Shown piece by piece: positions 1 to 64,000 of a DNA stretch of 64,000 nucleotides. Both the position numbers and the translations under genes were made by a program. A model generated the notes under the pieces. That model saw nothing but the letters and a program-made list of their open reading frames with translations, searched no databases and was not told where the DNA came from. Location: positions 310,001 to 374,000 of the forward strand of contig NZ_ATUV01000001.1 of NCBI RefSeq assembly GCF_000420385.1. Reading direction: 5' to 3'. Position 1 is the stretch's first letter. The number at the start of each line of letters is the position of its first letter. This DNA is from Hippea alviniae EP5-r (GTDB lineage: Bacteria > Campylobacterota_A > Desulfurellia > Desulfurellales > Hippeaceae).

Positions 1-613
1 CAGGCTCTACCTTTTTACCATCAGAGTCTACATCTCCATGGGCAGGTGCCATTTCTTCTATTTTGTCACCACCATTTAAATTTGCTTTTATTGTTATATT
101 TTTTGTTTCTCCTGCTGGGACTGTCTTGTCCTGAGGAACAACGATATTTTCTATGCTAGCTGCGGTATTTATTTTATGCGTCTCATCATTTGCCATCCAA
201 CCTTGGACTATAAACCCTTCAGGATTTACTAAATTACCTTTTGCGTCAAAAGAGAAATCTCCAGCTCTTGTGTATCTGTAAGTTTTTCCACCATCATCAC
301 TTACGATAAAGAATCCGTCTCCTTGAATTGCAAGGTCGGTTATTTTACTCGTTGACTGTAAACTTCCCTGAGAAAATATGTTGTTTATTGCTCCTACTGT
401 TACACCAAGTCCTATCTGAGCTGCGTTTTTTCCTCCTATGTCTCCTTCGGGTCCTGTAGCTGCTGCCATAGTTTGACTTAAAACATCAACAAATGTTATT
501 CTTCCTTTTTTGAATCCTATTGTGTTTACATTGGCTACATTGTTTCCTACGACATCCATTGCTTCCTGTTCTGCTTTTAATCCAGAAACTCCGCTCCATA
601 AGGACCTAAGCAT
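1..613 (-). CDS. flgE: flagellar hook protein FlgE paralog, partial (C-terminus off left edge)
   Basis: The frame is open from an ATG at 613 to the window edge, giving about 204 residues of N-terminal sequence. The start MLRSLWSGVSGL, the NNVANVNTIGFKK motif and the later TRAGDFSFDAKGNLVNPEG stretch are the signature of rod/hook-family proteins, which build the flagellar hook outside the cell after export by the flagellar type III apparatus. A strong Shine-Dalgarno (AGGAGGT) lies just upstream and overlaps the end of the larger flgE gene, so the two are cotranscribed. It resembles its neighbour clearly over the first 200 residues but differs in the loop after NNxANxNTIGFKK. Which of the two forms the main hook cannot be told from this fragment. 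Confidence 0.9.
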   Translation of the reverse strand, partial: MLRSLWSGVSGLKAEQEAMDVVGNNVANVNTIGFKKGRITFVDVLSQTMAAATGPEGDIGGKNAAQIGLGVTVGAINNIFSQGSLQSTSKITDLAIQGDGFFIVSDDGGKTYRYTRAGDFSFDAKGNLVNPEGFIVQGWMANDETHKINTAASIENIVVPQDKTVPAGETKNITIKANLNGGDKIEEMAPAHGDVDSDGKKVEP

Positions 614-628
614 AGTTACTACCTCCTA

Positions 629-2386
629 TTATCTTTTTAGTTGAATGGCTGTTTGAAGCATTTGGTCTGCTGTTGTTACACCCTTTGAGTTTGCTTCAAA
701 TCCCCTTTGGTATTCTATTAAATTCACGAATGCTTCTCCTAAATCCACATTGCTTTCTTCCAAATGGCGTGGTAAAATTTTTCCTCTTCCATCTTCTCCC
801 GCGACACCTATAAAAGAATTTGAAGAAATTACCTGAGCAGAATCTGCGTTTTGAGTTATTTTGAATAGTGTATTTCCTACCCTTTTTAATCCTTGAGGGT
901 TCATAAACTTTGATATTGCTACTATGGCTATAGGATAGGATTTTCCGTTTGAGTAATCTCCAATAAGTGTTCCATTGTTGTCTACATCTATTTTTTGTAG
1001 TATTCCAGAAGGCGAACCATCTTGAGTCTGAAAACTTGTGTCTGACGGCAGTGCGAATTGAGTGAGTCCTGTGAACTGGTTACCATCATATTCTCCGTTG
1101 TCTGTATTCCATAAATTTATCAAAAGTTGCTTTGGCTCTGCTCCATTATTTAAATTTATGTTAACTATTGGTGATTTAGTGTTTGGGTCAAGTCCACCAT
1201 TTTGATCAAAGTTTATTACTCCTGTATTGTTGGCTAAAGTACCACCGCCATCTGGCAATGTTATTTCATAAGACCACCGGTTTTGATTTATTCTTTTGAA
1301 AGTTATATCTATTTTATGTTTATCTCCTGTAGAATCGTAAAAGAAAGAGTGTACAACATGGGTTGCCACTTCCATAGGTTGTGTAGATGCTGTTTTGTTA
1401 GGATCCACTACTTGATTTAGATTTTCGAATATAGTAGTGAGTTTTTGATTTTCTTTGGGTGTAGAAAAGTTAGGGTCTTCGCTTGTTGGTCTTACCCTTA
1501 TGTTAATAGAAGTATTTTCGTTGTTTTTTATGACTATTTGTCCATTTTCTAAACTGACAGTGGCGTTTATATTTTCGGAATTTAGGTCGTTTTGCATGTC
1601 TGATATTAAATCTTCTACGGTTGTGAAACCTTCTGCTCCTTGGGATACTTGCCCATCACTGTCGTATTCGTATGTATGCCATGTGTTACCACCATCAAAA
1701 CTTATTTGAAAGTTGTCGCCATCTTTTACATCCAATAGTTTACCATCGTCATTAAAAATAGAGTTAAAATTTACTCTCGTTTCTGAATTGGTGTATGTGG
1801 TAAGAGGAGTGTATTCTTCTACACTATCAGAAGAGTTTAAGTTAGCCTTAAATCTTATATATGTTGATGCAACAGCAGGTACACTTTGATAATTTGATAT
1901 GTTTATCGCTTCTATGTTGCCTGTAGGCATACCTGTTGTTGGGTCTGTTGGTATGTAGTATCCTGTACCACTTTGAGATTGCTCTGCAAGCCATCCAACC
2001 ACTTTATATCCTTCTGGATTGACTAAGTTTCCATCTGCGTCAAACGAAAAATCACCGGCTCTTGTAAAGAGATATCCGCCTTTTGGGTCAAGTAGCGTGA
2101 AAAATCCTTTTCCTTCTATTGCCAAATCTGTGTTTTTTTCTCCTGTTATTATCGTTCCTTCGCTCATTATGGTATCTGTTGATGCAAGTTTTGAGCCAAG
2201 GCCTATCTGCATAGGGTCTTGACCTGCTAATCCTATCTGTTGTGTTTGATAAAGTAGAGATGCAAATGTTGGCCGTGTTTTCTTAAAACCTATAGTGTTG
2301 ATATTTGCTATGTTGTTTGCGATGCTATCAACTCCCTGTTGTTGGTCAAATAGGGCATTACTCGATGTATAAAGTGCCCTTATCAT
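629..2386 (-). CDS. flgE: flagellar hook protein FlgE (585 aa)
   Basis: This is a full-length hook protein. The N-terminus has the NNIANINTIGFKK motif (about residues 23-36), followed by the TRAGDFSFDADGNLVNPEG region near residue 110, a large variable middle domain, and a C-terminus with LGEAFVNLIEYQRGFEAN and TADQMLQT, the coiled-coil half of the hook D0 domain. At 585 residues it is longer than enteric FlgE (about 400), with the excess in the surface-exposed middle, as is usual in delta/epsilon-type flagella. It sits directly downstream of flgD (3-base gap), which caps the growing hook, and upstream of a second hook-like gene. Confidence 0.93.
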   Translation of the reverse strand: MIRALYTSSNALFDQQQGVDSIANNIANINTIGFKKTRPTFASLLYQTQQIGLAGQDPMQIGLGSKLASTDTIMSEGTIITGEKNTDLAIEGKGFFTLLDPKGGYLFTRAGDFSFDADGNLVNPEGYKVVGWLAEQSQSGTGYYIPTDPTTGMPTGNIEAINISNYQSVPAVASTYIRFKANLNSSDSVEEYTPLTTYTNSETRVNFNSIFNDDGKLLDVKDGDNFQISFDGGNTWHTYEYDSDGQVSQGAEGFTTVEDLISDMQNDLNSENINATVSLENGQIVIKNNENTSINIRVRPTSEDPNFSTPKENQKLTTIFENLNQVVDPNKTASTQPMEVATHVVHSFFYDSTGDKHKIDITFKRINQNRWSYEITLPDGGGTLANNTGVINFDQNGGLDPNTKSPIVNINLNNGAEPKQLLINLWNTDNGEYDGNQFTGLTQFALPSDTSFQTQDGSPSGILQKIDVDNNGTLIGDYSNGKSYPIAIVAISKFMNPQGLKRVGNTLFKITQNADSAQVISSNSFIGVAGEDGRGKILPRHLEESNVDLGEAFVNLIEYQRGFEANSKGVTTADQMLQTAIQLKR

Positions 2387-2389
2387 GGT

Positions 2390-3064
2390 TTAGCCTCCCT
2401 CTGACACACTTACTACATCTGATAGATTTACTGTTCTGCCGCTATCGGTTATGAGTATAGTTTTATCTCCTTCAAACCTTACCGATACCACTTTGCCCAC
2501 GCTTTTTGAAAGGGTTATTTGTGTTCCATCGTCATATTCTGCTGTAATCCTTACGCTGTATGTTCCATTTGGAACGCTATTTCCTTGATTATCTTTGCCA
2601 TTCCATGTGTATGTATGAGAACCGGGTTGAAGTTTTCCTAAATCTATATCGGCTATATCTTCGCCTTTTGAGTTTGAGATATGTATTACAACCTTTGCCT
2701 CTTTTGAGAGGTTAAATCCTATAGGGTCTATCTTACTATTTGATACATTTATATCGTTTTCTCCTGTTGATATGTATTTCCCTAAGTATGTTGCGGCATA
2801 CTGTCTTGGATTACTTTTGAATTTATCAACCATTGAATTTATCGACTTGCTCATATTCATCAGCTGCTCAAGCTGAGAAAACATTGTATTTTCCTGGATA
2901 AACTGGTCGTTGTTTAGTGGGTGTAGGGGATCTTGATATTTGAGTTGTGCCACCAGCAACTTTAGAAAATCGTCTTTACTTAGAGTTGCTTTTGGGTTGG
3001 CGACTTGGTCTGATTTCATAGATTCTGCTATGTTCATATCATTTGCTATTTGAGCTACATCCAT
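2390..3064 (-). CDS. flgD: flagellar hook assembly (cap) protein FlgD
   Basis: At 224 residues this matches the FlgD family. The N-terminal part carries the conserved DDFLKLLVAQLKYQDPLHP motif (about residues 30-50) and QFIQENTMFSQLEQL, the export and capping segment. The C-terminal half contains the FlgD Ig-like/Tudor domain with a PNGTYSVRI stretch. FlgD forms the scaffold at the hook tip on which FlgE polymerises and is lost when the filament starts. The order fliK-flgD-flgE in one direction with 3-13 base gaps indicates a single transcript. Confidence 0.95.
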   Translation of the reverse strand: MDVAQIANDMNIAESMKSDQVANPKATLSKDDFLKLLVAQLKYQDPLHPLNNDQFIQENTMFSQLEQLMNMSKSINSMVDKFKSNPRQYAATYLGKYISTGENDINVSNSKIDPIGFNLSKEAKVVIHISNSKGEDIADIDLGKLQPGSHTYTWNGKDNQGNSVPNGTYSVRITAEYDDGTQITLSKSVGKVVSVRFEGDKTILITDSGRTVNLSDVVSVSEGG

Positions 3065-3077
3065 TTTTTCCTCCTTT

Positions 3078-5045
3078 TTATACGATTATGTCTAAACCTT
3101 TCTCTGCTCTTCTCATGTTGATTTTTTGGTTTGTCTGCTCTTCTGTATTGAAATGACTTGAGAAACTGTAATTATTCGAATTTTCCTGTTGATTAAACCC
3201 TGAAAATCCACTATTTGCTCCAGAGTTATTGTTAAACTGATTCATAAAATTTTCGTTAAACGAGTTATGAACATCTATACTGTTTACCTTTATACCATTT
3301 GAGACAAGATATGTTTTTAATGTATCTATATGAGAAGAGACAGTTTTGAATGTATCTTTATCATGAACGGTTATTGTTGCCATTATACTTTTGTCTTTCT
3401 CAAGACTAACCTTTATCTTTAGTTCTCCCAATTGCGGTGGATTTAGGTTTATTGTAATGCTTTTTGTAAACGGCGGTTTTTGTTGAATTAGTTTATCTAT
3501 CTGTTCTATGACTTTATCCATAGGGTAGGGTGCTTGCTCAACTTTGGCTTGGCTTTGATTGTTTTGCTCTGTGTGCATTTGTGGTGTTTGGTGTATGATT
3601 TGTTTTGGCTCTGCTTGCTGGCTTCTATTTGGTGTCTCTGTATGCTGTTCTTCTTTATTGTCTTTATTTTCTTTTCTATGTTCTGTCCCTTTTTGCTGTA
3701 TAATTTTAAAATCCCTGTTCTTTGTTTTCTCGTTTAAAGTCTGTTTTGTTTCTGTTTCTTTTGTTGTTATCTCATTTTCTTTCTTTTGGGCTTCTGAGAT
3801 GGTTGTCTTTGATTTTTGTTTCTTTTGTTTAATATTTTCCGTTGTTGTTGGGTTTATCTGTGTTTTTGTTTTTGGATTGTTTGTATTTTTATTCTCTTCT
3901 ATTTTTTTCTGTTTTTTTACATCGTTTACTTCAATTGTTGAGCTTGTCTTAAGTTTATCACCAAAAGCTTGCTGTTTGGTTTGAGTTGTCTTTTGTATTG
4001 TGGCTTTAGTCTCTTCTTTTGAACTGTTTTGGATATCTTGAGCTTTAACTTTTTCTATTTTCTTTATGTGTTTCTCTTTAATATTTTTGTTTTCTTCTGA
4101 GTTTACCTCTATTTTTTCTGTATTGAGTTTTGTGTTTTTGTTTTTGTCTGTTATTTTAAATATTTTTTCTTTTTTTGATTTGACCGATACATTTACATTT
4201 TTAGGTTTTTCTTTGATTTCTTCTGTTTTAATTTCTTTTACATTGGATTTTTCACTAAAAGCTTGCTGTTTGGTTTGAGTTGTCTTTTGTATTGTGGCTT
4301 TAGTCTTTTCTTTTGCACTGTTTTGAATATCTTGGATTTTAACTTTTTCTATCTTCTTTGTGTGTTCTTCTTCAATATTTTTGTTTTCTTTTGTGTATGT
4401 TTTTTTGGTTTGGCTCTTTTGTTTGTCTATTTTTCTTTTTTCTTCTTTTTCTGTTTTTATATTTATCTCTGTTTTTTGGGTTTTATCGTCCTTTTTCTGT
4501 TCTATGTTTGCAAATGAGATTTTTTTAACCTTTTTGTCTGTTTTTTCTTCTGTTGCATCTGGTTTCACACCTGCGGATTGTTTCTTGTCTGTTTCTTTAG
4601 ATTCTGTCTCTTTTTTTCTATGGGTGTATTCTTTTATGTTTATTTTGACTTGACTGAGTTTTTTATCTTCATCTGCTTTTTCTTTAATTGTTAGGTTTGC
4701 TATTTTGATTGAATGTTTTTCTTCTTGATTATTTTTTTCTTTCTCTTTTGTCGTCTCTATTTTTTGTTCTGTGTGTATGTTAAAGACAGATATTGAAGCA
4801 GGATTTTTGTTTTTTGTCTTTTTTTGTTTTTTTTCTTCACTCAGTTCTGTTTTTTTGTTTGGTTCTTTTGTTTTATTAGATTGGCTATTTTCTGGTTTTT
4901 TCTTCTCTTTTACTTCTTTTGGCGCTTTTGTGTTTTTGATACTGCTTAATATCTCTTCAAACTTTGGTTTTTCTTTTGTACTCTCTTTTTTGCTTGATGA
5001 AACATCTTTTGGTGATATACTCTTTATTAAAGCTACTTTTATCAT
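3078..5045 (-). CDS. fliK: flagellar hook-length control protein FliK
   Basis: The protein is 655 residues from the chosen ATG at 5045; a GTG at 5060 would swallow the GAGGTGA ribosome site, so the ATG is preferred. The first 480 residues are extremely Lys/Glu/Thr/Gln-rich and low-complexity, as expected for the molecular-ruler part of FliK. The C-terminal 130 residues hold the Flg_hook domain (SITINLNPPQLGELKIKV), which binds FlhB and switches export specificity. An internal duplication with a 294-base period (about 3962-4098 and 4256-4396) repeats a roughly 47-residue block ending in TQTKQQAF. FliK is named from the C-terminal domain and its place ahead of flgD and flgE. Confidence 0.9.
   Translation of the reverse strand: MIKVALIKSISPKDVSSSKKESTKEKPKFEEILSSIKNTKAPKEVKEKKKPENSQSNKTKEPNKKTELSEEKKQKKTKNKNPASISVFNIHTEQKIETTKEKEKNNQEEKHSIKIANLTIKEKADEDKKLSQVKINIKEYTHRKKETESKETDKKQSAGVKPDATEEKTDKKVKKISFANIEQKKDDKTQKTEINIKTEKEEKRKIDKQKSQTKKTYTKENKNIEEEHTKKIEKVKIQDIQNSAKEKTKATIQKTTQTKQQAFSEKSNVKEIKTEEIKEKPKNVNVSVKSKKEKIFKITDKNKNTKLNTEKIEVNSEENKNIKEKHIKKIEKVKAQDIQNSSKEETKATIQKTTQTKQQAFGDKLKTSSTIEVNDVKKQKKIEENKNTNNPKTKTQINPTTTENIKQKKQKSKTTISEAQKKENEITTKETETKQTLNEKTKNRDFKIIQQKGTEHRKENKDNKEEQHTETPNRSQQAEPKQIIHQTPQMHTEQNNQSQAKVEQAPYPMDKVIEQIDKLIQQKPPFTKSITINLNPPQLGELKIKVSLEKDKSIMATITVHDKDTFKTVSSHIDTLKTYLVSNGIKVNSIDVHNSFNENFMNQFNNNSGANSGFSGFNQQENSNNYSFSSHFNTEEQTNQKINMRRAEKGLDIIV
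3962..4396 (-). repeat. direct repeat inside fliK, 294-base period
   Basis: Two copies of an approximately 138-base segment lie at about 3962-4098 and 4256-4396, exactly 294 bases (98 codons) apart. The first 49 bases (3963-4011 and 4257-4305) are identical and the rest carry a few substitutions and short changes that keep the frame. Both copies encode IEKVK, DIQNS and KATIQKTTQTKQQAF. Confidence 0.9.
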
Positions 5046-5080
5046 TAATTCACCTCGCACTTTTGTGCTGAGAATTAGTT

Positions 5081-5096
5081 AGCAAAAAATGTTCCC
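5081..5096 (-). promoter_or_regulatory. σ54-type (-24/-12) promoter of the fliK-flgD-flgE operon
   Basis: On the minus strand the sequence reads GGGAAC-N5-TTGCT, with the GG and GC doublets exactly 10 bases apart as in the σ54 consensus TGGCAC-N5-TTGCA. It lies 36 bases before the fliK ATG, giving a leader of about 25 bases containing the Shine-Dalgarno. Hook genes are σ54-dependent in many delta- and epsilon-type flagellar systems, so the context agrees. No σ54 activator site was identified. Confidence 0.65.
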
Positions 5097-5112
5097 AAAG
5101 GAGGGTTGAAGA

Positions 5113-6645
5113 ATGAAACTTTCAGTTGCAGAGCAGATGAGACAGATGGATAGAAAGGCTATAGAAACAGGTATTCCAGACATTGTCCTTATGGAAAATG
5201 CATCTATTAAATCATTTTACAAGATTCTTGAGTATTACGGTGAAGTTAATGGTGCTTTGGCTGTTGCCTTTGTTGGTGCTGGTAATAATGGTGGTGATGC
5301 ACTTGCCATCTCAAGACACCTTTACAACAACGGTGCAAGTGTGTTTGTTTATATGCTTGTGGAAGAAGATAAGCTCAATCCTTCACCTAAGACTAATTTT
5401 GAAATAATCAAGAATATGGGCATTGAGTATAAGCTTGTTGAAAATGAAGATGATTTTAACGAAGAGCTGGTAAGAGAAGCAGATATAATCATAGATGGTA
5501 TATTTGGAACAGGCCTTTCAAGAGAAGTTGGTGGAAAATTTAAAAAGGCCATTGAACTTATAAACTCTTCACCTGCCTTTGTTGTGGCTGTTGATATTCC
5601 ATCAGGTATAAGGGCAGATACTGGCGAGATTATGGGTGTTGCTGTTGAAGCTGACTTAACACCAACATTCGCTTTGGCGAAACCTGGCCATTTCTTATAT
5701 CCAGGAAGAGAGTATGCAGGCAATGTTGAAGTTGTTGACATATCAACACCGAGATATGTGGTAGATGATTTTGAACCTGATTTTATTGCTATTGATGAGC
5801 AGGAGATTATTTTAACCTACAGAGATGCAACGGCCCATAAGGGTAACTTTGGACATCTTGCAATAGTGGGTGGTTCTAAAGGAAAATCTGGTGCTGTTAT
5901 AATGGCTTCAAAGGCCGCCCTTAAGATGGGTGTTGGACTTGCAAGTGCCGTTATCCCAGAAAGTATAAATACAGCTTTTGAGTCCAGCATACTTGAAGCT
6001 ATGAGTTATCCGATAAAGGATGTTGATGGGTTTTTCTCTGATGAGTACATAGATAAGGTGCTTGAGTTTGTTGCTGATAAGACAGCTATATGTTTCGGTA
6101 TGGGTCTTGGTATAACAGAAAGCACGAAGGCTTTAACAAGGGCGATTCTTCAGATAAACAAACCACTAATTATAGATGCCGATGGTTTAAATTGTTTAAG
6201 CTTTTTTGTTGATGAGTTGAAGAACAGAAAAGCACCGACTGTCCTAACGCCGCACCCGAAGGAGTTTTCACGACTTACGGGCAAACCTACAAAGGATGTT
6301 TTAGCCGACAGGTTGAATATAGTTAAAGATTTTGCCAAAGAGTATGGTGTTATACTTGTTTTAAAAATGGCAGACACACTTATTGCAACACCTGATGGAA
6401 AGATTTACATAAATACGACAGGCAATCAGGGTCTTGCAACGGGTGGCAGTGGAGATGTGCTGAGTGGCATGATAGGTGCATTTTTAGCCGAAGGATACGA
6501 TACGCTTCAGGCGGCAATAAATGGTGTTTATCTGCATGGACTTGCAGCCGATTTGGCTGTTGAAGCTGGTATAACCTATGAGAGTTTAACGCCAACAGAT
6601 ATTATAGGTTTTATAAATGAGGCTATAAACTTTCTAAGGAGTTAG
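5113..6645 (+). CDS. nnr: bifunctional NAD(P)H-hydrate epimerase / ADP-dependent dehydratase
   Basis: This 510-residue fusion repairs hydrated NADH and NADPH. The N-terminal YjeF_N domain (about 1-215) has VGAGNNGGDALAISRHL and the VVAVDIPSGIRADTGE epimerase motif. The C-terminal dehydratase domain (about 230-505) has VGGSKGKSGA, TPHPKEFSRLTG, and the nucleotide-binding TGGSGDVLSGMIGAFLAEG. Length and domain order match the E. coli Nnr type. The ATG follows an AAAGGAGGG ribosome site. It is divergent from fliK and the tRNA-Lys promoter begins just after its stop. Confidence 0.95.
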   Translation: MKLSVAEQMRQMDRKAIETGIPDIVLMENASIKSFYKILEYYGEVNGALAVAFVGAGNNGGDALAISRHLYNNGASVFVYMLVEEDKLNPSPKTNFEIIKNMGIEYKLVENEDDFNEELVREADIIIDGIFGTGLSREVGGKFKKAIELINSSPAFVVAVDIPSGIRADTGEIMGVAVEADLTPTFALAKPGHFLYPGREYAGNVEVVDISTPRYVVDDFEPDFIAIDEQEIILTYRDATAHKGNFGHLAIVGGSKGKSGAVIMASKAALKMGVGLASAVIPESINTAFESSILEAMSYPIKDVDGFFSDEYIDKVLEFVADKTAICFGMGLGITESTKALTRAILQINKPLIIDADGLNCLSFFVDELKNRKAPTVLTPHPKEFSRLTGKPTKDVLADRLNIVKDFAKEYGVILVLKMADTLIATPDGKIYINTTGNQGLATGGSGDVLSGMIGAFLAEGYDTLQAAINGVYLHGLAADLAVEAGITYESLTPTDIIGFINEAINFLRS

Positions 6646-6661
6646 GGTTAGACAAAAACTC

Positions 6662-6690
6662 TTGACTAATTAATTTAATGTTAGTATATT
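6662..6690 (+). promoter_or_regulatory. σ70-type promoter of tRNA-Lys
   Basis: TTGACT at 6662-6667 and TATATT at 6685-6690 are separated by 17 bases. The predicted start near 6697 lies 7 bases before the mature tRNA 5' end. Confidence 0.8.
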
Positions 6691-6703
6691 CGTTGTGGCA
6701 GGT

Positions 6704-6779
6704 GGGCCGCTAGCTCAGCTGGTAGAGCAACGGACTCTTAATCCGTCGGTCGCAGGTTCGATCCCTGCGCGGCTCACCA
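6704..6779 (+). tRNA. tRNA-Lys (anticodon CTT)
   Basis: A complete cloverleaf of 76 bases: acceptor GGGCCGC pairs with GCGGCTC (one G-U), D arm GCTC..GAGC, anticodon stem ACGGA/TCCGT with loop CTCTTAA giving anticodon CTT, T arm GCAGG-TTCGATC-CCTGC, and an encoded CCA end. The CTT anticodon reads AAG lysine codons. It has its own promoter and terminator. Confidence 0.97.
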
Positions 6780-6796
6780 TTAAAAAGCTCGTAAGG

Positions 6797-6839
6797 AAGC
6801 CGCTTAGGGTAAATGCCTTAAGTGGCTTTTTGTTTTTTT
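6797..6839 (+). terminator. Rho-independent terminator of tRNA-Lys
   Basis: A stem AAGCCGCTTAGG / CCTTAAGTGGCTT with one bulge and one G-U pair is followed by TTTTTGTTTTTTT. It lies 17 bases after the CCA end of the tRNA. Confidence 0.85.
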
Positions 6840-7154
6840 CAAAGACTAATGAACTATATAGATACTTTAAAATAGTGAATGGTTGTTTGGTTTCTTGTAA
6901 ATTGCTTTACTTAAAACAGCAATTATACTTAAAGTGGTGGTTTGTCGTGGTTGTTTTTTTCTATTTTTTAATGGTGAATGTTGAAAGAATTACAAGCATG
7001 ATACGCTATTATCTTTAATTAATTATGTTTCACTGCTCTAAGATGTATTTGAGTATTTTATACCTTTGGAGTTGTCCATCTTTAATTTAAAGAAGCTCTC
7101 ACGGTTCACAACTGTATTGTATTAAAAAGGGAAAGTCAAAAGGTTCCTTCTTAT
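6840..7154. other. non-coding stretch with no recognised feature
   Basis: Between the tRNA-Lys terminator and the small gene at 7155 I see no convincing start with ribosome site, no RNA fold of note and no repeat on either strand. It is very AT-rich and probably carries only the 3' untranslated end of the minus-strand gene at 7155. Confidence 0.5.
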
Positions 7155-7586
7155 TTATATAAGCAAAAGTTCTATGATACTGTCAGGAAGTTCAAAAAGA
7201 CACACAATTTCTCCTTCTTGTTTTTTATGGAATTGAACAGATTTTAAAGCAGGTATTTTTGTATAATTATAATTGTCATCATCTAAATTTGGCCTGTACA
7301 GTATGTTTTTATTGCTAATTTCTCTTATCTTTTCTTTGTAATAAGTTTCATTATGTGAAGTAGTATTATGTGAGCCCAATATTCTTTTTATATCACAAAG
7401 CATAACTGCAAATAGTTTTCTATTGCTTTCCCTTTTAAGTGTTTCTTGAGTAATGAATAAAAATATGAAATAAATTTTACTTTGGAAAGCATCGAAAAAA
7501 GAACTGATGAAGGGTTGTCGCGGTTTTATAAATTCCATCTCTTTCTCTTTATAATTTCCAAGTGGGAAAATGTTATTTTTCATCAT
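7155..7586 (-). CDS. hypothetical protein (143 aa), unknown family
   Basis: I do not recognise this protein. It starts with MMKNNIFPLGNYKEKEMEF after an excellent AGGAGG site, and has a hydrophobic patch at about residues 35-48 (IYFIFLFI) that could be a buried strand-helix rather than a clear membrane span. The rest is charged with no Cys pairs. A promoter-like TTGACT (7631-7636) and TAATGT (7608-7613), 17 bases apart, precedes it. It stands alone between two intergenic regions and is rich in AT codons, which suggests an accessory gene. Being real is supported by the ribosome site and promoter only. Confidence 0.6.
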   Translation of the reverse strand: MMKNNIFPLGNYKEKEMEFIKPRQPFISSFFDAFQSKIYFIFLFITQETLKRESNRKLFAVMLCDIKRILGSHNTTSHNETYYKEKIREISNKNILYRPNLDDDNYNYTKIPALKSVQFHKKQEGEIVCLFELPDSIIELLLI

Positions 7587-7607
7587 GTTTTCCTCCTTTT
7601 TTACTTA

Positions 7608-7636
7608 ACATTACTTTTCATTTTTTAAAAAGTCAA
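7608..7636 (-). promoter_or_regulatory. putative σ70 promoter of the 143-aa hypothetical gene
   Basis: Minus-strand TTGACT (7631-7636) and TAATGT (7608-7613) are 17 bases apart, about 22 bases before the ATG codons and just upstream of the AGGAGG site. The -10 box is imperfect. Confidence 0.45.
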
Positions 7637-7690
7637 AAGTCAAATTCTTTAGAATGTCTCCTTTTTGAGATAAAACGGTTAATTTTTAGA

Positions 7691-7720
7691 TTTAGGATAT
7701 AATTATTTAGGATATAATTA
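7691..7720. repeat. perfect 15-base tandem repeat, two copies
   Basis: TTTAGGATATAATTA occurs twice head to tail (7691-7705 and 7706-7720), immediately after the 3' end of the AsmA-like gene. No function is evident. Confidence 0.9.
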
Positions 7721-7733
7721 TCTTTGCCTATTT

Positions 7734-9719
7734 TTACCTAAACATCTTCTCAAGCAGTTTACCTGCTTTTTTCTCAAGCTGCTGTTTTATTAGGTCTGAT
7801 GCGTTTATTTTTATTTTTGGATGTTTTAGATTACCTTTGAGTTTTACATATACATGTTTCTTTTTTATTTCAACCTTGACCTTTGCATCGATATAATCCC
7901 TGTTTAAGTCTATGAGTGCATTTTTTGAGCTTATGCGTGTTCTTTTGCTTACCATGTCAAGGTTTGTGTAGAGCTTTTTGTTGTCTATCTTTGTGTCTAT
8001 TGTTGTTGTTTTGTAAAGCTCTCTTGTTATGTCAAATCTGGTTATGCCGTATAAAAGCGCTGTAAATCTGGTTGGCAGTATATGACCATCCTTAAAAATT
8101 GCATGTGCGGTTCCTTTTTTCGTAAATAGGTTGTATTTAAAGTCTATATCACCTTTTGAATCGAATATCTTTTTGTATCTCATCATCTCCATAATTTTTA
8201 CCATGCTGACACCCTTTGCTTTGCCTGTTATGTCGTTGTTAACAAGGTTTATCTTTAGTTCTCCGTTCCACATCTTGGAGGATGCATCAGCTTTGATATT
8301 GCCGTTTGAGAAGTGGATGTTGCCGTTTGCTATTGTTGAGCCAGAAAGATGTCTTCCAACTAAAAAATATAGCTTATCGAGATTAGGTATTTTAAGCAAA
8401 TAGTCAGAGTCAAAGGACAACTCTTTTATATTGAATATACACTTCTTTGCTTTAATTGATGCTATCGATGAGTTAATTGTTATTTTCGAGTTTGCTATGT
8501 CGTCTTTTATGATAGATAAGACATTAGCTTTAAATGATGTTTGTGGCACTTTTGTTTTTAGAAGCTTATTGACAACAGTTGCGTTTATGGTTCCTTTGTT
8601 TATCGATAGATTGAGCTTACCTGAGAGCTTTTCTAAATTTGTAATTGTTAGGCTTGTGTTTATCGTGCCGAATGCGTATTTTGGTTTATCAAATAGTGCT
8701 AAAACCTTGTCAAGTTTTGCATTTTGTGAAGTTATGTTTATATTTTTTGCTTTGAAATTGGTTAATTCTATCTCGTAATGTGTGTTTGAATCCGCTATAT
8801 TGCTCTTTCCTTTTATTGTAAGTAGGTTTTTTGTTCCATTTGCAACGCCATCAGTTGAAAATCTGCCTTTTAAATTTATGTTTATTATAGGTTTTAAAAG
8901 AGAGAGTCTGTTTATATCGAGCTTGTATTTTGCTTTGATATTTTCTGATTTTTGGTTAAATGTTCCTATAATTTTGCTTTTTGCTATGTTAGAGTCTAAG
9001 TTTGCATCAAATTTTACGATAGAACCGTCTAAATTTACCGTGGCTTTTGCTTTGAATTGGGTATTTGGAAGGTTGATGTTGAATAACTTTTTTATTGTTT
9101 CTCTATTCAGTGTTCCGTCTGTTATGTTTATTATTCCGTTTCCTTTTAAAGCATTTTTCTCAAAACTACTTAAGTTTATGTTTGCCTTTATTTTAGCATC
9201 AGCAACGGCTGGTTTGTTTAGCACTTCAAGGAGTTTTTTAAGCCAAAGCTTGTCTATGTTTATCAAAACAGAAGATGGTTTGTTGTTCTTTAGCTTTATC
9301 TCATACTCTATGTTTGAGTCTGCGAAGTTGCTTTTGCCTAAGATAAGCGTTGAATTAGCTGAGCCTTTTATTAAACCTTTAGCCCAAAATGGACCTTTTA
9401 TGATAAAATTATCAAATTTCAGCTTGTCTTCATCTTTGTTTACATCAAGATTATACTCTAAGTTTAAATTTTTTGAAAATAGGCTGAATTTTCCTTTGAC
9501 TGTAAATATAGAACCTTTTACTGTTTTGAGTTTTAAAAATACATACGATGGACGCATGCTGAACTCTTCAAGCTTCATATTTGTCTTTAGGGCTTTGTTT
9601 ATTTTGGATTCGACAGTAGGTTTGAGTAAATTATTGCCTGGTTGTGTAAATAGAACGCCGTATGCTAAAATGAATATGAGAATAATAAACGAAAATACAC
9701 CAATGATTAATTTTTTCAT
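7734..9719 (-). CDS. AsmA-like outer-envelope protein (661 aa)
   Basis: The start at 9719 (MKKLIIGVFSFIILIF) is chosen because it gives an N-terminal membrane anchor (about residues 4-22) and follows an AGGAGAG site; an upstream extension to 9806 lacks both. After the anchor come LLKPTVESKINKAL and many alternating-hydrophobic beta repeats with recurrent 'SNIADSNTHYEIEL'-like blocks (about 100-residue spacing at residues near 125, 310), then a C-terminal part with DRDYIDAK-type and LKGNLKHPKIKIN stretches. This pattern is that of AsmA/TamB-like periplasmic bridge proteins involved in phospholipid or outer-membrane biogenesis. Exact subfamily not assigned; substrate unknown. It is single-gene, convergent to nothing obvious, and precedes the tRNA-His promoter divergently. 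Confidence 0.7.
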   Translation of the reverse strand: MKKLIIGVFSFIILIFILAYGVLFTQPGNNLLKPTVESKINKALKTNMKLEEFSMRPSYVFLKLKTVKGSIFTVKGKFSLFSKNLNLEYNLDVNKDEDKLKFDNFIIKGPFWAKGLIKGSANSTLILGKSNFADSNIEYEIKLKNNKPSSVLINIDKLWLKKLLEVLNKPAVADAKIKANINLSSFEKNALKGNGIINITDGTLNRETIKKLFNINLPNTQFKAKATVNLDGSIVKFDANLDSNIAKSKIIGTFNQKSENIKAKYKLDINRLSLLKPIININLKGRFSTDGVANGTKNLLTIKGKSNIADSNTHYEIELTNFKAKNINITSQNAKLDKVLALFDKPKYAFGTINTSLTITNLEKLSGKLNLSINKGTINATVVNKLLKTKVPQTSFKANVLSIIKDDIANSKITINSSIASIKAKKCIFNIKELSFDSDYLLKIPNLDKLYFLVGRHLSGSTIANGNIHFSNGNIKADASSKMWNGELKINLVNNDITGKAKGVSMVKIMEMMRYKKIFDSKGDIDFKYNLFTKKGTAHAIFKDGHILPTRFTALLYGITRFDITRELYKTTTIDTKIDNKKLYTNLDMVSKRTRISSKNALIDLNRDYIDAKVKVEIKKKHVYVKLKGNLKHPKIKINASDLIKQQLEKKAGKLLEKMFR

Positions 9720-9799
9720 CTTTCTCTCCTGAATTTTCAAAGTTAGATTATTATAGGATGATTTAGGATTTAATGCAAATTTTATCTTAGGTTGAATAC

Positions 9800-9828
9800 T
9801 TGACAAAATATATTGCTAATGCTATAAA
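9800..9828 (+). promoter_or_regulatory. σ70-type promoter of tRNA-His and tsaC
   Basis: TTGACA at 9800-9805 and TATAAA at 9823-9828 are 17 bases apart. Transcription would start near 9835, about 40 bases before the tRNA. Confidence 0.8.
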
Positions 9829-9874
9829 GTGCTCGTCTGATTATGGGAGTATCTCCCGTAATCTGTTATCTTGT

Positions 9875-9951
9875 GGTGAGTATAGCTCAGTTGGCAGAGC
9901 ACCAGGTTGTGGCCCTGGGGGTCGTGGGTTCAAGTCCCACTACTCACCCCA
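9875..9951 (+). tRNA. tRNA-His (anticodon GTG)
   Basis: Acceptor GTGAGTA pairs with TACTCAC, anticodon stem CCAGG/CCTGG encloses TTGTGGC (anticodon GTG), and the T arm is GTGGG-TTCAAGT-CCCAC. An extra G at 9875 faces a C discriminator at 9948, the G-1:C73 pair diagnostic for tRNA-His. CCA is encoded. tsaC begins 19 bases later and may be cotranscribed. Confidence 0.97.
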
Positions 9952-9970
9952 TTTTTTAAGGAATAATCTT

Positions 9971-10555
9971 ATGTTTATAGGAAAGGGCAGAAAGGCTATA
10001 AATTTAGCTAAGGCAAAATTAAAAAACTCTGGTGTTATCATCTGCCCAGCTTTCACAATTTATGGTTTTTCTGCCTTTCTTTTTGATATAAAGGCCAATC
10101 TAAAAATATATCGAATAAAAAGAAGAGAAACCAAAAAGCCGTTTATAGTGATTGCGTCTAAGGATTATATAAAAAAATGCATTGCAGATGCTGATTTAGA
10201 CATTGTTGATTTTCTTCTTGATAATGCTATAACCGTTGTTGTAAAAACAAAGATTGAGATGCCGTCTTATGCTTCGTCTAATGGTAAGACAGCCTTTAGG
10301 GTTGCAAATACGGATATTTTGAATGAGTTTGTTGAGATATCACCAATTACTTCAACAAGTATAAACATATCTGGGTCAAAAGAGATAAATTCTGTTCCAA
10401 AGATGATTAAAATGTTTTCCAGCGTGGTTGATGGTATAATAGTCGATAGCGTCATTGGTCTGCCTTCGACGGTTATTGAGATAAATAAAAAAAGCGTTAA
10501 AGTTTTGAGAGAAGGATTTAATATAGAAAAAATCAGGGAGGTTATCGATGATTGA
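9971..10555 (+). CDS. tsaC: L-threonylcarbamoyladenylate synthase (Sua5/YciO/YrdC family)
   Basis: The 194-residue protein makes threonylcarbamoyl-AMP for the t6A37 modification of ANN-reading tRNAs. Visible family motifs are an N-terminal P-A-F-T-I-Y-G segment (equivalent to PTETVYGLG), the nucleotide-binding KRRETKKPF block, and [11 protein letters not shown] near residue 130. It is short, as in TsaC/YrdC without the Sua5 domain. The ATG at 9971 has AAGGA 8 bases upstream; the longer frame running back through the tRNA is rejected. The last 8 bases overlap dapL. YciO-like paralogs cannot be excluded because the N-terminal motif is divergent. Confidence 0.8.
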
Positions 10556-11705
10556 ATTGGCAGAAAGGATAAAAAAATTACCGCCTTATCTGTTTGCTGA
10601 GATTGACAGACTAAAGGAAGAGGTGATTAAAGAAGGTGTTGATGTGATTGATCTTGGTGTTGGAGACCCGGATATTCCAACGCCTAAGGAGATTGTCGAA
10701 GTTGCAAAAAAGGCTTTAGAAAATCAAGAGAATCACAGATATCCGAGTTATGTTGGAATGCTCTCTTTTAGAAAGGCAGTTGCCGATTGGTATAAGAGAA
10801 GGTTTAATGTTGAGCTTGACCCAGAGACAGAAGTTGTTAGTCTTATCGGTTCGAAGGAAGGTATAGCCCATCTGCCACTTGCTTATATAGACAAAGGCGA
10901 TTATGCACTTGTTCCAGACCCTGGTTATCCTGTTTATCCTGTTGCCGTTATGTTTGCAGGTGGTGAAGCTGTAAAAATGCCGCTAAAAGAAGAGAATGGT
11001 TTTTTGCCAGATTTGGACTCGATTGATAAGGATATACTCGAAAAGGCAAAGCTTATGTTTATCGGATACCCGAACAATCCAACATCTGCTATTGCTGAGA
11101 AGGAGTTTTACGAGAAGGTCGTTGCTTTGGCTAAGGAGTATGATTTTATCGTTGCAAGTGATAATGCATACTCAGAAATCTGCTATGATGGGTATAAGCC
11201 TATAAGCTTTCTTGAAGTTGAAGGTGCAAAGGATGTGGGTATAGAGTTTCACTCTTTATCCAAAACATTTAACATGACAGGATGGAGAATCGGCTTTGCT
11301 GTCGGCAATAGAGATGTTATAGCTGCTTTGGGTAAGGTTAAGACAAATATAGATTCTGGCATCTTTCAGGCTGTTCAGGAAGCTGGAACATACGCTTTAA
11401 ACAACGCAGAAGAGCTAAACGGAAAAATTATAAAGGTGTTTCAAGAGAGAAGAGATAAAATGGCCGAAGCTCTGAAGAAAGCAGGGTTTGAGTTTAATTT
11501 GCCCAAAGCAACATTCTATTTTTGGGTTAAAGTGCCAGAAGGTTATACATCTGCCGAATTTACGAAAAAACTTTTGAAAGAGAAGGGTATTGTTGTAACA
11601 CCGGGCAATGGCTTTGGCGATACAGGTGAAGGTTATTTTAGAATTAGTATAACAAACCCAAGAATTGAAGAAGCTGTGGAAAGGATAAAAAGCGCCGTTG
11701 TATAA
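10548..11705 (+). CDS. dapL: LL-diaminopimelate aminotransferase
   Basis: A 385-residue class I/II PLP aminotransferase. It carries [14 protein letters not shown] at the N-terminus, [12 protein letters not shown], the YPNNPTSA substrate loop, and the PLP-lysine motif [15 protein letters not shown]. These match the DapL branch, which converts tetrahydrodipicolinate directly to LL-diaminopimelate with glutamate as donor, in lysine and peptidoglycan synthesis. A related aspartate-type aminotransferase is the alternative, but the IGSKEG and NMTGWR context favours DapL. It overlaps tsaC upstream and folK downstream by 8 bases each. Confidence 0.85.
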
Positions 11706-12156
11706 CAGGTGGGTTTATTTATCTCTTGGCAGTAATGTTGGGAATAGGAGAAGGAATATAAACTGGGCTGTTGTGTATCTTTCAAAGAGAGTTAATGTGA
11801 TCTCAAAGTCAAGCATCATAGAAACCGAAGCGTGGGGCTATAAGAAACAGAAAAAATTTTTAAACTGTGCGTTAAAGGTTGACTGTAAATTAAAACCTTT
11901 TGAATTGCTTAAGTTTTGTAAAAACATAGAAAGAAAACTTAGAAGAGTTAAGAAATTTAAGTGGGGTCCCAGAACCGTCGATGTTGACATAGTTGCCTTT
12001 AAAAATATAATCCTTAAAAGGAAAAGGTTATGGCTTCCGCATAGGCACGCTCATCAAAGACTGTTTGTGATTGAACCTTTGATGGAGCTTGATGCGAAGC
12101 TAAAGTTTGAAGGTTTTACTTTAGAAGAGCACAAAAGCAGGCTTGAAGGGCGTTAA
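11698..12156 (+). CDS. folK: 2-amino-4-hydroxy-6-hydroxymethyldihydropteridine pyrophosphokinase
   Basis: The 152-residue protein has the HPPK signatures [11 protein letters not shown] at the start, ETEAWGY, a NCALKV strand, and the [10 protein letters not shown] motif, whose two aspartates bind the Mg-ATP. It transfers pyrophosphate from ATP to hydroxymethyldihydropterin in folate synthesis. The only plausible start is a TTG at 11698 that overlaps the dapL stop region; no in-frame ATG lies near. The gene is unusually basic. A pantothenate leader begins right after its stop. Confidence 0.93.
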
Positions 12157-12160
12157 GGCT

Positions 12161-12292
12161 CTAAAGACCTGCAAAAAGGAGTTAGTTTGATTTTAAAAAT
12201 AGGTAAAAGACCCGTTGAAAGGGCTTTGAACCGTCTATATAAACCAAAATCGAGCCTGAATATGCCCAGCGTGGGTGTATTCAGGCTTTTTT
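12161..12292 (+). promoter_or_regulatory. panB leader: two similar bulged hairpins followed by an intrinsic terminator (pan-motif-like)
   Basis: Hairpin 1 (12161-12185) pairs CTAA with TTAG and CCT with AGG around AAAGACCT. Hairpin 2 (12202-12232) pairs GGT/ACC, AAAG/CTTT and CCC/GGG, leaving an A at 12205 (opposite GA) and a bulged A at 12210. Both share an AAAGACC core and an A-rich loop leading into AGG. A strong terminator stem AGCCTGAATA/TATTCAGGCT with a T run (12253-12292) then precedes panB's ribosome site. Tandem hairpins with two bulged A residues upstream of pan genes are the description of the 'pan' RNA motif known from Deltaproteobacteria and others; identity here is from reading, not a model search. 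Confidence 0.6.
12253..12292 (+). terminator. intrinsic terminator between folK and panB
   Basis: A 10-bp perfect outer stem AGCCTGAATA / TATTCAGGCT with an inner CCCA/TGGG extension is followed by TTTTTTATTTT. It ends 20 bases before the panB start, so it can stop folK transcription or act as an attenuator of the pan operon. Confidence 0.85.
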
Positions 12293-12312
12293 ATTTTAAG
12301 GAGGTTTGAGAA

Positions 12313-13107
12313 ATGGCTATTACTGTCCCAAAAATCAAGGCAATGAAGGGTAAAGAGAAGATCAGCATGATTACGGCTTATGATTACACTTCTGCTCGTA
12401 TAGCTGATGAAGCTGGAATTGACATAATACTTGTTGGTGATTCTTTGGCTATGGTTATGCAGGGCAAAAGCTCAACAATTCCCGTTACTGTTGATGAAGT
12501 TATTTATCATGCAAAAATGGTTAGACAGGGTGTAAAGAATGCTCTAATTGTTGTTGATATGCCGTTTATGAGTTATCAGGCTGATTATGTTGAAGCCGTG
12601 AGAAACGCTGGAAGAATATTGAAAGAGACTGGCTGTGATGCCGTTAAGCTTGAAGGTGGGCGTGAGTTTGTTCCAACGATAAACAACATTATTGCCGCTG
12701 GAATTCCTGTAATGGGTCATCTTGGTTTGACGCCACAGTCTATAAATATCTTTGGTTCTTATAAAGCTCGTGGTAAAGAGCCAGAAGAAGCAAAAAAGAT
12801 AAAAGAAGATGCGAAGTTTTTGGCAGAAGTGGGTGTGTTTGCTTTAGTGCTTGAGTCTGTTCCAAAGCAGCTTGCAAAAGAGATAACCGAATCCATCTCT
12901 ATTCCAACCATAGGCATTGGCGCTGGTATGCATACTGATGGTCAGGTTTTGGTTTATCACGATATGCTTGGTCTGTTTGACGACTTCAAACCGAAGTTTG
13001 TAAAAAGATATGCTCATCTTAAAAAAGATGCTATTGAAGGTATAAAAAATTATATCAGTGAAGTTAAAGAAGGCAAATTCCCAACAGATGAGCACTCTTA
13101 CGATTAA
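12313..13107 (+). CDS. panB: 3-methyl-2-oxobutanoate hydroxymethyltransferase (ketopantoate synthase)
   Basis: At 264 residues this matches PanB. Motifs include MITAYDYTSARIADEAGID, VGDSLAMVMQGKSSTIPVT, the EGG loop after DAVKLEGG, MGHLGLTPQS, and IPTIGIGAG near residue 195. It adds a hydroxymethyl group from methylene-tetrahydrofolate to 2-oxoisovalerate, the first committed step to pantothenate and CoA. The ATG follows AAGGAGG, and folK just upstream links it to folate supply. It starts the operon panB-panC-panD-(two genes)-panE. Confidence 0.97.
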   Translation: MAITVPKIKAMKGKEKISMITAYDYTSARIADEAGIDIILVGDSLAMVMQGKSSTIPVTVDEVIYHAKMVRQGVKNALIVVDMPFMSYQADYVEAVRNAGRILKETGCDAVKLEGGREFVPTINNIIAAGIPVMGHLGLTPQSINIFGSYKARGKEPEEAKKIKEDAKFLAEVGVFALVLESVPKQLAKEITESISIPTIGIGAGMHTDGQVLVYHDMLGLFDDFKPKFVKRYAHLKKDAIEGIKNYISEVKEGKFPTDEHSYD

Positions 13108-13118
13108 GGGAGGCATAA

Positions 13119-13961
13119 ATGAGAATAATCTATTCAGCTGATGAGATGCAGCAGATAGCAAATAAATACAGAGAGTTGGGCAAGAAAATAGGCTTTGTAC
13201 CCACTATGGGTTATTTGCACGAGGGACATTTGTCTTTAGTAAGAAAAGCTAAAGAAGATAATGATGTCGTGTTTGTGAGTATTTTTGTAAACCCACTTCA
13301 GTTTGCACCCAACGAAGATTTAGATAAATATCCAAGAGATTTAAGAAGGGATGAAGAGCTTTTGAAGGAGGAAGGTGTTGATTTTTTGTTCTATCCTGCA
13401 GTTGAAAAGATGTATCCAGATGGATTTCAAACCTATGTTGAAGTTGAAAAGCTCACAAAAGTGCTTGAAGGGAAAAGCAGGCCAACGCACTTTAAAGGCG
13501 TAACAACGGTTGTGCTTAAACTGTTCAATATTACAAAGCCGCACAGGGCGTATTTTGGCAAAAAGGATGCACAGCAGCTTCTTGTCATAAGAAGGATGGT
13601 TAAGGATTTAAACCTTGATATAGATGTTGTCGGTATGCCCATTGTCAGAGAAGAAGACGGGCTTGCCATGAGTTCAAGAAACAAATATTTGAACGAAGAA
13701 GAGAGAAAACAAGCAGTATGTTTGTATAAGTCTCTTAAAAAGGCAGAAGAGCTGATAAATAGCGGCGAGACAGATGCAAAAGAGATAATTGATGAGATGA
13801 AAAAAGTGATAAAATCATATCCTTTGGCTGAGATTGATTATATTAGCATAAATAGATTGAGCGATTTAGAAGAGTTAAAGACTATCGAAAAGGGCAATAC
13901 GCTTGTCTCTTTAGCCGTTAGAATAGGCCAGACAAGGCTTATAGACAATATGTGGTTTTGA
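13119..13961 (+). CDS. panC: pantothenate synthetase (pantoate-beta-alanine ligase)
   Basis: The 280-residue protein has the nucleotidyltransferase motif PTMGYLHEGHLSLV (HxGH), the FVNPLQFAPNEDLDKYPR segment, KPHRAYFGKKDAQQL and the MSSRNKYL ATP-binding loop. It joins pantoate and beta-alanine with ATP via a pantoyl-adenylate. Length and motif order are those of the standard enzyme. It follows panB by 11 bases and precedes panD, whose product beta-alanine is its substrate. Confidence 0.97.
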   Translation: MRIIYSADEMQQIANKYRELGKKIGFVPTMGYLHEGHLSLVRKAKEDNDVVFVSIFVNPLQFAPNEDLDKYPRDLRRDEELLKEEGVDFLFYPAVEKMYPDGFQTYVEVEKLTKVLEGKSRPTHFKGVTTVVLKLFNITKPHRAYFGKKDAQQLLVIRRMVKDLNLDIDVVGMPIVREEDGLAMSSRNKYLNEEERKQAVCLYKSLKKAEELINSGETDAKEIIDEMKKVIKSYPLAEIDYISINRLSDLEELKTIEKGNTLVSLAVRIGQTRLIDNMWF

Positions 13962-13995
13962 AAATAATTGAAAAGTTTGGAGGTTATAGAGAAAA

Positions 13996-14361
13996 ATGTT
14001 AAGGGAAGTCTTGATTGGCAAGATTCACAGGGCAACGGTTACGGAAGCCGACCTTCACTATGTTGGCAGCATAACGATTGATGAAGAGTTGATGGAAGCA
14101 GCGGGAATGAAGGAGTTTGAGCTTGTCCATGTCTGGAACATTGACAATGGCGAGCGTTTTCAAACCTATACAATCAAAGGAAAAAGAGGCAGTGGTGTAA
14201 TCTGTCTAAATGGTGCTGCAGCAAGGAAGGTTGCAGTGGGTGATAAGGTGATAATCGCTGCATTTGGCATGATTGATGAGAAGGAACTTGAAGGTTATAA
14301 ACCAAGGGTGGTTATTGTTGACGATAACAATAAAATCGTTGAAGAGCATAAAGGGATGTAA
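13996..14361 (+). CDS. panD: aspartate 1-decarboxylase proenzyme
   Basis: A 121-residue PanD. The self-cleavage site Gly24-Ser25 lies in YVGSITID; cleavage makes the pyruvoyl cofactor from Ser25. Other motifs are NGERFQTY and [10 protein letters not shown], typical of the mature alpha chain. It supplies beta-alanine from aspartate for PanC. The GGAGG site is about 11 bases from the ATG, a little far. The next gene starts with the base after its stop codon. Confidence 0.97.
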
Positions 14362-15696
14362 ATGATAAAGGCACTCTCCTTGATGGGACAGCTGGGTTAT
14401 GGTTATAACAAGGACTCTTTTTTGAGAGCGATGGAAGATGGTGTTGACTATATCGGCGTTGATGCGGGTTCGATTGATTCAGGCCCATACTTTTTGGGCT
14501 CTGGCAATATGAAGGCTAATTACGATGCAACGCGAAACGACCTTGAGTTGCCGTTGGTTGAAGCTGTAAAGAGAAATATTCCATTTATTGTTGGCTCAGC
14601 TGGTTATGCAGGCGGCAACATTCATGTTGATAGGTTTCTTGAGATTGTTGAAGATATAGCAAGGGATAACAATATCCATTTTAAAGTTGCCGTTATATAT
14701 TCTGAGATTGAAAAAGAGTATCTCATTGGGCTTTTAAAACAGGGCAAAGTAAAGAGTTATGAAGGCAATCCCGAGCTTAAAGAGAGTGATATATTATCGT
14801 CAAATCACATCGTTGCACAGATGGGCGTATCTAAGGTTGTCGAAGTCTTGAAAAATGGTGCAGACCTTGTTATTGCAGGCAGGATTACAGATGCATCAAT
14901 ATATGCTGCCTATCCGTTGCTTAAAGGCTATGAGCCTGCTTTGGTATGGCACATGTCAAAGATTATAGAGTGTGGTGCGTTGTGCGCAAAGCCTGCAAGT
15001 CCGTCTGATGCACTGCTTGGCTTTGTTGATGATGAGTTTTTTTATCTAAAACCGCCTAACCCTTCAAGAAGATGCACGCCCGATTCTGCTATGGCTCATG
15101 CTTTGTATGAGAATACCGACCCGTATGTTATTGAAGAACCAGACGGCACGCTTCTGCTTCACGATGCTGTTTATCTTCAACATGACGAAAGAACGGTAAA
15201 GGTTAAAGGCGCAAAATGGATTGAAAGAGAGAAAAAGACATTCAAGATTGAAGGTGCTAAATTCTCAGGTTATAGAACGATAGCTGTTGCAGGCATAAGA
15301 AACCCTGACATGATAGCCCAGATTGACGATATTCTCAATGTTGCAAAAGAAGAAGCCTATAGGCAGTTTAAAGATGGCTTTAGGTTGAATTTTAGGCTGT
15401 ATGGAAGAGATGCCGTTTTGGGCAGTATGGAGTTTGATAAAAACTTGCATGAGATAGGTTTGATTGTTGATGTTGTTGCAGAGTCTCAGAAGTTTGCACA
15501 TAGAGTCTGCTCGGTGGTTAAGGCGTTTTTGCAGCATTACGATTACAAAGGCAGAATAGCAACAGGAGCCAACCTTGCATTCCCTTATTCGCCTGCTGAG
15601 ATTGATGTGGGTGAAGTGTATGAGTTTAGTGTGTATCACATTGTTGAAGATGAGAGGTTAGAGGAGAAATTTAAGCTAAAGGAGTTTGAGCTTTGA
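14362..15696 (+). CDS. AtuA-like protein (DUF1446 / acyclic terpene utilization family)
   Basis: The 444-residue protein shows family features of AtuA/DUF1446: an N-terminal GVDYIGVDAGSIDSGP stretch, VGSAGYAGG, DLVIAGRITDASIYAA and a HDAVYLQHDER segment near the middle. AtuA-type proteins are found with acyl-CoA carboxylases and dehydrogenases in terpene and branched-chain catabolism, but their biochemical activity is not settled. Here the gene sits between panD and panE with no catabolic genes nearby, directly followed by a DUF4387 gene, its usual partner. A role touching pantothenate or CoA metabolism is only suggested by position. Confidence 0.75.
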   Translation: MIKALSLMGQLGYGYNKDSFLRAMEDGVDYIGVDAGSIDSGPYFLGSGNMKANYDATRNDLELPLVEAVKRNIPFIVGSAGYAGGNIHVDRFLEIVEDIARDNNIHFKVAVIYSEIEKEYLIGLLKQGKVKSYEGNPELKESDILSSNHIVAQMGVSKVVEVLKNGADLVIAGRITDASIYAAYPLLKGYEPALVWHMSKIIECGALCAKPASPSDALLGFVDDEFFYLKPPNPSRRCTPDSAMAHALYENTDPYVIEEPDGTLLLHDAVYLQHDERTVKVKGAKWIEREKKTFKIEGAKFSGYRTIAVAGIRNPDMIAQIDDILNVAKEEAYRQFKDGFRLNFRLYGRDAVLGSMEFDKNLHEIGLIVDVVAESQKFAHRVCSVVKAFLQHYDYKGRIATGANLAFPYSPAEIDVGEVYEFSVYHIVEDERLEEKFKLKEFEL

Positions 15697-15980
15697 AGCT
15701 AAAAGAAGCTGTCAAGATTTTAAGGAGCAAAAACGCTGGAGTTTGGCATATAACCATAGATATCGTGTTTAAAGATGAAAGCCTGTATAAAAGTGCGAAA
15801 GGGAAGTTAAACAAGGAGATTTTTGAAAAGATTTACAAAAGGGAAGTTAGATACTTTGAATGCGACAATATAAACACCTTAAAGGTGTCGTTTTTAAGGG
15901 ATGCCGCTGCTGGTTCTGTCGATGATACTGACTGCCTTGGTGCAAATTACTATATTCCGCTTCTGGAGATAGAGATATGA
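15693..15980 (+). CDS. DUF4387 family protein, AtuA-associated
   Basis: A 95-residue protein with the family opening LRSKNAGVWHITIDIVF and a C-terminal RDAAAGSVDDTDCLGANYY region. DUF4387 proteins normally follow an AtuA/DUF1446 gene or are fused to it, as here. The start is a TTG whose last bases overlap the upstream TGA stop, implying translational coupling. The stop overlaps panE by 4 bases. Function is unknown; a small subunit of the AtuA-like protein is the simplest reading. Confidence 0.75.
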   Translation: MKLKEAVKILRSKNAGVWHITIDIVFKDESLYKSAKGKLNKEIFEKIYKREVRYFECDNINTLKVSFLRDAAAGSVDDTDCLGANYYIPLLEIEI

Positions 15981-16912
15981 GAGTGTGTATAATCGGCGCA
16001 GGCAGTGTTGGTCTTGGCCTTGCCGCTTTTCTTTTAAATGCTGGCTGGAGTGTTTGTTTTATTACGAAAAAAGGAAAGACCGAGGATTTGAAGAGGGGCT
16101 TTAGGGTTTATGGTCTGTTCGGTGATTTTGAATTTTTGGCTTCTGAGTACTGCGTATCTGAAGATTATGCTTCTTGCGAAGGATGTGACTATATCCTGAT
16201 TACGGCAAAAAGCTATGCAAATAGAGAAATAGCAGAGTCTTTGGATAGGACAAGGGATAAGATAGAGAATTCAAAGATTGTTGTCATTCAAAACGGATGG
16301 GGAAATAGCGAGATTTTCAAAGAGTTTTTTGGCAAAGAAAAGATATACACGGCAAGGATAATCACAGGTTTTGAAAGGGAAAAACCCAATCTTGTAAAGA
16401 TAACCGTCCATGCTGATCAGATGGTTATAGGTAATATCTTTGATAAGATGCTTTCTTTTGATGTTGAAGATTTAGTTGAAGCGTTGAATAACGGTGGGTT
16501 TGAAGCAAAAGTTTCATGCGAAGTGGATAAGCATCTCTGGGCTAAGATGCTCTATAACTGCGCCTTAAATCCTCTTGGTGCTATTTTTGGTGTTGAGTAT
16601 GGCAAACTTGCGGAATCCGAACACTCAAGGAACATAATGGATAGAGTTATAGATGAGATTTACGATGTGATGGAGTCTTATGGTTATTCGACATTTTGGG
16701 AAACCAAAGAGAGCTACAAAAAGATTTTTTATTCAAAACTTGTTCCTATAACAGCCGAACACCGCTCTTCGATGCTTCAAGATATAGAAAACGGCAGAAA
16801 AACAGAAATAGAATCCCTAAACGGCGTTGTCGTAAAACTTGCCAAGGATAAGGGCATAGATACGCCTTTCAATGAGTTTCTCTACAGAAGCATAAAGTTT
16901 TTAGAAGGTTAA
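15977..16912 (+). CDS. panE: 2-dehydropantoate 2-reductase
   Basis: The 311-residue protein begins with the NADP-binding CIIGAGSVGLGLAAFL, has ILITAKSY, QNGWGN, and a C-terminal domain with the conserved lysine in DKHLWAKMLYNCALNPLGAI and the substrate residues SSMLQDIENGRKTEIE. It reduces ketopantoate to pantoate with NADPH, completing the pantothenate pathway together with PanB, PanC and PanD of the same operon. The ATG overlaps the preceding stop by 4 bases. Confidence 0.93.
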   Translation: MRVCIIGAGSVGLGLAAFLLNAGWSVCFITKKGKTEDLKRGFRVYGLFGDFEFLASEYCVSEDYASCEGCDYILITAKSYANREIAESLDRTRDKIENSKIVVIQNGWGNSEIFKEFFGKEKIYTARIITGFEREKPNLVKITVHADQMVIGNIFDKMLSFDVEDLVEALNNGGFEAKVSCEVDKHLWAKMLYNCALNPLGAIFGVEYGKLAESEHSRNIMDRVIDEIYDVMESYGYSTFWETKESYKKIFYSKLVPITAEHRSSMLQDIENGRKTEIESLNGVVVKLAKDKGIDTPFNEFLYRSIKFLEG

Positions 16913-17027
16913 AGCGAGGAAACCTTAAAGAGTTATACTCATTTTGAGAAATCTAACTAATATCACCTATCCATAGGAAGTTTGCTAATCAAGTAAGTAT
17001 GCACTATCCATATTAGAGAACTTTGCC

Positions 17028-17294
17028 TTATGAGCTTATAAGCTTTTCGTAATCTGAGTGTTTGCCAATCCAAAACCAGATGATTTCTTCACTCTTTTTA
17101 ACACCGACAGCTCTATAATCTTTTGTGATTCTGATAGAATATATAGGCTCTTTTGAGTAAATCTTTTTGAATCTTAAACTTGGATAAAAAGGATTTTCTT
17201 GAAATAAAGTGAAAGCCTTTTTAGCTTCTTTTTTCAACTCGTCTGGTAATTTTTCGTAAAGTTTCCAAAACTCTGATGTGGTTTTTGAAATCAT
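17028..17294 (-). CDS. type II toxin, RelE/ParE superfamily
   Basis: A compact basic protein of 88 residues with the RelE-fold pattern: LPDELKKEAKKAFTLFQENP, LRFKKI, YSIRITKDYRAVGV and a C-terminal IGKHSDYEKLI. Such proteins are ribosome-dependent mRNA interferases or gyrase poisons; the Arg in YRAVG and the His/Tyr near the end fit a RelE-like nuclease. It overlaps the upstream antitoxin gene by 4 bases, the usual organisation of a toxin-antitoxin pair. Confidence 0.85.
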   Translation of the reverse strand: MISKTTSEFWKLYEKLPDELKKEAKKAFTLFQENPFYPSLRFKKIYSKEPIYSIRITKDYRAVGVKKSEEIIWFWIGKHSDYEKLISS

Positions 17295-17509
17295 AATTTG
17301 TCGAGATTTAGGTCTGAAGTTTTTCCTTCAGAATGTTCTTTTAATGCTTTTTCTGCCATTTTACTCAGTATATCTTGAGATTTCTCAAAAAGCTTATCCC
17401 ATTCTTTTTCTGCTTTTATCTCTTCCAATATCCACTCTGCGTATGCCTTTTGCTGTTCTTCTGGCAATTTCTTTATTTCATTAAAAGCTTTTTCTATAAT
17501 AGAGTTCAT
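17291..17509 (-). CDS. antitoxin of the RelE-type pair
   Basis: A 72-residue acidic helical protein (IIEKAFNEIKKLPEEQQKAYAEW). It precedes and overlaps the toxin gene by 4 bases and has an AAGGTGGTGA ribosome site. No classical DNA-binding fold is obvious by eye; the N-terminal half resembles the antitoxins commonly annotated beside RelE/ParE toxins. Assigned from context and composition. Confidence 0.75.
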   Translation of the reverse strand: MNSIIEKAFNEIKKLPEEQQKAYAEWILEEIKAEKEWDKLFEKSQDILSKMAEKALKEHSEGKTSDLNLDKL

Positions 17510-17693
17510 ACATCACCACCTTCATAAGATTTTTCCAATTCTACCATTTATGCTTTTGCAAGAGAAGGGAAAATAACTAAGAATTATTGACTGTTTATCA
17601 CCCTCTCTCCCATATTGGAAAAGTGGCATAATACAGAATAAAATAATTAATAAATAAATTATTCAAATAGCACCACCAGATACTCCACCACCA

Positions 17694-18281
17694 CTACTTC
17701 CGCCAGCAGAACCAGAGGAGGAACTTGCGGAAGAAGAGGAACTTATTAGTACCTACTCCTCCACCGCCGTATTGGTGGTTTTGAACAAATCTAAATAATA
17801 CATCTGTTAATGGTTTTAAGTTCATGTCTTTATTACCATTGTCTATAATGTAACCTAAAACAGAATTCTCAAACATTCTTGGGTAATTTTTATTTATAAC
17901 TTTTCCATCTTTTACAAAGTAACAATTTGCACCACCACAGAATACAATCTTATTAATTGCATTTTGGTTGTAAGTTACACCACCAAAGTATGAATCTATA
18001 CCAAAAATAAATGGATTTCCTAAATCTCCAAATTTTTCATTAAACTCCCTAATATCTTTACCGTCATAATTTGACATGTAAACAAAAGTTGGCATATCTA
18101 CTTCTGCTGTGTAATTTTTAACAATTTTAGAAACATCTACCTTTTTTCCATTAGGAAAAACTGCATAAATGTCTCCTGCATTAGCCTTTGATACACCAAT
18201 TCCTAACACTGCAACAACAGAGACAGAAAACAACAACTTCTTCCCTGCAAATGAAAAAGAACTTCTCCTTTCCTTTTTCAT
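17694..18281 (-). CDS. exported hypothetical protein with a frameshifted C-terminal tail
   Basis: The 195-residue frame begins with a signal peptide (MKKERRSSFSFAGKKLLFSV, cleavage likely after KANA near residue 35) behind a GGAGAG site. The mature part has Tyr/Asn/Gly-rich sequence, VFCGGANCYFVKDGKV with a Cys pair, then YGGGGVG. I recognise no domain. The last 16 residues (KFLFFRKFL...) look unnatural, while a +1 shift at about 17744-17752 opens a 26-residue Ser/Gly-rich tail that ends at 17663. The gene is therefore probably frameshifted at its 3' end, by mutation or sequencing error, and the intended protein is a secreted Gly/Ser-tailed product. Confidence 0.7.
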   Translation of the reverse strand: MKKERRSSFSFAGKKLLFSVSVVAVLGIGVSKANAGDIYAVFPNGKKVDVSKIVKNYTAEVDMPTFVYMSNYDGKDIREFNEKFGDLGNPFIFGIDSYFGGVTYNQNAINKIVFCGGANCYFVKDGKVINKNYPRMFENSVLGYIIDNGNKDMNLKPLTDVLFRFVQNHQYGGGGVGTNKFLFFRKFLLWFCWRK

Positions 18282-18432
18282 CTTTCTCTCCTTCTCCCTT
18301 AATTATTTTTTGGCATTCTAACTCGGGGGGTGATGTCAAGGGGAAATTGTTGGTTTAGGGATTTTCTTAAAAGCATGTGAAGCTTAACTAAATATTTTAG
18401 GTTTATATAGGTTTATAAAGATGAGGGATAAC

Positions 18433-18470
18433 AAAAAAAGCCAATCTGAGCATGCCACCCAGATTGGCTT
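18433..18470 (-). terminator. Rho-independent terminator of the initiator tRNA
   Basis: On the minus strand an 11-bp perfect stem AAGCCAATCTG/CAGATTGGCTT is followed by a run of seven T residues. It lies about 20 bases after the CCA end of the tRNA at 18492-18568. Confidence 0.9.
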
Positions 18471-18491
18471 GATAACTTTCTCTCTAATAAT

Positions 18492-18568
<77 letters not shown>

Positions 18569-18584
18569 TCAAGCGACGCCTTTA

Positions 18585-18612
18585 TTTATAATCATTTATT
18601 TTAAAAAGTCAA
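18585..18612 (-). promoter_or_regulatory. σ70-type promoter of tRNA-fMet
   Basis: Minus-strand TTGACT (18607-18612) and TATAAA (18585-18590) are 16 bases apart, with the tRNA starting 17 bases after the -10 box. Confidence 0.8.
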
Positions 18613-18627
18613 GTGTTTTTGTTTGAT

Positions 18628-19302
18628 TTATTGAAAGCCTAATTTACCCCTTGTTTGATGGTTTCCTTTTTCTATAGGTGAAGATAAAATTTTGTCGAAT
18701 TCTTCTTTGCTTATGTATTGTGGTGTGTATGTTGCACCAAGATTTTTGAGTTCCGATATAAATATGCGCAGGTGATTTCTTGAGCCTCTCGTTAAATTGG
18801 AATACACTCGCTTTATTGCACTATTATCTGTGTTTTTTATGTATTTTTCTAAGTCGTAGATGTCTAAATCTTCTATCGTCGCTCCAATTTTGAGTGCATC
18901 TATTCTGCTTTTTGACCCATCTTTTGTTAATTGTTCGTATAATTTTTGCATCTTTTGAGATTTGAATTTACCGTTCTCTTTGCCTGTTGTTGGGTCGGTG
19001 ATTCCATAAACAGACAGGAGTCTTCTTATTGCCCTTATGTGATTACTTTCGCTTCTTGCAATCCTTTCAAATACAGGCATGTTCCATTTCTTGTAAAGGT
19101 ATGTGTAAACATCGTGAGCGAGTTTTTCTTCTTCAACCATGTGTATCAGCCCAACTCTGTCGGCTTCGGTGATTTTTTGATTGATTGTTATTGTCTGTCT
19201 GTTGCCTTTGTTGTATCTTGGACCACCGTATGCAATTGCTAAGTTTGACATCATTCCAACACTTACTGTTAAGGCTATACCTATTTTTAGCGCTTTTTTC
19301 AT
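18628..19302 (-). CDS. secreted DUF2202 ferritin-like protein
   Basis: The 224-residue protein has an N-terminal signal peptide (MKKALKIGIALTVSVGMMSN...AIA) and a helical domain with the DUF2202 features: HMVEEEKLAHDVYTYLYKKW, RIARSESNHIRAIRRLL and a late LTRGSRNHLRIF. The Glu/His residues in EEEKLAHD and SESNH are the expected di-metal ligands of a ferritin-like four-helix bundle. Biochemical role is unknown; metal or oxidative-stress handling outside the cytoplasm is plausible. It is monocistronic with an AAGGAG site. Confidence 0.85.
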   Translation of the reverse strand: MKKALKIGIALTVSVGMMSNLAIAYGGPRYNKGNRQTITINQKITEADRVGLIHMVEEEKLAHDVYTYLYKKWNMPVFERIARSESNHIRAIRRLLSVYGITDPTTGKENGKFKSQKMQKLYEQLTKDGSKSRIDALKIGATIEDLDIYDLEKYIKNTDNSAIKRVYSNLTRGSRNHLRIFISELKNLGATYTPQYISKEEFDKILSSPIEKGNHQTRGKLGFQ

Positions 19303-19558
19303 CTTTCCACTCCTTCTTTAAAGAATTTTTTTTGATTATAATTTATATTTCTTTTTCAGTCAAATATAATATTTTTCTGATGATAATTTTAATAAAATGG
19401 AAATAATATAATGACAAAAATGTAAATTAAAATACAAAAATATTCATTTTTAAATTGCAATTTGGGGTCAGCAACAAATATATTGCTTGTTATAATAAAA
19501 AAGGAATATATCTTGCTAAACAAAGCTTAGCTTGATTAAGAGAATGGGGGTGTTCTTT

Positions 19559-20860
19559 ATGAAGAAGTTGATGGGTGTGAAATTGGTTTTTATGGTTTTT
19601 TTGCTGTTTTTTTCTTTTGGGTCTTTGTCTTTTGCTTCTGTTGGTAAGGTGAACAGCGGGGATACAGCATGGATGCTTACATCAACAGCTTTTGTTATGT
19701 TTATGACTCCTGCTGGTCTTGCTCTGTTTTACGGTGGTATGGTAAGGTCGAAAAATATTTTAAACACGATAGCTATGTCTTTTTTGAGTTATTGCATAGT
19801 GAGTGTTGTATGGGTTTTGTGGGGATACACTCTCTCTTTTGGGCCAGATATTGGTGGAATTATAGGGGATTTTAAATATTTTCTTATGAATGGTATAACT
19901 CCTTCTTCAGTTGAAGGGACTATTCCCGCCTTTCTATTTGCTGCTTTTCAAATGACATTTGCAGCTATTACAGTGGCATTAATTAGTGGTAGTGTGGTAG
20001 AGAGATTGAAGTTCTCTTTTTGGCTTGTTTTTAGCGTGCTATGGGTGAGTTTTGTTTATTCTCCCATTGCACATTGGGTGTGGGGAGGTGGATTTTTATC
20101 AAAGCTTGGGGTCTTGGATTTTGCAGGTGGAACAGTCGTTCATATAAATGCTGGCGTTGGCGGTCTTGTTCTTGCACTGTTTGTTGGTAAAAGAAAAGGT
20201 TTTAGAAGAACAGCCATGCCGCCTTCTTCTATAACTTTAACAGCTTTGGGTGCTGCTATGCTCTGGTTTGGTTGGTTTGGATTTAATGCTGGAAGTGCTT
20301 TGGCTGCTGATGGGTCTGCTGCAAGTGCGTTTTTTGTTACGAATATCGCTGCTGCAATAGGAGCTATAAGTTGGATGGGTGTTGAATGGATTGTCCATAA
20401 GCACCCAACTGTGCTTGGTGCTGCAAGTGGTGCTGTTGCAGGTCTTGTCGCTATTACTCCCGCTGCTGGTTTTGTTAATAGCTTGGGTGCTTTGATTATA
20501 GGTGCTGTTTCTGGCGTTTTGGGTTTCTTAGGTGCTTCGTATCTAAAATTTGTTTTTGACTACGATGATTCGCTTGATGCTTTTGGTGTGCACGGTTTAA
20601 ACGGTATATGGGGTGCTTTGGCTACAGGTTTATTTGCTGACCCTTCTATAAATGGAGCTAAAGGACTATTTTACGGAAATTTCCATCAGTTTCTAGTTCA
20701 AGTTGAGAGTATTATTGTAGTGATAGTATATACCGCCATTATGACATACCTTATAGCAAAGGCGATATCTGTGGTTATGGGGAATATAAGAGTTGACGAA
20801 GAAGACGAGGTTAAAGGGTTAGATGTTGCAATCCATACAGAAAAGGGTTTCGAGCTATAA
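19559..20860 (+). CDS. amt: ammonium transporter
   Basis: A 433-residue membrane protein of the Amt/MEP/Rh family. The start at 19559 is preferred because a GGGGGTG site lies just upstream; ATG 19544 and TTG 19532 are longer options. An N-terminal signal-like segment is followed by 11 predicted helices. Motifs include MLTSTAFVMFMTPAGLALFYGG, the pore histidine segments DFAGGTVVHINAG and FGVHGLNGIWGA, and WFGWFGFNAGS. It conducts ammonium/ammonia for nitrogen supply. No glnK/glnB gene adjoins it here. A terminator follows immediately. Confidence 0.96.
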   Translation: MKKLMGVKLVFMVFLLFFSFGSLSFASVGKVNSGDTAWMLTSTAFVMFMTPAGLALFYGGMVRSKNILNTIAMSFLSYCIVSVVWVLWGYTLSFGPDIGGIIGDFKYFLMNGITPSSVEGTIPAFLFAAFQMTFAAITVALISGSVVERLKFSFWLVFSVLWVSFVYSPIAHWVWGGGFLSKLGVLDFAGGTVVHINAGVGGLVLALFVGKRKGFRRTAMPPSSITLTALGAAMLWFGWFGFNAGSALAADGSAASAFFVTNIAAAIGAISWMGVEWIVHKHPTVLGAASGAVAGLVAITPAAGFVNSLGALIIGAVSGVLGFLGASYLKFVFDYDDSLDAFGVHGLNGIWGALATGLFADPSINGAKGLFYGNFHQFLVQVESIIVVIVYTAIMTYLIAKAISVVMGNIRVDEEDEVKGLDVAIHTEKGFEL

Positions 20861-20886
20861 GGTGCCACTATACTGGCACCTTTTTC
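20861..20886 (+). terminator. intrinsic terminator after amt
   Basis: GGTGCCA and TGGCACC form a 7-bp perfect stem around CTATAC, followed by TTTTTCTTT. The stop codon of the convergent ClC gene lies within the stem. Confidence 0.85.
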
Positions 20887-22592
20887 TTTGTATGTCTTTG
20901 AAGGTTAATTTGTTGTTTTTTTAGTTTAGAAAAAGATTCAGGTACTTTCTTAAATACATCCTTTATTTGAAGCACATCTCCAGGTTTTCCACAGATAAGG
21001 ATTTCATCACCCTTTGTTAACTCGTCTATCTCAGCCGGATGGAGCCATTTGCCGTCTCTGAAGATATAGATTATTTTTACATTTTTGTATTTTAAGAACT
21101 CATTTTCCCTTTCCGGTGCAAGACTCTTTAGCAGTGTCCCAAAAAACAGCACCTTATCGTTTGGTAGTCTTATTGGCATGCCTGTTTCTAATAGATTTAG
21201 TATCTTTTTGTCTTCTATCTCTTTCGGAGAGATGGAGAATGAAGGTAAATTACACATGATAATGTTTTTAAGTATGCTAAGTTGATGAACGGGTGAGTAG
21301 TTTTTATCTGGGACTTGGGCTTCATATAGACTGAAATACTTAGCTTTAACTCTTCTTGATATCTCGACCTGAACGAGATAGGCAAGCAAAACACTTAGGG
21401 CAGCAGCAGCAAGGAGATTGTATCCACCAGTCATTTCTGTTACCATTATCGTTGTTGCAAGTGGAGCTCGTGCGGCAGAACCAAATACAGCAGCCATGCC
21501 TATTACGGCAAATATTGATGGATTTTGATGTAAAAGATGAGCAAATGCACAACCGAGCATTGCACCAATAAAGAGTGTTGGTGCAAATACGCCACCAGAA
21601 CCGCCGCTTGATACGGTAAATGTAAACGCAAGCATCTTTGCTACTATTAAAAAGAGCGCAATTGATACGGCTATTTTTCCGTATATGGCTTCTTGAATCC
21701 AGCCGTATCCGCCACCAAGCACCTGTGGAAACTTGAAGGCTATTAAACCAACGATTGCAGCACCTATAGCAGGCTTAAAATGTGGTGGTATTTTTATGAG
21801 TCTAAATCCATCCCTTACATAATAAAAAACGTTAGGCAGTATAACGCCTGTTATTCCGCTTATTAGTCCAAGCAGGGCTAAGTAGAAGTATGTGTTTATG
21901 GTATCTATTTGAAGGTTTTGCGGAACTGTGAATATTGGTTGCCATCCCATAAGAAATCCTGTTGTCATGTATGCTATTAAAGAACCAAGAAGGGTATAAA
22001 CTAATGCTTCCGCTTCGAATTCCATGTCGCTATATAGCACTTCTATGGCAAATATAGATGTTCCGATAGGGGCTCTGAATATAGCAGAGAGTCCACTTGC
22101 CATTCCTATTAAAACGAACAACCTTCTCTCTTGACTTGTTGCTTTTTTAATGGTTGCATATATTGAGCCGACACCTGAGCTGAACAGAGCTGTTGGGCCT
22201 TCTCTTCCTGCTGAACCACCTGTTCCTATGGTTATAGCCGATGCTAATATTTTTATTGGTGTTACAATCGGTCTTATGTATCCACCCGTTCTATGAAAGC
22301 TCCTTACGGCTGTGTCTGTGCCGTGTCCTTCTGCTTCTGGAGCTGTTGAATACACCAGTATGCCTGATATAAGCCCGCCAGTAATTAGGACAAACAGTGC
22401 TATCCACGGATGAGAGTATGATGGAATTGCTGAATTTTTTAGTATGTATAATACATCGGGCGGAGTATATTTTGCCAAGGCTTTTAGGGAATTATCGCTT
22501 ATAAGTTTAAGTAAAAAGACAAATATTTGGGCACTTGCAGCACCTATCAAGCCTATAATAACAGTGTCAATAATCAGTTTTGCTTTTTTCAT
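20868..22592 (-). CDS. ClC-family chloride transporter/channel with C-terminal regulatory domain
   Basis: The 574-residue protein starts best at ATG 22592 (MKKAKLIIDTV); a TTG at 22631 would add 13 basic residues. It has about 10-12 membrane helices with ClC motifs GTGGSAGREGPTA (gating Glu present), SSGGSGGVFAPTLFIGA and AIFRAPIGTSIFAIE. The position of the inner proton glutamate of CLC-ec1 (E203) is Val here (IEVLY), as in channels. The cytoplasmic C-terminal stretch (about 450-570; GDEILICGKPGDVLQIKDVF) resembles a TrkA-C/RCK-like ligand domain rather than CBS pairs. It is convergent with amt, whose terminator overlaps its end. Confidence 0.85.
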   Translation of the reverse strand: MKKAKLIIDTVIIGLIGAASAQIFVFLLKLISDNSLKALAKYTPPDVLYILKNSAIPSYSHPWIALFVLITGGLISGILVYSTAPEAEGHGTDTAVRSFHRTGGYIRPIVTPIKILASAITIGTGGSAGREGPTALFSSGVGSIYATIKKATSQERRLFVLIGMASGLSAIFRAPIGTSIFAIEVLYSDMEFEAEALVYTLLGSLIAYMTTGFLMGWQPIFTVPQNLQIDTINTYFYLALLGLISGITGVILPNVFYYVRDGFRLIKIPPHFKPAIGAAIVGLIAFKFPQVLGGGYGWIQEAIYGKIAVSIALFLIVAKMLAFTFTVSSGGSGGVFAPTLFIGAMLGCAFAHLLHQNPSIFAVIGMAAVFGSAARAPLATTIMVTEMTGGYNLLAAAALSVLLAYLVQVEISRRVKAKYFSLYEAQVPDKNYSPVHQLSILKNIIMCNLPSFSISPKEIEDKKILNLLETGMPIRLPNDKVLFFGTLLKSLAPERENEFLKYKNVKIIYIFRDGKWLHPAEIDELTKGDEILICGKPGDVLQIKDVFKKVPESFSKLKKQQINLQRHTKKKVPV

Positions 22593-22636
22593 TGTTATTA
22601 AGACTTTACGGTTTTTTGTTTGTTTTTTCAAGGTTA

Positions 22637-22665
22637 TTGATACAGTTCACATTAAGTGTTAAAAT
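22637..22665 (+). promoter_or_regulatory. σ70-type promoter of the HD-GYP sensor gene
   Basis: TTGATA (22637-22642) and TAAAAT (22660-22665) are 17 bases apart. The expected transcription start near 22672 falls on or one base before the ATG at 22673, so the transcript would be leaderless. Confidence 0.55.
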
Positions 22666-22672
22666 TTGCAGC

Positions 22673-24961
22673 ATGAAACGCAGGCCTTCGTTTTTCTATT
22701 TTATTGGTCTTTTTATAGCAACACTTGTTCTTGCTGTTTTACTCTTTGTTTTCGACTATTGGAAAGTTGACCTTGTAAGGATAGTTAATTCAAACATAAA
22801 TCAGATAAAAAACATATATACGACAGAAACGAAATATTTTCTTCAGTCAACTACCGATAGTCTTGTGAATTCTATACTTAGTCAGCAAAAAAGTGTTGTG
22901 TCTGAGTTTGAGAAACATATAAAAAGCGAGGACTTGCTCTATAGAATAGCTGCAAGTGAGTTTGCTGAGATGAAAAATAGAAATTTAGCTAAACAAAATA
23001 TTGTGAAAAAGCTAAGGTCTATATCAGACAAGAGTCCTTTTATCTCATATTTTATTCTTAATAGTAGTGGTGAAGATTTAATTACGGGTAAACAGATTCC
23101 TAAAGGATTGTTTAAAAAGATGTCTGATGTTTCTTATGATGAGAGCGGTAAGTTTGTTAAGCTAAGATGGATAGACGGCGAGGAGAGCGAAGTTTATGTA
23201 AGAAAATTTCCCTATTTTAAGTGGCTGTTTATTACTGTCTTGAAAACAGGAGAGATAAAAAGGGCTATTCAGTTTAATTTTATAGATTTGATTAAGAGTT
23301 ATAGATTTGGGAGGAACAACGAAGGATATATGTTTGCTATATCCATAGGTAAAAATAGCCGATGTAGATTTAAGATGATTGCAAGCTCCTTGACTGCAAG
23401 TGATAGATGTGTGGATTTGGAGAGACTTTTTAATGGTTTGAGTGTTAAAAAACTTCTTAGCGAAGGTTCTATGTTCATTATGGATGGTAAAAATAATAGG
23501 GATAGGCTCGTTTTTTTCAGGTATGTGAAGAGTTGGAATTGGATTGTTGGTTCGGGTATAACGCTTAGAAGTGTATCTTTAGCCGTTGGAAGGCAAAAAG
23601 AGAAGATAATTTTTGGTATGGGCTCTAATATTGAGGATTTAACGGTATTTTTGTTTGGCGTTGGTATAGTTATAATCGCCGTATCTTTTGCTTTTGTTGA
23701 ATTTTCAAGAAGAAAAACATACGGGATACTTAAACTTTTAAATGAGTCATTGAGCAAGGGCGAGCCGTTAAAATTTGATGAGCCCGTTTTTAAAGAGTTT
23801 GAGATAATTATCAATTACTTCTCTGAAGCACTCGACAGGATAAATACATATGAAAATGATTTTTTAAAAGCTTTCGTTAGTATATTGGAAGCTCGAGATG
23901 TATATACGAAGGGACATTCGCAGCGTGTTGCCTTTTATTCGAAGATGATAGCAAAGAAGTTGGGTTATGACGAGAAGCATCAAGATGAGATTTATAGAGC
24001 TGGTCTTCTGCACGATATAGGCAAGGTTGGGATACCAGATGCTGTTTTGCTTAAGCCCGGCAAACTGACAGATAACGAATACAGAATAATGCAGCAGCAT
24101 CCAATAATATCGTATGAGATTCTCGCCCGTTCGCAGAGATTTAAACATCTTGCTCTATGGGCAAGGCAGCACCACGAAAAGTGCGATGGCAGTGGTTATC
24201 CTGATGGTTTGAAATGTAGTGCCATTACAGAAGAAGCAAGGATAATAGAAATTGCAGATATATTTGACGCTCTAACAACAACAAGACCATACAGAAAAGC
24301 TTTTAGTGTTGAGAAAGCCGTGGAGATACTAAGTAATGAGAAGATTGATAAAGAGATTTTTTCTGTAGCTAAAGGCGTTCTTATCGATGCCATAAAAGAG
24401 GTTGGCGATGTTGAAGTTGAGTTTATGTCTGAGCAGTTGGATAGGATAAGAAATGAGTTGTTTAATTATGATTTTATGACAGGATTAAAGGTTTGGTTAT
24501 CATTTAGGAAGACGCTTCAAGATTTTATAAATGTTGATGCTCCATTCGTTGTGTATAGGGTAAATATAAAAAACATAAGCAGGATAAATTACAGATTTGG
24601 TGAAGATATTGGTGATGAAGTTATAGTGAAAACCGCAGAAGCTTTAAAGAAATTTAAGAAAGCAGAAGAGATGTTTTCTCAAGATTTAATCTGTAGAGCG
24701 TATGCAGATGTCTTTTTTATGGCAAGAAGGATAAAAAAGAACGAGCTTATGCCTTCTTTTGAAGAGGAATCTTCGACGATAAAGAGCTATCTAATGGAGG
24801 AAGTATTCTCATATCTTTTTGAAGATAGTAGAATTAATTTTAGAATTGAAGGAATAGAAGACTACCTTGACTTTGAAGTTACATTTGCCAGATATCCTTT
24901 TGATGGTAGAACATTGAATGAAATCATTTATAGGGTTGAAAGTGTGAGAAAAGTTAGTTAA
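22673..24961 (+). CDS. membrane sensor with HD-GYP domain and degenerate GGDEF domain
   Basis: The 762-residue protein has a membrane helix at residues 8-28, an extracytoplasmic Cache-like sensor with two lobes (about 35-320), a second helix (about 325-345), then an HD-GYP phosphodiesterase domain: HD at 447-448 in LLHDIGKVGIPDAVLL, and HHEKCDGSGYPDG at 500-512. The C-terminus (about 595-762) resembles a GGDEF fold but its signature loop reads CRAYADVF (674-681), so it cannot make c-di-GMP. Cache-HD-GYP proteins hydrolyse c-di-GMP under ligand control and affect motility. The ATG has no ribosome site. The order HD-GYP then degenerate GGDEF is unusual. Confidence 0.88.
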   Translation: MKRRPSFFYFIGLFIATLVLAVLLFVFDYWKVDLVRIVNSNINQIKNIYTTETKYFLQSTTDSLVNSILSQQKSVVSEFEKHIKSEDLLYRIAASEFAEMKNRNLAKQNIVKKLRSISDKSPFISYFILNSSGEDLITGKQIPKGLFKKMSDVSYDESGKFVKLRWIDGEESEVYVRKFPYFKWLFITVLKTGEIKRAIQFNFIDLIKSYRFGRNNEGYMFAISIGKNSRCRFKMIASSLTASDRCVDLERLFNGLSVKKLLSEGSMFIMDGKNNRDRLVFFRYVKSWNWIVGSGITLRSVSLAVGRQKEKIIFGMGSNIEDLTVFLFGVGIVIIAVSFAFVEFSRRKTYGILKLLNESLSKGEPLKFDEPVFKEFEIIINYFSEALDRINTYENDFLKAFVSILEARDVYTKGHSQRVAFYSKMIAKKLGYDEKHQDEIYRAGLLHDIGKVGIPDAVLLKPGKLTDNEYRIMQQHPIISYEILARSQRFKHLALWARQHHEKCDGSGYPDGLKCSAITEEARIIEIADIFDALTTTRPYRKAFSVEKAVEILSNEKIDKEIFSVAKGVLIDAIKEVGDVEVEFMSEQLDRIRNELFNYDFMTGLKVWLSFRKTLQDFINVDAPFVVYRVNIKNISRINYRFGEDIGDEVIVKTAEALKKFKKAEEMFSQDLICRAYADVFFMARRIKKNELMPSFEEESSTIKSYLMEEVFSYLFEDSRINFRIEGIEDYLDFEVTFARYPFDGRTLNEIIYRVESVRKVS

Positions 24962-25020
24962 AATTCTAAAGATAGGTTTTATGTTTAACATTTTTTAGTT
25001 TAGAAGGCAGGAGGCTTTCA

Positions 25021-25497
25021 ATGAAAATCCTATATGTAGATGTGTCAAAGTGCACAGGATGTAGGGCTTGTGAATACGCTTGCTCTTTTGCTCATGATGG
25101 TTTGTTTAATCCCTTGAACTCAAGGATTCACATTAGCGAGTTTTTGGACGATTTTGTCTTTGTTCCTGCGATGTGCACCCAGTGTGAAGATGCTTACTGT
25201 GTAAAGGTTTGTCCTACGGGTGCTTTAAGTAAAAACGAAGAGACGGGCGTTGTTGAGCTTGATTATAACAAGTGCATAGGCTGTAAACAGTGCACCATTG
25301 CCTGTCCGTGGGGCAATATAAAGCTTGATGTTGAAGCAAAAAGAATAATCAAATGTGATTACTGTGGCGGAGGCCCAGAATGCGTGAAGGTTTGTCATGC
25401 TTCTGCTTTGCAGTTTGTTGAAGTGGAAGATGCTGTTTTAGATAAACAGCATAGGAGTGCCATTTATTATAAAGATATAGCCCAGCAGGGGGTGTGA
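25021..25497 (+). CDS. aldehyde oxidoreductase Fe-S subunit (AorA-like, four 4Fe-4S clusters)
   Basis: A 158-residue ferredoxin with 16 cysteines in four clusters of ligands: CTGCRACEYAC, CTQCEDAYCVKVC, CIGCKQCTIAC and CDYCGGGPECVKVC. This matches the small electron-transfer subunit of HycB/AorA type. It directly precedes the tungsten oxidoreductase gene (1-base gap) and would carry its electrons to the FAD subunit encoded next. The start follows AGGAGG. Confidence 0.92.
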   Translation: MKILYVDVSKCTGCRACEYACSFAHDGLFNPLNSRIHISEFLDDFVFVPAMCTQCEDAYCVKVCPTGALSKNEETGVVELDYNKCIGCKQCTIACPWGNIKLDVEAKRIIKCDYCGGGPECVKVCHASALQFVEVEDAVLDKQHRSAIYYKDIAQQGV

Positions 25498-25498
25498 T

Positions 25499-27313
25499 AT
25501 GTTAAAGGGTGGTTATGTTGGCAGGATATTAAGGGTTAATTTGAGCGAGAACAAGATAAGTGTTGAAGATATAAACGAAAAGTGGGCTGAAGATTTTATC
25601 GGCGGCAGAGGGTATGCAACAAGAATGCTGCTTGATGAGATAGACCCAAAAATAGACCCTTTAAGTGAAGAAAATAAAATTATCATAGCGACTGGTCCTT
25701 TGGGTTCAACCTATGCACCATCATCCGGAAGGGTTATGGTTATAACAAAAGGTGCATTGAATGGAGCTATAGCCTGTTCTAACTCTGGCGGTCATTTTGG
25801 GCCTGAGCTCAAAAGGGCAGGGTATGATTTCTTAGTAATTGAAGGAAAAGCCGAAAAACCCGTTTATTTATGGATTTATAAGGGCAAGGTTGAAATAAGA
25901 GATGCATCTATGCTTGTTGGTAAGAATACCAAAGAGACGGATAAGATTTTGAAGAGATTAACGCATCCAGAAGCTGGGACATTCCAGATAGGTCCAGCAG
26001 GAGAAAAGCTCTCTCTAATAGCCAATGCGACATTTGATGGACATAGAATGGCAGGAAGAACGGGTGTTGGCGCTGTTTTTGGAAGTAAGAATCTAAAGGC
26101 TATAGCGGCGAAAGGAAACTTAAGCATTGCTGTTGCGGATAGAGAGAGATTTGCTAAGGCTGTATATAACGCAAGGGATATGCTTTCAAAGGATGCATTC
26201 ACCGGCAAAGGAGCTGCAAAGTATGGAACGGCTGTTTTGGTTAATGTGATAAATGGCGTTGGTGGTTTACCATCTTACAATGGCCACGATGCCTATTTTG
26301 AAAGAGCCGAGAAAATTAGCGGAGAGACACTTGCAAAGGATAATCTTGTAAGGGCTGAAGGTTGTGATAGCTGTCCTATAGCATGTGGAAGGGTTACAGA
26401 AATAAGAAAAGGTAAGTATAAGGGTAAAAAGGGTGTTGGACCTGAGTATGAGTCTATTTGGGCGCTTGGTGCTGCATGCGGCGTTGACGATTTAGACGCT
26501 GTTGTTATGGCAGGTTATCTGTGTGATGATTATGGATTGGATACTATCTCTGCTGGTGCAACGGTTGCATGTGCTATGGACCTATACGAAGCTGGGTATA
26601 TACCAAAGGATGATGTAGGATTTGAACTCAGATTTGGAGATGCTGACGCACTCGTTAAGGCTATAGAGCTTATGGGTAAGCAGGAAACAGAGTTTGGTAA
26701 GCTTCTTGCAAAAGGCTCTTATAGGCTTGCTGAGTATTATGGACATCCAGAGTTCTCCATGAGCGTTAAGAAGCAGGAATTCCCAGCATACGACCCACGA
26801 GCTATTAAGGGCATAGGCCTTGAGTATGCAACCAGCAACAGAGGAGCCTGCCATGTAAGGGGTTATACAATAGCAGCTGAAGTCTTAGGCAAGATGGATA
26901 AAAATACTTACGAAGGCAAAGCAAAGCTTACAAAGACGCTTCAGGATTTGACAGCTGCGTTAGACTCAACAGGAATCTGCCTATTTACTACTTTTGCGAT
27001 TGCGGGCAAAGAGATTTCAGAGCTGTTTGCTGCTGCCACGGGATTTGAGTGTGATGAGAGCGAGTTTTTGAAGAAAGGCGAAAGAATTTGGAATATAGAG
27101 AGAATATTCAACATCAAAGCCGGTTTTGGAAGGGATGATGATAGACTACCAGAGAGAATGGAGAAAGAGCCAATAAAAAGTGGACCTTCAAAGGGTATGG
27201 TGGCAGATTTGAGTGGTGTGCTTGATGAGTATTACGAACTGAGAGGCTGGGATAAAAACGGCGTCCCAACAAAAGAGAAACTCCAAGAATTAGGCATAGA
27301 GGACTTACTATGA
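25499..27313 (+). CDS. aor: aldehyde:ferredoxin oxidoreductase (tungsten enzyme)
   Basis: The 604-residue protein carries AOR family marks: GGYVGRILRVNLSENKI at the N-terminus, GGRGYATRML, STYAPSSGRVMV, GAIACSNSGGHFGPELK, GRTGVGAVFGSKNLKA and the cluster cysteines in GCDSCPIACGRV, with a further Cys in STGICLF. It oxidises aldehydes to carboxylates (or reduces acids) using a W-bis-pterin and one 4Fe-4S cluster. The exact aldehyde is not predictable. Flanking genes for a four-cluster ferredoxin and an FAD protein give the same subunit set as the AorABC enzyme of Aromatoleum. Confidence 0.93.
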   Translation: MLKGGYVGRILRVNLSENKISVEDINEKWAEDFIGGRGYATRMLLDEIDPKIDPLSEENKIIIATGPLGSTYAPSSGRVMVITKGALNGAIACSNSGGHFGPELKRAGYDFLVIEGKAEKPVYLWIYKGKVEIRDASMLVGKNTKETDKILKRLTHPEAGTFQIGPAGEKLSLIANATFDGHRMAGRTGVGAVFGSKNLKAIAAKGNLSIAVADRERFAKAVYNARDMLSKDAFTGKGAAKYGTAVLVNVINGVGGLPSYNGHDAYFERAEKISGETLAKDNLVRAEGCDSCPIACGRVTEIRKGKYKGKKGVGPEYESIWALGAACGVDDLDAVVMAGYLCDDYGLDTISAGATVACAMDLYEAGYIPKDDVGFELRFGDADALVKAIELMGKQETEFGKLLAKGSYRLAEYYGHPEFSMSVKKQEFPAYDPRAIKGIGLEYATSNRGACHVRGYTIAAEVLGKMDKNTYEGKAKLTKTLQDLTAALDSTGICLFTTFAIAGKEISELFAAATGFECDESEFLKKGERIWNIERIFNIKAGFGRDDDRLPERMEKEPIKSGPSKGMVADLSGVLDEYYELRGWDKNGVPTKEKLQELGIEDLL

Positions 27314-28491
27314 TAGCAATAGTCGGCGGCTCTATAGCCGCCTTTGTTGCTTATAGAACGATAAAAAAGTATCAACCCGATGCCGATGTAAAGGTGTTTT
27401 CAAAAGAGAGTGTGATACCTTACTCAAAAATGCTTCTTCCTTATATACTTACAAGCAATGTTGAAGCCAATATGTTTTACCCAATAGGAGACGACTTGTT
27501 TTTGGAGAAGGAGATTGTTGAGCTTGATGCAGATGAGAAATACATAAAGGATAAGAGTAATTGGAAATATTATTACGACAAGCTCATAATCGCAACGGGT
27601 GCTGATGCCAAAAAACCTTCGTTTGAAGGTGATTACGATGCCGATAAAATTATAACCATAAGGTATTTAAATGACATCTATAAGATTCGGGACTTGATAA
27701 GGCAGGCTTCTTTTAGGCGAGTGGTTATAGTTGGTGCAGGTCTTGTTAGTATGGAGATGGGACATGCTTTGTCCATGGCTGGCTTTGATGTGCGTTTTGT
27801 CGTTGGTTCAAACAGAATCTTATCTCAGATACTCAATAAATCTTCTGCCGATTTTGTTGAGAAAATCATAACGGATAACCACAGGGTTGAGTTTTATAAA
27901 CAGGATGGTATTGAGACAATAAATAGTTATAACGATGGACTTATTGTTAAGTTGAAAAGCTCAAAAGAGATAGAGTGTGATTTTGTTGTTGTTGGTCGTG
28001 GCGTTAGTCCGAATGTCTCATTTTTGAGTGGAGATTTTAGTGATGGCGTGGAAGTTGATGAGTTTTTAAAAACAGGGTTTAGAGATGTCTATGCTGTTGG
28101 AGATGTGGCAAAGAGCTATGATGCTGTGGTTAACAAGAAGATTTCACATGCCATCTGGCCTGTTGCGATAGAAGAAGCAGAAATAGCGGCAAGGAATGTT
28201 TTAGGATTTGATATGACCGAAGAGCCGCAGATAACAAGAAATGTGTTGCCTGTTTTTGGTATGAATATATTTACGGCAGGTGTCTCCAAGCTTGAAGAGT
28301 ATGATGGCATTTTAGAAGATTATAGCGACGGTTTGAGAAGAATTCTGTTCAAAGACGGCATGCTTGATGGTTTTGTGTTTGTTGGCGATGTTTACGACTT
28401 TGGCGAGTATGTGAATATTATGCGAAAAAGAGTTAATATAAAGGGAGTTGAGAAGGCTTTACTGTTCTCTTCTAAAGCGGCGAAACTATGA
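27310..28491 (+). CDS. FAD-dependent oxidoreductase, AorC-like subunit
   Basis: A 393-residue pyridine-nucleotide-disulfide-type flavoprotein (nitrite/rubredoxin reductase fold). The N-terminal FAD motif is IAIVGGSIAAFVAYR, then SKMLLPYILTS, LIIATGADAKKP, the NAD-binding VVIVGAGLVSMEMGHAL and YAVGDVAKSYDA near residue 265. It overlaps aor by 4 bases. In AorABC enzymes this subunit links the Fe-S chain to NAD; that role is inferred from the operon. It overlaps the next gene (LysE) by 4 bases. Confidence 0.88.
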   Translation: MIAIVGGSIAAFVAYRTIKKYQPDADVKVFSKESVIPYSKMLLPYILTSNVEANMFYPIGDDLFLEKEIVELDADEKYIKDKSNWKYYYDKLIIATGADAKKPSFEGDYDADKIITIRYLNDIYKIRDLIRQASFRRVVIVGAGLVSMEMGHALSMAGFDVRFVVGSNRILSQILNKSSADFVEKIITDNHRVEFYKQDGIETINSYNDGLIVKLKSSKEIECDFVVVGRGVSPNVSFLSGDFSDGVEVDEFLKTGFRDVYAVGDVAKSYDAVVNKKISHAIWPVAIEEAEIAARNVLGFDMTEEPQITRNVLPVFGMNIFTAGVSKLEEYDGILEDYSDGLRRILFKDGMLDGFVFVGDVYDFGEYVNIMRKRVNIKGVEKALLFSSKAAKL

Positions 28492-29102
28492 ACATAGAGC
28501 TGTTTCTTATAGGTTTTATTGCAGCCCTAACGCCAGGCCCTGACATTCTGCTTACGATACAGACAACCCTGAACCACTCATTTAAAGAAGGTTTGAAGGT
28601 TGTAAGTGGCATACTTACGGGCAATATCGTGATGATTTTGATACTTCTTGTTGGTTTGTCGTCTGTTGGCAAGAGTGCACCGTTTCAAATGTTTATATCC
28701 CTATTTGGTGGCTTTTACCTGCTATATGTTGCTTTTGAGATTTTTAGGCACAGAAAAGAGCAAGTTAGGGCTGCACAGACTAAGGCGAAAACATTTTACT
28801 TTAAGGGTTTAACCGTGAATCTGTCAAACCCGAAGGCTATTATCTTTTTTAGTGCCATTCTTGCGCCATTCTTAGACAAAGGTTCCCTTGCTTTAAATCT
28901 ATTGAGTCTGTTTTTAGGTATTCTACTTGCATTTTTAACGGCTACATTTTTGACTGAATTTTTCAGGAAAAATCTGCTCAATCCTAAGGTATCGGCTGCC
29001 ATAAACACCATCTCTTCAATTATCTTTTTTCTATTTTCAATTGAATTATTCAGGAATTTTTACAGTATAGCGGCAGATTTTTTTAGTCTCTTAAAGTCTT
29101 AG
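28488..29102 (+). CDS. LysE/RhtB family exporter
   Basis: The 204-residue protein has about six hydrophobic segments and the family motifs ALTPGPDILLTIQTTL, VVSGILTGNIVMI, FGGFYLLYVAFEIF and GLTVNLSNPKAIIFF. LysE/RhtB proteins export amino acids and related compounds. It is the last gene of the aldehyde oxidoreductase operon (4-base overlap), so the exported compound may relate to that metabolism, but substrate is unknown. Its 3' end overlaps the convergent DUF815 gene by 12 bases. Confidence 0.88.
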   Translation: MNIELFLIGFIAALTPGPDILLTIQTTLNHSFKEGLKVVSGILTGNIVMILILLVGLSSVGKSAPFQMFISLFGGFYLLYVAFEIFRHRKEQVRAAQTKAKTFYFKGLTVNLSNPKAIIFFSAILAPFLDKGSLALNLLSLFLGILLAFLTATFLTEFFRKNLLNPKVSAAINTISSIIFFLFSIELFRNFYSIAADFFSLLKS

Positions 29103-29825
29103 AAGTTTTGATATAACAAACTGCTTTGCAACCCTTCCGCTTCTTGCACCTTTTGATATGGCAAATGATAGGGCTTCTTTGTTCCAGTTGGGAAACTTGT
29201 TTAAGCTGTATTGCTTTAGGTAATATTCAACGATTTTTAAATATGTATCTTTGTCTGGCATTCTAAATGAGATTGTGAGTCCAAACCTGGCATAAAGAGA
29301 CATCTGCTCACTTATCTCATCAGCGCTGTATATGGAATCTGTCTTTAGAACTTCATCTTTTATTAGATGTCTTTTGTTTGATGTGGCTATAATCATCGCA
29401 TTTGTTGGTTTCTCTTCTAAACCACCTTCTATTGAAGACTTGAATTTTCTATATTCGTCGTTTTGTTCATCGAAAGAGATATCATCAAAGAACAGTATAA
29501 ACTTAGATGTTTTGTATGCCGAGATGAGCTCGTATATGTCATAGATAAATGTTGCTTCGTCTGTTGGTATCTGGATAATCTTTAATCCTTTTTCTCTGTA
29601 ATGGTTGATTAGTGCCTTTACGACTGATGACTTGCCACAGCCCCTTTCACCCCATAGAAGGACATCTAAGAATGGTTTGTTGGATAAAAATGCTTCTGTG
29701 TTGATTTTGAGCTGCTTAATCTGTGCGTCTATGCCTATTAGATTTTCTAATCTTGCCGTTGAGAAGTTGATTATTGGCTTTATCGTCCTATTTTCAACCC
29801 TAAACGCAAAGCCGTCTGCTATCAT
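29091..29825 (-). CDS. DUF815 family AAA ATPase
   Basis: The 244-residue protein has a Walker A GERGCGKSS at about residues 59-67, a Walker B in FILFFDDISFD, and a sensor-like MIIATSNKRHL, followed by YARFGLTISFR and YLKIVEYYLKQY. This matches the DUF815 family, RuvB/ClpX-like AAA proteins of unknown role. Its start overlaps the LutC-like gene (4 bases), indicating an operon with that gene and gpmA. Confidence 0.85.
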   Translation of the reverse strand: MIADGFAFRVENRTIKPIINFSTARLENLIGIDAQIKQLKINTEAFLSNKPFLDVLLWGERGCGKSSVVKALINHYREKGLKIIQIPTDEATFIYDIYELISAYKTSKFILFFDDISFDEQNDEYRKFKSSIEGGLEEKPTNAMIIATSNKRHLIKDEVLKTDSIYSADEISEQMSLYARFGLTISFRMPDKDTYLKIVEYYLKQYSLNKFPNWNKEALSFAISKGARSGRVAKQFVISKLLRL

Positions 29826-30238
29826 TTTATAACGAAGATAATTTTTTTTGCTCCCTGAACGCCGCTTACAAGCTGCTTTTCTATGTCTGCTGTTTTACTC
29901 TCTGCGCCTATAAAGATGAGATAATCGCTCTGTGGTGTTGCAAGTTTATATGCTTCGAACATGCTGTCTTTTATGTTTTTCTCTTCAATAATGATGTAAA
30001 GGATTTCTATATCTAAAGCCGCAGTTAGTTTATCTTTGTCTGATACATCTATTAATGCATTTGCTTCCTTTGAGTTTGCAGAAATAGCCTTTATAACGCC
30101 TATTTCGTTGTTTTTGAAATAATCTTCATCTTTGTATCCATTGTCTTTTAGTATGCTTTCTATCTCTTTAAAGCCCACAACTTCTATACCGTTTAGATGA
30201 GCCTTTTCTATGAACTCTTCTAAATTACTACTCTTCAT
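29822..30238 (-). CDS. short LUD-domain (LutC-like) protein
   Basis: At 138 residues it is shorter than LutC (about 210-240). The C-terminal half reads like the LUD domain: a SDYLIFIGAESKTADIEKQL segment followed by GVQGAKKIIFVIK, matching the SxTADIE..LVxGVHGPK pattern. The N-terminal half lacks the usual GxxxADAxxxETGT stretch. LUD proteins take part in lactate utilization or related oxidations, but this reduced version has no clear role. It overlaps gpmA by 11 bases and the DUF815 gene by 4. Confidence 0.6.
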   Translation of the reverse strand: MKSSNLEEFIEKAHLNGIEVVGFKEIESILKDNGYKDEDYFKNNEIGVIKAISANSKEANALIDVSDKDKLTAALDIEILYIIIEEKNIKDSMFEAYKLATPQSDYLIFIGAESKTADIEKQLVSGVQGAKKIIFVIK

Positions 30239-30905
30239 CTTCTAACTTCTTTATGAATTTTGTTTCTTTATATTCATAAAACAGTGGTTTTCCCGTTGGT
30301 ATCTCAAATTTTGGTATATCTTCATCTGATATATTTTCAAGGTATTTGACAATTGCCCTTAGGCTGTTTCCATGCGCACTGATTAGGATATTTTTGCCTT
30401 CTTTTAGTTTTGGTATTATTGTGCTTTCGAAGAATGGTATTGTTCTGTGATAATTGTCTTTCAAAGACTCACCACCCGGTGGATTTATGTCATAGCTTCT
30501 TCTCCACTTGTGGACTGTATCTGCTCCGTATTTTTCTGCTGTTTCTTGTTTGTTTAATCCTTGCAGGTCGCCATAATATCTTTCGTTTAGCGCTTCCGTC
30601 TCATAGACGGGTAAGACATTTATAGTATCAGGCATATTTGCCCACTCTTTCATTCTGCCTTCTGAATGCTGAATTATTGGAACTTTGCCACAGTTGTTTA
30701 CAGATAGTGCTATCATTGCCGTCTGGATTGACCTTATCAGTGCAGATGTATAGACTTCGTCAAAGCATATGTCTTTGAGCTTTTCTCCTGCTTTTAGTGC
30801 TTCATCGATGCCTTCTTTTGCGAGTGGGACATCCACCCAGCCTGTAAAGAGATTGAGCTTGTTCCACATCGACTTGCCGTGTCTTAAAAGAACCAATAAA
30901 GCCAT
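30228..30905 (-). CDS. gpmA: 2,3-bisphosphoglycerate-dependent phosphoglycerate mutase
   Basis: A 225-residue histidine phosphatase fold enzyme with LLRHGKSMWNKLNLFTGWVDVPL, the phospho-His region, ALNERYYGDLQGLNKQETAEKYG, WRRSYDINPPGGESL and ISAHGNSLRAIVKYL. It interconverts 3- and 2-phosphoglycerate in glycolysis/gluconeogenesis. The ATG has an AAGGAGAG site. tRNA-Thr lies just upstream in the same direction and may share its promoter. Confidence 0.96.
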   Translation of the reverse strand: MALLVLLRHGKSMWNKLNLFTGWVDVPLAKEGIDEALKAGEKLKDICFDEVYTSALIRSIQTAMIALSVNNCGKVPIIQHSEGRMKEWANMPDTINVLPVYETEALNERYYGDLQGLNKQETAEKYGADTVHKWRRSYDINPPGGESLKDNYHRTIPFFESTIIPKLKEGKNILISAHGNSLRAIVKYLENISDEDIPKFEIPTGKPLFYEYKETKFIKKLEDEE

Positions 30906-30975
30906 CTTCTCTCTCCTTTTTCTCGTTTTACAGGTTGCTTTAGCTTGCGGCAGGGTTTATAATACAAAAATAAAA

Positions 30976-31051
30976 TGGAGCCAGCGATAGGACTCGAACC
31001 TACGACCTGCTGATTACGAATCAGCTGCTCTACCACCTGAGCTACGCTGGC
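30976..31051 (-). tRNA. tRNA-Thr (anticodon CGT)
   Basis: A 76-base cloverleaf on the minus strand: acceptor GCCAGCG pairs with CGCTGGC, anticodon stem GCTGA/TCAGC with loop TTCGTAA (anticodon CGT), T arm GTAGG-TTCGAGT-CCTAT, encoded CCA. It reads ACG threonine codons. Confidence 0.96.
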
Positions 31052-31062
31052 ACCGTTTAAGG

Positions 31063-31090
31063 ATTTTAGTGAAAAGGTTTTGTTTGTCAA
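31063..31090 (-). promoter_or_regulatory. σ70-type promoter of tRNA-Thr (and possibly gpmA)
   Basis: Minus-strand TTGACA (31085-31090) and TAAAAT (31063-31068) are 16 bases apart, 12 bases ahead of the tRNA. Confidence 0.8.
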
Positions 31091-31147
31091 GTGTGTTGAA
31101 AAAGTAAGCGTAATATTGTATAAGTTGCTCACTTTTGGAGGAGAAAA

Positions 31148-32446
31148 ATGAGAGGGATAAAAAACATTTATGTGGTTGGAAGGAAAAATCCTGATTTAGA
31201 CAGCGTTGCCAGTGCCGTTGCTTATGCAGAGCTTAAGAATACCTTAGATGCAGAAACAAACTATGTGGCGACTGTTTGCGGCGGGATAGACGAGACAACG
31301 CAGAAAGTTTTTGGTTATTACAACATCCCTTTCCCTAAGTATATAGCTGATTTGAGTCTTCGTGTTGAAGATGTTATGACACAGAACACAATAACGGTTA
31401 GAAGGGACGAGCCGGTTACTGAGATATTTAGGCTAATGTTGAAAAACGACTTAAGGGTTGTGCCCGTCGTTAAGGAGAATGGTGAGTTTGTTGGCTATTT
31501 TGGTATGATAGATATAGCAAAAAAGAGTATTTCGTCGGTTATGCCGGATATATTCAGGAAGATAAAGACAAGTATCTCTATAATAAAAAGGGCTGTTGAT
31601 GGCGAGACGATAGTTGAAACAGAAAGAGAAGATGATGAATTTATAGCAACGATTATTATGGGTGTTGTCGATAGAGAAGGTTTGATGAACATAATTGAAA
31701 GGATTGAGCCGGAAAGCGTTATAATGGTTGTAGGAAATAGAGAAGATTTACAAAGAGCTGCAATCGAAGTTGGTGTTAGGTGTATAGTTATCTCTCACGG
31801 ATACGACATAAGTGATGAGTTGAAGAAATTAGCAGAAGAAAACGGTGTTGCTGTTATATCGTCAGAATATGACGCGTTTGCGACGGTTGGTTTGATAGAA
31901 TGGGGTATTCCTGTCGAGAGTGTTTGTGAGAAGAGTGAAACTATGGTTAACCCTTTGGATTTGATTAAAGATATAAAGGAAGTAGTTTATACTTCAAATA
32001 ATAGAGCTGTTGTCGTTGTTGATACAAAGAAAAGGGTTAAAGGCATCATAACAAGAACAGATATTATAAAATACGACAGAAGAAATGTAATCTTAATAGA
32101 CCACTCTTCAAGTATAGATGCACCAGATGGAATATTTGAGTGCAATATTCTTGAGATTATAGACCATCATAGATTAGGTGATATCCAGACTGGTTTTAGA
32201 ACAAGATACAGAATAGAGCCGTGGGGGGCAACAGCATCAATAATAGTTGATGAGTTTAAGAAAAATCGTATAAAACCATCAAAGACATCGTCTCTATTGC
32301 TTGCTGCTGGTATAATAGTAAATACTAAGTTTCTGACAGAAAATGTGGTTGATGAAGATATGGAGAGCCTTGAGTGGATATGTTCTGTATGGGAGATGAA
32401 CTCGTCAGACCTTTCAGAAGAGCTTAAAAGAGTAATAAATTCTTAA
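31148..32446 (+). CDS. CBS-DRTGG family II pyrophosphatase-like protein, likely catalytically degenerate
   Basis: The 432-residue protein has the layout of nucleotide-regulated family II pyrophosphatases: an N-terminal DHH segment (VVGRKNPDLDS), a CBS domain, a DRTGG-like domain, a second CBS (VKGIITRTDIIKYD), then the rest of the DHH domain (LIDHSSSIDAPDG, EIIDHHRLGD). Two Mn ligands appear lost: the His of GHxNPDxD is Arg12 and the Asp of the SAIISDS strand is Asn392 (GIIVNTKF). The protein also stops after the DHH domain, lacking the DHHA2 domain of about 120 residues. It may be a nucleotide sensor rather than a hydrolase. hppA follows by 18 bases. Confidence 0.8.
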   Translation: MRGIKNIYVVGRKNPDLDSVASAVAYAELKNTLDAETNYVATVCGGIDETTQKVFGYYNIPFPKYIADLSLRVEDVMTQNTITVRRDEPVTEIFRLMLKNDLRVVPVVKENGEFVGYFGMIDIAKKSISSVMPDIFRKIKTSISIIKRAVDGETIVETEREDDEFIATIIMGVVDREGLMNIIERIEPESVIMVVGNREDLQRAAIEVGVRCIVISHGYDISDELKKLAEENGVAVISSEYDAFATVGLIEWGIPVESVCEKSETMVNPLDLIKDIKEVVYTSNNRAVVVVDTKKRVKGIITRTDIIKYDRRNVILIDHSSSIDAPDGIFECNILEIIDHHRLGDIQTGFRTRYRIEPWGATASIIVDEFKKNRIKPSKTSSLLLAAGIIVNTKFLTENVVDEDMESLEWICSVWEMNSSDLSEELKRVINS

Positions 32447-32464
32447 AGGGGTAGGAGGTATTCT

Positions 32465-34531
32465 ATGGTAAACGCAACAACAGCTTTGTATCTTACATTC
32501 ATTGCGTCGTTTTTGTCGATTGGTTATGCATTATTTGCAGCGTATTATGTCCTTTCAAAGGAAGATGGCAACGAAAGAATGAAGGAGATTGCCAAAGCCA
32601 TTCAAGAAGGTGCAGGGGCTTTCTTGGCGAGAGAGTATAAGAGTATAGCAATAGTTGCCATCGTTATATTCGCCATTTTGTGGGCTTTGGGTGCAAAGAG
32701 TGAGCATTTTGGACTTTTGACGGCTTTGGGATATTTGACGGGTGCAATTCTTTCTGGTCTTGCAGGTTATATCGGTATGTTTGTTGCCGTTAGAACGAAT
32801 GTTAAGACAGCCCAGATGGCTAAAAACGGTCTTGCAAGAGCTTTAGATTTGGCATTCAAAGGTGGTTCTGTTACGGGATTCCTTGTGACGGGCTTTGGTC
32901 TTCTTGCTATTTCTGGTTTCTATTATGTTTCTGTGTACATCTTTAAACAGCCTGTTGAGCATACGATTAAAGCTTTGATAGGTCTTGCATTCGGTACAAG
33001 CTTAATCAGTGTTTTTGCTCGTCTTGGTGGTGGAATTTACACTAAAGCCGCAGATGTCGGTGCTGACCTTGTGGGTAAGGTTGAAGCTGGAATTCCTGAA
33101 GACGACCCGAGAAACCCAGCGGTTATAGCTGACAATGTGGGTGATAATGTTGGTGACTGTGCTGGAATGGCTGCTGATGTTTTTGAAACATTCACTGTTA
33201 CGACTGTTGCAGCAATGGTTTTGGGCCATACACTGTTTGACAAACCTGGTTCAATTGGGATAGCTGCAATGTTCCCGCTTCTGATTGGCGCTATCGCTTC
33301 TGTCTCTGCAATTGTTGGAGCGTTTTTTGTAAGGCTTGGCAGGTCAAACAATATTATGGGTGCTTTCTATAAAGGTATGTTTGTTACAGCTATAATTGCT
33401 CTTGTTATCATATACTTTGCATCTCAAAAGTTCTTTGGCACACCGATTAAGTATTCCTGGGGCGAAGTAACGGCAAATGGCGTATTCTTCTCATCTTTAA
33501 TAGGTATGGCTATAACGGGTCTGTTGATGTTTATAACAGAGTTTTACACTTCTTATGAGTATCCACCTGTTAAATCCATAGCTAAAGCTTCTGTTACAGG
33601 TCATGCAACAAACATTATTCAGGGTATGGCTGTAATGCTCAAAGCTCCTGCTTTGCCAGCAATTGTTATTGCTCTGGGCATGTTCTTCTCATACAAACTT
33701 GCCGGTCTTTACGGTATAGCAATTGCTGCAGCAGCTATGTTATCATTGACAGGAATGGTAATCTCTATCGACTCATACGGTCCTATTACAGATAACGCTG
33801 GTGGAATTGCAGAAATGGCAGAGCTCGATGAGACTGTAAGGGCTGTTACCGACCCATTAGATGCTGTTGGAAATACAACAAAAGCCGTTACAAAGGGATT
33901 TGCTATAGGTTCTGCTGCTTTGGCTGCTTTAGTTCTGTTTGCTGAATATACTCGCTCCATCGGTGCAGGTTCTCACTCCTTTGACTTAAGCAATCCGCTT
34001 GTTCTCGTTGGACTGCTTCTTGGTGGCCTTTTGCCATTCTATTTTGGCGCTATGAGTATGGAAGCTGTCGGTGTTGCAGGCGGAATGATGGTTGAAGAAG
34101 TTAGAAGACAGTTTAGAGAGATAAAAGGCATATTGGAAGGAAAGGCAAAGCCAGATTATGCGGCTTGCGTTGATATTGTTACAAGGGAGTCCTTGAAAAA
34201 GATGATAGCACCGGGTCTGATACCTGTTTTAGGCCCGATTATTGTTTATGCTCTGTTTGGTAAGATTGCACTTGGCGCACTCTCTATGGGTTCGATTATA
34301 ACGGGATTCTTCCTTGCAGTTGCAATGACAAGCGGCGGTGGTGCATGGGATAATGCCAAAAAATACATAGAAGATGGTAATTTCGGTGGTAAAGGTAGCG
34401 AAGCTCATAAGGCTGCAGTAACAGGTGATACGGTTGGAGACCCACTGAAGGATACGGCTGGTCCTGCTATTAACCCGATGATTAAGATTATAAACATAAT
34501 CGCTATTTTGATAGTTCTGACAAGCTTCTAA
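32465..34531 (+). CDS. hppA: membrane-bound proton-pumping pyrophosphatase, K+-independent type
   Basis: A 688-residue protein with about 16 membrane helices. The pyrophosphate site motifs are [39 protein letters not shown] and the C-terminal [12 protein letters not shown]. It couples PPi hydrolysis to cation translocation. The determinant of K+ dependence reads [10 protein letters not shown] with Lys473 where K+-dependent (including Na+-pumping) enzymes have Ala, so it is predicted to be a K+-independent H+ pump. It has a strong AGGAGGT site and forms a two-gene unit with the pyrophosphatase-like gene; a terminator follows. Confidence 0.96.
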
Positions 34532-34537
34532 AAAGAG

Positions 34538-34557
34538 TAGGGGGGTTGTCCCCCTTT
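34538..34557 (+). terminator. intrinsic terminator after hppA
   Basis: GGGGG and CCCCC form a stem around TTGT, preceded by A-rich sequence and followed by TTTCTGTTTT. It lies about 7 bases after the hppA stop. Confidence 0.7.
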
Positions 34558-34589
34558 CTGTTTTGGGTTTAGGGTTAAACTCAAAACAG
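34558..34589 (+). other. long stem-loop in the purC leader
   Basis: CTGTTTTGGGTTTA pairs with TAAACTCAAAACAG (14 bp with one G-T) around GGGT. It directly follows the hppA terminator and ends 28 bases before purC. It has no T run, so it is not a simple terminator; it could stabilise or mask the purC message. Confidence 0.6.
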
Positions 34590-34617
34590 AGATAATAAAA
34601 GGAAGAGGAGAGAAGAT

Positions 34618-35331
34618 ATGGTTGAAGAGACAAAGCTTTTGTATGAAGGTAAGGCTAAAAAGGTTTATGAAACAAATGACCCAAATCTGCTTATTATCTA
34701 TTTCAAAGATGATGCAACAGCTTTTAACGGTAAAAAACACGAAATTATAGACGAAAAGGGCGCTTTAAATAAGGCTATTACAACTAAGGTATTTCAGTGG
34801 CTTGAAGAGTGTGGAATAAAGACACATTTTGTTGAAGAGAATTCTGGAAGAGAGATAGTTGTTAAAAGACTTAAGATGATACCTGTTGAAGTTGTGGTTA
34901 GAAATATTGCTGCGGGCTCCATTGCAAAAAGGCTTGGACTTAAGCAGGGTGAGAAATTGCCAAGACCAATTCTTGAATATTATTACAAAAGCGATGAGTT
35001 AGATGACCCGTGGATTAACGAAGACCACATTACAGCTTTCGGTTGGGCTGATGAAGAGACTCTAAAAAAGATTAGAGAGATAGCTTTTAAGGTTAATGAG
35101 TGTTTGAGGGAGAAGTTTGATAAGGCTGGTATTATACTTGTTGACTTTAAACTTGAGTTTGGCTTCGACAACGAAGGCAACCTTGTGCTGGGCGATGAGT
35201 TTACACCGGATGGCTCAAGGCTATGGGACAAAGAGACAGGCGAAGTTTTGGATAAGGATAGATTTAGGAGAGATTTAGGCGATTTGATAGAAGGGTATGA
35301 GAAGATTTTGATGAAGATATCAAGGGTCTAA
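34618..35331 (+). CDS. purC: phosphoribosylaminoimidazole-succinocarboxamide synthase
   Basis: The 237-residue SAICAR synthetase has LLYEGKAKKVYET, the FKDDATAFNGKKHE nucleotide loop, VRNIAAGSIAKRLG, and FKLEFGFDNEGNLVLGDEFTPDG. It condenses CAIR with aspartate using ATP in purine synthesis. Length is normal for the bacterial enzyme. It starts the purC-purS-purQ group; purL is not in the window. Confidence 0.97.
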   Translation: MVEETKLLYEGKAKKVYETNDPNLLIIYFKDDATAFNGKKHEIIDEKGALNKAITTKVFQWLEECGIKTHFVEENSGREIVVKRLKMIPVEVVVRNIAAGSIAKRLGLKQGEKLPRPILEYYYKSDELDDPWINEDHITAFGWADEETLKKIREIAFKVNECLREKFDKAGIILVDFKLEFGFDNEGNLVLGDEFTPDGSRLWDKETGEVLDKDRFRRDLGDLIEGYEKILMKISRV

Positions 35332-35333
35332 AA

Positions 35334-35561
35334 ATGAAGTATGTGGTAATTGTTATGCCTAAGAAAGCGATACTTGACCCGCAGGGAAAGGCGATAAAGC
35401 AGGTTGCTGAAGATTATCTGAATAAGTCTATTAAAGATATAAGGGTTGGAAAATACTTTGAGATAGAGCTTGACAGAGAAGATGATGAGCTTGTTGAGAA
35501 GCTTGCAAAGAATATCCTATCAAATGAAGTGATAGAAGACTATCTGGTGAAGAAGGTATGA
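35334..35561 (+). CDS. purS: phosphoribosylformylglycinamidine synthase subunit PurS
   Basis: A 75-residue protein starting MKYVVIVMPKKAILDPQGKAI with the conserved RVGKYFEIELD segment. PurS bridges PurL and PurQ in the three-component FGAM synthetase. It follows purC by 2 bases and overlaps purQ by 4. Confidence 0.95.
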   Translation: MKYVVIVMPKKAILDPQGKAIKQVAEDYLNKSIKDIRVGKYFEIELDREDDELVEKLAKNILSNEVIEDYLVKKV

Positions 35562-36223
35562 GAGTTGGCATAGTTCAGTTTCTTGGGACAAACTGCGATT
35601 ATGACTGTAAATACGCATGCGACTGTTTAGGATTTGAAAGTGAGTTTATCTGGTATAGTCAAGCTGATGTTGAAGGGTTTGATGTTATTATCTTGCCCGG
35701 TGGTTTCTCATACGGAGATTATTTAAGGAGTGGGGCATTAGCAAAGTTCTCACCTGTCATGAAGGCAGTTGCCGATTTTTCCAAAAAGGGCGGTAAGGTT
35801 ATTGGCATCTGCAACGGTTTTCAGATTTTAATTGAAGTGGGATTGCTCAAAGGTGCTCTTTTGAAGAATAAAAACCTTCGTTTTATACATAAAGATGTGT
35901 ATTTGAAGGTTGAAAAGAGCAGATGCAGGTTTACTAAAGGCCTTGAAGGTGAAGTTCTTAGAATGCCTATAGCTCACGGTGAAGGCAACTATTTCTGCAG
36001 TGATGATTATCTGAAGTATTTGCAGGACAACGAGATGATTGTTTTGAGATACTCAAATGAGTCCGGCGATGTAAAGGATGAGTGCAATCCTAATGGCTCT
36101 GTTTACAATATAGCTGGAATTTGCAACGAGAGTGGTAATGTATTTGGCTTGATGCCGCATCCTGAAAGGGCTGTGGGTGATTTGGGTAAGGATGGCGAGA
36201 AGATTTTTGAACGATTCCTATAG
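35558..36223 (+). CDS. purQ: phosphoribosylformylglycinamidine synthase glutaminase subunit PurQ
   Basis: The 221-residue class I glutamine amidotransferase has VQFLGTNCDYD, ILPGGFSYGDYLRSGA, the nucleophile motif VIGICNGFQIL (Cys near residue 86) and the C-terminal His-x-Glu in GLMPHPERAVGD. It supplies ammonia to PurL for FGAM synthesis. It overlaps purS by 4 bases. Confidence 0.97.
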   Translation: MRVGIVQFLGTNCDYDCKYACDCLGFESEFIWYSQADVEGFDVIILPGGFSYGDYLRSGALAKFSPVMKAVADFSKKGGKVIGICNGFQILIEVGLLKGALLKNKNLRFIHKDVYLKVEKSRCRFTKGLEGEVLRMPIAHGEGNYFCSDDYLKYLQDNEMIVLRYSNESGDVKDECNPNGSVYNIAGICNESGNVFGLMPHPERAVGDLGKDGEKIFERFL

Positions 36224-36232
36224 GGGGCATCA

Positions 36233-37534
36233 ATGTTTGAAAAGAGCAGAAGGCTGTTTGAAGAAGCAAAGAGATACATAGTTGGTGGTGTTAACAGTCC
36301 TGTTAGGGCTTTTAAGAATGTTGGAAGAACGCCACTTTTTATAGCAAAGGCTAAAGGTTCTAAGATTTACGATGAAGATGGCAACGAATTTATCGACTAT
36401 GTAAATAGCTGGGGACCTGCTATCTTAGGCCATGCAGATGATGAAGTGATAGATAAGATAGAAGAAGTTTTGGAGAAGGGTTTTTCGTTTGGTGCTCCCA
36501 CTATACTCGAAACGGAGATTGCAAAGCGCATTGTAAATGCATTTGACTCTATAGAGCTTGTAAGGTTTGTAAGTTCTGGAACAGAAGCGGCAATGAGTGC
36601 TATAAGGCTTGCTCGTGGCGTGACAGGAAGAGACAATATCTTGAAGTTTACAGGGTGTTATCACGGGCATTCGGATAGTCTGCTTGTTGGTGCTGGTTCT
36701 GGCTCAAGCACATTTGGTGTTCCTTCAAGTAAAGGTGTTCCAATTGATTTTGCAAAACATACACTGCTTGCCGAGTTTAACGATTTGGATGCTGTTGAAG
36801 ACATATTCAAAAAGTATGGAAACAGCATTGCTGCTGTGATTGTTGAGCCTGTTGCTGGCAATATGGGTGTTATAAGGCCAGTCGAAGGCTTTTTGGAAGG
36901 TTTAAGAAGAGTGTGCGATGATTATGGTGCGATTTTGATTTTTGATGAAGTAATGACGGGTTTCAGGCTGACCTATGGTGGTGCTCAGCATATTTACAAT
37001 GTAAAACCCGATATAACGATTTTGGGCAAGGTTGTTGGTGGTGGATTTCCGGCTGCGTGTTTTGGAGCGAGAAAAGAGATAATGGAATATTTGGCACCAG
37101 AAGGAGAAGTGTATCAGGCAGGAACATTAAGCGGCAACCCTATTGCTATGGCTGCAGGAATAGCAACACTTGACATATTAAAGAGAAAAAATCCATACGA
37201 AGAGTTGAATAAAAATACCCAGAAAATCATATCTCGCATCATCGGTCTGGGTGTAGAATATGGAATACCTGTAAGTGGTGAAGCAATTGGCTCGATGTTT
37301 AGTATATTTTTCAAGGAAGATAAGCCAAAGAATTACTCCGAAGTCTCAAAAAGCGACCAAAGGCTGTTTACAAACTACTTTATAGGTTTGCTTGAGCGCG
37401 GCATATACATACCACCGTCTCAGTTTGAGTCTAATTTTATAACAATTAAACACTCGCTTGCGGATATAGAGAATACGCTTGTTGCTGTTGAAGAAGTGTT
37501 TAGAGAGCTTTCAAGTGGAAGATTTTATGTATGA
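36233..37534 (+). CDS. hemL: glutamate-1-semialdehyde 2,1-aminomutase
   Basis: A 433-residue class III PLP enzyme with YIVGGVNSPVRAF, RFVSSGTEAAMSAIRLARG, LLVGAGSGSSTFG, FDEVMTGFRL and the PLP lysine in ILGKVVGGGFPAA. It makes 5-aminolevulinate for haem and other tetrapyrroles by the C5 route. It follows purQ by 9 bases and overlaps the ATP synthase accessory gene by 4, so purine, tetrapyrrole and F0 genes may share a transcript. Confidence 0.97.
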   Translation: MFEKSRRLFEEAKRYIVGGVNSPVRAFKNVGRTPLFIAKAKGSKIYDEDGNEFIDYVNSWGPAILGHADDEVIDKIEEVLEKGFSFGAPTILETEIAKRIVNAFDSIELVRFVSSGTEAAMSAIRLARGVTGRDNILKFTGCYHGHSDSLLVGAGSGSSTFGVPSSKGVPIDFAKHTLLAEFNDLDAVEDIFKKYGNSIAAVIVEPVAGNMGVIRPVEGFLEGLRRVCDDYGAILIFDEVMTGFRLTYGGAQHIYNVKPDITILGKVVGGGFPAACFGARKEIMEYLAPEGEVYQAGTLSGNPIAMAAGIATLDILKRKNPYEELNKNTQKIISRIIGLGVEYGIPVSGEAIGSMFSIFFKEDKPKNYSEVSKSDQRLFTNYFIGLLERGIYIPPSQFESNFITIKHSLADIENTLVAVEEVFRELSSGRFYV

Positions 37535-37785
37535 AAAGGGATGAGAGAAGAAAGAAAGTAAAGTTTTACAGAGAGCTTTACGATGCAACAACCGTAGGTT
37601 TTAGCGTTGTATTTGCCATTCTTATTGGCGGTGCTTTGGGATATTGGCTTGATAGAAAATACAACTCGCCATACCATTGGCTCTTTTTTCTTTTTCTCTT
37701 TTTCGGTATAGCTGCAGGGTTTAAGAATATGTTTTACGGCATTAAGAAGCAGTCAAAGAATGAAGATAACGATAAAAAGACTTGA
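37531..37785 (+). CDS. AtpZ/AtpI-like ATP synthase accessory protein
   Basis: The 84-residue protein has a basic N-terminus and two membrane helices (about 20-40 and 47-67) with GGALGYWLDRKY and FFGIAAGFKNMFYGIKK, the AtpZ (AtpI family) pattern. Such proteins help Mg2+ supply or c-ring assembly of F0. It overlaps hemL by 4 bases and the next gene by 26. Confidence 0.85.
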   Translation: MKRDERRKKVKFYRELYDATTVGFSVVFAILIGGALGYWLDRKYNSPYHWLFFLFLFFGIAAGFKNMFYGIKKQSKNEDNDKKT

Positions 37786-38113
37786 AATAATCTTTGTAAT
37801 AGTATATTTTTTAGCAGCGTCGATTTGCTTTTTTCTTTTTTTAAAAACTGACTGTTTGAAGGACAGTCTGGCTGGATTTTTAGTCTCAATAGGAGACTGG
37901 TATCTTTTAAAATTTATGGCAAAGAAGTGGTTAAAAAAAGGTAGATATTCACTCTTTGATTCGATGATTAGATTTGCTGTTGTGGGTTTGAGTATCTGGT
38001 TTTTGTTGAATCTTGGTTTTGGTGGAGCGGGATTGATATTGGGCATAAGTATCATTCCCTTGTCTTTGATGGGTATCGGAGTTGTAAGCCTATTTAAAAA
38101 ACTTACAGTGTGA
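37760..38113 (+). CDS. ATP synthase subunit I-like membrane protein
   Basis: A 117-residue protein with four hydrophobic segments (about 8-28, 34-52, 68-85, 90-110) and a basic middle loop KKWLKKG. This size and topology, and its place between atpZ and atpB, match AtpI/AtpR-type proteins; sequence motifs alone are weak. The 26-base overlap with the upstream gene is large. The ATG lies in an A-rich stretch with only a weak ribosome site (GAAGATAACG nearby). Confidence 0.7.
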   Translation: MKITIKRLEIIFVIVYFLAASICFFLFLKTDCLKDSLAGFLVSIGDWYLLKFMAKKWLKKGRYSLFDSMIRFAVVGLSIWFLLNLGFGGAGLILGISIIPLSLMGIGVVSLFKKLTV

Positions 38114-38124
38114 GGTGAAAGGAT

Positions 38125-38796
38125 ATGGAAGCACCAACCTTTTTAGACTTTATTATTCATGCAACAGGGTTGCCTGCTTATTTGGTATTTACTTGGTTTG
38201 TAATGTTGGTAATTCTTCTTTTGGCATTGATCGTTAGAAGTTCTCTAAAGCTTGTGCCTGAAGGCATACAAAATGTTGCAGAGAGTGTAGTATATGGTGT
38301 TTACAGTTTTGTTGAAGACATACTTGGAAAGGAAGAGACGCCAAAACATTTTCCTTTGATAGCAACCTTAGCTATTTTTATATTTTTTGCCAATATAACA
38401 GAGCTTATACCGTATTTTGCTCCGCCGACATCAAACTTAAACACAACGCTTTCTATGGCTCTAATCGTATTTGTCTATTATCAATTTTTGGGTATTAAGA
38501 AGCACGGTTTTAAGTATATAAAACACTTTATGGGTCCTGTATGGTGGCTTGTGCCACTTATGTTGCCTATTGAGATTATCGGCCATTTTGCGAGAATTAT
38601 ATCGTTATCCGTCAGGTTGTTTGGTAATATCTTTGGCGATGATCTGTTGCTTGCTATTATATTTTTCTTGGCTCCTTGGCTTGTTCCATTGCCAATAATG
38701 GGACTTGTTCTATTTGCTGCAAGTCTGCAGGCGTTCATCTTTTTCTTGCTTACGACTCTATACATTGCAGATGCAGTAAGTGAGCCAGAACATTAA
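38125..38796 (+). CDS. atpB: ATP synthase F0 subunit a
   Basis: The 223-residue membrane protein has the subunit-a motifs NITELIPYFAPPTSNLNTTLSMA, LPIEIIGHFARIISLSVRLFGNIFGDDLLL (with the essential arginine in SVRLFGN) and ASLQAFIFFLLTTLYIADAV. It forms the stator half-channels for the coupling ion. It precedes atpE. The F1 genes and subunits b and delta are not in this window. Confidence 0.95.
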   Translation: MEAPTFLDFIIHATGLPAYLVFTWFVMLVILLLALIVRSSLKLVPEGIQNVAESVVYGVYSFVEDILGKEETPKHFPLIATLAIFIFFANITELIPYFAPPTSNLNTTLSMALIVFVYYQFLGIKKHGFKYIKHFMGPVWWLVPLMLPIEIIGHFARIISLSVRLFGNIFGDDLLLAIIFFLAPWLVPLPIMGLVLFAASLQAFIFFLLTTLYIADAVSEPEH

Positions 38797-38835
38797 GAGT
38801 GTAATGTTTTGATTTTATTGTGAGGAGGTGGAGTT

Positions 38836-39186
38836 ATGAAGGGTAAGGTTCTTATGTTGAGTGCACTTGCAGTGCTTGTTGCTTTGCCAGCTTTAGCTGC
38901 TGGTGATGCTGCTACTGCTTCTGCTGCTGCCAACCTTGTTCTGAAGAAGTATTACATGTTTGTTGCTATGGGTGGCGCTATCGGTTTGGGCTTGGCAGCT
39001 GGCGGTGGTGGAATCGGTCAGGGTCATGCAGTTAACGGAACAGTTCTTGGAACTGCAAGAAATCCGGCTCTTTCCGGTAAACTGCTTACCGTTATGATGA
39101 TTGGTCTTGCTATGATTGAGTCCTTAGTTATCTACATGCTCGTTATCGTTCTTATTATCTTCTATACGAACCCATTCCACATCTAA
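38836..39186 (+). CDS. atpE: ATP synthase F0 subunit c with N-terminal signal-like segment
   Basis: At 116 residues it is longer than the usual 75-90, because of an N-terminal hydrophobic leader (about 1-22, ALPALAAG) that is probably cleaved. The hairpin helices include GGGGIGQGHAVNG and GLAMIESLVIYMLV. The ion carboxylate is Glu95. Gln62, Ser96 and Tyr100 match the side chains that bind Na+ in the Ilyobacter tartaricus c-ring (Gln32, Glu65, Ser66, Tyr70; same 33-residue spacing), so Na+ coupling is possible. A bidirectional terminator follows. Confidence 0.95.
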   Translation: MKGKVLMLSALAVLVALPALAAGDAATASAAANLVLKKYYMFVAMGGAIGLGLAAGGGGIGQGHAVNGTVLGTARNPALSGKLLTVMMIGLAMIESLVIYMLVIVLIIFYTNPFHI

Positions 39187-39205
39187 TTTTGACTCAAAAG
39201 ACAAA

Positions 39206-39236
39206 AAGGGGGAGCAAAGTCTCCCCCTTTTTTATT
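39206..39236. terminator. bidirectional terminator between atpE and topA
   Basis: AAAAAGGGGGA and TCTCCCCCTTTTTT form a symmetrical G-C stem with A and T runs on the two sides, so it serves both convergent genes. The topA stop codon lies in the T run. Confidence 0.9.
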
Positions 39237-41403
39237 CACCTGTGCTTTCTTCTTCGCAGTAATTACATCCCTTTCTTGCACAACACCACTTGCCTTTTTT
39301 CTTTACAAAAAGCGTATAACCACACTCTGGACAGGTTTGGTTTTTGAGCTCTCCGCGAATGGTGAACTTACACTCTGGATAGTTTGAGCATCCGTAAAAC
39401 TTGCCCTTTTTTGATGAAAACTCTATCAAATCGACACCACACTCTGGACATTTCAAACCCGTTGGAAATGGCTTTGTATTTTTGCATTTTGGGTAGTTAG
39501 AACATGCTAAAAATTTTGTCCCTTTCTTTGAGTATTTAACAACCATTGGAGCACCGCACTTATCACACTTTATGTCTGTTATCTCTTCGTTTAATGGCTT
39601 TGTATTTTTGCACTTTGGATAGTTGGAGCATGCCAAAAATTTACCGTATCTTCCTTCTCGTATGACCATTGGTGCACCACACAGCTCACACACAATATCC
39701 GTTTTTTCGTCTTCAGGCTTTATGCGTTCCATGTTTTGATAAGCATAATCAAGCAGTTCTTTGAATTTATCGTAAAACTTTTTCAAAAGCTCAACCTTGT
39801 CTAACTCTTTTTTTGCGATTTTATCTAAGCCTTCTTCCATTTTAGCTGTAAATTTTACATTTATGATGTCTGAGAAGAATTTATCAAGCATCTTGCTTGT
39901 TATTATGCCTATCTCCTGCGGATAAAACTTTTTATCCTTTAAAATTACATATCCCCTTTTCTGGATGGTATCGATTATTGTTGCGTATGTTGATGGTCTT
40001 CCTATGCCGTGTTTTTCAAGTTCTTTTATTAGTGTTGCTTCTGTGTATCGTGGCGGCGGTTCTGTAAAATGCTGTTTTGCTTTTATGTCTGTGAGTTTTA
40101 CACTCTGATTCTTCTTAAGTTGCGGAGCTTGTTGCTGCTGAACCTTTGAAAAAGTCCATATTCTTAAAAATCCTTCAAATGTTAACTCTTTAAACGACGC
40201 TTTTGCTTCAAAGCTGTCAGATAAAAATGTAATAGATGTGTTTTTAAACTCTGCTGGCTTCATCTGGCTTGCCATAAATCTGCGCCATATCAGGTCATAT
40301 AACTTGAACTGCTCTTCTGTTAAGTATGGTTTCATCGTCTCGGGCAAAAGGGATGGGTCTGTTGGTCTTATGGCTTCGTGGGCTTCTTGAGCTAATCTTG
40401 ATTTTGTTTTGTATTCAACGGGTTTGTCTGGCAAATACTCATCTCCTAAGAGCTTTTTTATCAAGTCTCTTGCTGCTTTTTTTGCTTCATCTGCTATGTG
40501 TAATGAGTCTGTTCTCATGTATGTGATAAGACCAACTCTCTGGTTTTTTATATCGACACCTTCGTATAGGGATTGTGCTATACGCATTGTTCTTTGAGCT
40601 GAGAATCCTAATATGTTTGATGCTGCCATCTGCATTGTGCTCGTTATAAAAGGTGGGTCGGGTTTTTTCGTTGTTTTTGAGCGCGAAATAGACGAGACGA
40701 TAAAGCTCTCTTTTTTTATTTTTTCAGTAATCTCTTTAGCTTTTTTCTCTGAGTCTATGTCAAACTTGTCTAACTTTTTGCCGTTTACTTTTGTTAGAGT
40801 TGACTCTATCGCATTTTCAAAAACAGGATGAATGCTCCAGTATTCTTGTGGTTTGAAGTTTTCTATCTCTTCTTCTCGCTCGACGATGAGTTTTAATGCA
40901 ACGGATTGAACCCTTCCAGCGCTCAAACCTCTTCTAATTTTTTTTGCTAAGAGTGGAGAAAGTTTATAACCTACTATGCGGTCTAAAATCCTTCGTGCTT
41001 CTTGGGAATTGACCATGTCCATGTCTATTTTTCGTGGGTTCTTGATGGCTTCTAATATTGCTTTTTTTGTTATCTCGTGAAATGCAATGCGTTTTACCTT
41101 ATCTTCGCTAATTTTTGTGGCTTGTGTTATATGCCATCCTATAGCTTCGCCTTCTCTATCTTCGTCTGTTGCTATATAAACGAGTTCTGACTCTTTTGAA
41201 AGTTTCTTTAAGGTGTCAACTATGGGTTTTTTCTCCTTGGGAACAACATACTTTGGTTTGAAGTTGTGCTCTATATCGACGCCAAATGAACTTTTAGGTA
41301 AATCCCTGATATGGCCATAAGATGCCACAACATTGTAATCTTTACCTAAAAACTTGCCTATGGTTTTTGCTTTGGCTGGTGATTCAACCACTACAAGATT
41401 CAT
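39232..41403 (-). CDS. topA: DNA topoisomerase I
   Basis: The 723-residue type IA enzyme has the toprim start LVVVESPAKAKTIGKFLG and DEDREGEAIGWH, the catalytic tyrosine in VGLITYMRTDS, and RPSTYATIIDTIQKRGY. At the C-terminus are four zinc-finger units with CxxC...C(x)nC patterns (CELCGAP, CDKCGAP, CPECGVD, CPECGYT). It relaxes negative supercoils. It follows dprA (18-base gap) on the same strand, a common pairing. Confidence 0.97.
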   Translation of the reverse strand: MNLVVVESPAKAKTIGKFLGKDYNVVASYGHIRDLPKSSFGVDIEHNFKPKYVVPKEKKPIVDTLKKLSKESELVYIATDEDREGEAIGWHITQATKISEDKVKRIAFHEITKKAILEAIKNPRKIDMDMVNSQEARRILDRIVGYKLSPLLAKKIRRGLSAGRVQSVALKLIVEREEEIENFKPQEYWSIHPVFENAIESTLTKVNGKKLDKFDIDSEKKAKEITEKIKKESFIVSSISRSKTTKKPDPPFITSTMQMAASNILGFSAQRTMRIAQSLYEGVDIKNQRVGLITYMRTDSLHIADEAKKAARDLIKKLLGDEYLPDKPVEYKTKSRLAQEAHEAIRPTDPSLLPETMKPYLTEEQFKLYDLIWRRFMASQMKPAEFKNTSITFLSDSFEAKASFKELTFEGFLRIWTFSKVQQQQAPQLKKNQSVKLTDIKAKQHFTEPPPRYTEATLIKELEKHGIGRPSTYATIIDTIQKRGYVILKDKKFYPQEIGIITSKMLDKFFSDIINVKFTAKMEEGLDKIAKKELDKVELLKKFYDKFKELLDYAYQNMERIKPEDEKTDIVCELCGAPMVIREGRYGKFLACSNYPKCKNTKPLNEEITDIKCDKCGAPMVVKYSKKGTKFLACSNYPKCKNTKPFPTGLKCPECGVDLIEFSSKKGKFYGCSNYPECKFTIRGELKNQTCPECGYTLFVKKKGKWCCARKGCNYCEEESTGE

Positions 41404-41420
41404 TTATCCACCACCTTGTT

Positions 41421-42422
41421 TTAAATTTTTTCATACTCTCCGTAATCGTTGCGTTTTATCAAACCCTTTAGCTCCAAATCAAATAGAATTTCACTTATCT
41501 TGCCTATCTCCATATTGCTTTTTATGGCTAACTCATCTTCTGTTGTGCTGCCTTCCATAAGCTCAAGCACAATTTTCTCATCTTCGTTTAAGTTTGCTGG
41601 ATTTTCTGCTTCTTTTAGCTCTTCTTTCAGCTCTATATAGAAGTGTTCTAAAATCGTGTTTACATCGATAACAGGAATAGCACCTTCGCTTATTAGTTTG
41701 TTTGTGCCTTTACTTCTCTTTGAGAATATCTCACCTGGCACTGAAAATACGGTTTTGCCTTGCTCTATGGTTAATCTTGCCGTAATGAGAGAACCACTTT
41801 TGATGTCTGCTTCTATAACGGCTGTCGCCTTTGATAATCCTGCTATTATTCTGTTTCTTGCAGGGAAATTGTATCTATTTGGTGGTTCAAATACACCAAA
41901 CTCACTTACAAGACAACCCTTTTTCTCTATCTGCTCGTAAAGTTCTCTATTTTTCTCTGGGTATCTTATGCTTAAACCATTGCCTAAAACGGCTATTGTG
42001 TATCCGTTGTTTTCAAGTGTTGTTTTGTGTGCTAAAGCGTCTATTCCTAATGCAAGTCCGCTTACGATACTAAATCCACTGTTTACAAGGTAAGATGTAA
42101 GATACTTTGCAACCCTTTGCCCATATCCTGAAGGGTATCTTGTTCCAACTATAGCAATTGTTAGCGGGTTTTCTTTTAACTCTCCTTTTACATAAAGCAC
42201 AATCGGCGGGTAATAAATTTGCCTTAAGCTTTCTGGATAATTTTCATCAAAAAAGCTTATTACTCGAATGTTGTTTTTTTCTATATATTCGAGCTCCTTT
42301 TCTATATTTCTCTTTTTTATCTTAAATTTCAGTTTACTGTATATGTCGTTTAAATCTTTATACTCGCTTGGGTCTCTTATGGTTAAACCAGAGAGCAAAA
42401 CGGCAAGTTCACTTGTTTGCAA
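41421..42422 (-). CDS. dprA: DNA-processing protein DprA
   Basis: The 333-residue protein has the DprA Rossmann domain: AIVGTRYPSGYGQRVAKYL, SIVSGLALGIDALAHKTTL, AVLGNGLSIRYPEKN, SEFGVFEPPNRYNFPARNRIIAGLS and VEADIKSGSLITARL-type segments, plus a C-terminal winged helix (KSNMEIGKISEILFDLELKGLI). It loads RecA on incoming single strands in natural transformation. The start is a TTG at 42422; no nearby ATG fits the frame. It overlaps the upstream methyltransferase gene by 14 bases. Confidence 0.95.
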   Translation of the reverse strand: MQTSELAVLLSGLTIRDPSEYKDLNDIYSKLKFKIKKRNIEKELEYIEKNNIRVISFFDENYPESLRQIYYPPIVLYVKGELKENPLTIAIVGTRYPSGYGQRVAKYLTSYLVNSGFSIVSGLALGIDALAHKTTLENNGYTIAVLGNGLSIRYPEKNRELYEQIEKKGCLVSEFGVFEPPNRYNFPARNRIIAGLSKATAVIEADIKSGSLITARLTIEQGKTVFSVPGEIFSKRSKGTNKLISEGAIPVIDVNTILEHFYIELKEELKEAENPANLNEDEKIVLELMEGSTTEDELAIKSNMEIGKISEILFDLELKGLIKRNDYGEYEKI

Positions 42423-43041
42423 TGAGCAACCTCACAAGTGATGAGTAATATAGATGCTCTTCAAAGGTTTTAAATCCAAAATCCTTTAGCTTCCTTTTTA
42501 AGTCTATTTTTATAAACTCACTTGCTAAAGGACACTCTCCATATTTGAAGACGGCTTTGACAAAAATATTTTTGCTTTCTAAGTCGAACTCGTTGTAATC
42601 AAGAATACAAAATTTTCCGCCTTCTTTTAAACTCTCGTATGCGTTTTTTATGATTCTGTTTCTGTCTGAGTCTATAAATCCGTGCAAGACAAATGAGACA
42701 AATACGATATCAAACTGGTTTTTGAATGGATGTGGCTTTCGTATGTCGTGGTAAAATATTTTGACATTTTTTCCTTTACATCTTTTCTTCGCCTGTCTTA
42801 TCATATTTTTGCTCGTATCAAAACCAACAATTAGTCCATCCGTGTAATTCTTCATCAGGCAAATATTCTTAGCTGTTCCAGACCCGAAATCCAAGATCGT
42901 ATCATTTATAGAGATGTTCATATCTCTTATGACTTTTTCTATAAACTTCTGATATGTAAACCCGCTTATAAGTTGCATTATCTCATCGTAAAAAAGGGCT
43001 TCAATACCGTCAATTTCAACTTTACTCAACTTTTTTGCCAT
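42409..43041 (-). CDS. class I SAM-dependent methyltransferase, substrate unknown
   Basis: The ATG at 43041 (210 aa) is preferred to a GTG at 43050 that overlaps the AAGGAG site. Motif I reads TILDFGSGTAKN, followed by GFDTSKNMI, DIVFVSFVLHGF and a post-motif EGGKFCILDYNEFD. It is UbiE/Methyltransf_11-like, but its substrate cannot be inferred. It overlaps dprA by 14 bases and is the first gene of the dprA-topA unit. Confidence 0.8.
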   Translation of the reverse strand: MAKKLSKVEIDGIEALFYDEIMQLISGFTYQKFIEKVIRDMNISINDTILDFGSGTAKNICLMKNYTDGLIVGFDTSKNMIRQAKKRCKGKNVKIFYHDIRKPHPFKNQFDIVFVSFVLHGFIDSDRNRIIKNAYESLKEGGKFCILDYNEFDLESKNIFVKAVFKYGECPLASEFIKIDLKRKLKDFGFKTFEEHLYYSSLVRLLIANK

Positions 43042-43159
43042 TTTTCTCACTCCTTTTTAGTATGCCTACCTTTTATATCGATTTTTTTGAGTTTTTCAAG
43101 TTGCAATTTAGTGTTTGAATGTTAAAATTAAGCAAAAATAACCGTTTGGAGGTGCCATA

Positions 43160-44584
43160 ATGAAAGAGTTTAAGACTTACATTGGCGGTGAATGGGTGTC
43201 AACCAATAAAACAATTGATGTTATAGACAAATATTCAGGTGAAGTGATAGCAAAAGTGCCAAAAGCAGATAAGAAGCTGGTTGATAAGGCTGTTGATGCT
43301 GCAGCTGAAGCATTTGAAGAGTTCAAAAAAATGCCAGCATACCAGCGCAGTGAAATCTTAGAGAAAGCTGCTGATTTGATAAAAGAAAGGTCTGATGAGA
43401 TAGCAGAGACAATCTGCAGAGAAGCAGGTAAAGCATGGAAATACTCTGTCGGAGAAGTAAACAGGGGATTTGAGACATTCAAGTTTGCAAGTGAAGAAGC
43501 AAAAAGGATTCACGGTGAGACCGTGCCTATGGATGCAAGTGCAGGTGGTGTGGGCAGAGTTGGTTATTACATTAGAGTGCCGATGGGTGTCTTAGGCGCT
43601 ATAACACCGTTTAACTTTCCGTTGAATCTCGTTGCCCACAAGGTTGCACCAGCCATAGCAAGTGGCAATACAATTGTTCTAAAACCAGCATCAAGCACAC
43701 CCATAACGGCTCTTATCTTGGCTGAGATTTTAGAAGAAGCAGGCTTGCCTAAGGGTGTGTTTAATGTTGTTATAGGGCCTGGGGGAGAGGTTGGTGAATC
43801 GTTGGTTACAAACGATAAGGTAAGAAAAATAACATTCACAGGCTCTGCAAAGGTTGGACACAGGCTCACCCAGATTGCAGGCATTAAAAGAATTACACTT
43901 GAGCTTGGCAATAACTCTGCAACAATCATTGAAAAGGATGCTGATATAGATAAGGCTATACCGAGATGCGTCGATTCCGCATTTGCAAACTCCGGTCAGG
44001 TTTGTATCTCTCTTCAAAGGATCTATGTGCATAAAGATATAGCAGATGAGTTTACTGAAAAGTTTGCAGAAGCAACGAAAAAACTTAAGGTTGGCAATCC
44101 TGTTGAAAAAGATACAGACTTAGGCCCTATGATTGATGAGAATGAAGCAAAAAGGGCTGAAGAGTGGATAAAAGAAGCGGTAAATATGGGTGCTGAGCTT
44201 GTTGTAGGCGGGAAGAGAGAGGGTAGGGTTTTACAGCCAACGGTCTTGAGAAATACAACCAAGGATATGAGAGTTATGTGTATGGAAGTGTTTGCCCCTA
44301 TTGTCTCGATTGTTGAGTATGATACATTTGAAGATGCCATTCAGCATGTGAATGATTCCGATTATGGTCTTCAGGCTGGAATTTATACAAACGACATAAG
44401 AAAGATTCATTATGCAATAGATAACCTTGATGTTGGCGGTGTAATGATAAACGACACATCAATATTCAGGGTTGACCATATGCCGTATGGCGGCAATAAG
44501 ATGAGCGGTATAGGTAGGGAAGGCGTGCGTTTTGCAATTGAAGAGATGACGAATATAAAGATGGTGATGATAAATTTGAATTAA
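43160..44584 (+). CDS. NAD(P)-dependent aldehyde dehydrogenase
   Basis: The 474-residue protein has the ALDH fold features: GVLGAITPFNFPLNLVAHKVAPAI, the catalytic Glu248 in LELGNNS and the nucleophile Cys282 in SGQVCISLQR (34 residues apart, as in the family), and a C-terminal MPYGGNKMSGIGREG. It resembles lactaldehyde/glyceraldehyde-3-phosphate (GapN-like) dehydrogenases; substrate unresolved. The ATG follows GGAGGTG. The LOG-like gene follows by 9 bases. Confidence 0.9.
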   Translation: MKEFKTYIGGEWVSTNKTIDVIDKYSGEVIAKVPKADKKLVDKAVDAAAEAFEEFKKMPAYQRSEILEKAADLIKERSDEIAETICREAGKAWKYSVGEVNRGFETFKFASEEAKRIHGETVPMDASAGGVGRVGYYIRVPMGVLGAITPFNFPLNLVAHKVAPAIASGNTIVLKPASSTPITALILAEILEEAGLPKGVFNVVIGPGGEVGESLVTNDKVRKITFTGSAKVGHRLTQIAGIKRITLELGNNSATIIEKDADIDKAIPRCVDSAFANSGQVCISLQRIYVHKDIADEFTEKFAEATKKLKVGNPVEKDTDLGPMIDENEAKRAEEWIKEAVNMGAELVVGGKREGRVLQPTVLRNTTKDMRVMCMEVFAPIVSIVEYDTFEDAIQHVNDSDYGLQAGIYTNDIRKIHYAIDNLDVGGVMINDTSIFRVDHMPYGGNKMSGIGREGVRFAIEEMTNIKMVMINLN

Positions 44585-44593
44585 GGGTAAAAA

Positions 44594-45094
44594 ATGAAGT
44601 GGGCAACGACATTTGGAGCATCAAAAGTAAACGATAAAAAGCTATACGAAGAAGGTGTCGAGCTTGGAAAGTTTCTTGTAAGTCAAGGCTATGCTGTCAA
44701 ATGCGGCGGATATCAAGGCTTGATGGAAGCCGTAAGTAGAGGCGTAAAAGAAGCAGGCGGAACTGTTGTTGGTGTTGGACTTGAGTATTTCGAAAAACAA
44801 AGGCCACAAAATCCGTATCTAACAGAAAAGATTGTTGCAAGGACAATATTTGAAAGGCTTGAGTTGCTTACTAAAGATTCAGAATTATTTGTTGTTCAAC
44901 AGGGCAGCATAGGAACATTAAACGAGCTATTTTTAGTCTGGGTGTTTAAATACTCTCTTGGCATGGATGTAAGGGTTTGCCTTATTGGCAAACCCTACCT
45001 TGCTTTGAGAAATTGTGAGTTTATCGACAAAAAGACACTTGAGCTAATTGAAATATATGAGACATTGGATGAGTTCAAAGTGAGTTTTAACTGA
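44594..45094 (+). CDS. LOG-like Rossmann-fold protein
   Basis: A 166-residue protein with GGYQGLMEAVSRG and GSIGTLNELFLVW, the PGG-type motifs of the LOG/SLOG (cytokinin-riboside monophosphate phosphoribohydrolase-like) family, and RTIFERLELL between them. The first part, TFGASKVNDKKLYEEGVELGKFLVSQGYAVKCGGY, is typical. The motif Gly-Ser-Ile-Gly replaces the canonical PGGxGT, so nucleotide hydrolase activity is uncertain. It is cotranscribed with the aldehyde dehydrogenase gene. Confidence 0.75.
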   Translation: MKWATTFGASKVNDKKLYEEGVELGKFLVSQGYAVKCGGYQGLMEAVSRGVKEAGGTVVGVGLEYFEKQRPQNPYLTEKIVARTIFERLELLTKDSELFVVQQGSIGTLNELFLVWVFKYSLGMDVRVCLIGKPYLALRNCEFIDKKTLELIEIYETLDEFKVSFN

Positions 45095-45101
45095 GTTTTG
45101 C

Positions 45102-45130
45102 TTGCTTTATTAAATCTTATCTGTTAAAAA
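45102..45130 (+). promoter_or_regulatory. weak σ70-like promoter of ubiE
   Basis: TTGCTT (45102-45107) and TAAAAA (45125-45130) are 17 bases apart and the ubiE ATG at 45139 sits where transcription would start. Both boxes are imperfect. Confidence 0.3.
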
Positions 45131-45138
45131 AATAACCT

Positions 45139-45819
45139 ATGTATTTGAGTGAGAAAAACAAGCAGATTGCCGATATGTTCTCATCGATTGCACCGACTTA
45201 TGACCTTCTCAATCACCTGTTGAGCTTTAATATTGACAAAATCTGGAGAAAAAAAGCAATTAATGAGCTTGAAGGCAGTATGTTTTTAGATGTTGCAACA
45301 GGAACGGGTGATGTTGCCATTCAGATAAAAAAACAGATAAAAGATTCTGAAGTTTACGGTGTTGATTTGAGCTTTGAGATGCTGAAGATAGCAAGGAAGA
45401 AGGCTAAAAATATTGAGTTTGTCTGTGCTCCTGCTGAAAAGCTGCCTTTTAAGGATAACATGTTCGATGGTATTACGATAGCTTTTGGTTTTAGAAATGT
45501 TGTTGATAGGGTGAATGCGTTGTTTGAGTTTAAACGGGTTTTAAGAAGCGGTGGCAAACTTGTGATTTTAGAGTTTAACAGGCCTGTTAATAGGATTTTT
45601 GGTGCGTTGTATGAGTTTTACTCCTTTACATTTATGCCGTTTTTGGGTAGGATTATTTCTGGTCATGAAAACGCCTATAGGTATTTGCCATCGTCAATTA
45701 GGCGTTTTCCTGATGTTGAGTTTTTAGCTGGTATGATGAGAAGGGTTGGTTTTGAGAATGTTAATTACTTTCCACTCACTTTTGGCGTCTCATTTATTCA
45801 TGTTGGTATAAAACCTTAA
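45139..45819 (+). CDS. ubiE: demethylmenaquinone methyltransferase (UbiE/MenG type)
   Basis: The 226-residue protein has the UbiE signature: IADMFSSIAPTYDLLNHLLSFNIDKIWRKKAI, the SAM loop DVATGTGDVA, PFKDNMFDGITIAFGFRNV and FIHVGIKP at the end. It methylates demethylmenaquinone (or the ubiquinone precursor) at the last step of quinone synthesis; in an anaerobe menaquinone is more likely. The ATG has no ribosome site (see promoter entry). The small PemK-adjacent gene follows. Confidence 0.93.
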   Translation: MYLSEKNKQIADMFSSIAPTYDLLNHLLSFNIDKIWRKKAINELEGSMFLDVATGTGDVAIQIKKQIKDSEVYGVDLSFEMLKIARKKAKNIEFVCAPAEKLPFKDNMFDGITIAFGFRNVVDRVNALFEFKRVLRSGGKLVILEFNRPVNRIFGALYEFYSFTFMPFLGRIISGHENAYRYLPSSIRRFPDVEFLAGMMRRVGFENVNYFPLTFGVSFIHVGIKP

Positions 45820-45829
45820 AAAGAAGGAG

Positions 45830-46045
45830 ATGATGGACAAATACAACTGTAAGGTTGAAGTGTTCTTCTGTGGTGATAAGAGCGAGCTTGAAGCGTTTGT
45901 TTATGAGCTTAAAAATCTCAACGGTGGGTGGGAAATTGTTATAAACGATTCCAAGGATTGTTGGGATATTATCATGTATAATCGATTCTTTGATGAAGGA
46001 GAAGACGAAGATTTGATTATAAATGACGAAGTACTCGTTCGGTGA
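45830..46045 (+). CDS. small acidic protein, probable antitoxin of the PemK-type toxin
   Basis: A 71-residue protein (start ATG 45830 or the adjacent ATG 45833 after GAAGGAG) with CKVEVFFCGDKSELEAF and WDIIMYN. It matches no antitoxin family I recognise and shows no DNA-binding fold by eye. Its strong acidity (DEGEDEDLIINDE at the end), the 23-base overlap with the PemK/MazF gene and its small size point to an antitoxin. Called from context only. Confidence 0.55.
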   Translation: MMDKYNCKVEVFFCGDKSELEAFVYELKNLNGGWEIVINDSKDCWDIIMYNRFFDEGEDEDLIINDEVLVR

Positions 46046-46349
46046 TATAGTAATAATTGGCTTTCCATATACAAATATGAATAGTGCTGTTATGAGGCCT
46101 GCTGTTGTGCTTGTTGATACGGGTGATGAAGATGTTATAGTAAGCAAGATAACTTCTCAGAAGCGTGATGTTGACACGGATATGGACATAACAAACTGGC
46201 AGAACAAAGGGCTTTTGAGAAAGAGTTATGTAAGACTTTCGAAGATTGCAACACTCAATAGAAGGGATATAAAAAAGAAGATAAGCAGTCTTGACGAAGA
46301 AGATATAAAAAAGGCGAAGAGTGTTTTAAGAAAACTTTTCGATTTATAG
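46023..46349 (+). CDS. type II toxin, PemK/MazF family
   Basis: The 108-residue protein starts YSFGDIVIIGFPYTN, then AVMRPAVVLVD and SKITSQ, matching the PemK/MazF mRNA interferase fold: GDIV..FP, the RP motif before strand 2, and the catalytic Ser/Thr near residue 45. It ends with a helical KKAKSVLRKLFDL. It overlaps its upstream acidic partner and stands directly before prfB. Confidence 0.88.
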   Translation: MTKYSFGDIVIIGFPYTNMNSAVMRPAVVLVDTGDEDVIVSKITSQKRDVDTDMDITNWQNKGLLRKSYVRLSKIATLNRRDIKKKISSLDEEDIKKAKSVLRKLFDL

Positions 46350-46359
46350 GGAGGGTAAA

Positions 46360-47452
46360 ATGAGAGAAGAGATCGTTGAGTTGAAGAGCAAAATAGAGAA
46401 GCTAAAGGAGTATCTTTGACCCTCCTGCTAAGGAGAAGGAGCTTAAAAAGATTCAAGAAGAATTAGAAAACAGCAGCAACTGGAACGACTATCAGCTTCT
46501 TCAGTCGTTAAAGAAAAAGCAAAATACCATAGAAAAGCAGCTTGATACAATTAGAGAGTTGGAAGATGATGTTGAGATGCTGCTTGAGTTGAGCGAATTG
46601 GCAGAAGGCGATGAGAGTCTTGCAGATGAGTTAAAGGAGAATATTGAAAATTTAAGAAAAAAGGTTGATGCTGCTGAAGTTGAAGCATTTTTAAGTGGCA
46701 AACATGACTCGTCTAACGCTATTATAACGATTCATTCTGGCGCTGGTGGGACAGAAGCCTGCGATTGGGTTTCGATGCTTTTTAGGATGTATTCGATGTG
46801 GTGCGATAAAAATGGTTATAAGCTTGAAATAATGGATTTACAGCCAGGTGATGAAGCCGGATACAAGAGCATAACATTTTTGGTTGAAGGAGATAAGGCT
46901 TACGGTTATCTAAAAACAGAGCATGGTGTTCATAGACTTGTGAGAATTTCACCGTTTGATGCCAATAAAAGAAGACATACAAGCTTTGCATCTGTTTCTG
47001 TTTTACCAGAGATAGCAGAAGACGATACTGAGATTGAAATAAATCCAGCCGATTTGAAGATTGACACATTTAGGGCAAGCGGTGCTGGTGGCCAACATGT
47101 AAACAGAACAGACTCTGCGGTAAGGATTACACATATTCCAACGGGTATTGTTGTCAGCTGTCAGAATGAGAGAAGTCAGCATAAGAATAAGGCTTTTGCA
47201 TTGAAGATATTAAAATCTAAACTGTATCAACTTGAGCAGGAGAAAAAGAGAAAAGAGCTTGAACAGTTGGAAGGCGAAAAGAAAAAGATAGAGTGGGGCA
47301 GTCAGATTAGGTCTTATGTTCTGCATCCGTATAAGATGGTTAAAGACCATAGAACGGGTGTTGAGAAGAAGGATATGGCTGCTTTGTCTGTGCTTGATGG
47401 TGAAATTGATGATTTTATAAGAGAAGCTTTGAAAGAGAAAGTGGTGGAGTAG
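46360..47452 (+). CDS. prfB: peptide chain release factor 2, programmed +1 frameshift
   Basis: RF2 is read in two frames. The first frame (MREEIVELKSKIEKLKEYL, ATG at 46360) runs 19 codons to a TGA at 46417-46419. The slip site TAT CTT TGA C is preceded by AAGGAG at 46405-46410, the same arrangement as in E. coli prfB, and +1 continuation at GAC (46418) gives a 363-residue protein. The second part contains ISPFDANKRRHTSFASV (SPF stop-recognition motif) and SGAGGQHVNRTDSAVRI (GGQ). It decodes UGA and UAA and autoregulates by the frameshift. The stop of the PemK gene is 11 bases upstream. Confidence 0.97.
46405..46420 (+). promoter_or_regulatory. prfB +1 frameshift site
   Basis: AAGGAG (46405-46410) is an internal Shine-Dalgarno, followed by TAT CTT TGA C. 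The spacing from AAGGAG to CTT is 3 bases, as in the E. coli site AGGGGGTATCTTTGAC. Confidence 0.97.
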
Positions 47453-47453
47453 T

Positions 47454-47654
47454 ATGGAATTAAGAGATAAGATAAAGAGAGATATAGACTCTCTGAATGA
47501 AGATTTATTGTTGGAAGTAGAGAAGTATATAAAAGCTTTAAAATCTGAGAGTTTAAAAGGAAAAAGAGAGTTTGAGACTCTTAATCTTAAAGGCAAGTTT
47601 GATGATGTTGATATTAGAAGTTTAGCTTATGAGCAGCAAGACGGTTCTTGTTGA
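47454..47654 (+). CDS. VapB-like antitoxin
   Basis: A 66-residue protein (MELRDKIKRDIDSLNEDLLL...) that precedes and overlaps the VapC toxin gene by 26 bases. The C-terminal part (LNLKGKFDDVDIR) resembles toxin-wrapping tails of DUF2281/VapB-like antitoxins. The start lies one base after the prfB stop codon, so it probably depends on translation of prfB. Confidence 0.75.
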   Translation: MELRDKIKRDIDSLNEDLLLEVEKYIKALKSESLKGKREFETLNLKGKFDDVDIRSLAYEQQDGSC

Positions 47655-48066
47655 CACTAATGTCCTGATATATGCTATCGATTTAGAATCAAGGTTTCAT
47701 AGTTGTGCGGTGAAATTTTTGTCTAATAGTTCTATTTCTCTTTTTACTACATCTAAGAACATATCGGAGTTTTTGGTTGTCTTGACAAGAAATAGAGAGT
47801 TATCTTTGTCCGTAAATGAGTGCTGGAGAGTTTTGAATTCTTTGCTCAAAAACTTTACGATTCTTTACCTTTTTCGTTTTTCTCTCTCTATATTTAAAGA
47901 ATTAACTGAAAAATATGAACCAAAAGGGTTAAGAATCCATGATGTAGAGATAGCAAGTATTGGAATTTCTTTTGGTGTATCTACAATATTAACAAATAAT
48001 CCGGCAGACTTTGATTATATTGATGAATTTGTTGTTGAACCTTTATGTAAAAATACGGAGGAATAA
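47629..48066 (+). CDS. PIN-domain toxin VapC family
   Basis: A 145-residue PIN protein with the first acid in VLVDTNVLIYAID, Glu in SEFLVV, Asp in RIHDVEIAS, and LTNNPADFD at the end. It would cleave RNA, often a tRNA. It overlaps its antitoxin gene by 26 bases and ends just before lysS. Together they form a second toxin module adjacent to prfB. Confidence 0.88.
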   Translation: MSSKTVLVDTNVLIYAIDLESRFHSCAVKFLSNSSISLFTTSKNISEFLVVLTRNRELSLSVNECWRVLNSLLKNFTILYLFRFSLSIFKELTEKYEPKGLRIHDVEIASIGISFGVSTILTNNPADFDYIDEFVVEPLCKNTEE

Positions 48067-48067
48067 A

Positions 48068-49561
48068 ATGGCAGAAACTGAGAACAAGCTTATCCAAAGA
48101 AGGATTGAAAAACTTGAAGAGTTAAAAAAGAGCGGTATAGACCCTTACTTTAACGGGTTTGAGCCTGACAGCTTTGCTCAGGATTTGCATGATGAGTTTG
48201 ACGAAAAAGAACAGGAAGAACTCGAAAAAATAAATAAGCCTGTGAAGGTTGCAGGCAGGATAATGGCATACAGGAGCTTCGGTAAGGCTGGTTTTTTAAA
48301 ATTAAAGGATTTTACAGGATACATTCAGGTTTATGCTGAAAAGAAAAGCTTGCCAGAAGATGAGTTTAAGCTCTATAAAAAACTTGATATAGGCGACATA
48401 ATCGGCGTTGAAGGTGTTTTGTTTAAAACAAAAACAGGAGAACTTACAGTAAGAGCAACAAAAATAGTATTCTTAACAAAATCTTTAAGGCCATTGCCTG
48501 AGAAGTGGCACGGCTTGAAGGATAAAGAGTTAAGATATAGACAGAGATACCTTGACTTAATTGTTAACGATTCGACGAAAGAGACGATTATAAAGAGATT
48601 TAAAATAATCAATGCGATTAGGGAGTTTATGCAGTCTAAAAGGTTTATTGAAGTTGAGACACCGATGCTGCATAAACTCGTAGGTGGTGCTGCTGCAAAG
48701 CCGTTTATTACGCATCTTAATGCACTTGATATGACGCTTTATTTAAGAATAGCACCTGAGCTTTATTTGAAAAGGTTGGTTGTTGGCGGACTTGAGCGAG
48801 TGTTTGAGATAAACAGAAATTTTAGAAACGAAGGCATGGATTTAAAGCATAATCCAGAGTTTACGATGATGGAGTTCTATATTGCTTACAAGGACTATAA
48901 ATTTTTGATGGACTTTACTGAAGAGTTGTTTGATTATGTTTTAGATAAAATTGGTATTGAAGATAGAAAGATTGAATATGACGGCAATGTAATTGATTTC
49001 TCAAGGCCCTGGAAACGCATAGATTTCTATGAAGGTTTAAAAGAGATTGGCGGTGTATCAGATGAGATAATAAACGATAGAAAAAAAGCATTCAAGCTTG
49101 CCAAAGAACTTGAGAAAAAGGTTGATGAGAATACATCTCATGAGAAGATTTTGGCTGAGATATTCGATGCTTTGGTTGAACCTAAGCTTATCAATCCAAC
49201 ATTTGTTTATGGCTATCCTGTTGCTATATCACCACTTGCAAAAAGAAATAGGGAAAATCCAAATATAACCGATAGGTTTGAGCTGTTTATTGGAGCGATG
49301 GAAGTTGCAAACGCATTTAGCGAGCTTAACGACCCATTTGACCAGAAAGAGAGATTTTTAAAACAGCTCGAAGAGAGAAAAAAGGGTGATGAAGAAGCAT
49401 CAATGTATGATGCTGATTACATCAGAGCACTTGAGTATGGTTTGCCGCCAACAGCTGGTGAAGGTATAGGAATAGACAGGGTTGTTATGCTTCTAACAGG
49501 TAATCCTTCAATCAGGGATGTTATTCTATTTCCACTTATGAAAGATAAAGAGGAAGAGTAA
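48068..49561 (+). CDS. lysS: lysyl-tRNA synthetase, class II
   Basis: The 497-residue enzyme starts at ATG 48068 (MAETENKLIQRR) after GGAGG; the longer frame at 48011 is inside the VapC gene. It has an N-terminal OB fold (about 50-150), class II motif 2 FRNEGMDLKHNPEFTMMEFY and motif 3 GEGIGIDRVVMLLTG. It charges tRNA-Lys. The toxin genes upstream may be cotranscribed with it; a terminator follows. Confidence 0.97.
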   Translation: MAETENKLIQRRIEKLEELKKSGIDPYFNGFEPDSFAQDLHDEFDEKEQEELEKINKPVKVAGRIMAYRSFGKAGFLKLKDFTGYIQVYAEKKSLPEDEFKLYKKLDIGDIIGVEGVLFKTKTGELTVRATKIVFLTKSLRPLPEKWHGLKDKELRYRQRYLDLIVNDSTKETIIKRFKIINAIREFMQSKRFIEVETPMLHKLVGGAAAKPFITHLNALDMTLYLRIAPELYLKRLVVGGLERVFEINRNFRNEGMDLKHNPEFTMMEFYIAYKDYKFLMDFTEELFDYVLDKIGIEDRKIEYDGNVIDFSRPWKRIDFYEGLKEIGGVSDEIINDRKKAFKLAKELEKKVDENTSHEKILAEIFDALVEPKLINPTFVYGYPVAISPLAKRNRENPNITDRFELFIGAMEVANAFSELNDPFDQKERFLKQLEERKKGDEEASMYDADYIRALEYGLPPTAGEGIGIDRVVMLLTGNPSIRDVILFPLMKDKEEE

Positions 49562-49565
49562 TCCC

Positions 49566-49597
49566 GCAGGCCGAGTTTTCGGTCTGCTCTATTTTTT
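49566..49597 (+). terminator. intrinsic terminator after lysS
   Basis: GCAGGCCGA and TCGGTCTGC form a 9-bp stem (one G-T), followed by TCTATTTTTT. It is oriented for lysS; the trkH stop lies in the T run. Confidence 0.85.
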
Positions 49598-51025
49598 CCA
49601 AAAGGCTGTTGAAAAAAGAACAAACACGGTGTAAATCTCAAGCCTTCCCACAAGCATCGCAAAGCTTAAAATCCACTTCACAATCGACGGAAGCCAAGCA
49701 TAGTTATCTGTTGGACCAACCATTCCAAAGCCAGGCCCTATGTTGCCGAGTGTTGCCGCAGATGCAGAAAGAGATGTCAAGATATCAACACCAAAAAGTG
49801 ATACGGCTAAAGCAATTGTTAAAAATGTTGCCATATAAAGAAAGAAAAAACCGGCTGTTGAGTAAATCATGTTTTTTCTTATGTGTTGCCCGTTTAATCT
49901 CAGTGTAAATACTCCTTTTGGGTGAATATTGTATTTAAGCTCGTTTATTGCCTGTTTTGTAAGCGTATATACCCTTATAACTTTTATACTTCCACCTGTT
50001 GAGCCTGCACATCCACCGATAAACATAAGCAGAAATAAAATCATCTGTGCTGCTGGTTTCCACTTCTCGTAATCTGCCGTTACATAGCCCGTTGTTGTCA
50101 TAATTGAAACAACCTGAAATGCACTGAATCTTAAAGAGTTGAAGAAGTCTTTGTAAATAGGCAAGTTGAATATAGTCACAATAAAAACAGCAATGATTAT
50201 GATGAGCGTATAAGCTTTAAGCTCTTCATCTTTCAATGAGCTGAACTTTCCTGTTAGAAGCTTGAAGTGTATGGCAAAGTTTGCACCAGCAATAAACATA
50301 AAAATCGTTATAACCCAATCTATGTAAGCTGAATGAAAAAATGCGACACTTGAGTTTTTTGGTGAGAATCCACCTGTTGCCATTGTTCCAAATGTGTGGG
50401 TTAATGCATCAAATAAGTCCATTCCACCAGCAAGCAGAAGAACCGTCTCGATAGCACTCAGCAAGATATATGTAAACCATAGATACTTTGCCGTCTCAGT
50501 TATGCGTGGTGATATTTTTTCAACAGAAGGGCCAGGTGCTTCAGCTTTTATCAGTTTCATACCGCCAACGCCTAAGATTGGCAGTATGGCAACTGTCAAT
50601 ACAACAATTCCCATTCCACCAAGCCAATGTGTTAAAGAACGCCAGAAGAGAAGAGATTTAGGTAAAGCTTCTATGTCTTCTAAGATCGATGCACCTGTGG
50701 TTGTAAACCCAGACATAGTTTCAAAAAACGCATCTGTGAAGTCTAAGTGGCCTATAAGCATGTATGGAAGACTGCCGAAAGCCGATACGACTATCCAGCT
50801 TAATGTAACAAGCAAAAATCCTTCCTTTCTGTTTAGCTCTTTTGGTGCATCTTTGGTTAAGATAATTCCAGTGAAGCCTAAAATAACACCAAATGCTATA
50901 ATTTCTAAAAACTTAGGCCACTGGTTGTCTTTGTAATAAAACGAGAAAGCCACAGATGAAAGCATAAAGATACTTGTGAGACTTATCAATATACTCAAAA
51001 AGCGAATAATAAGCTTGATTCTCAT
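49589..51025 (-). CDS. trkH: Trk/Ktr potassium uptake protein, membrane subunit
   Basis: The 478-residue protein has the K+ transporter (TrkH/KtrB) pore motifs FDALTHTFGTMATGGFSPKNSS, VSIMTTTGYVTADYE and ATLGNIGPGFGMVGP, four loop segments carrying the selectivity glycines, and about 10 helices. Its length is close to TrkH. It is cotranscribed downstream of trkA (4-base overlap) and fbp. Confidence 0.93.
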   Translation of the reverse strand: MRIKLIIRFLSILISLTSIFMLSSVAFSFYYKDNQWPKFLEIIAFGVILGFTGIILTKDAPKELNRKEGFLLVTLSWIVVSAFGSLPYMLIGHLDFTDAFFETMSGFTTTGASILEDIEALPKSLLFWRSLTHWLGGMGIVVLTVAILPILGVGGMKLIKAEAPGPSVEKISPRITETAKYLWFTYILLSAIETVLLLAGGMDLFDALTHTFGTMATGGFSPKNSSVAFFHSAYIDWVITIFMFIAGANFAIHFKLLTGKFSSLKDEELKAYTLIIIIAVFIVTIFNLPIYKDFFNSLRFSAFQVVSIMTTTGYVTADYEKWKPAAQMILFLLMFIGGCAGSTGGSIKVIRVYTLTKQAINELKYNIHPKGVFTLRLNGQHIRKNMIYSTAGFFFLYMATFLTIALAVSLFGVDILTSLSASAATLGNIGPGFGMVGPTDNYAWLPSIVKWILSFAMLVGRLEIYTVFVLFSTAFWKK

Positions 51026-52359
51026 ATTATCTGTTCAATCTGCGGGATGTGCTCTTTCTTTGTAAAAATAACCATTCTGTCGTTCTCTTTTATTATGAAA
51101 CTGCCGTCTGGGATTATGTTCTGGTTGTCTCTGTTTACTGCGATGATTAGGCTTCCCTTTGGGAGTTTTACATCCTTTATTGCCCTGTTTGAAAGCTTTG
51201 AGTGTTCAGACACGGAAAACTCCAATGCTTCGGCTTCTCCGCCAAAGATTGAATACACACCCAATATTTTGCCCTTTCTTATAAATCTTAAAATGCTGTT
51301 TACTGTCGTTAGTTTTGGACTTATAACGGCGTCAACATTGAGTTTGTTTGCCATCAAAATATAGTTTGTCTTATCAAGCAGAGCAATTGACCTTTTTGTC
51401 CCTATGTTTTTTGCATAAATTGCCGATAGAAGGTTTACTTCTTCGTTGTCTGTTGTTGTTATTACAACATCAAAATCGCCTATGTTTTCTTCTTCAAACA
51501 GTTCTGCATCGTCTGCATATCCGTGAATTACGGTTGCCTTTGGACATAAGTTTGATACGACCTTGCATCTTTCATAATCCTTATCTATTATCTTTATGTT
51601 TCTCTTTTTGCCTTTTAGTCCCTTTGCAGCCATTAAGCCTATGTCTCCTGCGCCGAAAATGGCTATGTCTTTTATCTTGATTGCACCTTTTCCTGCTATC
51701 TCAACTATATCGTTTATGGTCTCTTGTTTTGCCACAATATAGACATAGTCGCCTTCTTTGACGACAGTCTGACCGCCCGGTATTATCAGCTCTTCGTTTT
51801 CACGCTTTATTCCGGCTATTATGAAGTTTCTGTTAATTGAGTTTTTTATCTCAAAAATTGATTTGTCCTTTAATGGTGAGTTGTCGTCGATGTGAATTCC
51901 ACGCATCTGTATGTCTATGCCGAATATTATAACATCGCTTGAAGCACCAAAGTTAACCGTGTTTACAATGGATTTTGCAGCTTCAACTTCAGGGTTTATG
52001 ACAAAGTCTATGCCTATCTTCTTGAATGACGGCATTTGGCTTTCTGAATATTGTATGTTTCTTAATCTGACAATCTTTTTAGAGACATTGAAGTGTTGGG
52101 CTACGACAAAGCAGCTGATCATGTTTACTTCGTCTGAGTTTGTTACGGCTATGAACATGTCTGCTCTGTCGCAGCCTGCTTTTTTTAATGTCTCTATATC
52201 TGTTGCTTCACCCTGAAGAACGAGACAGTCCAAATGCTCGTTGGCAAATGCAGCTTTATCGGCATCTTTCTCTATGATTGAGACATTCTTTTTCTCTTCG
52301 CTTAGCTGTTTGGCTATATGAAAACCAACTCCGCCTGCACCTGCTATTACAACATTCAT
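51022..52359 (-). CDS. trkA: Trk potassium uptake regulator TrkA
   Basis: The 445-residue protein has two RCK/TrkA-N repeats: NVVIAGAGGVGFHIAKQLSEEKKNV and DIAIFGAGDIGLMAAKGLKGKKRN, each with a TrkA-C part. It is cytoplasmic, binds NAD or ATP and gates TrkH. Length equals E. coli TrkA. It follows fbp without a gap and overlaps trkH by 4 bases. Confidence 0.95.
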   Translation of the reverse strand: MNVVIAGAGGVGFHIAKQLSEEKKNVSIIEKDADKAAFANEHLDCLVLQGEATDIETLKKAGCDRADMFIAVTNSDEVNMISCFVVAQHFNVSKKIVRLRNIQYSESQMPSFKKIGIDFVINPEVEAAKSIVNTVNFGASSDVIIFGIDIQMRGIHIDDNSPLKDKSIFEIKNSINRNFIIAGIKRENEELIIPGGQTVVKEGDYVYIVAKQETINDIVEIAGKGAIKIKDIAIFGAGDIGLMAAKGLKGKKRNIKIIDKDYERCKVVSNLCPKATVIHGYADDAELFEEENIGDFDVVITTTDNEEVNLLSAIYAKNIGTKRSIALLDKTNYILMANKLNVDAVISPKLTTVNSILRFIRKGKILGVYSIFGGEAEALEFSVSEHSKLSNRAIKDVKLPKGSLIIAVNRDNQNIIPDGSFIIKENDRMVIFTKKEHIPQIEQII

Positions 52360-53346
52360 TTATCCGTATTTTTCTCTAAACTCTAAGTATTTTTCAACTT
52401 CATATTTGGAGCCGATTATCAACGGAACCCTTTGGTGTAAGCTCTCTGGCTGTATCTCTAAAATTCTCTGTTTTCCATCTGTTGCCATACCACCTGCATT
52501 TTCTATTATGAATGCCATCGGGTTTGCTTCGTATAGGAGTCTTAATTTGCCGTTTTTGTTTTTTGAGTCTTCAGGGTATAAGAAGATACCGCCTTTGAGA
52601 AGGTTTCTGTGGAAGTCTGCAACAAGAGAGCCAATCCATCTGAGCGTGTATTGTCTGTCTGGGTGCTGTTTTATGAAGTTTACAAACTCCTGAATGCCCT
52701 TTGCCCATCTGAAATAGTTCGACTCGTTTATGCTGTAAATCTTTCCGTATTCGGGTATTTTAATATTTGGATGGGAAAGCAAGAACTCACCAACACTTGG
52801 GTCGAGTGTAAATCCGTTTACGCCGTGTCCTGTTGTATAGACAAACATTGTGCTTGAACCATAGATTACATATCCTGCACATACAAGGTTTTTGCCTGCC
52901 TGCATAAGCGACTTCTTGCAGTCTGAATCATCAAGCCTTTTGTATATGCCAAATATCGTTCCGATGCTTACATTGACATCGATGTTGCTTGAACCGTCAA
53001 GTGGATCGAATACGACAGCGTATTTTCCTTCTAAACTTTTATCACTTACAGGCAGCATATCTTCTATCTCTTCACTTGCCATTGCACACACTTTACCTGT
53101 CGGGTCGAGTGCGCTTACAATCTGTTCGTTCGAATACACATCCAACTTCTGCTGCTTTTCTCCGTGCACATTTTCTGTTCCAACTGCGCCAAGTATGTTT
53201 ACAAGCCCTGCTTTGTTTACTTCTCTTGATATGATTTTTGCTGCAAATGCTATCTGTTCCAAGATTAGTGTGAAATCACCAACAGCTTCTGGGTGTTTTC
53301 TCTGCTCTTCCAAGATAAACCTACTTAGGCTTATTGCTTCGGACAT
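52360..53346 (-). CDS. fbp: fructose-1,6-bisphosphatase class I
   Basis: From the ATG at 53346 (behind a GGAGGTG site) the protein has 328 residues, matching class I FBPase. Motifs are the metal site FDPLDGSSNIDVNVSIGTIFGI and the C-terminal GGIFLYPEDSK.KNGKLR segment. It dephosphorylates fructose-1,6-bisphosphate in gluconeogenesis. It opens the fbp-trkA-trkH operon, downstream of the structured RNA at 53419-53550, which may sit in its 5' leader. Confidence 0.96.
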   Translation of the reverse strand: MSEAISLSRFILEEQRKHPEAVGDFTLILEQIAFAAKIISREVNKAGLVNILGAVGTENVHGEKQQKLDVYSNEQIVSALDPTGKVCAMASEEIEDMLPVSDKSLEGKYAVVFDPLDGSSNIDVNVSIGTIFGIYKRLDDSDCKKSLMQAGKNLVCAGYVIYGSSTMFVYTTGHGVNGFTLDPSVGEFLLSHPNIKIPEYGKIYSINESNYFRWAKGIQEFVNFIKQHPDRQYTLRWIGSLVADFHRNLLKGGIFLYPEDSKNKNGKLRLLYEANPMAFIIENAGGMATDGKQRILEIQPESLHQRVPLIIGSKYEVEKYLEFREKYG

Positions 53347-53418
53347 ATTCACCTCCTTCTTTTTTAATTTTAAAAAAATATTATCATTGGAGTTGAGTTT
53401 TATCAAATAAATAAAAAT

Positions 53419-53550
53419 GAGTGTGGGCCTCTCCTTGTCGTGGGCTTGTTGAAGCGGGCTCAAAAGGAGGCCAAAAGAGAGGAAAGTTGAAAAGGTGAGG
53501 CAGTTGGCCTTACGGCCCTATGAAGGCAGGCTTCCACCCCCACACTCGAC
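53419..53550 (-). ncRNA. candidate structured RNA, standalone or leader of fbp
   Basis: This 132-base GC-rich island in an AT-rich gap has minus-strand folds: a 9-bp closing stem GAGTGTGGG/CCCACACTC (53539-53547 with 53419-53427), a hairpin with a GUAA (GNRA) tetraloop GGCC-GTAA-GGCC (53506-53517), an AAGC/GCTT hairpin (53444-53455) enclosed by GGCCTCCTT / AAGGAGAGGCC (53464-53472 with 53426-53436). A promoter lies just upstream at 53556-53583 and a U-rich segment follows. I could not match it to SRP RNA, RNase P, tmRNA or 6S. The rest of the 53347-53769 gap shows only an AT-rich spacer and a promoter for the permease gene. Confidence 0.6.
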
Positions 53551-53555
53551 GGGAA

Positions 53556-53583
53556 AGTTTAATAAAAAGAACTGAAAAGTCAA
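53556..53583 (-). promoter_or_regulatory. σ70-type promoter of the structured RNA / fbp operon
   Basis: Minus-strand TTGACT (53578-53583) and TAAACT (53556-53561) are 16 bases apart, as at the tRNA-fMet and tRNA-Thr promoters. Transcription would start near 53550, at the base of the closing stem. Confidence 0.6.
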
Positions 53584-53733
53584 GTATTTTTATGAAAAAA
53601 TTTTAAAAAACTTATGAAATTAGCTGGCTTTGGTTTGGTGATGAGTTTTTTAGAGATAGTGAATTTTACTTTATTTTCTCTAAAATCCTAAAAGTTCAAT
53701 ATATGAAACAAATGTGAACATTATCATATTCCT

Positions 53734-53762
53734 TTGAAAAAGCTCACTCTTTTTGATAATTT
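53734..53762 (+). promoter_or_regulatory. σ70-type promoter of the ABC permease-rodA-rng group
   Basis: TTGAAA (53734-53739) and TAATTT (53757-53762) are 17 bases apart. The predicted start near 53769-53770 coincides with the GTG start codon. Confidence 0.4.
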
Positions 53763-53769
53763 TTAAACT

Positions 53770-54561
53770 GTGAAAGCAAAAAGGGATGTTCTTTTCTGGT
53801 TTAGTTTATCGTTTATATTGATTGTGTTTCTGAGTGCTATTTTTGCCAACTATATAGCACCTTACAGTCCTTATGCTATAGACCCAAACGCCATTTTAAA
53901 GCCACCGAGCTGGCATCATTTGTTTGGAACTGACAGAATTGGAAGGGATGTGTTTTCAAGGGTTATTTATGCAAGCAGAATCTCTATATCTGTGTCGCTC
54001 ATAGCTGTTGTTATTTCAACAAGTATAGGCGTGATTTATGGTGCGGTAAGCGGGTATTTTGGCGGATTGATTGATACAATAATGATGCGATTTGTCGATA
54101 TAATGCTGACATTCCCTGTATTTTTTCTTATTTTGGCCATTGTTGTGGTCTTAGGTCCAAACATATTTAATGTTATGATTGTTATAGGTTTGACGGGTTG
54201 GATGGGTATAGCACGAATTGTAAGAGCTGAAGCTTTAAAGATTAGGGAGTTTGGTTATGTAAAAGCTGCCAAGTTGCTCGGAAAAAGTGATTTGTATATT
54301 CTGTTTAGGCATATCATACCAAATGCCATATCACCAGTTATAGTCTATGCCACGCTTGGTGTCGGTTCTGCTATTCTTTCTGAATCTGCCCTGTCTTTCT
54401 TAGGGCTTGGAGTTCAGCCACCAACGGCAAGCTGGGGCTCTATTCTATCTGAAGGTAAAGATGTTATTCAGGTTGCCTGGTGGATGAGCTTCTTTGCAGG
54501 TGTTGTGATATTTCTTACTGTTATTTCGTTTACGGTTATCGGAGAAAAGCTCAAAAAATGA
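53770..54561 (+). CDS. ABC transporter permease, DppC/OppC family
   Basis: The 263-residue inner-membrane protein has an N-terminal helix, the FGTDRIGRDVFSRVIYASRISI motif and about six helices with the EAA-like loop VRAEALKIREFGYVKAAKLLG and SESALSFLGLGVQPP, as in dipeptide/nickel permease C subunits. The partner permease, ATPase and binding protein genes are absent here, so it is an orphan in this window. Start is GTG at 53770 without a ribosome site. It overlaps rodA by 4 bases. Confidence 0.9.
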   Translation: MKAKRDVLFWFSLSFILIVFLSAIFANYIAPYSPYAIDPNAILKPPSWHHLFGTDRIGRDVFSRVIYASRISISVSLIAVVISTSIGVIYGAVSGYFGGLIDTIMMRFVDIMLTFPVFFLILAIVVVLGPNIFNVMIVIGLTGWMGIARIVRAEALKIREFGYVKAAKLLGKSDLYILFRHIIPNAISPVIVYATLGVGSAILSESALSFLGLGVQPPTASWGSILSEGKDVIQVAWWMSFFAGVVIFLTVISFTVIGEKLKK

Positions 54562-55646
54562 TTTTTCAAATAAATCCTAAACGGTTTAAATACTTTGATT
54601 ATCCGCTATTCTTGAGCGTTGTTTTTATTTCTCTTGTTGGGATTTTGACTATCTCGACAACGACAAAGGGTGATGCTTTTGCAATAAAGCAATCCATTTG
54701 GGTTTTATCAGGCATAATTGTTTCGCTTGTTGTTTCTCATATAGATACGCGATATGTCAAAAGAAGTGCAACGATTATATATCTATTTTCTCTGTTTTTA
54801 CTTGTTCTTGTTTTTGTAAATGGCGTTTTAAGTCATGGAGCGAGAAGGTGGATAGCCATAGGTTGGGTTCACCTTCAGCCTTCTGAATTTATAAAAATAG
54901 CTGTAGTGCTGATGTTAGCTTCTTATTTTGATGAGAATCCCAAACCGGGTCGTTATGAGTTTAAAGACCTTATATATCCTGCTTTAATTGTTGCACTGCC
55001 GGCTATTTTTATTCTTAAACAGCCAGACCTTGGGACTTCTGTTATCGTTGCAGTTATAGCTGTTGTTATATTTTTGAGCGTTGGATTGAGAAAATCGCTG
55101 ATTGTTAAAGGGTTTGCTTTGGCTTTGATTCTAATTCCGTTTGCCTGGTCTAATTTGAAGCCTTATCAAAAGGATAGGATAATGGGATTTTTAGACCCAT
55201 ACAGTGCACCTACGACTTATGGGTACAACACAATTCAGTCTGAGATAGCCATAGGTTCTGGCAAACTTATAGGTCTTGGTGTTGAAAATGTCGGTAAGAG
55301 TCAGTTGAGCTTTATTCCAGAAAGTCATACAGACTTTATCTTCTCTGTTTTTAGTGAGCAGTGGGGGTTTGTTGGTGATATCGTTCTGCTTTTTCTTTAT
55401 GCCGTTGTGTTTTTTAGGGCTATTGCTATCGTTAAGCATTCAACAAATGATTTTGATAGAATAGCGGCATTGGGTATAATAACATACCTGTGGATTTCGG
55501 TTGTATTCAACATTGGAATGACGGTTGGGCTTTTACCTGTTGTTGGTGTTCCACTCGTGTTTTTTAGTTATGGTGGAAGTTCTATGATTACAGCCTATTT
55601 TGCCATTGGAATTTTGCTTGCAATAAGGTATAAAAACAAGCTATGA
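54558..55646 (+). CDS. rodA: rod-shape peptidoglycan polymerase RodA
   Basis: A 362-residue SEDS protein with about 10 helices: SHGARRWIAIG, LQPSEFIKIAVVLMLASYFD, KQPDLGTSVI, FIPESHTDFIFSVFSEQWGF and PLVFFSYGGSSM at the C-terminus. These are SEDS glycosyltransferase motifs, and the sequence is closer to RodA (MrdB) than FtsW. It builds cell wall during elongation with a class B PBP. Start ATG 54558 overlaps the preceding stop as ATGA. rng follows with a 4-base overlap. Confidence 0.92.
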   Translation: MIFQINPKRFKYFDYPLFLSVVFISLVGILTISTTTKGDAFAIKQSIWVLSGIIVSLVVSHIDTRYVKRSATIIYLFSLFLLVLVFVNGVLSHGARRWIAIGWVHLQPSEFIKIAVVLMLASYFDENPKPGRYEFKDLIYPALIVALPAIFILKQPDLGTSVIVAVIAVVIFLSVGLRKSLIVKGFALALILIPFAWSNLKPYQKDRIMGFLDPYSAPTTYGYNTIQSEIAIGSGKLIGLGVENVGKSQLSFIPESHTDFIFSVFSEQWGFVGDIVLLFLYAVVFFRAIAIVKHSTNDFDRIAALGIITYLWISVVFNIGMTVGLLPVVGVPLVFFSYGGSSMITAYFAIGILLAIRYKNKL

Positions 55647-57049
55647 AACGGTTGGTAATCTCTTCTGACCCATTTGTTGTTAAAGCTGCACTTATTGAGA
55701 ATGGTAAACTTGCAACCCTTGTCATAAAGAGAAAAACATATTCAAACGACGCCGTTGTGGGAAATGTGTATAAAGGAATTATTAAAGATGTTGTTCCCAA
55801 TATTGGAGCTGCATTTGTTGAGATAGGATTGGATAAAAAGGCTTTTATGTGTATAGATTCGCACTGCATTGATAACATAAGAAGCAACGGTATAAACATA
55901 AAAGAAGGAGAAGAAGTCCTTGTTCAGGTTTATAAGCCTATAGTTTCAAGCAAGGGAGCAAAGGTTACGCCAAACATTACCATTGCTGGCAACTATCTTG
56001 TTCTTTTAAGAAACAGCAATTTTATAGGTGTATCTAAGCATATAGAAGACAAGGCTAAATCTAAGTGGCTAAGAAATTTTCTGTCTAATTTAAGGGAAGA
56101 TAATATTGGTTTTATAGCAAGAACGGCATCAAGATTTGCAGCAGAAGATGAGCTTGTAAGAGAAGCTGAGTATTTAAAGTCTATAAATAGAGAGATTAGT
56201 CAAAAGTTTGCAACTGCCAAGGCACCTGCTTTGATTTACGAAGAGCCGCAGCTTCCTATAAGGGTTATTCGTGAGTATTGCGATTATACAACTGATGAGA
56301 TTGTTTTTGATGATGCTGATGTCTATAAGAAAACAAAGGATTACCTGAACATAACATCGAACAGATGTGCTGATAGGGTTGCTTTATATGAAGGTGATAA
56401 GCCTATATTTGAATATTTTGGCATAATGGACGAGATAAAAAATTTACAAAGCAATGTTGTTCATCTTAAAAGCGGTGGTTATCTGATTATAGAAAAAACC
56501 GAAGCATTTTTCGCAATTGATGTGAACTCTGGCAGTTATCATTATCATACAGATGAACCAGAAGAGTCTATATTCAGGATAAATCTTGAAGCGGCTTATG
56601 AAATATTCAAGCAGATTAACTTGCGTGATTTGGGTGGTTTGATTATTGTTGATTTTATAGACATGTCAAGTAAAGAACATATAGAGAGGCTTCAAGATGT
56701 TCTATTTAAACTTGCAAAAAACGACAAAAGAAAGACCTATGTGAGTAAAATGAGTGAGCTTGGAGTAATTGAAATATCGAGAAGAAAAAGTAATACAGAC
56801 ATATTCGATGAGATGTTCGATAAATGCCCAGACTGCTATAACGGTGGATTGGTTAAAAGTATTCCGCTTGTCTGTTCTGAAATTTACGAAAAAATTAAAT
56901 ATTCAAACAAGAAGAGATTTAGACTAAAGGCACCGTTAAGCGTCGTTGAGCATTTTAAGGCTTATATGCCTAATTGGAATAAGCATATAGAGTTTATAAC
57001 AACTCACAGCTGTAATGTTGAAGACTATACTTTAGAGGTGTTGCCATGA
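55643..57049 (+). CDS. rng: ribonuclease G (RNase E/G family)
   Basis: The 468-residue protein has an S1-like N-terminal domain (GNVYKGIIKDVVPNIGAAFVEIG), a 5'-sensor region and the DNase I-like catalytic part with metal aspartates in FAIDVNSGS and GGLIIVDFIDM, and the Zn-link CPDC motif (KCPDCYNGG). It lacks the long C-terminal scaffold of RNase E, so it is RNase G-like: 5'-end-dependent endonuclease for rRNA and mRNA. It overlaps rodA (4 bases) and purB (4 bases). Confidence 0.94.
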   Translation: MKRLVISSDPFVVKAALIENGKLATLVIKRKTYSNDAVVGNVYKGIIKDVVPNIGAAFVEIGLDKKAFMCIDSHCIDNIRSNGINIKEGEEVLVQVYKPIVSSKGAKVTPNITIAGNYLVLLRNSNFIGVSKHIEDKAKSKWLRNFLSNLREDNIGFIARTASRFAAEDELVREAEYLKSINREISQKFATAKAPALIYEEPQLPIRVIREYCDYTTDEIVFDDADVYKKTKDYLNITSNRCADRVALYEGDKPIFEYFGIMDEIKNLQSNVVHLKSGGYLIIEKTEAFFAIDVNSGSYHYHTDEPEESIFRINLEAAYEIFKQINLRDLGGLIIVDFIDMSSKEHIERLQDVLFKLAKNDKRKTYVSKMSELGVIEISRRKSNTDIFDEMFDKCPDCYNGGLVKSIPLVCSEIYEKIKYSNKKRFRLKAPLSVVEHFKAYMPNWNKHIEFITTHSCNVEDYTLEVLP

Positions 57050-58341
57050 TAAGAAGGTATACAAGAGAAGAGATGGGAAAACTGTGGACTGAAGAAGCTA
57101 AGTTTTCTCGATGGCTTGAAGTTGAGATAGCTGTGTGTGAAGGTTGGGAGCACATAGGTGCTATTCCAAAAGGAACAGCTGATAAAATTAGGAAAAACGC
57201 AAAATTTGATATAAATAGGATTGACGAGATAGAGAAGACAACAAGACACGATGTTGTGGCTTTTTTGGAAAATGTTAAAGAGAGTCTTGGTGAAGAAGGT
57301 GATTATCTGCATTTCGGTATAACATCGTCAGACACGATAGATACCGCAATGGCTTTGGCTTTGAAGCGCTCGGCAGAGATTCTGATTGATGATATTAAAG
57401 AGGTACTGAAAACCTTAAAGGAAAGGGCTTTTGAGTTTAAGGATACTCTGATGATAGGTAGGTCTCACGGCATTCATGGTGAACCTATCAGTTTTGGCTT
57501 TGTTCTTGCACTTTGGTATGCTGAGATGAAACGTAACCTAAAGAGAATGGAAGAGGCAAAAGAGATTATCTCATACGGCAAGATATCAGGTTCTATGGGA
57601 ACATTTGCCAATGTGCCGATTGAAGTCGAAGAGTATGCATGTAAAAAGCTCGGGCTTAAGCCAGCTCCAGTTTCAAGTCAGATAATTCAGCGTGATAGAT
57701 ACGCTCAATACATGACGACTCTTGCTATTATCGCTTCAACGATAGAGAAGATAGCAACCCAGATAAGGCACTATCAGAGAACAGAAGTTAGAGAAGCTGA
57801 AGAGTTTTTTCACAAAGGACAGAAGGGTTCTTCTTCCATGCCACATAAGAGAAACCCTGTGTTGAGTGAGAATTTATGTGGTCTTTCAAGGCTTGTTAGG
57901 TCAAACAGTATTGCTGCCCTTGAGAATGTCGCTTTGTGGCATGAAAGGGATATAAGCCACTCGTCGAACGAGAGAATAATTTTGCCAGACTCGAACATAG
58001 CGCTTGATTTTATGCTTTTTAGACTCAATAATGTGTTAAAAAATCTTGTAATTTACAAAGACAATATGATTAAAAACCTGAACTTGACAAGGGGTGTTAT
58101 ATACTCACAAAGGATAATGTTAAGACTTGTTGAAAAAGGTGCAGATAAGATTGAAGCATACGAAGCCGTGCAGAAGAATGCTATGGATTCGTGGGAAAAT
58201 GAGAAGGATTTTAAAGAGTTGATTGCTAATGATAGTTTCGTTAAAAAATATTTAACTTCTTCTGACATAGATGAGTGCTTTAATCCACGCTATTACATAA
58301 GGAGAATGAATGATATATTCAAAAGAGTTTTTGACGATTAA
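57046..58341 (+). CDS. purB: adenylosuccinate lyase
   Basis: The 431-residue fumarase/aspartase superfamily enzyme has TTRHDVVAFLENV, YLHFGITSSDTIDTAM, GRSHGIHGEPISFG and the signature GSSSMPHKRNPVLSE. It splits SAICAR and adenylosuccinate, releasing fumarate, in purine synthesis. It overlaps rng and ends the rodA-rng-purB string; other pur genes lie at 34618-36223. Confidence 0.97.
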   Translation: MIRRYTREEMGKLWTEEAKFSRWLEVEIAVCEGWEHIGAIPKGTADKIRKNAKFDINRIDEIEKTTRHDVVAFLENVKESLGEEGDYLHFGITSSDTIDTAMALALKRSAEILIDDIKEVLKTLKERAFEFKDTLMIGRSHGIHGEPISFGFVLALWYAEMKRNLKRMEEAKEIISYGKISGSMGTFANVPIEVEEYACKKLGLKPAPVSSQIIQRDRYAQYMTTLAIIASTIEKIATQIRHYQRTEVREAEEFFHKGQKGSSSMPHKRNPVLSENLCGLSRLVRSNSIAALENVALWHERDISHSSNERIILPDSNIALDFMLFRLNNVLKNLVIYKDNMIKNLNLTRGVIYSQRIMLRLVEKGADKIEAYEAVQKNAMDSWENEKDFKELIANDSFVKKYLTSSDIDECFNPRYYIRRMNDIFKRVFDD

Positions 58342-58414
58342 TTTTTAATTTAGTAAAATTTTATCCAACAATTAAATTTTAAAGCTTGAATGGAAGGGGA
58401 ACTAAGTTAGAGTT

Positions 58415-59452
58415 ATGGAAAAAATAAGAAATTTTTTAGATAAACTTGCTGATGGCATTGTTTTGTTTGATAGAAACGGCAAGGTTGAGTTTGTTAATAG
58501 AGCTGTAAAAGATGTGTTTGGTCTTGAAAAAGAAAGTGATGTCAGGTCTATTTTAAAAAGCGATGATAAGGATATATTTTTTAAAAATGTGATAAAGCTG
58601 CTTGATAAGGGTAAAGAGTATTCCAATTTTATGAGATTTGTTAATAAGGAAGGGAATTTGGTTTTCTGTTGGCTTAATGCGTTTTGTTATGAGAATAAGT
58701 ATGTATTTGAGATATTTGACCTTACACCTGTTGAGAATAGGACAACAACAATATCTGATTCAAGTTATATAAAGATACTAAAATATATGTCTGAAGGTAT
58801 CTCACACTCTATAAGGAACCCAATAATGTCGGCAGGTGGTATGTTATCACGCATCAAGGCTAAACTTCAGAAAGACAATGAAAAAGATAAGCTCATTCAA
58901 TATATTGAAGTTGTAGAGAAGAGCCTTTACAGGATTATCAGTATAATAGCAAACCTTGAAGTTGTGAGCAATTCTTTGCCTGTTGAGCTTGAAAGGGTTG
59001 AGGTTGGTGAAGTTGTAATGGACTTGAAGAAGAACTATGAAGATAAACTTGAGTTTGTTATTGAAGAGAGAGATAAGGTTTTTGTCTATATAAATAAAAT
59101 GCATCTCTCTTTTATTATAGATGAGATATTGAAAAATGCGTTGGATGCAACAGAAGGTATGAACAACCCAAAGGTTATTGTTAGGATTTCAAGGGAAGGT
59201 AAAAACGCTGTCATATCGATTAAGGATAACGGCAGAGGCATAGATGAAGACGAGCTTCCTTTAACAACCATACCATTTTACTCTACAAAACCTTCTAATA
59301 TGGGTATAGGACTTTCGCTTGCCAAGTTTTTAATAGAAGGGTATGCTGGCAATATAACGCTTAAGTCCGAGAAGGGAGAAGGGACGGAAGTTGTAATAGT
59401 TATACCCGTTGAGAAAAGAGCCGATATAAGGATTAAAGAGTTAAATGATTAA
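58415..59452 (+). CDS. PAS-domain sensor histidine kinase
   Basis: The 345-residue soluble protein has a PAS domain (about 8-105, LADGIVLFDRNGKVEFVNRA), a dimerisation helix with phospho-acceptor His131 in GISHSIRNPIM, and a HATPase_c domain with the N box NALDATEG, DNGRGIDEDEL and STKPSNMGIGLSLAKF. No membrane segment is present and no response regulator gene adjoins. It overlaps the Cache-HAMP gene by 8 bases, implying a joint signalling unit with that receptor and CheA. The SHSIRNP variant departs slightly from the usual SHELRNP. Confidence 0.88.
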   Translation: MEKIRNFLDKLADGIVLFDRNGKVEFVNRAVKDVFGLEKESDVRSILKSDDKDIFFKNVIKLLDKGKEYSNFMRFVNKEGNLVFCWLNAFCYENKYVFEIFDLTPVENRTTTISDSSYIKILKYMSEGISHSIRNPIMSAGGMLSRIKAKLQKDNEKDKLIQYIEVVEKSLYRIISIIANLEVVSNSLPVELERVEVGEVVMDLKKNYEDKLEFVIEERDKVFVYINKMHLSFIIDEILKNALDATEGMNNPKVIVRISREGKNAVISIKDNGRGIDEDELPLTTIPFYSTKPSNMGIGLSLAKFLIEGYAGNITLKSEKGEGTEVVIVIPVEKRADIRIKELND

Positions 59453-60638
59453 AAAACTTTCAACAAGAATAGTTGTTTATACAACATTGCTTGTCTTAAT
59501 GACGGTTGTTGTCTTTAGCATGAGTGCCATGTTTACTATTATGGCTTTGAAAAAATACAGTGTCCATAAAGTTGAAACTGTATTTAAAGAGAATGCCGAT
59601 GAAAACTTAGAAAAGGAAGTCGTATCTTACGCTCAGATACTGAAAGGTGATATGGATGCAAAAGAAGGCGTCTCTTACATGTTTGGTGAAGTGTTAGAGA
59701 AAAAACTTAGACAGGGAAAGTTAGACATTGAGCAGCTTGAAAGTGTCTATAGAGAGATGAGCAATGTTTTGGATATAAAAGCTATTGCTGTTTTTGACCA
59801 CAAAGCTAACTTGATTATAAAATATCCTTCGTTTGAGAGATTTGACTTTTTAAGAAAGGCAGTGAAGAAGTTATCAGTAGAAACAATGCATAAAAAGATA
59901 GTCTATTACGATTTTCACATAAATGGAGACGGCAGTGTATCGTTTTCATTTGTTTATTTAGGGAGAGACAGTAAAAAACAGCCTGTGTATATAGCATTTG
60001 ATTACAATCCTTACGCTTTCTACTCTCTTGTGAAAACTGCTCAACTTTATCCTTATTCTCAGAAGTATTTGTGGGTTATAAATAAAAAAGGGATTCTGAT
60101 TTATGACCCGCCAACAAAGGAGCATCCACTCATAACTCTCATTGACCATGTTGATTTAACTGACCCGGCTAATGGAAAAGCACTTGCAAAAATAGTAAAA
60201 CAGGATATTTTGAAAGGTAAGACGGGAGTTGCACGGTATGTGTTTAGGGGGGTGGATAAATTCGTGGGATACACTTATGTTGAGAAATATGGATGGGGGC
60301 TTGGCCTAACATTACCTACGGTTATTTTTTATAAGCCCATAAAAGATTTGAGTAATGATATAACAGAGAAAACTATTTACACTCTCGCCCTTTTTGGTTT
60401 GTTTAGCTCGTTTATCGTTCTTGCATCTATTGTTATTACACTCACGGTATCAAGAAGAATTATTGTCCCTATAAATAGGACAGTTGAAGCTGTTGAAGCA
60501 ATATTAAAGGGAGATTACTCAAAGAGGTTGCCGAAAGTAGGTATAGTTGAGTTAGATGAGCTTGCAGATGTTGTAAATAAACTCGTTGAGTATTTTGATA
60601 AAACAGTGAAAAAAATGAAGGAGGGAGAAAATGAGTGA
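59445..60638 (+). CDS. Cache-HAMP membrane receptor lacking an output domain
   Basis: The 397-residue protein has an N-terminal helix (about 8-33), a large extracytoplasmic dCache-like domain (about 40-305), a second helix (about 311-335) and a HAMP domain (about 337-387, RRIIVPINRTVEAVEAILKGDYS). It ends 10 residues after HAMP (VKKMKEGENE), without a kinase, MCP or other effector. It overlaps the upstream PAS kinase gene by 8 bases and cheA by 8 bases, so it probably senses a small molecule and signals to one of these. The ligand is unknown. Confidence 0.85.
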   Translation: MIKKLSTRIVVYTTLLVLMTVVVFSMSAMFTIMALKKYSVHKVETVFKENADENLEKEVVSYAQILKGDMDAKEGVSYMFGEVLEKKLRQGKLDIEQLESVYREMSNVLDIKAIAVFDHKANLIIKYPSFERFDFLRKAVKKLSVETMHKKIVYYDFHINGDGSVSFSFVYLGRDSKKQPVYIAFDYNPYAFYSLVKTAQLYPYSQKYLWVINKKGILIYDPPTKEHPLITLIDHVDLTDPANGKALAKIVKQDILKGKTGVARYVFRGVDKFVGYTYVEKYGWGLGLTLPTVIFYKPIKDLSNDITEKTIYTLALFGLFSSFIVLASIVITLTVSRRIIVPINRTVEAVEAILKGDYSKRLPKVGIVELDELADVVNKLVEYFDKTVKKMKEGENE

Positions 60639-63009
60639 AAATATGGAAGAGATGCAAGAAATAATACAGGATTTTTTGATTGAAGCTGATGAGCTGTTGG
60701 AAGAGTTAGATGAGGACCTTGTTAGACTTGAGAGTGAAAGTGAAGACGAAGAACTTTTAAATAAGATATTCAGGGCATTTCATACGATTAAGGGTTCTGC
60801 AAGCTTTTTGGGGTTTGAGAAGCTGACGGAGCTAACGCACAAACTTGAAGATGTGCTTAATAGGTTAAGGAAGTTTGAGATAAAGCTTGATAGCGACATG
60901 ATGGATGCCATCTTAGCCGGTGTTGACAAGGCTAAAGCGATAATAGAAGCAATTAAAGAAGGTGAAGACCCAGAAGCTGTTGATATAGAGGACAACATAA
61001 AAGAGCTTGCGAGATTTTTAGATGAGAATTATCAATCGGATACTTCAAAAACCAGTGTTTCAGAAGATGAGCAAGAAGAAGAGTTGACGGAAGAGGAACT
61101 GATAAAAGCTCAAGAAGAAGAGATAAAAGAAGAAGAGAAGCTTATGGAAGAGCAGAAGGAAGAATCAGAAGGAGAAAAGAAAATAGACGATATTGATGCG
61201 GAGATAGAGAGATTACTCAAGCAAAGAATGGAAGAGGACAGAAAAAGAAGAATGCAAAAGAAACTGCAACAGCAACAACAGGCCGCAGAAGATAAGCAGC
61301 AAGAAGAGAAAAAGGAAGATAGAGAGCATAAAGAACAACCTAAAGCAGCAGCAAAGAAGCCTACTGCTGTAGCACAAAAGAAAACAAAACCACTTGTTGA
61401 GCAAACAATTAGGGTTGATGTTGAGCGTCTTGACGATTTGATGAATTTGGTTGGTGAGCTTGTTTTAGGTAAGAATAGGCTTGTAAGTGTTGCAGCTAAA
61501 GCTGAAGAGAAGTTTAATGGCGATGAAGTGGTTGAAGAACTAAGCGAAGTAGCGAATCAGATTACGCTTGTTACGACCGACTTGCAGATGGGTGTAATGA
61601 AGACAAGAATGGTTCAAATAGGCAAAGTGTTCAATAAATTCCCAAGAGTCGTCAGGGATATCTCAAAGGAGCTAAATAAGGAAGTTGAACTTGTTATAAA
61701 AGGTGCAGAGACGGAACTTGATAAAAGTGTTGTTGAGGAGATAAATGACCCACTCGTCCACATCGTTAGAAATGCAATCGACCATGGTATAGAACCGCCG
61801 GAAGAGAGAGAAAAGCTTGGTAAACCGAGAAAGGGAACTATTATTCTGTCTGCATATCACGAAGGGAACTATATAGTTATTGAAACAACCGACGACGGTC
61901 GTGGAATGGACCCTGAAAAATTAAAGCAGAAAGCATTAGAGAAGGGTCTTATAACCGAGACTGAAGCAAGACAAATGAGCAAAGAAGAAGCCTATGCCTT
62001 AATATTCAAACCGGGCTTTTCAACAGCAGAAAGGGTTACGAACATATCAGGTCGTGGCGTTGGAATGGATGTCGTAAAGACAAATGTTGAAAAACTCAAC
62101 GGTATTATAGAAGTTAAGTCTGAACTCGGCAAAGGAACAACGATAATTTTAAAGATTCCATTGACACTTGCAATTATTCAAGCTCTGCTTGTTAAAGTTA
62201 CGAAAGAGTATTATGCAATACCGCTTGTTAGTGTTGTTGAGACTGTAAGGATTACAAAAGACGATATAGATAAGGTTGAGAACAAAGATGTTTTGAGACT
62301 GAGAGATAATATTATTCCGCTTGTATATCTTGGCGATACACTCGGAATAGGCAACAATAAGAGAACCCTTGATGGAAAAGAGATATATGTTGTCGTTGTT
62401 GCCGTTGCAGAAAAGAGAATCGGCCTTATAGTTGATGAGTTGATAGGCAGGGAAGAGATTGTCATAAAATCGCTGGGTAATTACCTAACAAATATCAAAG
62501 GTATATCTGGTGCGACAATAATGGGTGATGGTTCGGTTACCCTAATACTTGATGTTGCAAATGTTGTAAACGAAGCTGCCATTATATCGACCAATATTGA
62601 AGACCATCTTATAGAGCTGTATGAGAAGGATAAGCCTATAGCTTTGATAGCTGCAAGAAAAGAAGAGATAAGAGAACAGCTTGCTCCGCAGCTTGAAGAG
62701 AAGGGTTATAAGGTGATTTTTGCTCATACGGATAAAGAAGCACTTGATGTTGCATGCGAACATATAGCGGATTTGGTGTTTGTTGATTTGGGTATTTACA
62801 TAAATGATGGATACAATCTTGCAAAAGCTTTAAGAAGTATGCCTGCGTATAAGACTGTTCCTATAATAGGTATATCGACTGACGGAACATTTGATAGAGA
62901 AAAAATCAAGGAAGCAAGAATAAGCAAGGTTGTGTTTGCTCCGATTGAAGAAGAAGAGCTCAATCAAGCGCTTGAAGCGGCATCAAAGAAAAATATATTG
63001 GTTGCTTAA
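60631..63009 (+). CDS. cheA: chemotaxis histidine kinase CheA with C-terminal REC-like domain
   Basis: The 792-residue protein has an HPt domain with His51 in FRAFHTIKGSASFLGF, a long charged Glu/Lys/Gln linker (about 140-255) in place of a recognisable P2, the P3 dimerisation helices (VDVERLDDLMNLVGELVLGKNRL), the kinase domain (HIVRNAIDHGIEPPEEREKLG, TDDGRGMDP, GFSTAERVTNISGRGVGMDVV), a CheW-like domain (about 505-655) and a REC-like end (about 668-792). The REC keeps Asp719 (FVDLGI) but lacks the DD pair at its first strand and the conserved Lys (FAPI), so it is probably not phosphorylated. Confidence 0.95.
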   Translation: MSENMEEMQEIIQDFLIEADELLEELDEDLVRLESESEDEELLNKIFRAFHTIKGSASFLGFEKLTELTHKLEDVLNRLRKFEIKLDSDMMDAILAGVDKAKAIIEAIKEGEDPEAVDIEDNIKELARFLDENYQSDTSKTSVSEDEQEEELTEEELIKAQEEEIKEEEKLMEEQKEESEGEKKIDDIDAEIERLLKQRMEEDRKRRMQKKLQQQQQAAEDKQQEEKKEDREHKEQPKAAAKKPTAVAQKKTKPLVEQTIRVDVERLDDLMNLVGELVLGKNRLVSVAAKAEEKFNGDEVVEELSEVANQITLVTTDLQMGVMKTRMVQIGKVFNKFPRVVRDISKELNKEVELVIKGAETELDKSVVEEINDPLVHIVRNAIDHGIEPPEEREKLGKPRKGTIILSAYHEGNYIVIETTDDGRGMDPEKLKQKALEKGLITETEARQMSKEEAYALIFKPGFSTAERVTNISGRGVGMDVVKTNVEKLNGIIEVKSELGKGTTIILKIPLTLAIIQALLVKVTKEYYAIPLVSVVETVRITKDDIDKVENKDVLRLRDNIIPLVYLGDTLGIGNNKRTLDGKEIYVVVVAVAEKRIGLIVDELIGREEIVIKSLGNYLTNIKGISGATIMGDGSVTLILDVANVVNEAAIISTNIEDHLIELYEKDKPIALIAARKEEIREQLAPQLEEKGYKVIFAHTDKEALDVACEHIADLVFVDLGIYINDGYNLAKALRSMPAYKTVPIIGISTDGTFDREKIKEARISKVVFAPIEEEELNQALEAASKKNILVA

Positions 63010-63019
63010 GGGGGTGTAA

Positions 63020-63601
63020 ATGAACGCAAAAGATGTTGACCTGTTTGATAAAAGCTTGGCTTTAAACGAAGAGTTAGAAGAAGAGCTTGCCAAAAAGGGT
63101 AAAAAGACCGGCACCATAATAATGAAAGACGAGTATGAGCAAGTTGTGGGTTTTATTTTAAACAAGGAGCTTTATGGCATAGACATACTGGATGTTGAAG
63201 AGATAATAAAGCCTGTTGATTACACTTATGTTCCGAATACCCGTCCGTATGTTATGGGTGTTATAAACCTAAGAGGTAAGGTTATACCCGTTGTTGATTT
63301 GAGGGTTAAGTTTGGCTTTGTTGCAAAACCCATAACAGAGCAGACAAGAATTGTCATAATAAACCACGATGAGTTTAATGTTGGCTTTTTAGTTGATAAA
63401 ATAGAGAAGGTTTACTATGTTGAGAAGAAGAATATAGAACCCACGCCGCCCAATATTCCAGCAAACATAGAGAAGTATGTAAAAGGTGTTGGAAAAATGC
63501 CGAAGAAAATTATAACATTGCTTAACATCGAAGAGCTGCTTAAAGAGGGTGGCAGTCTCTATTCAAAAAGCGGTTCGACGGAGGTAGCCAAGAATGAGTG
63601 A
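63020..63601 (+). CDS. cheW: chemotaxis coupling protein CheW
   Basis: A 193-residue CheW with the two subdomain motifs QVVGFILNKELYGIDILDVEEI and VMGVINLRGKVIPVVDLRVKFG, and IGFLVDKIEKVYYVEKKNIE-type strand later. It couples receptors to CheA. An additional N-terminal extension of about 40 residues is rich in charge. It begins 11 bases after cheA and overlaps the next CheW-like gene by 8 bases. Confidence 0.93.
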   Translation: MNAKDVDLFDKSLALNEELEEELAKKGKKTGTIIMKDEYEQVVGFILNKELYGIDILDVEEIIKPVDYTYVPNTRPYVMGVINLRGKVIPVVDLRVKFGFVAKPITEQTRIVIINHDEFNVGFLVDKIEKVYYVEKKNIEPTPPNIPANIEKYVKGVGKMPKKIITLLNIEELLKEGGSLYSKSGSTEVAKNE

Positions 63602-64000
63602 GAGAAACGAAGATAAGATTGATATACTCCAAGTCGGCACCAACCAGATGGAGCTGGTTGATTTCAGGATGTATGAGCTTAGGGAAGATGGCAAGATTTA
63701 TGAAGGTATTTACGGAATAAATATTGCAAAGGTAAAGGAAATAATAAAATATCCTAACTTAATAAAGATTCCATCAAAGGATTCGCTAATCGAGGGTATT
63801 TACAATTTGAGAGGAGAGGTAATACCAATCGTAAGCCTTGCCAAGTGGCTTGGCATCAATGAGCCACCAGATATCAAAACAAAAAAGGTTATTATTACAA
63901 TTTTTAACAACATAACTGTTGGTTTTATTGTTCATGATGCTAAAAGAATTAGAAGGGTATCTTGGCGTTTTGTTAAGCCACCAAGTGAAGTACTTGTGCA
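63594..64000 (+). CDS. CheV/CheW-family protein, partial (C-terminus off right edge)
   Basis: From ATG 63594 (after a GGAGG site) 135 residues are visible, all in a CheW-like domain with FRMYELREDGKIYEGIYGINIAKVKEII and GIYNLRGEVIPIVSLAKWLG. The position after cheW and the NxxELVDFR opening favour CheV, which adds a REC domain after the CheW part, but the second domain lies outside the window. Confidence 0.8.
   Translation, partial: MSERNEDKIDILQVGTNQMELVDFRMYELREDGKIYEGIYGINIAKVKEIIKYPNLIKIPSKDSLIEGIYNLRGEVIPIVSLAKWLGINEPPDIKTKKVIITIFNNITVGFIVHDAKRIRRVSWRFVKPPSEVLV

Follow-up and report, generated by a model that had tools for sequence, protein, structure and literature searches.

The pantothenate operon of Hippea alviniae EP5-r is probably governed by a divergent tandem pan-type RNA that serves as a transcription attenuator and is coupled to translation through a putative upstream open reading frame (uORF). 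This reading draws on the pan geometry of two hairpins in the panB leader, on covariation measured against controls, on the placement of the element before panB only, on a terminator found in every leader, on a uORF found in 19 of 19 leaders and on an E. coli precedent (PMC4824070). The locus lies in a window of 64,000 nucleotides, by which is meant the whole stretch of DNA that was analysed. A first-pass annotation made from the sequence alone had already called the leader a pan-motif RNA with tandem hairpins; it identified the kind of element correctly but misplaced one part, hairpin 1. The features of the locus, in window coordinates, are as follows.

11984-12011, forward strand: candidate promoter TTGACA-16-TATAAT inside folK (12 of 12 consensus matches), with a putative start at about 12018
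12137-12172, forward strand: pan-type hairpin 1, with outer stem GCAGG/CCUGC, 3'-bulged A12167, middle stem CUUGA/UAAAG, 5'-bulged A12147 and inner stem GGGC/GCUC
12176-12181, forward strand: Shine-Dalgarno-like AAGGAG of the putative uORF, in the spacer between the hairpins
12187-12309, forward strand: putative uORF of 40 codons with a TTG start, which crosses hairpin 2 and the terminator and stops 3 nt before the panB ATG
12202-12232, forward strand: pan-type hairpin 2, with outer stem GGU/ACC, 3'-bulged A12229, middle stem AAAAG/CUUUG, 5'-bulged A12210 and inner stem CCC/GGG
12252-12296, forward strand: intrinsic terminator, a 17-bp stem (12252-12288) and then a U-run
12299-13107, forward strand: panB ribosome site and panB (PF02548, E 1e-116), which opens panB-panC-panD-AtuA-like-DUF4387-panE

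The gene order assigned with Pfam is aminotransferase, folK (HPPK), panB, panC, panD, an AtuA-like gene, a DUF4387 gene and a panE-type ketopantoate reductase gene. The families found 3' of panB (PF02569, PF02261, PF07287, PF14330 and PF02558/PF08546) bear out the panB-C-D-(x,y)-E operon named in the first-pass annotation.

The folK-panB intervals were compared among relatives at the level of genus, family and order, giving 19 Desulfurellales leaders, nine of them from the genus Hippea. In all 19, an intrinsic terminator lies between hairpin 2 and the panB ribosome site, and the hairpin itself conforms exactly or closely to AUA-GGY-A-AAAG-A-CYC-loop-GRG-CUUU-GA-RCC. The stems vary in a compensating manner, the outer being GGU/ACC, GGC/GCC or UGC/GCA and the inner CCCC/GGGG or CCUC/GAGG. 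Over 14 leaders standard pairs fill 91.7% of the pair cells and 17 cells are changed on both sides, a level reached in none of 500 shuffles and compared with at most 7 in slid controls. RNAalifold, run unguided on these 14 leaders, recovers hairpin 2 with its bulged A's, both of which are invariant in the set; genomes G001 and G009 have three-base indels in the loop. The hairpin that had been proposed at 12202-12232 is real, with compensatory changes conserved in 14 leaders. Of the two A's that had been read as unpaired, A12210 is indeed bulged, while A12205 is unpaired as part of an A12205-G12228 mismatch in the middle stem (an A-U pair in G007), and the second invariant bulged A is A12229. 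The strong intrinsic terminator that had been placed before panB is also real: its stem has a folding energy of -26 kcal/mol (z -7.4), 0 of 200 shuffles being as stable, and terminators of -18 to -34 kcal/mol are present in 19 of 19 leaders. Taken as a whole, the leader (12130-12300) is far more stable than its shuffled versions (z -5.2).

Hairpin 2 and the terminator might form a switch without translation, in which, as long as no ligand or protein stabilises the hairpin, its 3' arm would pair with the terminator's 5' arm. GGGCUU can pair with GAGCCU, the duplex of the arms having -8.9 kcal/mol compared with -6.6 for shuffled arms, and in several known pan leaders of other phyla the terminator contains CUCGGUC, which is perfectly complementary to the 3' arm of pan. 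Arms swapped between clades, however, pair as well (-8.7) as the native ones, so that there is no co-variation between them. The pairing is moreover far weaker than the 17-bp terminator, and the conserved SD-TTG ORF is left unexplained. The simple hairpin 2/terminator antiterminator was set aside after this negative clade-swap result, and we regard a switch of this kind as unlikely. The pan leaders of other phyla in which the panB terminator carries CUCGGUC or a similar sequence are L064, L199, L201, L071, L074, L200 and L202; pairing with GACCGAG of the pan 3' arm means that an antiterminator could form in those leaders.

The pan geometry was taken from true pan RNAs aligned to the Rfam model RF01749. 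An A bulged on the 3' strand separates its three outer pairs from a stem of five, a second A, bulged on the 5' strand, separates these five from two to three inner pairs, and a loop caps the hairpin. A geometric descriptor was used for the comparison, since a MAFFT alignment of known pan units was structurally inconsistent and no model was made from it. Nearly all of the Rfam-pan loci fetched fit the descriptor without a mismatch. On the Desulfurellales leaders it found hairpin 2 with one mismatch and, unexpectedly, the hairpin at 12137-12172, and it fits hairpin 1 with no mismatch in seven of the nine Hippea-genus leaders, G004 also fitting with a two-pair inner stem. The window's own hairpins each show one middle-stem mismatch, and there are no zero-mismatch matches in the 64-kb window on either strand. 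Shuffled leaders give a mean of 0.45 chance matches per 100. Among 224 variants of the geometry, differing in bulge bases, spacing (2-8) and strand arrangement, the pan geometry matches six of eight leaders and is jointly best, being tied with its own one-base register shift; the next variant matches three leaders. A perfect descriptor hairpin, UGC.AUCCC.A.UCU(CGAAG)AGA.GGGAU.A.GCA, was also seen with a terminator in leader L048 (genome G021, of the same class), 182 bases before panB, although about 0.45 perfect hits of this type are expected by chance per 100 leaders.

The sequence models give a different picture. An Infernal search with the Rfam pan model, which the first-pass annotation had proposed as a check, found no match at the locus: a search of the panB leader against Rfam was empty, with RF01749 absent at E<=10, and the leader falls short of the Rfam gathering threshold for pan. 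RF01749 gave nothing above cut-off elsewhere in this genome and, across the 25 genomes of its phylum, no match at E<=0.01. Conversely, R1, a covariance model of the tandem built from the leaders, recovered none of the known pan RNAs of other phyla. The UC/GA next to the 5' bulged A of pan is absent, hairpin 2 having CC/GG or CU/AG at this place and most copies of hairpin 1 GG/CC or GG/CU.

The element thus resembles pan (RF01749) in its two bulged A's at the same positions (3' near the base and 5' near the loop) with five pair positions between them, in its tandem arrangement, which most pan members show and which is present here in the genus Hippea, and in its place upstream of panB-panC-panD, where many pan members also have an intrinsic terminator before panB. 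It differs in its inner stem (CYC/GRG or GG/CC as against UC/GA beside the bulged A) and in a middle stem that is rich in A and, in hairpin 2, contains a mismatch, and it lies below detection by the Rfam model; here, too, a uORF starts between the hairpins and hairpin 1 overlaps folK. Shape and place match pan and sequence does not; homology of the element with pan RNAs is likely but not proven. The most fitting label is that of a divergent pan-type RNA which is not a member by Rfam score. The earlier identification as a pan motif accordingly stands as to kind, geometry and covariation and falls as to the coordinates of hairpin 1 and a match to Rfam; the metabolite sensing that it suggested is not supported. 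That the same geometry is seen with a different sequence picks out the two bulged A's and their spacing as the pan features that were kept. A divergent version is thus present in a phylum where the standard Rfam model finds no pan RNA, and that model misses divergent members.

The pan motif was described computationally in 2010, and Weinberg et al. (2010, PMC2864571), its authors, proposed that it is a binding motif for a dimeric protein; no binding partner or mechanism was reported in the literature that we found. A true riboswitch, in which the hairpins directly bind pantothenate, CoA, ketopantoate or a relative of these, would suit a tandem element with a terminator before a pathway operon, but the hairpins are only about 31-36 nt each, with few conserved unpaired bases (the two A's) and no complex pocket, and a protein was also favoured by the authors of 2010 (PMC2864571). 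Direct ligand binding therefore seems to us distinctly improbable.

All 19 leaders have an SD-like sequence and a TTG in the interval that separates the two hairpin positions, and these mark an ORF newly seen here. In each of them a 4-5 of 6 match to AGGAGG lies upstream of the TTG, the TTG opens the single frame of the three in which no stop occurs ahead of the terminator, and the ORF ends inside the terminator or past it. The distance from the TTG to the hairpin takes five values (12, 9, 6, 5 and 7 nt), and in G012 the ORF, though in a different frame with respect to the hairpin, is still open. This suggests that translation of the putative uORF, rather than its peptide, is probably the conserved thing, and a function for the peptide sequence was rejected on the same ground. 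The predicted product of 12187-12240 looks like the beginning of ribosomal protein L28 (GKRPxxGxxxSHxN), probably by chance. A comparable uORF is absent from 21 of 24 known pan leaders checked and its presence in three of the 24 indicates that it is not a general pan feature. In the known pan leaders L198, L200 and L174, from other lineages, an SD-ATG ORF was observed just 3' of the hairpin, running into or past the terminator.

Translation-coupled attenuators of the pyrBI and ampC type are known from enterobacteria. As in those systems, a short leader ORF, here a putative one, reads into a terminator, and a ribosome translating it would prevent termination; in contrast to them, a bulged-hairpin element overlaps the ORF, the ORF starts between two such hairpins and the gene concerned is one for pantothenate synthesis. 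The uORF might nevertheless act alone as an attenuator of this sort, sensing translation capacity or polymerase pausing, with the hairpins only tuning the progress of the ribosome. The ORF runs into the terminator in all 19 leaders, and there is a related precedent in E. coli, where a terminator that lies shortly after a translated gene is repressed almost completely (PMC4824070). Such a mechanism leaves unexplained, however, both the exact two-A geometry, which recurs in pan RNAs that precede this gene in other phyla, and hairpin 1, which in G001 lies wholly 3' of the folK stop, and we give it little credence.

Hairpin 1 overlaps the 3' end of folK, its 5' arm being inside the gene, and folds with -17 kcal/mol (z -3.8; 0 of 200 shuffles as stable), with one mismatch in the middle stem CUUGA/UAAAG in the window. 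The first hairpin of the first-pass annotation had been placed instead at 12161-12185, which is unstable (-2.6 kcal/mol, 26 of 200 shuffles folding as well); the AAAGACC noted there is the 3' half of the true hairpin, whose arm within folK had been overlooked. The stretch 12161-12185 was rejected as a hairpin both for this instability and because in relatives it corresponds to the end of folK and the ribosome site of the uORF. In eight Hippea-genus leaders 7 of the 13 pairs of hairpin 1 show two-sided changes, the outer stem occurring as GCAGG/CCUGC, GCAAG/CUUGC or GCGGG/CCCGC and the middle stem as CUUGA/UCAAG, CUCGA/UCGAG or CUUUG/CAAAG. For the two-hairpin structure as a whole, 92% of cells pair in these leaders, and 8 pairs and 13 cells are changed on both sides, compared with means of 3.6 pairs and 4.3 cells in shuffles and at most 3 in slid controls. 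An unbiased RNAalifold consensus of the eight recovers both hairpins with their bulged A's, and in alignment A3 the columns of A12/A32 and A75/A94 are unpaired and do not vary. Covariation in the stems among related leaders, on which the first-pass annotation had made its call depend, is therefore present in both the set of 8 and the set of 14.

Sister genera have a plain hairpin at the place of hairpin 1, without pan-type bulged A's. The Desulfurella form, UUGAG.CGCGA.A.loop.UCGCG.A.CUCAA, has the 3' A and five pairs and no inner stem. The reading of the hairpins as by-products of coding constraint at the 3' end of folK, joined to an ordinary folK terminator, agrees with the overlap of hairpin 1 with folK codons in most genus members and with the folK-like ORF found 5' of panB in the relatives read, but it is very improbable, because hairpin 1 is kept where that constraint is lifted (in G001, where the folK stop precedes the hairpin, and in G000, the genome of the window, where folK stops in the loop at 12154-12156), because it shows compensatory changes and because no conserved promoter was found between the terminator and panB in the leaders compared, so that a plain terminator would silence panB.

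R1 and a second covariance model, R2, built for hairpin 2, recover the panB leader in the 16 genomes of the family and elsewhere give weak matches only. At hairpin 2 the covariance-model match in its own genome has E 2.7e-12 and is the sole match there at E<=1, and in Desulfurellales genomes every model match below E 1e-5 lies before panB. R1 reaches the Desulfurella leaders with 21-24 bits. Further genomic copies were considered and rejected, the extra matches being weak and the strongest within the phylum, in G011, being coding sequence.

For the translation-coupled attenuator that we prefer, the direction of regulation and the factor on the hairpins are offered as a proposal. Transcription would start within folK or farther upstream. 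When the supply of pantothenate or CoA is low, a ribosome would initiate at the TTG and melt hairpin 2, and its presence on the uORF would prevent the terminator from forming, so that panB-E is transcribed. When the supply is high, a factor, most likely a dimeric RNA-binding protein, would grip the bulged A's of both hairpins and cover the ribosome site between them; the uORF would then go untranslated, the terminator would form and transcription would stop. The proposal is weakened by the lack of an Rfam match in the 25 genomes, by the failure of R1 on known pan RNAs, by the state of hairpin 1 in sister genera (no A's) and in Desulfurella (partial) and by the pan leaders without a comparable uORF. 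More tentatively, it may be that pan RNA, in Desulfurellales at least, controls the pantothenate operon through tandem hairpins that bracket the start of a leader ORF and gate its translation, which in turn disarms the terminator, the bulged A's being the grip for a dimeric protein. The uORF thereby offers a concrete and testable route from hairpin to terminator for an RNA motif that has none in the literature found.

The candidate promoter within folK has counterparts at the same place in eight of the nine Hippea-genus leaders, G007 excepted (TTGACA-16-TAYAAT, 11-12 of 12), and in Desulfurella (TTGACA-16-TATCAT/TATTAT, 11 of 12). This conservation is not independent proof of a promoter, as the overlapping conserved folK codons could explain it. 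A second candidate, TTGAAA-17-TATAAA at 12215-12243, is among the best three in G000 only and was rejected. The folK of the window ends earlier than in most relatives of the genus, its stop lying inside the loop of hairpin 1, and alignment A3 shows a one-base insertion in G000 at the same place as this early stop (window 12148-12156). Farther downstream, the AtuA-like (PF07287) and DUF4387 genes lie between panD and panE (window 14362-15980), and their position alone hints at a role in the metabolism of pantothenate or CoA.

Follow-up and report, generated by a model that had tools for sequence, protein, structure and literature searches.

Results

A GC-rich island upstream of the fbp–trkA–trkH genes

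The window analyzed here is a 64,000-nucleotide stretch of the genome of Hippea alviniae EP5-r, a member of a genus that the NCBI taxonomy places in the Hippeaceae, Campylobacterota. Toward its end, three genes lie one after another on the minus strand: fbp, encoding fructose-1,6-bisphosphatase (52360..53346; PF00316, PF18913), trkA, encoding a potassium uptake regulator (51022..52359; PF02254, PF02080), and trkH, encoding a potassium transporter (49589..51025; PF02386). An earlier sequence-only reading had singled out a GC-rich island of 132 bases in the AT-rich gap before fbp, and the contrast in composition is indeed sharp: the island has a GC content of 56.8%, against 18% and 24% in its flanks, a value reached by only about 1 in 6400 stretches of 132 nt. 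We counted 72 bases from the island to the fbp start codon, where 73 had been given.

Judged from sequence, the island holds a non-coding RNA of ~130–137 nt, read from the minus strand, that is absent from Rfam. Including its U-run, the candidate spans 53412..53548 (core 53419–53548) and matches model R1 with 106.8 bits (E 6e-23). The predicted first base is 53548 or the adjoining base, as CGAG follows the –10 box by 6–7 nt in all genomes compared. The RNA begins with CGAGUGUGGG (53548–53539, minus strand), seven bases past the –10 box, and these first ten bases are 100% identical between genomes (n = 12). It ends with CCCACACUC (53427–53419, minus strand), followed by AUUUUUAU. At the 3′ end, the pairing segment CCCRCACUC and the U-run behind it are near-invariant, with a mean identity of 94% between genomes in the 3′ stem arm. 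The U-rich ending claimed earlier is present at 53418–53411, where it abuts the closing stem and probably marks the 3′ end; 3–7 consecutive T residues occur within 2 nt of that stem in all 12 genomes. We looked for a local terminator hairpin at this tail and found none, so that the RNA's own 3′ end signal, by sequence, is the stem plus the U-run. A small protein encoded by the island was considered and is countered by length differences that are not multiples of three and by the variable interior.

Promoters of the RNA and of fbp

The promoter TTGACT-16-TAAACT proposed by the sequence-only reading was found at 53583–53556 on the minus strand. With a preceding C the element covers 53556..53584, carries a conserved GTTCTTTTTA(T/C) in its spacer, and is present in 12/12 genomes. 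Its mean pairwise identity is 86%, versus 40% in the 60 bases upstream. Both the spacer (16 nt) and the distance from promoter to RNA (6–7 nt) are fixed across genomes; the discriminator sequence varies. Elsewhere in the window, a tRNA gene (30979–31051) is preceded by a minus-strand promoter at 31063–31090 (TTGACA-16-TAAAAT, with CTTTTCA before the –10 box) that resembles the promoter of the RNA, departing from its pattern at 2 positions.

A separate predicted promoter for fbp lies downstream of the RNA (53378..53406, minus strand; TTGATA, a 17-nt spacer, TAATAT, and a TG before the –10 box of the ATGATA type). A –35/–10 pair with a 17-nt spacer was found in this position by pattern in 11 of the 12 genomes; in the twelfth (G001), a weaker promoter, TTTAAA-17-TATATT, was read by eye. 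The fbp promoter starts 8–14 nt after the RNA in most genomes and 37–49 nt after it in G013 and G010, and because this spacing differs between genomes, the RNA and the fbp promoter appear to be separate modules.

Conservation of the structure

Fold energy is unexceptional here (MFE –45.1, z –1.23; 21 of 200 shuffles folded equally well), and the case for an RNA consequently rests on comparison. The 9-bp closing stem claimed earlier is present as an end-to-end helix, P1, formed by GAGUGUGGG (53539..53547) and CCCACACUC (53419..53427). The 5′ arm is invariant in the 12 genomes, and 99% of cells in the 3′ arm are paired. Seven of the nine pairs never vary; one pair changes from U-A to U-G in three genomes, one mismatch occurs in a single genome, and there is no other variation. 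Since P1 is so nearly invariant, its pairing is almost without covariation support. After P1 comes CCUGCC (53525..53530), which belongs to a conserved motif resembling CCU(A/G/U)CC; its CCU is invariant in alignment A2.

The covariation lies in P2, a G/C-rich hairpin of 4–6 bp that reads GGCC-GUAA-GGCC in the window (53506..53517). It was detected independently in each of the 12 genomes with differing sequences, with stems such as GGCC/GGCC, GAACCC/GGGUUC, GCAGG/CCUGC, and AGCAGC/GCUGCU, and its mean hairpin score of 14.3 compares with 9.5 for shuffles (sd 1.0, maximum 11.8). Because MAFFT misaligns P2 within the genus, a second model was used for a structural alignment, in which all 6 modeled P2 pairs have changes on both sides; in this alignment, which is fitted to that structure, the whole-structure covariation score is 0.407 versus a mean of 0.129, exceeding all 500 shuffles, with ≤0.09 for slid registers. 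Hairpins called in each sequence independently agree with the structural alignment. Conservation or compensatory change of the stems in relatives, on which the sequence-only reading had staked its RNA, was thus observed: compensatory change in P2 across the 12 genomes and near-invariance in P1. That reading's GNRA-looped hairpin corresponds to P2 and stands as a hairpin; its GNRA loop is found in only 5/12 genomes.

The rest of the RNA is a pyrimidine-rich, G-poor 3′ domain (53431..53504) whose composition is conserved while its sequence is not: it measures 60–80 nt, with 65–78% C+U and 4–16% G across genomes. No long helix in this domain is conserved across the compared genomes. The nested long hairpin described earlier, CCUCUC/GAGAGG, is clear in three genomes of one genus (G000, G004, and G008) and unsupported in the other genera. 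We also tried pairing the pyrimidine domain with the purines that precede P1, as a third helix; such a helix is weak within the genus and absent from the others.

Distribution and comparison with known RNAs

BLAST found the island within the same genus, and inspection of the fbp genes of 20 relatives yielded five further copies in two other genera. In total, 12/16 Hippeaceae genomes (Hippea and the two other genera) have a full copy. A covariance model built from these 12 genomes scores 89–115 bits in exactly those 12 and ≤24 bits elsewhere (146 genomes); it found no copy in the nine members of the phylum-level group outside this family (12/25 matched). Scanning the genome collection for an exact pattern returned 68 stretches, of which 8, all from the same family, score 103–115 bits and the rest ≤26 bits. 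A search for phage or plasmid copies found none. In three of the four Hippeaceae genomes that lack a full copy, the locus is cut at contig ends: in G002 the RNA itself is cut, with its 5′ half kept, and in G007 and G012 fbp is cut at or near the contig end. In the fourth (G009), fbp lies directly behind another gene and the RNA is absent; the genome is only 82% complete, and the RNA seems to have been genuinely lost. The gene before fbp–trkA–trkH in G009 (contig C20) is shared with the context in another genus, with the RNA and an intervening gene missing, an arrangement that looks like a deletion.

In all 12 genomes, the RNA lies upstream of fbp–trkA–trkH in the same direction. The genes upstream of the RNA are found in at least three arrangements: in the genus of the window they are divergent and of the oppC and ftsW types, and in the other genera they form different co-directional sets.

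Rfam searches of the locus and its relatives at gathering and permissive thresholds gave chance matches only and no family, in keeping with the earlier label of an unassigned structured RNA. The genome's SRP RNA (61 bits), tmRNA (164 bits), and RNase P RNA (265 bits) were each found elsewhere, with no match to any of the three at this locus, and its 6S RNA (72 bits) lies at C1:76624-76807. A tRNA-like gene precedes the SRP RNA gene by ~20 bases (G000:C1 around 993440-993640), and the two perhaps form one transcript. A Y RNA was also considered and set aside, as no Ro60/TROVE protein (PF05731) was detected in the 99.6% complete genome and Rfam gave no match. A literature search on Hippea turned up no account of a comparable regulatory RNA.

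Discussion

A candidate pyrimidine-rich RNA in a genome lacking detectable Hfq

Taken as a whole, the comparison leads us to lean toward a stand-alone sRNA of ~130–137 nt whose pyrimidine domain pairs with purine-rich mRNA sites without Hfq. Transcription would start at CGAG and terminate within the U-run that follows P1, and pairing of its ends would protect the RNA. The mostly unpaired, pyrimidine-rich stretch is probably the working part, the surface that would pair with purine-rich sites, above all the Shine–Dalgarno regions of mRNAs. A profile search of the genome found no Hfq above the cut-off; a sub-threshold Hfq-like match (13.2 bits, G000:C2:116956-117057), in a reading frame of 105 aa, spans only half of the profile and is probably due to chance. 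Campylobacterota have Hfq-independent, C/U-rich antisense sRNAs, for example, RepG of Helicobacter. By description, the Hippeaceae RNA is like these in that its unpaired pyrimidine-rich sequence could pair with purine-rich mRNA in a genome with no recognizable Hfq. It differs in that its tract is a 60- to 80-nt domain closed by an end-to-end stem, whereas that of RepG is a small hairpin loop.

For the antisense mode on its own, the sequence data make a plausible case that falls somewhat short of an even bet. Against the window's 57 translation starts, the pyrimidine domain in this genome reached –19.9 versus –17.6 for shuffles (sd 0.8), figures that derive from a crude gene list in one window. 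With the same window's translation starts used for all genomes, dinucleotide shuffles gave a mild excess of pairing in most of the seven genomes of the genus and none in the other two genera, so that no conserved signal for specific antisense targets is seen in the latter. The fbp gene is not a preferred partner: it ranks 36 of the 57 translation starts, with no special match.

Given that the antisense excess is mild and genus-limited and that fbp is not preferred, a protein that recognizes composition is a serious rival, if a somewhat unlikely one. The closed stem would present the pyrimidine domain to a C/U-rich single-strand binder, and the RNA would sequester or guide a protein of this kind, of which Rho and the cold-shock proteins are examples. 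Conservation of C+U content and G scarcity without conservation of sequence fits such a composition-driven surface, and the invariant first ten bases suggest a sequence-specific contact besides pairing. However, we saw no repeated motif that all three genera conserve, no protein is known to bind the RNA, and Ro60 is absent. The last point bears on an architectural parallel. In Y RNAs and bacterial Yrl RNAs, an end-to-end stem presents a pyrimidine-rich internal loop; the Hippeaceae RNA likewise has an end-to-end stem presenting a pyrimidine-rich interior, but its genome has no detected Ro60/TROVE and it matches no Rfam family.

A stand-alone RNA or a leader of fbp

The sequence-only reading offered two possibilities, a stand-alone small RNA or a 5′ leader of fbp, and we strongly favor the first, because fbp appears to have its own –35/–10 promoter after the RNA in 12/12 genomes and because the RNA ends in a stem and U-run. 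With separate promoters for the RNA and fbp, an independent RNA gene is the simplest reading. The features expected of one are found by sequence: a promoter at a fixed distance, a 3′ end signal, and a structure that is conserved with compensatory changes in P2. What speaks against it is that, wherever the RNA is present, its linkage to fbp–trkA–trkH never breaks; an sRNA that acts freely would have no need of such a tie.

This linkage is also an argument for the competing account, in which the RNA is a cis-acting 5′ leader of fbp–trkA–trkH (riboswitch-like, an attenuator, or protein-responsive) and the U-run behind P1 terminates transcription conditionally, with read-through feeding the operon. 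The constant position in 12/12 genomes despite differing upstream genes is what a leader would show; in G009, the gene adjoining fbp has changed and the RNA is gone; and P1 with the U-run could serve as a terminator. Like leader riboswitches and attenuators, the RNA lies upstream of, and co-directional with, a metabolic operon and ends in a stem and U-run; unlike them, it is followed in every one of the 12 genomes by what appears to be the operon's own promoter. Nor is there a conserved alternative anti-terminator pairing (P1 does not vary, and the interior has diverged) or a match to any known riboswitch. We therefore regard a leader as rather improbable. Since the linkage stays constant while the upstream genes change, some cis effect on fbp is possible, such as read-through into the gene or interference with its promoter.

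Two further explanations fare worse. The near-invariance of the P1 arms, as for a protein site on DNA, could indicate that the inverted repeat GAGTGTGGG/CCCACACTC works as DNA, serving as a bipartite operator or a site for looping, with no RNA involved; the compensatory changes in P2, the promoter at a fixed distance, and the U-run on the RNA strand only make this very doubtful. Hardly credible is a divergent 6S RNA, the second in this genome, with RNA polymerase as its partner: 6S RNA (RF00013) also stands alone, has a promoter of the stable-RNA type, and pairs its 5′ end with its 3′ end, but the true 6S RNA lies elsewhere, RF00013 has no match at this locus up to E 10, and the Hippeaceae RNA is ~130 rather than 180 nt long, with P1 and one small hairpin conserved around a pyrimidine-rich, mostly unpaired interior in place of a long double helix with a central bubble.

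Implications

Returning to the stand-alone sRNA, a broader view is conceivable, if speculative and on the unlikely side: an abundant, lineage-specific stable RNA in which the closed ends hold out a pyrimidine strand of conserved composition that acts as a sponge for an RNA-binding protein (e.g., Rho) or for ribosome-binding sites in general, a global regulator in Hfq-less thermophiles that is tied to a gluconeogenesis and potassium-uptake operon. The candidate adds an RNA family missing from Rfam, with comparative support for its structure and promoter, in a group of thermophilic sulfur reducers. As Hfq was not detected, it would offer a defined case for studying how an sRNA may act without this chaperone.
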